A stretch of DNA of 27,814 nt from a virus. Of the stretch, positions 1-27,814 are shown in pieces. Where the stretch lies: positions 1 through 27,814 of IMG/VR virus record IMGVR_UViG_3300018082_000023; one strand, written 5' to 3'. The first letter of the stretch is position 1. Every line of letters starts with the position of its first letter. Under the pieces are notes generated by a model. It was not told the DNA's origin, searched no databases, and saw only the letters and a program-made list of their open reading frames with translations. The position numbers were made by a program, and so were the translations under genes.

Positions 1-129
1 AATCACTCCAAATCCACTAGCTAAATTTTGTACAATTTTTCTTCCCCAAAGTGTAGTTAAATCATCACCAACTTCAGGTAACATTTTCTTTGCTGTAAAA
101 TAACTATCTTGCCAATTTATTATTTCCAT
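1..129 (-). CDS. Tail tip-like protein, 3'-truncated at the window edge
   Basis: An ATG at 129, 3 nt after the previous stop, opens a frame that stays open for 43 codons to base 1. The visible part contains NWQDSYFTAKKMLPEVGDDL and then LWGRKIVQNLASGFGVI. LPEVGDDLTTLW aligns with LPEPGDIITRDW in the previous gene. It is too short to classify further. Confidence 0.55.
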   Translation of the reverse strand, partial: MEIINWQDSYFTAKKMLPEVGDDLTTLWGRKIVQNLASGFGVI

Positions 130-132
130 TTT

Positions 133-516
133 TCACATGTAAGCTAAAAAGAAGAATGCTCTAGTAGAACCAGTATTATGAAAGAATTTAGCTGAGCCAA
201 GTCCAACTTCTTGAAATTCAATATAAGTATTTGGATTTCGTCCTTCTTCCCATTTAGTCCAAGCAGCATCTATTGTATCATAGTAGTAAGCATAAAGAAA
301 TGGAGGGTGAAAGTCACAGCGCAAAGAGGAATAGTCAAATATGGAATTTCCATTATCAGTCACCGATGCAATAGTAGTAGCAACCTTCATAAATCTTTGA
401 CTAAATAAACTTATACAATCCATCCAATCTCGTGTAATTATATCACCAGGCTCAGGTAATAACTTAAATGGAGTTTGAGCTAATTCGGTTGTTAAATATG
501 TTCCTAGATCAGCCAT
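133..516 (-). CDS. Putative tail tip protein, paralogue of the next (truncated) gene
   Basis: This 127-residue protein starts 2 nt after the stop of the 59-residue ORF. Its N-terminal segment FKLLPEPGDIITRDWMDCIS (17-36) is similar to the start of the next gene (KMLPEVGDDLTTLW...), so the two are probably paralogues by tandem duplication. Aromatic, beta-like stretches follow (DFHPPFLYAYYYDTIDAAWT, 68-87), ending GSTRAFFFLAYM. No named domain is recognised. A structural role in the tail tip is inferred from position. Confidence 0.6.
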   Translation of the reverse strand: MADLGTYLTTELAQTPFKLLPEPGDIITRDWMDCISLFSQRFMKVATTIASVTDNGNSIFDYSSLRCDFHPPFLYAYYYDTIDAAWTKWEEGRNPNTYIEFQEVGLGSAKFFHNTGSTRAFFFLAYM

Positions 517-518
517 AA

Positions 519-698
519 CTAATTTTTCTTATGAGACATTTTTTTCCAATAGATTGGTTTAATTTCTTGTATTAATTTTGCTATTGTGTTAATTCCAATA
601 TAAAATTTATCATATTCGTTAGCTTCTTCACTTCTAAATTCCCAAGTCTCATTTTCAAAGAGAAGTATAACTTGTTTTAATTTTCCAGATTCTTCCAT
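519..698 (-). CDS. Small hypothetical protein next to the hub gene
   Basis: The 59-residue ORF starts at ATG 698, overlaps nothing and starts 2 nt after the hub stop. It is charged and helical (FENETWEFRSEEANEYDKFY, 14-33), with a basic C-terminus (YWKKMSHKKN). There is no strong ribosome binding site, so coupling to the hub gene is likely. Function unknown. Confidence 0.5.
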   Translation of the reverse strand: MEESGKLKQVILLFENETWEFRSEEANEYDKFYIGINTIAKLIQEIKPIYWKKMSHKKN

Positions 699-700
699 AA

Positions 701-3520
701 TTAAAAGAACTTATATGCTGTTCCTATATTTGTATGAATATTAAATGTTGTACCAAATCTATAACTTCCAACTCCAATTGAATCAGGTAATAGCTCATTG
801 GTATTTAAGTCATATTTTGCTGGAGCTAAATCTTTTATATAAACTGGACTAAAATAAGTTCTTGGAATTGTATTAAATAATCCTCTTTCAAGTATCACCC
901 AATTACCATCCGCTTCTGCTTGAGCATTTTTAATTAATATAATTTCAGTGTTTTGATTATTATTTGTCCCAATTACTATATATCTACCGTTAAAATTCCA
1001 AAACTCATCACCACTCCAAGATGATAATGGAAATCTTGTAGCAAATGCTAACAAAGTTCCAGTATTTATAGTAGCCACCGTTGGTAAACTTCCAGCTAAT
1101 AAGCCATTAACAGAAAATCCAGACATCGTAGCAGTAGAAGTAGGAATAGAAGTTCCTATCCAATCACAGTTTCCTTTTCCAAATGTTCGTTCAGCATCAA
1201 CACAACCAAGATTAACTTTTGAATTAGTAAAGTCTTTATCAAATTCAGTTACTTCAAATAATCTTTTTGTTATACTACCAGTTTTATGAGTAACTCGTAT
1301 AATATCAGCTATCGAGTTAATCACTCCGTATAATGTGGTCGGTAAGTTAATTTTATCAACTGCTTTTTCACGATGGGTTAATGTTCTCCAGGCTACAACT
1401 TTTGCATCGTCAGTTTCATGTATCCACTTTGACTCAATAGTCCCCCATTGAGTAACCCCTTTAATCGGATTTTTAGATTTAATCTCTAAAAACTTACCAT
1501 ACCCATCCTTTGGTCCACCGGGAAGCTCACCCTGAAAATTATAGAACATTTTAACACCAGTTATCGCATCATCTAATGATCTAGAATATTCAAAACCATC
1601 TAGAATATTTACATTTTGAGTATAAGTGGCTTCATTTCCAGGAGATATAAGATTCTTTGGTTTAATAGAACGAACAGTAAATTTATTTTCATCATCTACA
1701 AAAAATGAGAATTGTACTTCTTCGGCTAATTGTTTAATTTCATTGAATGGTGTTGTATCATCATTAGGCTCAAGTATTTTTCCTAATTTCATTAATTCAT
1801 AACCACTTAATTCTGAATCAAAATCAGAACTAAAATCATTAGGTAATTCAACTTCATAAATAATTTGTCCGAATGGACCAATTGTTTCAAGAAAACCACC
1901 CTTTCCATAAGGATAATCAATATTTGAACCAGTTAATATACTTTTAATTATAAAATTTGGATCTCCGGAAAAAGCCAATGGTTTACGAGCATAAATATAA
2001 TCTCCAACTTTTATACCATCGGTTAAATCAAAAGAAATTGTCCCAAAAATACCACTTCTTAGAGTACCGGACTTAATAACATAATCGGGAATTTCAAATA
2101 ATGGACTTAAAGTATTTTTAGCAGTCCCTGAAAAACTTCCAGAGTGAAATTTTATCTTTGCTCCAGATTGAATTAAATCATCTGGAATAACATTAAAATC
2201 CTCTACTTTATAAAACCCACCAATTATTTTATCTCCACTTGGTAGATTACTTAAAAATCCTGATACAAAACCAATTCCTGCTCCAATCCATCCCCCACCA
2301 ACTCGTCCAAATATACCACTAGTTATACCAGAAAATAATGATTCAAGAAAATCCTTACCCTCTTTCTTTCTTGGAATCCAATGTAATGAACCATAATCAT
2401 TAAACATAACCTCCGTTCCATGAACTTTAAGCACCCTTCCATATATTTCACCATTTGGAGCTAAAGAACTAATATTTTCATAATCATAAACAAATGTTCT
2501 GTATGGTAAATCTTTTAATTTATCTTGACTTTCAAGAAATAGTTTACCATCATTCCATCGAGTTCTTGTAATTACCCCACCAAATTGAGAAACATAAATT
2601 GGGAATTTATTGTCGATCAAACAGCGTAATAAAATTGGAGTATTTCTAGCTTCAAATGAAGTTGAAGAGCCATATAGTGAACCATATAAATCATTTGATT
2701 CATCAGCTAAGGTTAGCTCTAAATTTCCAGCTTCATATTCACCAGACCAATGTTTGATTGATTTTCTTACTACTCCAAAATCGATAACTCTTAAATCCCA
2801 ATCTGTTGTACCATAATCTCCTCCCACCCCAGTTGAATCCCACATAATTTGGTAATGTGGGGCAAAATTCCAATCAGTAATCGTTCCATGAATTTTAGCA
2901 GTTAAAATCATAGAATCTGTAACTTTTATTTTTTCCGGAGGATATTGACGTGGATTATATTTAAAACCCTCACTTACTGCTATTGAATCAACAAATACTT
3001 TTTCATGTTTATTCGTACCATCATCAATAAGAGTAATTGAATCCGATTGAGTTCTTTTAGCTAAAGTCCCAGCAGCAATATCTCCAAGAGCACCACTATT
3101 ATTATAATAAGATTCAGGAGTAACCGAAAAAAGTAAATCAATAGTAGTTCCAGTATGAAATGGAATTTCAGGAAGGAATAAAGTTCCCTCATAATTATTT
3201 ACTGGGGAACTATCATGGAATCTTAAATACAAAGAATCATATTTTTCAAGTTTAATGGTTTCAAAAAAACCAGTTGCAAAACTTGTTGTACCAAGTGAAG
3301 TAATCTTAAGACGTTTATAAGTTGTTAAATCATAAAATGAGGCAGGTAATGGAGAGGGTCCACCGTAATACCAAATATTCTCTCCATGAAAAATCGAACC
3401 AAGAAATGTTCCCTCCCCACTAAATGTTCCAACAGCTATATCATAGAAAAAATCTAGTCTGTAACCCTGTGGTAATGGTGAAGTTTTATTGAAATTAACT
3501 CTTCTAATTAAAAGAGCCAT
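701..3520 (-). CDS. Tail hub/tip protein (large)
   Basis: The 939-residue protein follows the tape measure and the small tail-tip genes and is probably the central hub or tip protein. The first 200 residues are beta-rich. Residues about 240-330 (VVRKSIKHWSGEYEAGNLEL, NTPILLRCLIDNKFPIYVSQ, FGGVITRTRWNDGKLFLESQ) look like the hub barrel that gives access to the tube. A glycine-rich hydrophobic segment, about 394-426, interrupts this region. Residues about 600-660 (LAEEVQFSFFVDDENKFTVR) match the style of tail-associated proteins that read 'laxxxxxxxfvdxxgxlxi'. The C-terminal part has further beta repeats. No lysozyme or peptidase motif is visible. Confidence 0.7.
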   Translation of the reverse strand: MALLIRRVNFNKTSPLPQGYRLDFFYDIAVGTFSGEGTFLGSIFHGENIWYYGGPSPLPASFYDLTTYKRLKITSLGTTSFATGFFETIKLEKYDSLYLRFHDSSPVNNYEGTLFLPEIPFHTGTTIDLLFSVTPESYYNNSGALGDIAAGTLAKRTQSDSITLIDDGTNKHEKVFVDSIAVSEGFKYNPRQYPPEKIKVTDSMILTAKIHGTITDWNFAPHYQIMWDSTGVGGDYGTTDWDLRVIDFGVVRKSIKHWSGEYEAGNLELTLADESNDLYGSLYGSSTSFEARNTPILLRCLIDNKFPIYVSQFGGVITRTRWNDGKLFLESQDKLKDLPYRTFVYDYENISSLAPNGEIYGRVLKVHGTEVMFNDYGSLHWIPRKKEGKDFLESLFSGITSGIFGRVGGGWIGAGIGFVSGFLSNLPSGDKIIGGFYKVEDFNVIPDDLIQSGAKIKFHSGSFSGTAKNTLSPLFEIPDYVIKSGTLRSGIFGTISFDLTDGIKVGDYIYARKPLAFSGDPNFIIKSILTGSNIDYPYGKGGFLETIGPFGQIIYEVELPNDFSSDFDSELSGYELMKLGKILEPNDDTTPFNEIKQLAEEVQFSFFVDDENKFTVRSIKPKNLISPGNEATYTQNVNILDGFEYSRSLDDAITGVKMFYNFQGELPGGPKDGYGKFLEIKSKNPIKGVTQWGTIESKWIHETDDAKVVAWRTLTHREKAVDKINLPTTLYGVINSIADIIRVTHKTGSITKRLFEVTEFDKDFTNSKVNLGCVDAERTFGKGNCDWIGTSIPTSTATMSGFSVNGLLAGSLPTVATINTGTLLAFATRFPLSSWSGDEFWNFNGRYIVIGTNNNQNTEIILIKNAQAEADGNWVILERGLFNTIPRTYFSPVYIKDLAPAKYDLNTNELLPDSIGVGSYRFGTTFNIHTNIGTAYKFF

Positions 3521-3528
3521 ATAATCTC

Positions 3529-4014
3529 CTAAGCTATTGAATTAGTCCAATCAACTATTAAAGTATCACCATTATTATAAGTCAAAAATGTACTACCTGT
3601 TAATAATGAACTATCAATATTATACAACGTGGTGAATAACTCTGCAACACCAGCACCAGCAGCAGTATATCCTCTTCCCATTCTGAACATATTTATCTGT
3701 TTAGTGGTAGAAAAAGAAAATGTCCCAGAATGTTTAACTACACTTAATGTCCTTGACTGAATTAAAGCACCCTTCGTTCCCGAACTCGTAGTACCTGCCC
3801 AGTCAGAATCAATAAAAGTCCCACCAGCAACCTTAAAACTTCCCCAAGCAATAGCATCGACACCAATCTCGATACTTCTTTGAATCATTGTTTGAGCTAA
3901 ATTATTTAATAATGGGGTACTAACTAGATTATTTTTCCAATAAATAAGCTCTCGTATACTATTTTTAACACGATAAACTTCTATTTGACCGGTAACTTTT
4001 ATTAGATTATTCAT
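3529..4014 (-). CDS. Putative tail structural protein
   Basis: This 161-residue protein begins with a strand-rich NLIKVTGQIEVYRV and IYWKNNLVSTPLLNNLAQTM (24-43). A Ser/Gly/Thr-rich beta region follows (WGSFKVAGGTFIDSDWAGTT, 57-76; HSGTFSFSTTKQINMFRMGR). The phrase 'xNLVxxxxLxxLAxxM' followed by a 'WGxFxxAGG...' strand is a layout I associate with small tail-tip or fibre-base proteins. No fold-defining motif is present. It lies between a minor tail gene and the large hub gene, separated by 3 and 8 nt. Structural role is inferred from position and composition. Confidence 0.55.
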   Translation of the reverse strand: MNNLIKVTGQIEVYRVKNSIRELIYWKNNLVSTPLLNNLAQTMIQRSIEIGVDAIAWGSFKVAGGTFIDSDWAGTTSSGTKGALIQSRTLSVVKHSGTFSFSTTKQINMFRMGRGYTAAGAGVAELFTTLYNIDSSLLTGSTFLTYNNGDTLIVDWTNSIA

Positions 4015-4017
4015 ATT

Positions 4018-4470
4018 TTAACTAAATGATTGACTACTTCCAAATTGGGTAATACTTAGTTCAACATTCCAAAAATCCATATCTACTTCTTCAGGCTCAG
4101 ATAATAAAGTAATGTAACCAGTTCCCCAAAGCTGTCCAGCCGTTGACATACTTCCTGGAGATTCAACTGTGCCTATTACAGATGTTCCAAAATATACCAT
4201 TGTGATCTGTTTACTGCCTATCCATCCATGAGCCACATGTTCAAATCGTTCTTTATCTAAAGTCTTAATATCACGGAAAGTTAATCTCCAAAATTTAATT
4301 TTACCTTTATCGTATAAAAAAGTATTACCGCTTGGAGTTTCAATAATATCTCTAAATATTTTATGACCTCTTGGATTAGGAGCTTCGGGCATTGATTCGT
4401 CGGGAACAAACCAGTCAAATGCCGAACCGAGAGATTGACTCCACGTTCTAAGTCTTAATCCGTATGGCAT
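4018..4470 (-). CDS. Putative minor tail protein (distal tail region)
   Basis: The 150-residue protein follows the tape measure, where distal tail proteins are encoded. It is beta-rich with aromatic patches: SQSLGSAFDWFVPDESMPEA (11-30), GKIKFWRLTFRDIKTLDKER (55-74), SKQITMVYFGTSV and a final VDMDFWNVELSITQFG. The 'FWRLTFR ... DFWNVELS' strands look like the adaptor beta-barrel of small tail-tip proteins. No conserved signature lets me name it. Translation may be coupled to the 22-residue ORF overlapping its start. Confidence 0.55.
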   Translation of the reverse strand: MPYGLRLRTWSQSLGSAFDWFVPDESMPEAPNPRGHKIFRDIIETPSGNTFLYDKGKIKFWRLTFRDIKTLDKERFEHVAHGWIGSKQITMVYFGTSVIGTVESPGSMSTAGQLWGTGYITLLSEPEEVDMDFWNVELSITQFGSSQSFS

Positions 4471-4516
4471 TTTCTACTTTTTGTTTTAAATCAACCGTTA
4501 AAATAAACTTTTTCAT
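4448..4516 (-). CDS. 22-residue ORF at the tape measure end, possible coupling peptide
   Basis: An ATG at 4516 overlaps the tape measure TGA (ATGA) and has AAAAGGA 7 nt upstream, one of the best ribosome binding sites in the window. It encodes MKKFILTVDLKQKVENAIRI plus two residues. It ends 22 nt inside the next gene, whose own ATG (4470) has a weak site. It may serve to deliver ribosomes to that gene. Confidence 0.4.
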   Translation of the reverse strand: MKKFILTVDLKQKVENAIRIKT

Positions 4517-7500
4517 ACAATATTCCTTTTTATTTCACGATTTGCTTTATCCACTTTACGTTTAAATTCATCATAACCATAAATATCTCCAGAGAAATTC
4601 ATGTTAACAATTTTATTTGTAGTTTGATTACTAATAATTGGTTTTTCTATAGTGGTGGTTTCTCTCGGAATTTCTCTAATAGCAGTTTTAGTAAAAAAGC
4701 CACCCGTCTCAGTTCCAATTGGAGAATCTAATATCGCCCCACCACTAGGAGATGGAATATTTTTTAACAAATCTAGTGGATCAAAACCACCCCCATTTTC
4801 AGTTCTCCCGGGTCGAGTTTTCTTATATTCAGCTATTTGTCTTTCAATAGCCAATCTCTGTAATCCAATTAGTAAATCTTCACCTGATAAACTTACTAAA
4901 TCTTTACCAGCCTGTTTAGCTAACTCTAAAGCTCCAAACATTTCAATAGCAGCTTCTTTAGGAATAGCTTTATCCATAATTAGTAATAAATCTTCATATT
5001 GTTTTACTAATTTAGCTATGGTAGTTTGAGATTCATCGACACTAAATTGAAATATTTTCTTCATTATTTCAGCAGAGGCTAGGTCAAGAAGTTTATCTCG
5101 TATTTTATTAATTACCTCAGAAACCATATTTAATAAAATATTACCTCTTTGTTCTTCGAGTTCGTTAATTTTAGCCAGTATTTCAAGTTCCTTATTTTCA
5201 ATAATTTGTATTCCTAATTTCTCGGCTCGAACTTTTTGTAAATCAAATTGTAAATCTTCAATTTGTCTATCCAATTCTGCTCTTTTTTCGCCAGTTATAA
5301 ATTCAAAAGCTACATCAAATATTAATTTTCTACCAGCTTGAGTAATTGTTTCAGCGATTTCATCATTAAACTTTGACCATTCATCACGAAGTTTAATTAT
5401 TTGTTTAGTAATAGCATCAGTAAAAGTTGGAGACGGTAAAGAATAAATATAATTTAATAAATTATAAATATCTCTTAATTTATTAATTTGGTCTTGACGT
5501 AATTTTAATATGTCAATTTCTTTATTTTGTTTAGCTATTCCAGTTAATTTTTCTAATTCTTGTCTAGCATGAACTATCTCTAAACCAATATTTAGAAATG
5601 ATTTTACATTATCATTAAATAGTTTGTTCATTTCAGAATATTTATCTTTAATTAATCCAGACTCAATTTTAAATTGAAATAAAGTACGAATTAAATCATC
5701 AACAGAATTTCTCAAATCAATATTTTTCTCAAGAATGTTTTGATCTAATTCAGCCAATCGTTCAGTATCAGTAATTCTTAATTTTATAAGAGTAAGAATA
5801 TCTTTACCAAAAGAAAGCTGTAATATCCATTTTTTAGTTATAAGTTCTAAATTTTTTAATTCCTCTTTAGATAGTTTATTTTTCTTCTCAGTTTGAGTAT
5901 TAATCTCATTTAACCAAAGTTGAAGATTTTCAAAATGTTGTTCAAAATCAGTTATACCAACAGCTTCCAGTTTACTTTCCAAACCCTTTATCTTTGCTTC
6001 TCTAGCGGTTTCACCTTCTGATAATTGCTTAAATTCCTCAAGTAATTGAATAAAATCAGCAGTTAAATTCTTAACTTTTAGTCCAAACTCATCTACAGAT
6101 TCTTTACCTTTTTCAAGTGTTCCAATATAATCATCTACTAATTCTTGATGAGCTTGAATCATTTGACTTACTGTTTGCGCAACATTTCCAGTAACATCAA
6201 TATTTGCCATTAAAGATTTATTTAAGTTTTCTAAAAGTTTAGTTCTCTTTTCTTCGGCTGGTATGACTTTAGAAATACCACCATAATAATCCATCAGCGC
6301 AGTTTTAATAGCAATTTGATTTTTAAGATTTTCAGCAGCTTGATCCGATTTAATTCCATGCCTTTTAATATTTTCTTCCAAAACAACCAATACTTTTTTA
6401 TCGAGTTCAATTTCTTCTCTTAATTCTTTTGCTCTTTCACTATGTGCTTTTGACAATCCAGCCTCTGCAACCTTTTGTGCGGTATTATAATCTCTAATGG
6501 CATCACGCTGTGCATTTTTTATAGCCAATCCTCTTAACTCTTCTGCTTTTTCTTTCTGTTTTATTTCAAGTGATTTTTGTCTAGCATCCAATTCTTGTCT
6601 CAAATAATCTATCGTTTTGAACCTAATTATACTTTCAGCAGAAGTCGAGTCATTATATTCAATATTTAATCTAATTAAGTCTCCCAAAATAATTATAAGT
6701 TCATTATACCAAACCAATGATTCTTTTATAGTTTGAGTCTGTCTTTCCAAAGCATCAATTTGTTTAGAAATATCCTGCTCATTAAGTGCGTTCATATAAT
6801 CAGATTGAGCAATTTCTAGCTGCTTAAAAGCATCCCTTAACTCAAATACTTTAAATATAAATGTTGAAAATATAACTAATGGTAAAGTTATTTTTAAAGT
6901 CCCCATAAAAACTTTAAAAGCATTCCCAGCTAATTTAAGATTATAAATAAATTTAACAAATTGTCCAGCGATACCCGCCAATCCCAGAGATAATCCACCA
7001 AATATAGCCGAATAAGTAACTATATTTATAAATTGACCAAGCGTTGTTAACCATTCCTTATTAGCATTATTTATATCGGTAAATAAATTATATATAAATC
7101 TTAAATCTCTTTTTAGAGCTTCAAATAATGGTTGACCTAAAGTCTGAGAAATAAATATCCATAAATCATTAGTATTAGCCATAATACCTTGAAATGTTAA
7201 AGCTACCCTTTTTGCAGTTCCACCAAATGTGTCCTCAATTAGCCTTCTTAATGCAGTAGTCCTATCGCCATATCTAGCTACATAAGATTCAAATGCAGCA
7301 AGACTAAAACCACGAGTTGATAACAATAAAGCAGTTCTTGGAGAAAATGCTACAATTTTACCAAATCCGATTGCAACATCTTTTACATCTCTACCAATTG
7401 CAGTAGCCCAATCAGCAATAGCCATCATATTCTTTTCAATATCCACACCAAACGCTTTTACCAAAACCGATGCTTCAACTATTTCATCAACTCTAAACGG

Positions 7501-8730
7501 AGTAGTAATTGTAATTCTTTGTAATACCTTCCAAATTCTTTCTACTTCAGATGAAACTGGAATTAAACTTCCTAATCTGGCTCTCAATACCTCAAGTAAT
7601 TGATTAGATTGAATTAATGATTTAAAAAATCCAACAAATATTCTTCTCGACCAATCAATAATTACAAATGCAGCTAAAGCATCAAATACACGAGCAAATA
7701 TTAATCTAAATTTTTCCCAAGCATGACCAAGTGGTCCAAGAGCAACTCCTTGAGCGACTATCGATTGATTTACAGCATTGGTAATTCTTTGTAATCTTTC
7801 TAATTGATGAATTGCTAATGGAGAGGTTGGCTCAACACCTTTAACTAATTGAGTAATTCTTGCAAATTTCTGAGCAGCTTGAGCATCTGTAATATATTTC
7901 TTTTGAAGATTTAGATTTTTGGTAATTAATGATTGTTTTTGTTTTTCAGTATTTATTATTTGTTGCTGGGCTTGTTGATTAAATTGAGCATTTTCTTTAA
8001 TGGCTCGTAATTGCAACTTGGCATAATTTTCATCAAACTTTTGATTCTGTAAAATAGCCTGAGCATGAAGTTTTTGAGAAGATAATTCCTTTTTTCTAAG
8101 ACTTGAGACTAAGTTCTGATAATTTTGTTCCCTTTGTTGTCGAGTGATAAATGTTTTTTCTCTAAATGCGGATTCTTGAGCTAATCCTTGTTGAGTTAAA
8201 GCGGTATAACTTTTCTCAAAATTAACTTCCTGTTCTCTTAGTCTACTTAGTAAACCCTGATAATTTTGCTCAGACTTTATCTTTTGATCTACACGATTCT
8301 GAGTTAATTTAACCTGAGCCAAATCAGCTTTTTCTGATTGCTTGACAATATTATCTTGGAATTGTTGATTAAACTTTAAATAATTCTCCTGAATTTGTTT
8401 TAATTTAAAGTAATCTTGTTCAGCCTTTCTAGCATTAACAACTTGAGTTTTTGAAGAAATTTCCGTTAATTGCGAATCTAATTGAGTGGCTCTTGTCTGT
8501 ACCGCATTAACCAATTTATTAAATTGAGTAAATTGTTCTGGAGAAAATAATCTAAATTTCCCACCAACAGTTAATGATTTGGAAAGAGTGGCAAGAGTTT
8601 TACTAAGAGTTTTAGCATCAACATCAGCTTTCTCAATTTGTTCCCTTAATTTCTTTAAGGTTTCAAGAGAAGCTGGAGAAACTCCAGAAATTATCTCTAA
8701 AGCTATTTGTGATGAGGATTGAAGTGGCAT
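4513..8730 (-). CDS. Tape measure protein
   Basis: At 1405 residues this is the longest gene here, as expected for the protein that sets tail length. By the usual rule of about 1.5 angstrom per residue the tail would be near 200 nm. Residues 20-290 are a Gln/Lys/Glu-rich coiled coil with four NY-centred repeats (ENYLKF, QNYQGL, QNYQNL, ENYAKL) at 115, 154, 202 and 234. Residues about 345-370 hold a first hydrophobic stretch. About 375-550 is a tape measure core (LEVLRARLGSLIPVS, TPFRVDEIVEASVLVKAFGV, MMAIADWATAIGRD). Further membrane-type segments lie near 568-598 and 612-628, which may insert into the host membrane at ejection. The remainder is coiled coil, with a Pro/Gly/Thr-rich tail from about 1320. 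Confidence 0.93.
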   Translation of the reverse strand: MPLQSSSQIALEIISGVSPASLETLKKLREQIEKADVDAKTLSKTLATLSKSLTVGGKFRLFSPEQFTQFNKLVNAVQTRATQLDSQLTEISSKTQVVNARKAEQDYFKLKQIQENYLKFNQQFQDNIVKQSEKADLAQVKLTQNRVDQKIKSEQNYQGLLSRLREQEVNFEKSYTALTQQGLAQESAFREKTFITRQQREQNYQNLVSSLRKKELSSQKLHAQAILQNQKFDENYAKLQLRAIKENAQFNQQAQQQIINTEKQKQSLITKNLNLQKKYITDAQAAQKFARITQLVKGVEPTSPLAIHQLERLQRITNAVNQSIVAQGVALGPLGHAWEKFRLIFARVFDALAAFVIIDWSRRIFVGFFKSLIQSNQLLEVLRARLGSLIPVSSEVERIWKVLQRITITTPFRVDEIVEASVLVKAFGVDIEKNMMAIADWATAIGRDVKDVAIGFGKIVAFSPRTALLLSTRGFSLAAFESYVARYGDRTTALRRLIEDTFGGTAKRVALTFQGIMANTNDLWIFISQTLGQPLFEALKRDLRFIYNLFTDINNANKEWLTTLGQFINIVTYSAIFGGLSLGLAGIAGQFVKFIYNLKLAGNAFKVFMGTLKITLPLVIFSTFIFKVFELRDAFKQLEIAQSDYMNALNEQDISKQIDALERQTQTIKESLVWYNELIIILGDLIRLNIEYNDSTSAESIIRFKTIDYLRQELDARQKSLEIKQKEKAEELRGLAIKNAQRDAIRDYNTAQKVAEAGLSKAHSERAKELREEIELDKKVLVVLEENIKRHGIKSDQAAENLKNQIAIKTALMDYYGGISKVIPAEEKRTKLLENLNKSLMANIDVTGNVAQTVSQMIQAHQELVDDYIGTLEKGKESVDEFGLKVKNLTADFIQLLEEFKQLSEGETAREAKIKGLESKLEAVGITDFEQHFENLQLWLNEINTQTEKKNKLSKEELKNLELITKKWILQLSFGKDILTLIKLRITDTERLAELDQNILEKNIDLRNSVDDLIRTLFQFKIESGLIKDKYSEMNKLFNDNVKSFLNIGLEIVHARQELEKLTGIAKQNKEIDILKLRQDQINKLRDIYNLLNYIYSLPSPTFTDAITKQIIKLRDEWSKFNDEIAETITQAGRKLIFDVAFEFITGEKRAELDRQIEDLQFDLQKVRAEKLGIQIIENKELEILAKINELEEQRGNILLNMVSEVINKIRDKLLDLASAEIMKKIFQFSVDESQTTIAKLVKQYEDLLLIMDKAIPKEAAIEMFGALELAKQAGKDLVSLSGEDLLIGLQRLAIERQIAEYKKTRPGRTENGGGFDPLDLLKNIPSPSGGAILDSPIGTETGGFFTKTAIREIPRETTTIEKPIISNQTTNKIVNMNFSGDIYGYDEFKRKVDKANREIKRNIV

Positions 8731-9344
8731 TATTTTCTTATTTGCTCTAGAATATTTCTAAAATTTTCTCTTAATTGTTTTTGAAATCCACGAAACGGTC
8801 TAGACGGTATAAAACTACTTTTAAATGTATCAAACCATTCATCAAATACAGAACCACCATCATTTTGTAGCCTAACAATTTCTTCATTTTTAGAATCCCA
8901 TCCAATTTCAATTGTTTGACCGCCACTAAATTTTCTTCTTATCTTCTTAATTTTTAATCCGTTAAGAATGTGTTTTGAAGTCTCACGTAATATAAATGAT
9001 TTACCCCTAACTTGGTCAATCTTACCTTCTTTAAATTTAAATTCTCTATGTTTTAAGGTAAGTGGATTTAATTCTTCCCAGTCCTCACCATCTGGAGACT
9101 TTCTTTTCAATATCCCATACTCATAAGTTCCAGATGGAAATTTATTAAAAATTAATTCTCCATTTACCCTACCAATTTTAAACCTATGTTTGATAGAACC
9201 CTTAATTGATGAAATTGCCTCATTAGCCATTTCCTTAACTAACTTTTCATTCGGAATTATAGCTCTTTTGATAACTAAGTCTGGATTAATTCTTCTAGTT
9301 ATTAAATTAGTCCAGATACCACCAGAATTATCAATTAATTTCAA
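8730..9344 (-). CDS. Phage virion morphogenesis / tail completion-like protein
   Basis: The 204-residue protein resembles the tail completion family (gpS/HK97 gp10-like). It has DWEELNPLTLKHREF (about 88-102, cf. 'W.PLxpxTlxxK') and SFILRETSKHILNGL (115-129, cf. 'kiLxxTGxLlnsl'). It also has RLQNDGGS and the terminal PSRPFRGFQKQLRENFRNIL (181-200, cf. 'iPaRpFLGlsxxdxxxi'). Such proteins join the tail tube to the head or neck. The TTG start at 9344 has GAGG 7 nt upstream. The stop overlaps the tape measure start (TAATG at 8730). The first nine codons are nearly repeated at the start of the ORF at 9598. Confidence 0.75.
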   Translation of the reverse strand: MKLIDNSGGIWTNLITRRINPDLVIKRAIIPNEKLVKEMANEAISSIKGSIKHRFKIGRVNGELIFNKFPSGTYEYGILKRKSPDGEDWEELNPLTLKHREFKFKEGKIDQVRGKSFILRETSKHILNGLKIKKIRRKFSGGQTIEIGWDSKNEEIVRLQNDGGSVFDEWFDTFKSSFIPSRPFRGFQKQLRENFRNILEQIRK

Positions 9345-9447
9345 TCCTGCTCCTCATTACTCTAAATTTAGTTTCTATGCCTGCTTTACGCAAAATATTA
9401 TTAACTAAATTACAAAAATCTTCATTACCGACAATTAGTCCCTGGAT
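9331..9447 (-). CDS. Possible short ORF with a non-standard start
   Basis: A frame open from a TAG at about 9460 to TGA 9331 encodes NEDFCNLVNNILRKAGIETK and a basic tail. It has no ATG, GTG or TTG at its 5' end. ATC at 9447 follows GAGGG by about 5 nt and would give 38 residues. It overlaps both neighbours (57-residue ORF and morphogenesis gene). It is coding-like in composition but weakly supported. Confidence 0.25.
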   Translation of the reverse strand: MQGLIVGNEDFCNLVNNILRKAGIETKFRVMRSRIEIN

Positions 9448-9598
9448 ACTTGCCCTCTATCAATTCGGATGAAAGAGCGCATGCACACCACTGCATTTTG
9501 TCTGCAACTTTAATAAGATTATCAAGTTCTGAATAATCTCCAATATTTTGCTTATTTTTTTTGTTCTCCATACCACCACTATTATCAATCAACTTCAC
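9425..9598 (-). CDS. Small hypothetical protein sharing its N-terminus with the next morphogenesis gene
   Basis: This 57-residue ORF starts at GTG 9598 in a GTGA overlap with the preceding frame. Its first residues (KLIDNSGG after the start) are identical to those of the virion morphogenesis protein 254 bases further on. The rest differs: a charged linker (MENKKNKQNIGDYSELDN) and a Cys-containing helix (KVADKMQWCACALSSELIEG). No family is recognised. It may be a remnant of duplication at the 5' end of the neighbour. Confidence 0.45.
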   Translation of the reverse strand: MKLIDNSGGMENKKNKQNIGDYSELDNLIKVADKMQWCACALSSELIEGKYPGTNCR

Positions 9599-9719
9599 TT
9601 CTTCAATTTATCAAGCCATTGTTTTAAATCTTTTACGTATCCATATAAATTCTCAATGTAATTCCATCTTCAGTGCCAGCCCATATATTTAAAAATAACT
9701 CAGAAGAACTTAAAGCCAT
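9595..9719 (-). pseudogene. Probable short gene with a disrupted frame
   Basis: An ATG at 9719 opens a 28-residue frame (MALSSSELFLNIWAGTEDGI) that ends at TAA 9633. From about 9672 the -1 frame continues as a convincing amphipathic helix (YIENLYGYVKDLKQWLDKLK) ending in a TGA at 9595 that overlaps the GTG of the next ORF. The two pieces look like one 41-residue protein split by a one-base change near 9660. Alternatives are a sequencing error, or a separate 20-residue ORF starting at ATT 9657. Confidence 0.35.
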
Positions 9720-9895
9720 TGATACCCAGTTTTGTTGGACATCCCAAGACCATACACTTCTTCAGTTTTACCCTCAATTATTAAACCATTAAAATTCCAC
9801 ACATATTCTTCTGGAACTACCCTATACCAATGAATTTTTTCATAGATTAGCCACTTTTCTCCGTTACTTGGTTGTAATATAGAAAAATATGCCAT
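9710..9895 (-). CDS. Small hypothetical protein before the tape measure region
   Basis: This 61-residue ORF starts at ATG 9895, with GGAG 11 nt upstream. It is rich in Trp and Tyr (GEKWLIYEKIHWYRVVPEEY, 12-31; YVWNFNGLIIEG). The alternation of aromatic and polar residues suggests a small beta fold. There is no membrane segment and no named family. The next short ORF begins at 9719 within its last codons. Confidence 0.5.
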   Translation of the reverse strand: MAYFSILQPSNGEKWLIYEKIHWYRVVPEEYVWNFNGLIIEGKTEEVYGLGMSNKTGYQWL

Positions 9896-9930
9896 TAGAA
9901 CATTTGCTCCATCATTGCAGAAATAATTAT

Positions 9931-10476
9931 TTATAAATGCTTATTGAAATCCAATTTAGTCTTTTCTTTCATGTATTTATTATATTCCTGAGTAAATATG
10001 CTATATGCTTCAATAAAGATATTTGGTTGATCAAGAACTGTACCTTCAAATGGTAAATGTACCAAATCCACACCAGACTGACCACCAGTACATAAATATA
10101 TTAACTCAAGAAGTTTAGAGGTTAATGGTGATTTCGGGAATGACTTTATACAAATTCCACTTATTTTCGTATCTTTAAGCCCAAACCGTTTAAGTCCACC
10201 TTCAACTCTATCTGTTTTATACATTTCAAGAATGAAACCGAGAGATTGTTGGAACTCATTATCTGAATGAACTTCTTCTGAAATTTCTTCTTGTTCAACC
10301 TTACATTTATAATACAAGGTGTGTTCATCAAAGTCGAGTTGATAGATAAAACATAATCGTCCACGCTTATTCCCCATCATCTCTCTGGCAACACACTGTT
10401 CACAATCATATCCAACCTCACCTTTTTCTGGGGTATGATCAGCAACAATTAATGAACATCGTATTGCCCATTTTAG
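9931..10476 (-). CDS. Tail assembly chaperone, frameshift extension (lambda T-like)
   Basis: The frame is open from the slippery site to 9931 and would add 181 residues to the short chaperone. The added part begins with LKWAIRCSLIVADHTPEKGE, a Cys pair (DCEQC) follows, and it then joins the in-frame ATG at 10380. Starting only at that ATG would give 149 residues, with no proper ribosome binding site and the loss of this well-formed leading segment. In phage lambda the T part recruits tail tube subunits to the tape measure coated by G, so the same is expected here. Near the C-terminus are helical stretches with FIEAYSIFTQEYNKYM. Confidence 0.75.
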   Translation of the reverse strand, partial: LKWAIRCSLIVADHTPEKGEVGYDCEQCVAREMMGNKRGRLCFIYQLDFDEHTLYYKCKVEQEEISEEVHSDNEFQQSLGFILEMYKTDRVEGGLKRFGLKDTKISGICIKSFPKSPLTSKLLELIYLCTGGQSGVDLVHLPFEGTVLDQPNIFIEAYSIFTQEYNKYMKEKTKLDFNKHL

Positions 10477-10859
10477 TTTTTTATTTCTTCCTCATTTAGT
10501 GAAGATTGACCACGCATAACATTTTCAATTTCATTAGCAGCATCTACATTTTCCAGACCAAGAAGAAATTTCACCGCTTGTTCTTTATCCTTTATTTCTG
10601 GATTATCCTTTCCATCAATAGTGCCATTATAAATAAATACCTCATTACTATCTTGAGCTAAACACTTACGGAATAAAAACTCACCTGATTTTCCAGCATG
10701 AGAAACAATTTTATTACGTTTTATTTCAGTTAAAGATTCCATGTACTCATCATAATCTTTTTTTGATAATGACTTATAACATATTGTTGTTGGATTTGGA
10801 GAATTTTTCTCACATTGTGGAATATATTTTTTAACTTCTTTTGATACAGTTTTTAACAT
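10473..10859 (-). CDS. Tail assembly chaperone, short form (lambda G-like)
   Basis: The 128-residue protein lies between the tail tube and tape measure genes, where lambda-type G chaperones are encoded. It contains PNPTTICYKSLSKKDYDEYM (21-40), resembling the 'xPxxxxxxxLSxxDYxxYx' stretch of such proteins. A helical, acidic C-terminus ends NEEEIKN. The ribosome binding site AAAGGA stands 7 nt before the ATG. The last sense codons ATA AAA AAC are directly followed by TAA and contain the heptamer A AAA AAC. A minor share of ribosomes should therefore slip to the -1 frame and make a 309-residue fusion. The short form should coat the tape measure, as known for lambda G. Confidence 0.75.
   Translation of the reverse strand: MLKTVSKEVKKYIPQCEKNSPNPTTICYKSLSKKDYDEYMESLTEIKRNKIVSHAGKSGEFLFRKCLAQDSNEVFIYNGTIDGKDNPEIKDKEQAVKFLLGLENVDAANEIENVMRGQSSLNEEEIKN
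10476..10482 (-). promoter_or_regulatory. Programmed -1 frameshift site (A AAA AAC)
   Basis: In the zero frame of the upstream ORF the codons are ATA AAA AAC TAA, so the heptamer A AAA AAC obeys the X XXY YYZ rule and sits against a stop codon. The -1 frame is closed by a TGA at 10494-10492, 9 nt upstream. It is then open without a stop through the whole downstream ORF to 9931. The geometry matches the tail chaperone frameshift. I saw no strong stem-loop just downstream. Confidence 0.8.
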
Positions 10860-10862
10860 AAA

Positions 10863-11000
10863 TTATTCCTTTAATTTTTTCTTTAAAAGTTCAATTATTT
10901 CAGATAACAATACCTTAATATCTTCTAACTCTCCTTGAATTATACTCATAGTATGGTTAGATATTGGTGCTTGATCAATACCAATATATCTTGTTTCCAT
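10863..11000 (-). CDS. Short helical hypothetical protein
   Basis: This 45-residue ORF has an ATG at 11000 with AAAGGA 7 nt upstream. Its stop codon follows AAAGGA, which serves as ribosome binding site of the tail chaperone gene 4 nt on. After a polar start (METRYIGIDQAPISNHT) it is one long amphipathic helix (EDIKVLLSEIIELLKKKLKE), likely a coiled coil. No family is recognised. Confidence 0.55.
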   Translation of the reverse strand: METRYIGIDQAPISNHTMSIIQGELEDIKVLLSEIIELLKKKLKE

Positions 11001-11002
11001 AA

Positions 11003-11215
11003 TTAGTTCCTTTCTATTCCCATATTGCTTTCATCAATTTGACATTTATTTAAGAATCTTTTTAATTTAACTATTTCTTCAATATTATTATTATAATACT
11101 TTACTTTCCCACATTCGTTATCTGTTAAATATCTAGCATCAAATGCCTGATATTTTCCATCAATTTTTAATAAACAGTATAACGAAACTCTGATTTTCCA
11201 AGCTCTATATATCAA
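11003..11215 (-). CDS. Small hypothetical protein between tail tube and chaperone genes
   Basis: The 70-residue ORF starts at TTG 11215 within a TTGA overlap. No strong ribosome binding site is seen, so translation probably depends on coupling to the preceding 31-residue ORF. The product is basic and Tyr-rich: IYRAWKIRVSLYCLLKIDGK (2-21) then ARYLTDNECGKVKYY and a helix EEIVKLKRFLNKC. It has two short beta-like segments and two cysteines in the second half. It has no membrane helix. Its last codons (GAAAGGAAC) contain the ribosome binding site of the next gene, which supports its being translated. Confidence 0.5.
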   Translation of the reverse strand: MIYRAWKIRVSLYCLLKIDGKYQAFDARYLTDNECGKVKYYNNNIEEIVKLKRFLNKCQIDESNMGIERN

Positions 11216-11307
11216 TTAATTTTAATAGAAATGTTTATTTGCAATCTCAGCTTGCCCATCTCATCATTGCTATATGAATCACTCTTGTTAATTAATTGAG
11301 TTCCCAA
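11212..11307 (-). CDS. Very short ORF, TTG start, coupled to the next gene
   Basis: This 31-residue ORF starts at TTG 11307, with AAGAG about 8 nt upstream. It encodes a charged peptide (INKSDSYSNDEMGKLRLQIN). Its TGA overlaps the TTG start of the next ORF (TTGA), the same junction used elsewhere in this phage. It lies in an otherwise empty stretch after the tail tube gene. There is no family assignment. Confidence 0.4.
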   Translation of the reverse strand: MGTQLINKSDSYSNDEMGKLRLQINISIKIN

Positions 11308-11346
11308 ATGACTTAGCTCTTATAATTAGAGACATTTCTATTTATT

Positions 11347-12411
11347 TTATGATCCTTGTAATGCAAAAAAGTTAAACAGGCTCGTACCAAACAATGAGCC
11401 AGTATAAACTCTTACCACGCAAGAAGTTCCACCCGTTTTGGTTGGATAAGCTCGAAACGGTAAGCCAATATCCACAATAGACTGTCCATCTGTTACAGCA
11501 GGATTTGCTGGACGATAAACAAAATTATGATAAATAGCTTCTATTCGATTTCCAACAGCCTCATGAAAAGTGAAGGTAGCAGATTGTGAAGTTCCCTCCG
11601 CAAGTATGTTTAAATCACGGTTAAACTCCATACCTAAATTACCCTCAGCCATCCAATGCTGTGCTAGTGGAAATCTATTCCACCCCGTCTTACCAATTCT
11701 TGATCTTTCACCAACATTATTATTAAAAGTTAATGAAAAATCATCAATATCATAATCTTCACCTGTAACGGTTAAAGTACCATGATTATCAACCAATTGG
11801 GTTTTTTCTGAGAAACTACCCAATCCACTAGGCGGAGGACTAAAACCAGATGGAAAATTAAATCTACTACCATTAAGAAACTTCATGACGGCACGAGCTT
11901 TTAAGTCCTCGTTATACCGACAAGTCAATTCTAGTAAATCAACTATTCCATTAAAGAAGCGATAACCATTTGCTCCTGTTCCACCACCTATTAGTGTATT
12001 ACCCAAGAAAACATCAACATTAAGTGAATATGGATGCGTTCCCCAGTTTGAACCATTTGTAGTAAATTTGAGATTAGAACCAACTCTCGTAAACTCATAA
12101 GTTCCAACAGTAGGAGTGGCTGTTGTACCAAATACTGTTCCTATTTGGAAGTGAGCTAACATCATTGGTAAAATATCATCAACTCTCGGTTGCCAAACTA
12201 TTTCGCACGTAGGGTAAAAGTTTGTAACTGAGTATGTACTTCCAGATGATTCTCTTGCACCAGTAAGTTTACCATCTCTCTCTCTTGGTTGAGCACCAAA
12301 ATCAGGAGTAACACTATCAGCAAATAAATATATTCCTCTATGACCCACCGTACCCTGACTTCCCCAACTTGGAGCGGCTTCAATTCTTACTATTGCCTCA
12401 TAACCTACCAT
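11347..12411 (-). CDS. Major tail tube protein (putative)
   Basis: The 354-residue protein occupies the major tail protein position before the chaperone pair. It is rich in Gly, Thr, Asn and beta segments. Features include ATPTVGTYEFTRVGSNLKFT (about 98-117), GYRFFNGIVDLLELTCRYNE (about 147-166) and DYDIDDFSLTFNNNVGERSR, the last with the 'sxxlxxxnNv' phrase seen in tube proteins that carry duplicated beta domains. QSATFTFHEAVGNRIEAIYH appears in the second half. It is longer than simple tube proteins (about 150-250 aa), so it may contain two tandem tube domains or a surface domain. No membrane segment or catalytic motif is seen. Confidence 0.65.
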   Translation of the reverse strand: MVGYEAIVRIEAAPSWGSQGTVGHRGIYLFADSVTPDFGAQPRERDGKLTGARESSGSTYSVTNFYPTCEIVWQPRVDDILPMMLAHFQIGTVFGTTATPTVGTYEFTRVGSNLKFTTNGSNWGTHPYSLNVDVFLGNTLIGGGTGANGYRFFNGIVDLLELTCRYNEDLKARAVMKFLNGSRFNFPSGFSPPPSGLGSFSEKTQLVDNHGTLTVTGEDYDIDDFSLTFNNNVGERSRIGKTGWNRFPLAQHWMAEGNLGMEFNRDLNILAEGTSQSATFTFHEAVGNRIEAIYHNFVYRPANPAVTDGQSIVDIGLPFRAYPTKTGGTSCVVRVYTGSLFGTSLFNFFALQGS

Positions 12412-12418
12412 ATAAACC

Positions 12419-12904
12419 TCATTTTAAATTATCCTGATTACCAAACCATAGAAAACCAATTCCCTCAGAAAGTTCATCATCAGATAAAAGAAGAACTGGT
12501 TCGCTAATGTTAGAGCCAGGATAAGGGTCAAGTTGACCATCTAAATTATTATGTTCCAAAGTATCATTTACATCTTTAAAAAATTCAAAAATACCAACTT
12601 TCTGTATTTGTCCACCTAATAATCTCTCAGCTAACTTTTCAGAGGATTTTACCCATAAATCAATAGCTACAATATAATTATTACGAAAATACTGACCAAT
12701 CCTTGGTCGTTTAATTAAAAAAGCTGAATCAGGCGCTGATATACGAATAAGATAAGTTTGAAATTGTGGTATAATATCCTTATCTTTAATATCAGTTATA
12801 ATTATTGACTCATCTAAGACATAAGAAATATTTTGAGATTTTCTTAATTCAAACTGAAGAGCCAACGATAAAGTTTCAAAATTAAATATATCTCTTAATG
12901 GCAT
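12419..12904 (-). CDS. Putative tail terminator / minor structural protein
   Basis: This 161-residue protein lies between the connector and the tail tube gene, where the tail completion (terminator) protein is usually encoded. It has an alpha/beta makeup: helix FNFETLSLALQFELRKSQNI (8-27), strands IIITDIKDK and FQTYLIRISAP, a long strand/helix unit NNYIVAIDLWVKSSEKLAER (75-94), a helix with FEFFKDVNDTLEHN, and a final strand GIGFLWFG. That order (helix, strands, 'IxVxVw' strand, helix) resembles terminators such as lambda gpU. No sequence signature confirms it. It starts 2 nt after the previous stop. Confidence 0.55.
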   Translation of the reverse strand: MPLRDIFNFETLSLALQFELRKSQNISYVLDESIIITDIKDKDIIPQFQTYLIRISAPDSAFLIKRPRIGQYFRNNYIVAIDLWVKSSEKLAERLLGGQIQKVGIFEFFKDVNDTLEHNNLDGQLDPYPGSNISEPVLLLSDDELSEGIGFLWFGNQDNLK

Positions 12905-12906
12905 TA

Positions 12907-13689
12907 TCAGCCACGAGCAAATTGTTTAAATCGTGTATCAAATCCAGAACGTCTAACATCTTGTGGGATACATTCTATTTTCCACTCATCATTTAAAGCC
13001 AATTGAGTTTCAGTTACAGATACTGGAAAAGTCCAGCGAATCTTTAATCCAAATTCAATATCAATCCAGTCAGTACCAGTATCATTTTTCGTATCCTCAA
13101 ATGAATAACCATCATCAAGAGAAAGCTGAAATTTAGCTTGTCCAACCTTTGTACCAACAGCTATATCTGTAATTTTAAAATGATAAATCTTCTTATAATC
13201 CGAACCTCTATACCATCCAGAATCCCAATTAGAATAAAAGCCAGCCTTAGATAAAGTTCCAGTTACTCTTTGTGGATAACCTATTCCAGTATTTGTAGTA
13301 TCTGTATCAAGAGTTATTTTACCTGAAACTATATCATCAAATATAGCTTTTCCTCTTGTAGCAAAATCCATCATCCATTGTGGTAATTCGTTATTAAATT
13401 CTCTAGAATGTCTGGCTTTTAACTTTGTATAAATTGTATCGCAGGCATTCCATTCAATAAGAAAAGGGTGATAACTACCATTAGACGGATTAGTACCAAC
13501 AGGAACTATTGGTATTCGAGTATACGAATCTAAAATATTATTGATTTTATTATAACTAGCATCAATATCATTTTGCCAAGTGGATGTAGCTATAATTATA
13601 GAACCAGTAATTAATACTCGGCTACCGTAGTACCACGTGCCAAAATTCTCAAAATATCGTTCAAAATCTGATAGTGTAACGTATGACAT
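12907..13689 (-). CDS. Putative head-tail connector / head completion protein with an extra beta domain
   Basis: The 260-residue protein lies in the position of the head-tail adaptor, before the tail terminator-like and tail tube genes. The N-terminal half (1-120) is helical, with DIDASYNKINNILDSYTRIP (41-60) and a PFLIEWNACDTIYTKLKARH segment (74-93). This resembles connector proteins of the gp36/DUF1320 style, which begin with an Asp-rich helix and IxxYLxxRYxxP. Residues about 140-245 form an appended beta domain (TDIAVGTKVGQAKFQLSLDD ... WIDIEFGLKIRWTFP) not found in minimal connectors. That part may be displayed on the neck. Function is inferred mostly from gene order. Confidence 0.6.
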   Translation of the reverse strand: MSYVTLSDFERYFENFGTWYYGSRVLITGSIIIATSTWQNDIDASYNKINNILDSYTRIPIVPVGTNPSNGSYHPFLIEWNACDTIYTKLKARHSREFNNELPQWMMDFATRGKAIFDDIVSGKITLDTDTTNTGIGYPQRVTGTLSKAGFYSNWDSGWYRGSDYKKIYHFKITDIAVGTKVGQAKFQLSLDDGYSFEDTKNDTGTDWIDIEFGLKIRWTFPVSVTETQLALNDEWKIECIPQDVRRSGFDTRFKQFARG

Positions 13690-13691
13690 AA

Positions 13692-13847
13692 TTAAAACTT
13701 TTCTCCAGTTGAAATTTGTCTTAACTTATTCATAAAAGTTTTATCTTTAAATTTTTCAGATTTAAATACATCAAAACAATTTTTAATTAATGATGTCAAC
13801 ATCGCTATACAAAATATACCAATGAATACTAAAAATAAATTTTTAAT
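13692..13847 (-). CDS. Small membrane protein with a probable ATT start codon
   Basis: This 51-residue ORF fills most of the gap between the preceding small membrane gene and the head completion gene. The best start is ATT at 13847: AAGGAG stands exactly 7 nt upstream, and the frame then encodes a hydrophobic segment (NLFLVFIGIFCIAMLTSLI, residues 3-21) followed by a charged tail with FKSEKFKDKTFMNKLRQ. The first in-frame ATG (13802) would delete most of the membrane segment and has no ribosome binding site. It may pair with the neighbouring 62-residue membrane protein as holin and antiholin, but that is inference. A sequencing error turning ATG into ATT is the main alternative. Confidence 0.5.
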   Translation of the reverse strand: MKNLFLVFIGIFCIAMLTSLIKNCFDVFKSEKFKDKTFMNKLRQISTGEKF

Positions 13848-13867
13848 TTATCAACTCCTTCTAGACA

Positions 13868-14056
13868 TCAAAAAACCTTTGTAAATAAATCCATAAAATC
13901 TTTTATTTCTTTAATATGATGAAAAGCTAATCCATACACCCAAATATGAAATATAATGACAATAGCTGACTTCTTTGGATGTTTTCTTATAATACAATAA
14001 AATTCTTTAATTATTGTAAAAACGGGTGAATCAAATATTTCCTTCGGAGTTTTCAA
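13868..14056 (-). CDS. Small single-span membrane protein, TTG start (holin-like candidate)
   Basis: The 62-residue product has a basic N-terminal half (FYCIIRKHPKKSA, about 19-31) followed by one hydrophobic stretch, AIVIIFHIWVYGLAF (31-45), and a charged C-terminal tail. By the positive-inside rule the N-terminus should be cytoplasmic. The TTG start overlaps the TGA of the glycosyltransferase (TTGA), and AAGGAG lies 12 nt upstream. A holin, antiholin or membrane anchor for the preceding enzymes are all possible. No sequence signature decides between them. It is not next to the endolysin. Confidence 0.6.
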   Translation of the reverse strand: MKTPKEIFDSPVFTIIKEFYCIIRKHPKKSAIVIIFHIWVYGLAFHHIKEIKDFMDLFTKVF

Positions 14057-14820
14057 TTAACTATTAACTCCTTCTCAAGATCAAAGAAATTCTTTCCATT
14101 AATCCATTTGTCTTGAAATTTAATTGAATCACTTTGTAAAATCTTTATTTGTTCTGGGGATGGATTTTGCGATTGTCCAATTTTATGTGATATAACAAAG
14201 GAGGGCTCGTAAATAACTTTAAAACCAGCATTACGAGCACGGTAGCAAAAGTCAGAATCAGAAAAATAGTTAAAGAACCTATTATCAAGAAGCCCAACAG
14301 TTTCAAATACTTCTCGTCGAATAAGAACCGAAGCAAATGTAACCCATTTCTCATAAGTTCTTTTATTTAATTGTTTTAATTTTACAGAACCAGATTTATG
14401 TATTCCAGCGGGATAACATTCAATCGTACCACCATGATGAATTAAATCTGAATTATCAAGAGAAAGAATTTTAAAACCAATTACACCAATATTACTCAAG
14501 TCAAGCAATCCATTAGTAAGAGTTGGTAGTAATTTTTCAATAGATTCTAAAGTTTCCTTTGGAACAACAGTATCGTTATTAAGAAGCCAAATCCAATCAA
14601 ATTTATTTAATCCACTACCATTTAAAAATTCAACAATTAATTGATTATTTCCAGCGGTAAATCCTAAATTATTTTTATTACAATTAAGAATACTTTCTTC
14701 AAAAACTGCTCTATCCATCCCAACTTCAAATCGTTTCACCCCTCCGTCATAAAGAGACTTTAAACAATCGTCAAGTAATTTTTGTTCACCATAATGTACT
14801 ATACAAATTCCAACTTTCAT
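14053..14820 (-). CDS. Glycosyltransferase family 2 (rhamnosyltransferase/WbbL-like)
   Basis: This 255-residue GT-A enzyme has all the expected family landmarks. It begins KVGICIVHYGEQKLLDDCLK (2-21) and contains NLGFTAGNN (51-59), a motif of WbbL-type enzymes. The metal-binding NNDT follows in WIWLLNNDTVVPKE (76-89). The acceptor/base region is WVTFASVLIRREVFETVGLL (159-178) and RFFNYFSDSDFCYRARNAGF (181-200), where SDSD corresponds to the common EDxD. H212 (FVISHKIG) is also typical. It is about 40-50 residues shorter than most full-length members. It has no membrane anchor. It ends the sugar cassette, and its TGA overlaps the TTG start of the next small gene. Confidence 0.87.
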   Translation of the reverse strand: MKVGICIVHYGEQKLLDDCLKSLYDGGVKRFEVGMDRAVFEESILNCNKNNLGFTAGNNQLIVEFLNGSGLNKFDWIWLLNNDTVVPKETLESIEKLLPTLTNGLLDLSNIGVIGFKILSLDNSDLIHHGGTIECYPAGIHKSGSVKLKQLNKRTYEKWVTFASVLIRREVFETVGLLDNRFFNYFSDSDFCYRARNAGFKVIYEPSFVISHKIGQSQNPSPEQIKILQSDSIKFQDKWINGKNFFDLEKELIVN

Positions 14821-15368
14821 AATTCTCTTACTCCAGTATTTATATTTAAAAGTTTAATTCGTTTTAAGTCGCTATTTGCCAATCTTTTAACCTTCATAAA
14901 TGTTCCATCGCCACTTGGATCATTCATTAGAATATAAAAATAATAATTCTGAAATATGTCTACCATATCTAAAATTTCATATCTCCAATGATCAGACGGA
15001 AAATCATGTTTACCAGACTTTGAATTTCTTGTTGTTAAAAGTAGCAATCCATCTTCTTTTAACGTATAATGAATATTTAATAAAGCAAAATACCAATATT
15101 CAATATGTTCCATCATTTCGGTGGTTATTATTATATCAAATGACCTCATGCCAAATCTTGACATTAACCCGTATACAGTACATATCTCATCAACACATGG
15201 TCCGTCTTTAATGTCTACACCAATATACTCAGATGGATTTAATTTTAAAATATCTTCTCTTACTGAGCCGTTTACATTAAAAGAACCAACTTCTAAAACT
15301 CGTTTTCCCTTAACTTCAGATTCAGTAAGATTATTTTTAACAAAATCTATACATTGAATATTACACAT
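14817..15368 (-). CDS. SAM-dependent methyltransferase
   Basis: This 183-residue class I methyltransferase is compact, with motif I VLEVGSFNVNGS (24-35), the acidic loop YIGVDIKDGP (48-57), the post-I/II region FDIIITTEMMEHIEYWYF (77-94) and TLKEDGLLLLTTR (102-114). The segment SKSGKHDFPSDHWRY (116-130) is shared by methyltransferases near sugar-biosynthesis genes, where it probably forms part of the acceptor site. No DNA-methylase catalytic motif (DPPY/NPPY) is seen, so a DNA modification role is unlikely. The stop overlaps the next gene by 4 nt, showing that it is part of the same translational unit as the glycosyltransferases. Confidence 0.82.
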   Translation of the reverse strand: MCNIQCIDFVKNNLTESEVKGKRVLEVGSFNVNGSVREDILKLNPSEYIGVDIKDGPCVDEICTVYGLMSRFGMRSFDIIITTEMMEHIEYWYFALLNIHYTLKEDGLLLLTTRNSKSGKHDFPSDHWRYEILDMVDIFQNYYFYILMNDPSGDGTFMKVKRLANSDLKRIKLLNINTGVREL

Positions 15369-15370
15369 TT

Positions 15371-16567
15371 TTATCTCCAGGCTCTCAATCTAAACTCATC
15401 TAAATTATTACACGCTAAAACCTCAACCTTAGAAAATTTTAGATCGTATAAAACTTCAGTTAATGTTTCGGAAGTATAACCAGCTTTATGTACCAATTCT
15501 TCATTAGTATTTTGACCATATAATCTTTCAATCGCAGAAGCACAATTTGAAAATGAATTAATTCCAGACAGATAATCAGAACAAGCCAGACTCAAATCTG
15601 GACAATAAATATCCACAAAACCTTCTGGTTTTAATATACGATAAATTTCACCAAGTATCTTTCTACCAATCTCAAAACGAAAATGCTCTAAAGCATGTTT
15701 AAATAAAATCTCAGAAAATGTATTATCTGGAAATGTCAATTTACCATCTGATATATCAAATTCATCTGGTTTTCCTTTATCAATATTTATATAACCTTCT
15801 TTAACGTCATCGCCACAACATAAATTAAGTTTATCACAATCAATTATCTCAATATCATCTATACTTTTTTCTCTTTGCGATAATCTCTGAAAATGATAAA
15901 CCTTTTTATTAATCTTAATAAACTGAATAGAATCATCTTGTTTTAATTTATCAAAGAGAACTATATCATTTGGAAATGGAAATGATGGATAAGTAGGATA
16001 TTGACCACTTTCATTAAATAAATTCTTTGGAAAAATTACAGGCATATACCAACCAATCTTATTTATCCAAAAATGTAATTCATCTGACTGAGATCTTGCA
16101 AATTCATTAAATTCAGATTCTTTAAATAATTTTAATTCAGTTCCAAATTCTCGTTTAATGTTTCTTTCATTCACATCCACATAGCCAGGTTCTACAACAT
16201 CAAATGTAATTACCATTTTTTCAGTATTATACGCTTCACTAATATATTTTAATAAAATATCCCATTCTGGTGGAACATACATATCATCATTAATTAATAA
16301 AACATGATCATTATCATTACGTGAAAAAGAAACTCCATAATTAAACATTCCGTAAACATCCAACTTAGATGAATTTTGTATAATCCACAAAGCGACTTTA
16401 TCTCCAAATTCTAACTGAAGATTATCACAAATCTTTTTATATTCTAAATCATCTCCATCCCATATTACAACTATTTCATATAAATATCTAGAATGTCTAA
16501 TTAAATTTCTAACACAAAATTCCAATATTTCTTCGTTTTTAGAGGGAATTATAGCTGAATATCTCAT
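15371..16567 (-). CDS. Bifunctional protein: GT2-type glycosyltransferase fused to a SAM methyltransferase
   Basis: The 398-residue product has two enzyme domains. Residues 1 to about 230 form a GT-A fold: YSAIIPSKNEEILEFCVRNL (3-22), EIVVIWDGDD (31-40), HVLLINDDMYVPPEWD (88-103) with the metal-binding NDD, and a C-terminal YPSFPFPNDIVLFDKL. Residues about 245-398 form a class I SAM methyltransferase: motif I LNLCCGDD (247-254), acidic D263 after GYINI, and TFPDNTFSEILFKHALEHF (278-296). ILGEIYRILKPEGFVDIY follows (304-321), as in type-11 methyltransferases. The sugar added and then methylated is unknown, but coupled transfer and O-methylation is the simplest reading. The gene overlaps the GT9 gene at TAATG and precedes a second methyltransferase by 2 nt. 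Confidence 0.85.
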   Translation of the reverse strand: MRYSAIIPSKNEEILEFCVRNLIRHSRYLYEIVVIWDGDDLEYKKICDNLQLEFGDKVALWIIQNSSKLDVYGMFNYGVSFSRNDNDHVLLINDDMYVPPEWDILLKYISEAYNTEKMVITFDVVEPGYVDVNERNIKREFGTELKLFKESEFNEFARSQSDELHFWINKIGWYMPVIFPKNLFNESGQYPTYPSFPFPNDIVLFDKLKQDDSIQFIKINKKVYHFQRLSQREKSIDDIEIIDCDKLNLCCGDDVKEGYINIDKGKPDEFDISDGKLTFPDNTFSEILFKHALEHFRFEIGRKILGEIYRILKPEGFVDIYCPDLSLACSDYLSGINSFSNCASAIERLYGQNTNEELVHKAGYTSETLTEVLYDLKFSKVEVLACNNLDEFRLRAWR

Positions 16568-17838
16568 TAAAGTACCTCCATCAATTCAGTTGATGTAGAA
16601 TTAATTTTATTTGGTAATAATATCATATCCAATTTCTCTAGAATCATATCGCTGGTAATTGATTTTACACAAGCTGCTTCTACCGCACTTAAAGCCTGAA
16701 CTCGTTGTCTGGCAGCATTAAGTTCAGCCTGTATAGCTCCTGGAATCGAATTAAATTTTCTACAAACCTCCACAATATTCATTCCTTTATCATGACAATC
16801 TATAATTTGTTTTTCACGTTCAGTTAATTGTTTTAAAGCATTTTCTTTTTCAATCGGACAAAAAGCATCAAGCGTAAAACATGGATGACAATAAACATTT
16901 GTTTCAAGTGGAAAAGAATGAGAATAATATTTTTCTCTAGTCCAGGCTGGCACGGTTGTATAAATACCAATTGTTGGTATATCTAAAGCCGCCGCTACAT
17001 GACTCATCCCAGAATCAGCAGTAATAAAACAATCCATTTGACTTATTATTGCGGCTGAGATTAAAAGCGGATCAAATTCTGTATCATCTGGTTTAAACTC
17101 ATCAGGAACTAACCTCCCCTCTCCATACTTAGAAAGAACTTTCCAGATACCATTCATAAAGATAACTACTAAATCATTTGGATATTTCTCATGTATAATC
17201 TTTGGCAAATCACCAGCCTTATACCAAGAACGTATTAAAGTAGACGCTTGTAATTGAATACCAATTATATTACAAATTCTTGCTCCACCAGCTTTTTTAT
17301 CACCAATAGACGTTGTCAATATCCATTCAAGATATTTTGGCTCAATAACTATTTCAGGTTTTTTATTCTCATCAGAAACTTTCGTATAATCAATATTTGC
17401 CCAAGCTAAACTTAAATCAATCCAATTCATATAATTTGAATTGAGCGTATTTCTCCAACCACCTGTCTTATTTACTCCTGAACGATTATCCTCAACTGAA
17501 TATTTATAGTCAAATACTTCATCATAATTTTCTTTTAAAATCTCAACAGAAATATAATGCTCATTTTTATCTTTTACACAATCAATACCATTAACTCTTT
17601 CTATTCGTAAGGATTGATTAATAAATGGTAAACCATCAAATAATTTATGAACATTTCCAGTTGGTGAACCAGACATATAATCTACTTTATATCCTTGATT
17701 ATATAATGTTCTGGCTACTGGAGTTAAGATTAAACAATCTCCCACCCCGCCAACCCTAAGTATTAATGCCTTTTTTATATCTGATGATTTAATTGTAACT
17801 AATTTTAAATTATCAGATACATTAATCAATTCGTCCAT
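16567..17838 (-). CDS. Glycosyltransferase family 9 (heptosyltransferase-type) with an HTH-like insertion
   Basis: The 423-residue protein is a two-Rossmann GT-B enzyme. The N-terminal domain opens with ALILRVGGVGDCLILTPVAR (24-43), the GT9 hallmark 'xxxRxGxxGDxxxxtP'. The C-terminal domain has DCFITADSGMSHVAAALDIP (269-288), the 'TxDSGxxHxAxAL' donor-binding motif, then TIGIYTTVPAWTREKYY. The cysteines C317, C320, C327 and C390 correspond to the Cys-rich end of many GT9 proteins, which finish 'CMxxIxxxxVxxxI' (here ACVKSITSDMILEKL). Between C327 and C390 lies a helical stretch, about 335-383 (LKQLTEREKQIIDCHDKGMN...), that looks like a sigma-region-4 or LuxR-type helix-turn-helix. The acceptor sugar is unknown. 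The stop overlaps the next start (TAATG). Confidence 0.85.
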   Translation of the reverse strand: MDELINVSDNLKLVTIKSSDIKKALILRVGGVGDCLILTPVARTLYNQGYKVDYMSGSPTGNVHKLFDGLPFINQSLRIERVNGIDCVKDKNEHYISVEILKENYDEVFDYKYSVEDNRSGVNKTGGWRNTLNSNYMNWIDLSLAWANIDYTKVSDENKKPEIVIEPKYLEWILTTSIGDKKAGGARICNIIGIQLQASTLIRSWYKAGDLPKIIHEKYPNDLVVIFMNGIWKVLSKYGEGRLVPDEFKPDDTEFDPLLISAAIISQMDCFITADSGMSHVAAALDIPTIGIYTTVPAWTREKYYSHSFPLETNVYCHPCFTLDAFCPIEKENALKQLTEREKQIIDCHDKGMNIVEVCRKFNSIPGAIQAELNAARQRVQALSAVEAACVKSITSDMILEKLDMILLPNKINSTSTELMEVL

Positions 17839-17842
17839 ATTA

Positions 17843-18556
17843 TCAATTTCTTAAATAACGTTGAAGTTCTGGAATTTTTATTACAATATCCTTTTTAACT
17901 TCCACCCCAAATTCATTTAATACACTACGAATAAAGTTTTTCTCGGTTTGTAATGCTTCTGGCGATATATTCTTACCACGTCTTAAATGAGTATTAATCA
18001 CATCAACCAATTCCCTATTGTGATCAAACCAAATATTAGAGTAAATTTGTTTTTGAGTATTAAATCTTGGAAATTGATGAGCTTCTTGAGTCCAAACTAC
18101 AGTTGGAACTAATTGACCACCGACATTAACAAATTTTCTCCATAACCGTGGATGGGGATCATCCTGAAGAAACTTTTTTAAATCAACACAAATTCCATTC
18201 GATCTAATAAGATTCCTAAATAAAAACCAAGTCAATTCAAATTGATACTCAAATATTTGTTTAAATTTCTCAAGTTCTTCAGGTAATACTATTTCGTCAG
18301 AATCCATCGCTAAAATATATTCCCTGCCCGCCAACATATAGCAATATTGGCGGTCAAAATCCGCATTTCCTTTTGAAGTAGTATGAATATATAAATCAGC
18401 AATTTCTTTAAACTGCTTTTGATTTTCTATATCGGTACTTTGATCAACAATTACCACTTCATCAATTATGGATTTAACTGAATTAATAGCATTTATAGCC
18501 AAGTGATAATCATTACTTACCACCATACATAAAGAAATTGATTTATCATTTATCAT
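17843..18556 (-). CDS. Glycosyltransferase family 2-like (WaaE/KdtX-type) protein
   Basis: The 237-residue enzyme begins with a GT-A nucleotide-sugar fold: SLCMVVSND (8-16), INSVKSIIDEVVIVDQSTD (24-42) and the metal-binding DxD, here DSD (85-87) in YILAMDSDEIVLPEEL. This order is typical of GT2 enzymes of the WaaE type, where KGNADFDRQY (62-71) takes the place of the 'FxxxRN' motif. DDPHPRLWRK (132-141) is also typical. It has no membrane anchor, so it should act in the cytoplasm, moving a sugar from an activated donor to an unknown acceptor. It is the first gene of the sugar cassette after the capsid gene. Four nucleotides separate it from the next gene. Confidence 0.82.
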   Translation of the reverse strand: MINDKSISLCMVVSNDYHLAINAINSVKSIIDEVVIVDQSTDIENQKQFKEIADLYIHTTSKGNADFDRQYCYMLAGREYILAMDSDEIVLPEELEKFKQIFEYQFELTWFLFRNLIRSNGICVDLKKFLQDDPHPRLWRKFVNVGGQLVPTVVWTQEAHQFPRFNTQKQIYSNIWFDHNRELVDVINTHLRRGKNISPEALQTEKNFIRSVLNEFGVEVKKDIVIKIPELQRYLRN

Positions 18557-18567
18557 AATTTTATGAT
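18552..18567 (-). promoter_or_regulatory. Inverted repeat enclosing the start codon of the first cassette gene
   Basis: ATCATAA and TTATGAT form a 7-bp inverted repeat separated by AA. The ATG of the 237-residue glycosyltransferase (18556-18554) lies in the second arm. There is no clear ribosome binding site upstream, so the folded arm could limit initiation. As DNA it could equally be an operator. Chance occurrence in AT-rich DNA cannot be excluded. Confidence 0.3.
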
Positions 18568-18578
18568 GTTAGTGATAT

Positions 18579-18598
18579 GAAGACCATCCCTGATCTCC
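18579..18598 (-). other. Hairpin in the capsid-to-glycosyltransferase intergenic gap
   Basis: On the minus strand GGAGATC and GGTCTTC can form a 7-bp stem (two G-U pairs) around AGGGAT, just after the capsid gene stop. No T-tract follows, so it does not look like an intrinsic terminator. It could slow decay from the 3' side or cause partial termination that keeps the cassette lower than the capsid gene. This is inference. Confidence 0.35.
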
Positions 18599-18610
18599 AT
18601 ACCAAGTTTC

Positions 18611-19597
18611 TTAGCCTAACGCATTATAATCATAACCAGCACTCTTGCATCTAATCATAATAAGTGCAGTACCTTTATTTCTCCAAATTGGAGCTTGACC
18701 ACGATAGAATTTAGTTTTCCAAACTTGTAATCTATTCGCATCATTGCCATAATCTGGATAGTAGTACACTCTTGGAGGCATACCAAAACCATATCCAGCA
18801 GCATTAGCAGCATACGCTAAAGCCGTTCCTTTGGAAAGTAATTCTTCAGTCTCTACAAAGATAAAGCCCATGTACTCACCTAGAATTTGATAACGAATAC
18901 CTTGAACATCGTTATATAATTCACGGTTTTGAAATACTGAACCTTGTTTTAAATTACGAAAAGTTTCAGAGTTCGCAACCATTACATATTGTTTTCGGTC
19001 AGTTACTGGACCAGCTAAACTCTTTGTAAATGAATCATAAGCCATAGCTATACCACCCATACCTAATTCACCATAGGCGGTTGCCTGTAATTTTCTATTA
19101 GTACCAAGTAAACCATTATATGAACCAGCAGCAACCACTTCAATCGTAAATGGAGTATTAATGCTAATATCATAATCTAACCAGTTTACCATTCTACCAA
19201 TATGATTTCCAAGAGTACGAACTATCTCACTTCTAACATCTAGGTTTGTTATCCAATCGCCTATTGTTTCATAGCCGACACCAGTTCCATACTCTCGCAT
19301 TATCATTGACACACTATCGGTTTCTTGAGAGCCAATACCAATAGCAGTACCAGATGTTAACGCTATTACAGTAGCCGGAGCACCCCAATTTTTAAATATT
19401 GGAGTTGTAAAAGTACCACCTTTACCTATACCGTAAGCATCTTTTGATTGATTAAACCATCTACTAAATATCAATTCACCAAATGCTTGCCGCATGATCG
19501 TTCCTGCAAGATGCTTTACTTCAAACCCATCACCCTCAATATTGGTACGGGTATAAGTAAACATATTCCCATAACCTTCAGCAGGAAGAAAAGCCAT
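18611..19597 (-). CDS. Major capsid protein (HK97-fold inferred)
   Basis: This 328-residue protein follows the scaffold-like gene and has a strong ribosome binding site (GAGGT, 5 nt before ATG), as expected for the most abundant virion protein. Several segments fit a HK97-type capsid protein: EVKHLAGTIMRQAFGELIFS near the start, then SQETDSVSMIMREYGTGVGY. Later come NRKLQATAYGELGMGGIAMA and DRKQYVMVANSETFRNLKQG. The C-terminal part has GEYMGFIFVETEELLSKGTA and a Tyr-rich VYYYPDYGND loop. No N-terminal protease or delta domain is apparent, so the separate scaffold gene fits. I did not recognise a specific subfamily with certainty. An N4 gp56-like or P22-like relation is possible. Confidence 0.8.
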   Translation of the reverse strand: MAFLPAEGYGNMFTYTRTNIEGDGFEVKHLAGTIMRQAFGELIFSRWFNQSKDAYGIGKGGTFTTPIFKNWGAPATVIALTSGTAIGIGSQETDSVSMIMREYGTGVGYETIGDWITNLDVRSEIVRTLGNHIGRMVNWLDYDISINTPFTIEVVAAGSYNGLLGTNRKLQATAYGELGMGGIAMAYDSFTKSLAGPVTDRKQYVMVANSETFRNLKQGSVFQNRELYNDVQGIRYQILGEYMGFIFVETEELLSKGTALAYAANAAGYGFGMPPRVYYYPDYGNDANRLQVWKTKFYRGQAPIWRNKGTALIMIRCKSAGYDYNALG

Positions 19598-19629
19598 ATA
19601 TTACCTCATAATTTTTACTTCAGTAGATT

Positions 19630-20310
19630 CTATCTAAGTTGACCGACTCTACCACCATCTGCACCAACAAAATCCCCTGCTACTTTATTCCCAGCTAGCT
19701 TTGAATCTATATTCGGCATATTTGGTAAATTAGTATCGCCCACTCGACCAGATGGTATCGAACCACCATCTACCGATTTTCTTATAAATTCTTGTTGCTC
19801 AGTATGTGCTTTATCTAAAATTTTTGTCCACTGTTCCTCAGCATCCCTATCATCAGGATTAAAAGTTTCAAGTACATCGGCAGGAATAAATCGGTTATCT
19901 ATATTTATATCAATTCCCATCTTTTCCTTCACAGTAGCTTTAACTTTTTGAGTAAGTGTATCAATTTTTTTAGACCAAGCAGCATCAGATTCCTGTTGTA
20001 CAAATTTTCCCCATCTTTCCACTGTAAATTCTTTCGGAATATTTGAAAACTCTTTTAACTTTGTTTCCAATTCCGTATATTTCGTTTTGATTCCTTGATG
20101 TTCTTGGCTTAAAGGATCATACTTTAAACCTTTATCAGCCAATACAGCAAATTCAGACTCATTAACTCCAACTGGCAATTTTGATCGTAATGCTAAATAA
20201 GCATTATTAATATTACGAAAATTAATATAATCACCTTCTGGAATGATTATATGACCATCTGGTACTTCTGCAATATTAAGAGTCTGATTTCCAAATTTCA
20301 GTAATCCCAT
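19630..20310 (-). CDS. Putative capsid scaffolding protein
   Basis: This 226-residue, mostly helical and charged protein lies between portal and major capsid genes, the usual scaffold position. A polar N-terminal domain is followed by a coiled-coil-like helix (about 75-135, for example IKTKYTELETKLKEF and IDTLTQKVKATVKEKMG). The low-complexity C-terminus is rich in Gly, Asn, Asp and Pro (about 180-226). Scaffold proteins usually combine such a central helix with a disordered tail that binds the capsid protein. There is no serine protease triad and no obvious maturation protease elsewhere. The start is supported by AGGAGAAG just upstream of the ATG. The call rests on position and composition, so another head-assembly role is possible. 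Confidence 0.65.
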   Translation of the reverse strand: MGLLKFGNQTLNIAEVPDGHIIIPEGDYINFRNINNAYLALRSKLPVGVNESEFAVLADKGLKYDPLSQEHQGIKTKYTELETKLKEFSNIPKEFTVERWGKFVQQESDAAWSKKIDTLTQKVKATVKEKMGIDINIDNRFIPADVLETFNPDDRDAEEQWTKILDKAHTEQQEFIRKSVDGGSIPSGRVGDTNLPNMPNIDSKLAGNKVAGDFVGADGGRVGQLR

Positions 20311-20348
20311 AATTCTTCTCCTTATTTATTTAGTTAGCCATTAATTTA

Positions 20349-20501
20349 CTAATAAACTTTTTTCTTACGAGAAATTTTATTCTTATAAGCTCTATTTCTT
20401 ATCGAAGCCGAAATTAACGCCTTTCGGTGCGATTTAGCCACACCTACTGTTTTTCCAGTGGCTTTTTCAACTATTCGTAGTCCCGATACTCGAACTGGCA
20501 A
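20349..20501 (-). CDS. Small basic hypothetical protein, TTG start, overlapping the cold-shock gene
   Basis: This 50-residue ORF starts with TTG at 20501, and GAGG stands 6 nt upstream. It overlaps the 3' end of the cold-shock gene by 35 nt in another frame. The product is strongly basic: 16 Lys/Arg in 50 residues, with segments VEKATGKTVGVAKSHRKAL and SASIRNRAYKNKISRKKKVY. It fills what would otherwise be a gap before the scaffold gene. The 'xATGKxVGxAKSxxKAxxSAxIRNR' style resembles short basic proteins in phage head modules, but I cannot name a family. Nucleic acid binding is suggested by charge only. Confidence 0.6.
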   Translation of the reverse strand: MPVRVSGLRIVEKATGKTVGVAKSHRKALISASIRNRAYKNKISRKKKVY

Positions 20502-20769
20502 GAATTACCTCAACTTTCGGCTTTATAATTTTATCTTCACGTATATTTACCGCCATGAAACCTTTATTTGTGTTAGCCACATCGAACAAAACTATCTGTC
20601 CACGAGACAATGTTTTAAACGGATCTTGATTATTTATTCTAGAAAAATGTACAAATATACTTTTAGTAAAATCTGAACATTCTAAAAAACCATAACCGAG
20701 TCTATCACTAAACCAAAGAACCGTACCTGTATATACTGTATTTTCTAGTTTCTGTATTTTTTGTACCAT
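20467..20769 (-). CDS. Cold-shock-domain (CspA-like) nucleic-acid-binding protein
   Basis: The 100-residue product carries one cold shock domain at about residues 12-78, an OB-fold that binds single-stranded RNA or DNA. The pattern is clear: GTVLWFSDRLGYGFLE (15-30, RNP1 region, usually GxVKWFxxxKGFGFI). Next is SIFVHFSRIN (37-46, RNP2, usually VFVHFSAI), then LSRGQIVLFDVANTNKGFMA (54-73). The core aromatics are retained (W19, F20, Y26, F28, F39, H41, F42). The usual Lys before the RNP1 Gly is Leu24, which may weaken binding. A 20-residue C-terminal extension, basic then Ser/Thr-rich, follows the domain. It sits between portal and scaffold genes, an unusual place. An RNA chaperone acting on late transcripts, or binding DNA during packaging, are both inferences. 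Confidence 0.88.
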   Translation of the reverse strand: MVQKIQKLENTVYTGTVLWFSDRLGYGFLECSDFTKSIFVHFSRINNQDPFKTLSRGQIVLFDVANTNKGFMAVNIREDKIIKPKVEVILASSSIGTTNS

Positions 20770-20777
20770 AATTCATT

Positions 20778-22364
20778 TTAACTCTCTTGTTCAATTCCTT
20801 TTCTATCCGACGACTTCATTATTTGTTTTCTTTGATCTTTACCATGAACTTCTTTAATTAAATCCATAGACTCCTTAATTTTCTCATCTGACCAGTCTGG
20901 ATGTTTCTCACGAAGAATAGTTTCTAAATCCTCAGTTCCAGCACCAACCTGTAATGATTCAATCTCAGCCTCTAATAACTTATCTATTCCAAGAAAATCA
21001 TCTGAAAAATCAGCATGAAAACTTACAGTTTTGTCTATATTATATTTTTTTCCAGTATGAAATTCATAAAAAGCTACATCTGCCCGCATATCAAGAATTT
21101 CAGCCTTTCTAAATTTCTTAAATTTACGAGACATTACCGCACGATCAGAAGTAAATAATGCCTTTAATGGTGGACCAGAACGTATCTGACCTATCTCCTT
21201 GAGAAAACCACGAGAAATTAAACTTATTCCGGTTACATGAGACATTGATCTCCGTACAGCTTCTTGCCGTCTATCCGACGCATCAAGTTTACCTTCCCAT
21301 GTTAAATATTCAAACCTTGCATCTTTTCCTTCAACCTCTATAACAGTATTTTTTGTACGCTTAAATTCAACTGGTAATTTCGCTCCAGCTAAACCCTGAA
21401 GTATTGGATATTGATGATAACGTATAGTATCTTTATCACCATTGCCTAATTCATTAAGTTCCTTATTTAAAGATTTAATATCTTTAACTTCAGATTCACC
21501 TTCAACATAAAATGGATCACCTGTATTTTTATAGATAGAAAATGGTATATCTATTCTACCAAACTGATTTCTATTCTCAAAACCAGTCCCTGGGTTTACA
21601 GTAATTTGTCTCCACTCTTTTTCATCTGGCTGTTTAACAAACTTTAACCAAATCTTATCATCAACAAATTCAATAACTTTTTGCTGAATATATTGTCTCT
21701 TTAATAAAGACATCACAGTATCAGAACCTACATAATTATCATGATCGGCAATATATATTATAGCACCAAACTTTCTCGTATTAACTATACCACTTTCATC
21801 AATATAAGGCATTGGAATACAAAATGCACTATCTAATGGATCTTTATGAATATATCCATATTTTACTTTTTCTAAAGCAGATTCACCTAAAGTAAATGGT
21901 AAGCCAGTACGATAATCTAAAAATAAACGCTGAAGAACCGTATAGCCAGTAATTAGCGCATTTAATGCCTTTTCATCATCTAAATCAGAAATATCACAAT
22001 AACTCCACACATTTTGCTCAAAAAATTCATTTAATTCATTATCAGGTTTTTTACTTCTCAATACATACCTTTTAATAGAATCAGGAGTTTTATATAAATG
22101 AGAAGTTATTAAATCAATAATTGGTTTAACATGATTCTCAATAGTCGCATCCTGAACTCTGGCTGTAAAGTCTTTAGTGTCCTCAGCTTCAAATCGTCTA
22201 AGAAATAAATTATGCAATCCATAATAAAAATACCAATTCTCAATAATTATCTGCTGATGATATTGCCACCAAGAATCTCTATCCAGCAAAGCTGAAAATG
22301 TATTTAATTGACGATTTTGAGCTAATGAAACCAGTCTAAATATTTGGTCAAATACAGACGCCAT
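20778..22364 (-). CDS. Portal protein
   Basis: This 528-residue protein would form the dodecameric ring at the capsid vertex that the terminase docks on and the tail joins. It follows the large terminase immediately (stop 22365, start 22364), the standard order. The N-terminal helical part (WYFYYGLHNLFLRRFEAED, about 43-61) resembles the YYxGxHxLpLRR-type segment of SPP1/phi29-like portals. Central blocks such as ENHVKPIIDLITSHLYKTPD (76-95) and GFENRNQFGRIDIPF fit the wing/stem pattern. The C-terminal region with EAEIESLQVGAGTEDLETIL, a polar tail and a long helix (HPDWSDEKIKESMDLIKEVH) is also typical of portals. No enzymatic motif is seen. The call rests on context plus overall architecture. 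Confidence 0.85.
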   Translation of the reverse strand: MASVFDQIFRLVSLAQNRQLNTFSALLDRDSWWQYHQQIIIENWYFYYGLHNLFLRRFEAEDTKDFTARVQDATIENHVKPIIDLITSHLYKTPDSIKRYVLRSKKPDNELNEFFEQNVWSYCDISDLDDEKALNALITGYTVLQRLFLDYRTGLPFTLGESALEKVKYGYIHKDPLDSAFCIPMPYIDESGIVNTRKFGAIIYIADHDNYVGSDTVMSLLKRQYIQQKVIEFVDDKIWLKFVKQPDEKEWRQITVNPGTGFENRNQFGRIDIPFSIYKNTGDPFYVEGESEVKDIKSLNKELNELGNGDKDTIRYHQYPILQGLAGAKLPVEFKRTKNTVIEVEGKDARFEYLTWEGKLDASDRRQEAVRRSMSHVTGISLISRGFLKEIGQIRSGPPLKALFTSDRAVMSRKFKKFRKAEILDMRADVAFYEFHTGKKYNIDKTVSFHADFSDDFLGIDKLLEAEIESLQVGAGTEDLETILREKHPDWSDEKIKESMDLIKEVHGKDQRKQIMKSSDRKGIEQES

Positions 22365-24044
22365 TTAAAAAAATGTCCTAATTAATCGTATAACCGCTGG
22401 TTTTTGTTTCAACATTAAAGCCGTCAACATATATAAAATCGCATGATAATAATGATCAGGATTTTTGGTTCTTGGATAAAAAGTAATCCAATCACCCTTT
22501 TCATTTTGTTTCATTGCTTTTATTGGAGCTTTTAAATGCTCATGAAAATCTCGAACTCTTTTTATATCAATTGGAAGTAATAATTCCTTTTCACATATTA
22601 CATCAGAAACAATTTGCATCATTAAAGTTCTATGAATATGAACCACTTGTTCATCATGATGAATTGCTATCTTATCAGATTTTGTTTCCAAATACTGCAT
22701 ATAAAACGCCAACCATACACCTTCTCGTTCCTCTTGAAAATCAACACCCTCATTTTTATCTGGATTAGCATCAATTACGACCGTTTTTGCCGACATATCA
22801 TCGCAATAAAGTTTAAACTCATCCATACTATCTAGTTCAGCCGCCGAAATAATTTTTATTTTATCATTCTCATCCCTTATACCAGTTACAGCATGAATTT
22901 TATTTCCCTTATCTGCTCCAATTACACATGAAAGTTTATTTTGAATTAAAATTAAATGATTACCACGAGCATTATTTATTATTTCATCAGTAAGTCTTGA
23001 ACCCTTCGGCTCATAGGGTAATCCAAGATCAGAATTATATACTTCCTGTTCTTTAAGTGGATTTTTTATATCAACAGCAATTTGATTTAAGTTAGATGTT
23101 GGAAAAAATAACTTACTTACATGATAGCCATGACAATAATTAGAATTAGCGGTTATTTGTGCAACCCACTCAGCATTTGCCGATAATCTATTTAATGGCT
23201 CCTTACAATAACGACAAATTACTTGAATATCTGGCTGATAATTAGATAATTTATTCAGGGATTGGTTTACATCAACCGTGTTCTCACCCCATATAAGATT
23301 TTCATTCCATTTACCGCAGCACTCACATTTGATAGTCCAGACTCTTTGATCACTTCCCCTTTCTCCCTGCGCTTCAGAACCATAGTAAAAAAGCGATATT
23401 CCGGTACCATGAAACGATGGAGTGGAAAAGTAACGGCGAATTGGATTTTTTGCTGCACCAAGTCTTTTCGTAAGCGTGTAAAGCGTACCTTCTTCATAAG
23501 CATCTATTTCATCAGCTATTAATATACTTGCATCCACCGTAATAATTTGTCGTCTTTTTTGAACCCCACGAAAATATATCTGATTATTATTTAATGAAAA
23601 CTTTTTTAAGTTCAATGATCCGGTTACGGCTTTTTGCAATTCCTCATTAGTTAATACAGCATTTCTAGTTCTAGCATCAACAAATTGCTGCATTTGTTCA
23701 CCAGCAGGCAACGTATATAAAATATTACCTTTATGATGACAAGCACGCCAAATCGCAAAAGCCATCATTAACTCAGACATTCTGCATTGAGCACCTTTTA
23801 CGGTAACTTGAAATGGGTGATCATCTCTAGCAATCTCCACTAAACATGGAGCATCTTTAAATGAAAACTTTTCACCCTGATGTTCACCTGAAGAAATTCT
23901 CCATCTCTCAAGAAGAAATATAAAAAAATCTTCTCTAAGTAAAGTCTCAAGATGTTTGAGGTATTTCTTGTGTAATTGAGTCTCCTCCACTCTCAGACTC
24001 TGATGTACGCTCTCTATATTTACTTGGGGTATTAGGTTTTCCAC
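22365..24044 (-). CDS. terL: Terminase large subunit (phage lambda GpA-like ATPase/nuclease)
   Basis: This motor and nuclease pumps DNA into the prohead through the portal. Up to 559 residues are encoded. The ATPase half has a degenerate Walker A (KGAQCRMSE, 83-91) and a Walker B (ILIADEID, 174-181). A zinc ribbon follows (C240/C243 and C277/C280), as in GpA-type enzymes. The nuclease half shows D378 (VIGADKG), D425 (VIDANPD) and D530/H531 (NPDHYYHAILY). The start is uncertain: the GTG at 24044 gives a 98-nt overlap with the previous gene, and the GTG at 23990 shortens the overlap to 44 nt. Neither has a clear ribosome binding site. The missing Gly and Lys of a classical P-loop is a known GpA-family deviation. 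Confidence 0.93.
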   Translation of the reverse strand: MENLIPQVNIESVHQSLRVEETQLHKKYLKHLETLLREDFFIFLLERWRISSGEHQGEKFSFKDAPCLVEIARDDHPFQVTVKGAQCRMSELMMAFAIWRACHHKGNILYTLPAGEQMQQFVDARTRNAVLTNEELQKAVTGSLNLKKFSLNNNQIYFRGVQKRRQIITVDASILIADEIDAYEEGTLYTLTKRLGAAKNPIRRYFSTPSFHGTGISLFYYGSEAQGERGSDQRVWTIKCECCGKWNENLIWGENTVDVNQSLNKLSNYQPDIQVICRYCKEPLNRLSANAEWVAQITANSNYCHGYHVSKLFFPTSNLNQIAVDIKNPLKEQEVYNSDLGLPYEPKGSRLTDEIINNARGNHLILIQNKLSCVIGADKGNKIHAVTGIRDENDKIKIISAAELDSMDEFKLYCDDMSAKTVVIDANPDKNEGVDFQEEREGVWLAFYMQYLETKSDKIAIHHDEQVVHIHRTLMMQIVSDVICEKELLLPIDIKRVRDFHEHLKAPIKAMKQNEKGDWITFYPRTKNPDHYYHAILYMLTALMLKQKPAVIRLIRTFF

Positions 24045-25011
24045 CTCTTATACCATACTTATGGAAAAAATGATTTATTTTTAATCCAACTTCTTCATCA
24101 AATTCAGTACAGCCAGCTAATAATGCTATCTTCCTTATGGTAATATCCTCATCCCTACAATTCTTTAACCATATCACATTATCAATGAGTGTCTTATTAA
24201 GAAACTTTGGACATTTACGAATCTGCCCAGACTGAATATGACATTGAGTTCCACGATTATTTTCAGTTATTTTATCATTCCAACAAACATGAATCTCTCC
24301 CATTTTCTCACCAAAAGCACAATTTTCATAATCTGTAAATTCCATCTTCTGTGAAATATGTTCTGGCAATTGTCCAGCAAACCTATCATCCAATAACTCA
24401 GCTAATGCTTCCTTAGCTTCTTCTTTTGAAGAAAGAGTTTTTGGTAAATTCTCATCATCAGGTAACGGTCTCCTTATCATATCACCAAGAGATTTACTAC
24501 CCATCTCAACGTTCAATCTGTCAAGAGTACGAATATATAAATTAATTACCTTTAATCCATCATCATCAATTCCAAATTTAAGAGATTGTACTGAAACATT
24601 TCTAAGCATTGTTGCCAATTCATTATATCTCGAAATACGATATAATTTATCTGAAAACTTATAAATACTACCAATTCGTAATGTTGCTTCGATATAAATT
24701 TCATCAATTATTTCAGCATACTTTTTACGATAATAAGATAAAGTTTTAATATTAACCGGGTCTAAACCTTTTTCTTTGCGTCTATGATTAAGAATTACAA
24801 TAATTTCTTTTTCGGTTAATCTCAACGCTAAACCAACAACTATTGTAGTTTTATCATCAAACTCAATTTTATCACCCGGCTTTAAATCACTATATTTATT
24901 AACACCATCACCAAGTTTATGCCCAAAATAGTTTTGAATAATGGATTCAAGCTCTTCAGAAATTTCCTCCATTTGAACTTCCTGTTTAACGGATTGAGGA
25001 ATTAAACTCAT
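23947..25011 (-). CDS. Putative terminase small subunit / DNA-binding packaging protein
   Basis: This 354-residue protein lies directly before the large terminase, the usual site of the small subunit that recognises phage DNA. Residues 66-105 (LTEKEIIVILNHRRKEKGLD followed by a basic helix with YYRKKY) look like a helix-turn-helix. A small beta region at 40-62 (DLKPGDKIEFDDKTTIVVGL) precedes it. Four cysteines at 231, 243, 257 and 267 form a possible metal-binding cluster, which is not typical of small terminases. The C-terminal 25 residues are Ser/Glu/Thr-rich and encoded in DNA shared with the next gene. The protein is longer than most small terminases (about 100-250 aa), so it could be a fusion or another regulator. 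The assignment rests mainly on position. Confidence 0.5.
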   Translation of the reverse strand: MSLIPQSVKQEVQMEEISEELESIIQNYFGHKLGDGVNKYSDLKPGDKIEFDDKTTIVVGLALRLTEKEIIVILNHRRKEKGLDPVNIKTLSYYRKKYAEIIDEIYIEATLRIGSIYKFSDKLYRISRYNELATMLRNVSVQSLKFGIDDDGLKVINLYIRTLDRLNVEMGSKSLGDMIRRPLPDDENLPKTLSSKEEAKEALAELLDDRFAGQLPEHISQKMEFTDYENCAFGEKMGEIHVCWNDKITENNRGTQCHIQSGQIRKCPKFLNKTLIDNVIWLKNCRDEDITIRKIALLAGCTEFDEEVGLKINHFFHKYGIRGGKPNTPSKYRERTSESESGGDSITQEIPQTS

Positions 25012-25715
25012 ATAGCCCCAACTATATCGAATGGCTTATAATCTTGCTCAGAAAATGAAAGCTTAGACAATGCTTTTTTACTGGCTGGACCAAATATACC
25101 ATCAACTACCAAGTTCTCACCTTCATTAAATATTTTATTTATTGTTTCTTGCATTAATCTCGAAACTGAATATCTAAATTGATCTAAATTAATTTTCATT
25201 CCCGGACAAACTTTTCTTAGCACTATACTATCATTTTGATCTTTGAAGAAACCAGTCCCAAACAATTCCCTATGACCAAACAACTTATCTGGAGTAAGTT
25301 TAAATTTAAGCAATAAAAAAGTAGCAATTTTGATAGCGTTAGTATATACTCTAGGATCAACAGCTATATTTAATTTATCATCTCTAGTTGGATTATAATC
25401 AATAGAAAATGCGACTGAATCGGAATTATGACCAGCGGCATGATAAGTTATATTGTTTTCACCAACCATGTGATAAATCTGATTACTAACCACATAATAA
25501 TGATAGCTGCAACAAGGAAATCTACGCTCAGAAACAAAGAAATCTGATAATTTCTCAGGAGTCCAATTAGAAGCATCGGTACAATGAAAAACCACTCGTT
25601 TAATAATTCCTTCTTTTGAACTTTCCCTAGTTAAAACCTTCTTTTCTGGGTTAAATTTTGTAAACTCTCGAAAATCACAGTATAAATCTCTAAGTAATTC
25701 AACTTTTAGTCCCAT
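25008..25715 (-). CDS. Endolysin: N-acetylmuramoyl-L-alanine amidase (Amidase_2/T7 lysozyme type) with peptidoglycan-binding motif
   Basis: This zinc amidase should cut the bond between N-acetylmuramic acid and L-Ala of the stem peptide during lysis. Numbering from the chosen start (235 aa), the metal ligands fit H44 (VVFHCTDAS), H148 (LFGHREL) and C170 (KVCPG). K168 lies two residues before the Cys as in T7 lysozyme, and the YHYYV motif at 71-75 supplies the active-site Tyr. A short C-terminal PG_binding_1-like unit ends in VDGIFGPASKKAL (204-216). I chose the ATG at 25715 because GAGGA stands 7 nt upstream. The alternative TTG at 25754 adds 13 residues but has no ribosome binding site. It lacks a signal peptide, so a holin is expected. 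The stop overlaps the next gene by 4 nt. Confidence 0.92.
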   Translation of the reverse strand: MGLKVELLRDLYCDFREFTKFNPEKKVLTRESSKEGIIKRVVFHCTDASNWTPEKLSDFFVSERRFPCCSYHYYVVSNQIYHMVGENNITYHAAGHNSDSVAFSIDYNPTRDDKLNIAVDPRVYTNAIKIATFLLLKFKLTPDKLFGHRELFGTGFFKDQNDSIVLRKVCPGMKINLDQFRYSVSRLMQETINKIFNEGENLVVDGIFGPASKKALSKLSFSEQDYKPFDIVGAI

Positions 25716-26085
25716 ACTCAAGTCCTCTGGTAATTTCAAATATTCCTGAACCAATTGATTTTAAATTATGCGTTCCACCCCAAAATGTCCCAGATGGATT
25801 TAGAAAAGTATCATACACATATTCGGCAAATGGTATATCCAAATCAGACGAGGAAAATGTAATAGAGAATTTACCATAAGAACCATTAGTAATACTTATT
25901 CCACTATCTATTTTTTTAGAAATTATAATTTGTGAATCTAATTGTTCCCATCTATCCCTAACTACAAAAAATATACCATATCCAGTAATATTCTTAACTC
26001 CAATATCATCGCCTAACGTATTATAATCTCTAACAGTACCAAAAATAGTACCAAATGACTGATACCCAAATGAAATCTTATTCAT
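25699..26085 (-). CDS. Putative beta-sandwich tail/baseplate protein
   Basis: This 128-residue protein has the look of small phage baseplate or tail structural proteins of the BppU N-terminal type. It has a GDDIGVKNITGYGIFFVVRD segment (about 25-44), then a KIDSGISITNGSYGKFSITFS block (58-78). A SSSDLDIPFAEYVYDTF block (78-94) and a closing GSGIFEITRGLEYG strand follow. In such proteins, 'TGYxIxFxV', 'sG.v.i.ls', 'ipxgxYxYDv' and 'Gxf.I' follow one another in this order. The match is by eye only. It begins at a TAATG overlap with the previous gene and its end overlaps the endolysin start by 17 nt. Confidence 0.6.
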   Translation of the reverse strand: MNKISFGYQSFGTIFGTVRDYNTLGDDIGVKNITGYGIFFVVRDRWEQLDSQIIISKKIDSGISITNGSYGKFSITFSSSDLDIPFAEYVYDTFLNPSGTFWGGTHNLKSIGSGIFEITRGLEYGTKS

Positions 26086-26387
26086 TAATAAACTCTACCA
26101 CTATCACTGTAAATAAATTTAATGGAATAATCTTTATATTGACCAAGGATTAAATTTTCCATAAATGGAAATGTTATATTTTTATCCAACTGTAAAACAA
26201 ATTCCTTTAAAGAATCTAAATATTTTAACTGAAGTAATAAATCTTTTAAAAATAAAATAGCAAATAAATCTTGATAAATAAATTTTATATGTTTATCATC
26301 TCTAATAAATGGTACTATTTTTTCACCATCATAAGTATAACTAGAATCATCATAAGTTACACCAGATTGATCATAATTTATTGCCAT
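26085..26387 (-). CDS. Putative tail-associated small protein with YDxSGVTYD-type N-terminus
   Basis: The 100-residue product starts with a Tyr/Asp/Ser-rich stretch (NYDQSGVTYDDSSYTYDG). This tandem pattern occurs near the start of small uncharacterised phage structural proteins. The remainder is a hydrophobic, Leu/Phe-rich region (DLFAILFLKDLLLQLKYL, about 40-57) with no clear transmembrane helix. It overlaps the preceding gene by 17 nt. Its stop shares a TAATG junction with the next gene at 26085, which implies coupling. A structural tail role is inferred from the N-terminal pattern and position. No enzymatic motif is visible. Confidence 0.6.
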   Translation of the reverse strand: MAINYDQSGVTYDDSSYTYDGEKIVPFIRDDKHIKFIYQDLFAILFLKDLLLQLKYLDSLKEFVLQLDKNITFPFMENLILGQYKDYSIKFIYSDSGRVY

Positions 26388-26601
26388 TTTTTAATTTCTG
26401 TAATTCTTTTTTTAATTCATCTATCATTTTTAAACTAGACTCCAAATCTTTCATAGCATTTTTTTCAATCTCTATATTACCAGATAATCTAGCCGCTCTT
26501 GATCTTACCTCATATTGATATGACGTATTATTCCATGAAAAAATTTCCATTTCAAGAACTTTTATCTTATTTTCCTCACTTATTTCTAATTTTTCATCCA
26601 T
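26371..26601 (-). CDS. Small coiled-coil hypothetical protein
   Basis: This 76-residue, highly charged protein is predicted to be nearly all alpha-helical. Residues from about 40 to 76 show heptad-like Leu/Ile/Met spacing (KDLESSLKMIDELKKELQKL), consistent with a short coiled coil that could mediate oligomerisation. It has no membrane segment or signal peptide. Its 3' end overlaps the next gene by 17 nt, so the two are probably translated together. I cannot assign a function. The tail or lysis neighbourhood is the only context. Confidence 0.6.
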   Translation of the reverse strand: MDEKLEISEENKIKVLEMEIFSWNNTSYQYEVRSRAARLSGNIEIEKNAMKDLESSLKMIDELKKELQKLKNGNKL

Positions 26602-26613
26602 AAATTCCCCTCA

Positions 26614-26856
26614 TCATGTTATCTGTGTCTCTCTCCTTGCTTTCTCAACCGCCTGTTCCATTGCAAGAGTCCGTCTTACTTCAGCAACTTCTTTGATTAA
26701 AAGCTCAACCGTCATTCGCTTGACAAAAGCCTGCTTACTCTCAGGATTGTTGATCTCTACATCTGGATTCTGAGGATCAGGAACTCTCTCTTGATAATGA
26801 AATCTCTGACAGATTTCTTCAATGTTTGGCTGTGGTATGTTGAGTTGAATTATCAT
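26614..26856 (-). CDS. Small hypothetical protein following the tail fibre gene
   Basis: This 80-residue protein begins with an Ile-rich strand (MIIQLNIPQPN). It then has an acidic, proline-containing middle (DPQNPDVEINNPESK) and a long charged C-terminal helix (KRMTVELLIKEVAEVRR...). It starts 35 nt after the tail fibre stop. Its composition is closer to the higher-GC fibre gene than to the AT-rich genes that follow, so the two probably travelled together. I do not recognise a named family, although short proteins with a proline-rich linker and a C-terminal helix often follow phage fibre genes. A structural or accessory fibre role is inference from position. Confidence 0.7.
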   Translation of the reverse strand: MIIQLNIPQPNIEEICQRFHYQERVPDPQNPDVEINNPESKQAFVKRMTVELLIKEVAEVRRTLAMEQAVEKARRETQIT

Positions 26857-26891
26857 ACAAGTTCTTCTAAATTTTATTTTGGACAGCCATA

Positions 26892-27814
26892 TTATACTAA
26901 TGCTAAATCTCCTACTTTCATCACCCCTCCATCATTGTACCGAACCCTTAATACTGGACTTACTCCATTATCAACAATGACAATATCGCACTGATCTGTC
27001 GGTGGATTAGACGGTGATGCCGTATAGAATCCACGCAGTCGTAATCTTGCCGCAGAAGCAGACGAGCCGAAGATATTAATTTCATTCCGAGAATCAAAGT
27101 TTTGATCTGGACTTGTAGTATTAAATCCTATTTTACCATCAGCAGTTATTCGTATTCGCTCAAGATTGTTTGTATAAAATGTCATTGGATTATTAGCCAG
27201 TTGTTTTATTCTAAATTCGCTTGCAGTAGAAGCAACAAACTCTATGAGACTTGGTTGGGTTGAATGTGCAGAAGAGTAAACGTTAATGAAAAAATCGGTA
27301 GCATTTGCTGACAAGACCATACCAGACAGAGCAGAAGTTCCAACCGTTAAATTTGTTATGACCATCTTTGTTGAATTATTTTGATTCTGACGAACGGCTA
27401 ATAGTACAGTCGAACTAAGTGAGCTAATTCCTGTAGCATCAGCACCAACCGCCAATCCACCATTCATTACTACATTTCCAGCCTGTACCCACAAAGCATA
27501 CGGATTCGTTATAGTAACATTTGTACCAGCTATGGGCGCACCACTAATTGCCCAAGTAGCAGCCGTAGTAAGCGTCTTCGTAGGCGTATCAGATGAATAG
27601 GTAGGAGCTTGAATGACAAATGCTCTCTGAGTTGCAAGTGTAACGCTCCCTGCAAACTGAACTGTCCTTGCAAGATTGAAATTAACGTCTATCGCTTCTG
27701 TGTTGGCAAGAGTAGTATGTAATGCTCCGTCTGTTCTGAATATTGGCACTGGAGTTCCAGATGTTGCTACTGGCTGAACTATATAAAGATGAGCATTACT
27801 TGTTGTTGTCCCTA
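26892..27814 (-). CDS. Tail fibre-like protein, 5'-truncated at the window edge
   Basis: The reading frame stays open to base 27814, so the start lies outside the window. The GTG at 27749 is only an internal codon, preceded in frame by codons for residues such as YIVQPVATSG. About 307 residues are visible. The protein is rich in Thr, Asn, Ser and Ala and low in charge, with beta-type segments and phrases such as NPYALWVQAGNVVMNGGLAV and ITADGKIGFNTTSP. These resemble the repetitive shafts of phage tail fibres, where a GKIGIGTTSP-like motif is common. A role in receptor contact is inferred from this style, not from a recognised catalytic or binding domain. No S74 chaperone domain is visible before the stop at 26892. 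The GC content is visibly higher than in the rest of the window, which suggests recent exchange. Confidence 0.75.
   Translation of the reverse strand, partial: GTTTSNAHLYIVQPVATSGTPVPIFRTDGALHTTLANTEAIDVNFNLARTVQFAGSVTLATQRAFVIQAPTYSSDTPTKTLTTAATWAISGAPIAGTNVTITNPYALWVQAGNVVMNGGLAVGADATGISSLSSTVLLAVRQNQNNSTKMVITNLTVGTSALSGMVLSANATDFFINVYSSAHSTQPSLIEFVASTASEFRIKQLANNPMTFYTNNLERIRITADGKIGFNTTSPDQNFDSRNEINIFGSSASAARLRLRGFYTASPSNPPTDQCDIVIVDNGVSPVLRVRYNDGGVMKVGDLALV

Follow-up and report, generated by a model that had tools for sequence, protein, structure and literature searches.

A conserved glycosyltransferase and methyltransferase cassette beside the probable capsid gene of a small phage lineage: a putative pathway for glycosylation of a virion protein

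The present study describes a compact cassette of five genes coding for glycosyltransferases and methyltransferases, which lies in the head operon of an uncultivated phage. The cassette is ancestral to the small lineage to which this phage belongs, and its genes are present at the same position in every contig of the lineage that reaches the locus (n=3). It could function as a late-expressed, soluble pathway that glycosylates a structural protein of the phage, and the probability of this putative role is judged to be about two in three.

Organization of the cassette

The window, that is the whole stretch of DNA that was analysed, is the 27,814-base IMG/VR record IMGVR_UViG_3300018082_000023. 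It is probably a genome fragment, as its relatives span 45-46 kb. Nearly all of its genes are carried on the minus strand, and its products include a GpA-type terminase (22365-24044), an Amidase_2 lysin (25008-25754), a cold-shock domain protein (20467-20769) and a tape-measure-like protein of 1405 aa. The cold-shock gene lies between the portal and scaffold-like genes, and one at the matching place after the portal gene was observed in all three relatives (loci L002, L003 and L004).

The cassette consists of five intact open reading frames on the minus strand, running from 18556 down to 14053. In the order of transcription these are g1, a GT2 glycosyltransferase of 237 aa (17843..18556; Pfam PF00535, 3e-4, with the homologue in relative G002 scoring 3.5e-13 as GT2); g2, a heptosyltransferase-like GT9 glycosyltransferase of 423 aa (16567..17838; PF01075, 1.3e-9); g3, a GT2 domain fused to a SAM methyltransferase, 398 aa (15371..16567; PF00535, 1.2e-9, and PF08241, 1.6e-5); g4, a SAM-dependent methyltransferase of 183 aa (14817..15368; PF13489, 3.5e-8, and phrog_32762, 4e-18); and g5, a GT2-like glycosyltransferase of 255 aa (14053..14820; PF13641, 8e-6). 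An earlier reading of the same DNA, made from the letters only (the sequence-only reading), had described three GT2-like domains, one GT9 domain and two methyltransferase domains in one tightly packed run, none of them with a membrane anchor. Pfam gave the same six domains and the packing is indeed tight, as the gaps from g1 through g5 are 4, -1, 2 and -4 bp. No convincing transmembrane segment was found in g1-g5 either; the highest Kyte-Doolittle mean over 19 residues was 1.65, and this maximum falls in a Rossmann-like strand at the N-terminus of the GT9 protein. Scans for promoters and terminators in the cassette region gave no sites clearly exceeding chance, and solved-structure searches with g2, g3 and g5 returned no useful match. 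It was also observed that g2 contains an insert of about 50 residues (16654-16851) between its C-terminal cysteine motifs, which is helical and HTH-like, weakly resembles Sigma70_r4 (E 0.02) or other HTH domains, and is kept in G002.

On the 5' side, 54 bp separate g1 from the gene for the probable major capsid protein (18611..19597, minus strand), which has a weak match to phrog_1357 (E 0.002-0.006) and follows the scaffold-like gene; it is conserved in G002 and in a second relative, G001. The AlphaFold model of the capsid protein has a pLDDT of 29. On the 3' side a probable head-tail connector (12907..13689, minus strand), assigned by synteny, comes after the cassette, and in G002 and G001 it directly follows g5. 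Further on lies the gene for the probable major tail tube protein (11347..12411, minus strand; PF18906 Phage_tube_2, E 1.7e-4). The placement of the cassette between these two flanking genes, as read earlier, thus stands, but their names are to be taken less firmly, the identity of the capsid protein being a weak one drawn from phrog_1357 and synteny, and that of the connectors from synteny.

Conservation of the cassette

A search of 2.9 million viral contigs with the capsid protein, terminase, g1, g2 and g5 returned few contigs, the same ones each time; g2 alone also matched, weakly, an unrelated contig of 195 kb. No prophage was found with the terminase profile among 84,980 bacterial and archaeal genomes, and the only bacterial match to the g5 profile, a weak one, was in a Bacteroidia MAG. 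The two large relatives are G002 (IMG/VR 3300025030_000187, 45 kb, with the cassette at locus L002) and G001 (IMG/VR 3300025087_000713, 46 kb), while a third one of 7.9 kb stops short of the capsid gene. Both large relatives have a D12-class adenine-specific DNA methyltransferase gene that overlaps a DnaB-like helicase gene (L012, 15030-16019; L015, 5272-6273).

The earlier expectation that relatives would carry the same cassette at the same position is borne out. G002 has the genes for terminase, portal, cold-shock protein, scaffold-like protein, capsid, g1-g5, connectors and tail tube in the order of the window. The single contig of G001 closes with the capsid gene, genes for two small proteins that resemble each other, g1 and the first codons of g2; at its other end it opens with the ribosome site of g5, then g5 and the connector. 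The G001 assembly is therefore broken inside the cassette, and its visible parts share the flanks of the window. No exact shared overlap of 10-60 bases was found between the two ends of the contig, and there may be population variation at this break, which lies between the start of g2 (end of L004) and the start of g5 (start of L014). The two small proteins of G001, of 105 and 102 aa (L004, 15212-15877, between the capsid gene and g1), are perhaps head decoration proteins; the pair is absent from the window and G002.

Comparison of the window with G002 revealed amino acid identities of 59% for terminase, 50% for portal, 65% for capsid, 47% and 55% for the connectors and 44% for the tail tube protein. 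In the cassette the corresponding values are 49% for g1 (the same as to the G001 homologue), 51% for g2, 46% for g3, in which the fusion of GT2 and methyltransferase is retained, 39% for g4 and 70% for g5, which at 61% to G001 is the most conserved among the proteins compared. The range of 39-70% for the cassette is close to the 43-65% of the virion genes, and recurrence of the set at such identities in G002 means that the cassette is not a product of chance. In addition, the GC3 of the cassette tracks each genome (for g5 it is 16, 25 and 34% in the three). Since the cassette has diverged like the virion genes and follows the GC3 of its genome, it must have been kept for a long time. This pattern of sequence divergence fits vertical inheritance with maintained function rather than recent insertion, and the term "inserted", which had been used for the cassette, is misleading.

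Relationship of g1 to protein glycosyltransferases

A profile built from three g1 sequences hit GmaR at the top (2.3e-11), followed by SunS (7e-6) and TarP (1e-5). When the AF2 model of g1 (pLDDT 71) was compared with solved structures, SunS and ThuS ranked first by Foldseek, and VIA-align placed ThuS first (Z 13.8, rmsd 3.9, 189 residues) with WrtF tied (Z 13.1, rmsd 3.4, 162 residues). Thus the closest solved relatives of g1 are GmaR and SunS by profile and ThuS and SunS by fold. GmaR glycosylates flagellin (PMC9638930). SunS and ThuS are named in their structure entries as S-glycosyltransferases of glycocin peptides, and SunS also carries the label SPbeta prophage-derived. It should be noted here that g1 is shorter than all three, that identity over the fold is 14-16%, and that the likeness to protein and peptide transferases is mainly one of the GT-A core, for which other GT2 enzymes match as well, the glycan-acting WrtF and TarP scoring nearly equal. 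On the basis of this profile and the predicted fold, g1 is a plausible candidate for an initiating transferase that would act directly on protein.

Proposed function and alternative explanations

The Pfam scan covered the window, itself probably a fragment, and, outside the tail module, the larger ORFs of both G001 and G002. Within this scope no nucleotide-sugar synthesis gene, no lipid-carrier transferase or flippase and no base-hypermodification gene was found; the scanned ORFs of the relatives hold replication and recombination genes instead. The statement that sugar-nucleotide synthesis genes are missing from the window thus holds for the ORFs scanned in the two relatives of 45-46 kb too, and the sugar donors would therefore come from the host. 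From the genes and domains, from their conserved order and position, and from the fact that the scanned ORFs gave neither donor nor lipid-carrier genes, we infer an acceptor, an order of steps, sugars, a linkage and a benefit as follows. In the cytoplasm of the host, g1 would probably attach the first sugar to a freshly synthesized virion protein, at Ser/Thr or another side chain. The GT9 enzyme g2 and the GT2 domains of g3 and g5 could then lengthen the glycan with nucleotide sugars of the host, and the C-terminal domain of g3 together with g4 would methylate the sugar chain. The acceptor would most likely be an abundant virion protein, such as the capsid or tail tube subunit, and the modification might shield the particle, stabilize it or help it to adhere to surfaces. 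The C-terminus of the tail tube protein is conserved and rich in T, S and G, and Ser/Thr make up 18-23% of its last 60 residues against 5-17% in the capsid protein, a weak hint from composition at the tail tube as candidate acceptor. An S-linked glycan on a conserved cysteine of the capsid protein was also considered and was dropped, as 0 cysteines are conserved across the three capsid proteins. Of the earlier proposal of an O-methylated glycan on a virion protein such as the capsid protein, the best-supported part is that a virion protein is glycosylated and that methylation takes place as well, while the capsid as the specific target and the O-methyl chemistry are more tentative. A more complete scheme can be drawn, in which a SunS/GmaR-like start would lead to a four-sugar, doubly methylated and possibly heptose-containing glycan on a virion protein, by way of the insert-bearing GT9 enzyme and the GT2-methyltransferase fusion; as a full phage pathway this is tentative and somewhat unlikely.

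Phage glycosyltransferases often remodel host surface glycans, as in gtr clusters, and GT9 along with rhamnosyltransferase-like GT2 enzymes is typical of surface polysaccharide pathways. It could be possible, then, that the cassette remodels surface glycans late in infection and blocks superinfection or the re-adsorption of progeny to debris. A small membrane-protein-like ORF after g5 in the window would agree with this; it codes for 62 aa with one hydrophobic segment (13868..14056, minus strand), has a TTG start and a strong ribosome site, AAGGAG, and overlaps g5 by 4 nt. However, no counterpart of this ORF was found in G001 or G002, the five enzymes are without membrane segments, and the cassette and the ORFs scanned in the relatives yielded neither an undecaprenyl-phosphate transferase nor a flippase, the gtr hallmarks GtrA (flippase) and GtrB (bactoprenol transferase) included. 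Moreover, wherever a contig reaches the locus, the cassette lies within the head operon. The block to superinfection, which the sequence-only reading had offered as its alternative, is weakened by the missing lipid-carrier functions and by the head-operon site, and it is considered unlikely.

The enzymes could also act on some other soluble molecule, for instance a lysis protein, a tail fibre of the phage or metabolites of the host, with the head-operon position only setting a late timing. An acceptor cannot be named from position alone, and Streptomyces phage Zuko has a glycosyltransferase-methyltransferase-glycosyltransferase set elsewhere in its genome; yet placement near capsid genes recurs in unrelated phages, and such a target appears rather improbable. 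The idea that hypermodified phage DNA is the substrate of both the glycosyltransferases and the methyltransferases is very improbable. To our knowledge GT9 is not a family of DNA transferases, and the cassette lies in the head module, away from replication genes. Neither the window nor the ORFs scanned in the relatives yielded a base hydroxymethylase, a thymidylate-synthase homologue or a TET-like gene. In favour of DNA as the target, the relatives do have an adenine-specific DNA methyltransferase gene, and modified bases can be targets of phage glycosyltransferases according to Pyle et al. 2024, as cited in PMC12619734. Glycosylation of a virion protein remains the preferred role of the cassette.

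Comparison with known phages

The capsid and GT9 proteins of the window had no match in annotated phages. Relatives of g4 were found in Pontimonas phage phiPsal1, Synechococcus phage S-CBS4, podovirus ctKR88, Streptomyces phages Zuko and KimJongPhill, and one unannotated huge phage, and the g4 relative directly adjoins glycosyltransferase genes in all four genomes inspected (phiPsal1, S-CBS4, ctKR88 and Zuko). In phiPsal1, genes 010-012 code for a glycosyltransferase, a g4-like methyltransferase and a GT2 enzyme exactly between the major capsid and neck proteins, as in the window; unlike in the window, the set comprises three genes, its methyltransferase is read from the opposite strand and the first glycosyltransferase is of the group 1 type. 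The podovirus ctKR88 (MW202524) likewise has several glycosyltransferases and two methyltransferases, one of them related to g4, between its major capsid and head-completion genes, but its cassette is larger and the glycosyltransferase genes differ. In S-CBS4, gp014-gp016 comprise two glycosyltransferases and a g4-like methyltransferase within the head module, although the set sits between portal and protease, whereas in Zuko the set with the g4 relative is outside the head module. Such adjoining g4-type methyltransferases can serve as a marker for finding cassettes of this kind.

The kind of system is already known, and its closest described counterpart is that of the cluster O mycobacteriophage Corndog, in which gp35-gp38 in the virion operon code for an O-methyltransferase, two glycosyltransferases and a GlcNAc-transferase-like product; the authors saw peptides of the capsid protein only poorly and for this reason proposed that the capsid is modified (PMC4351075). 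The methyltransferase that accompanies the Corndog glycosyltransferases has its equivalent in the C-terminal domain of g3 and in g4. The Corndog set differs in its location between portal and protease and in having four genes, and neither GT9 nor a glycosyltransferase-methyltransferase fusion is reported for it. Freeman et al. 2023, as cited in PMC12619734, described mycobacteriophage capsid and tail tube subunits that are glycosylated at their C-termini. Unrelated phages place genes for glycosyltransferases and methyltransferases next to the capsid gene; to this pattern the window adds a well-conserved case from a sparsely sampled lineage, and virion glycosylation thus becomes testable beyond the mycobacteriophages.
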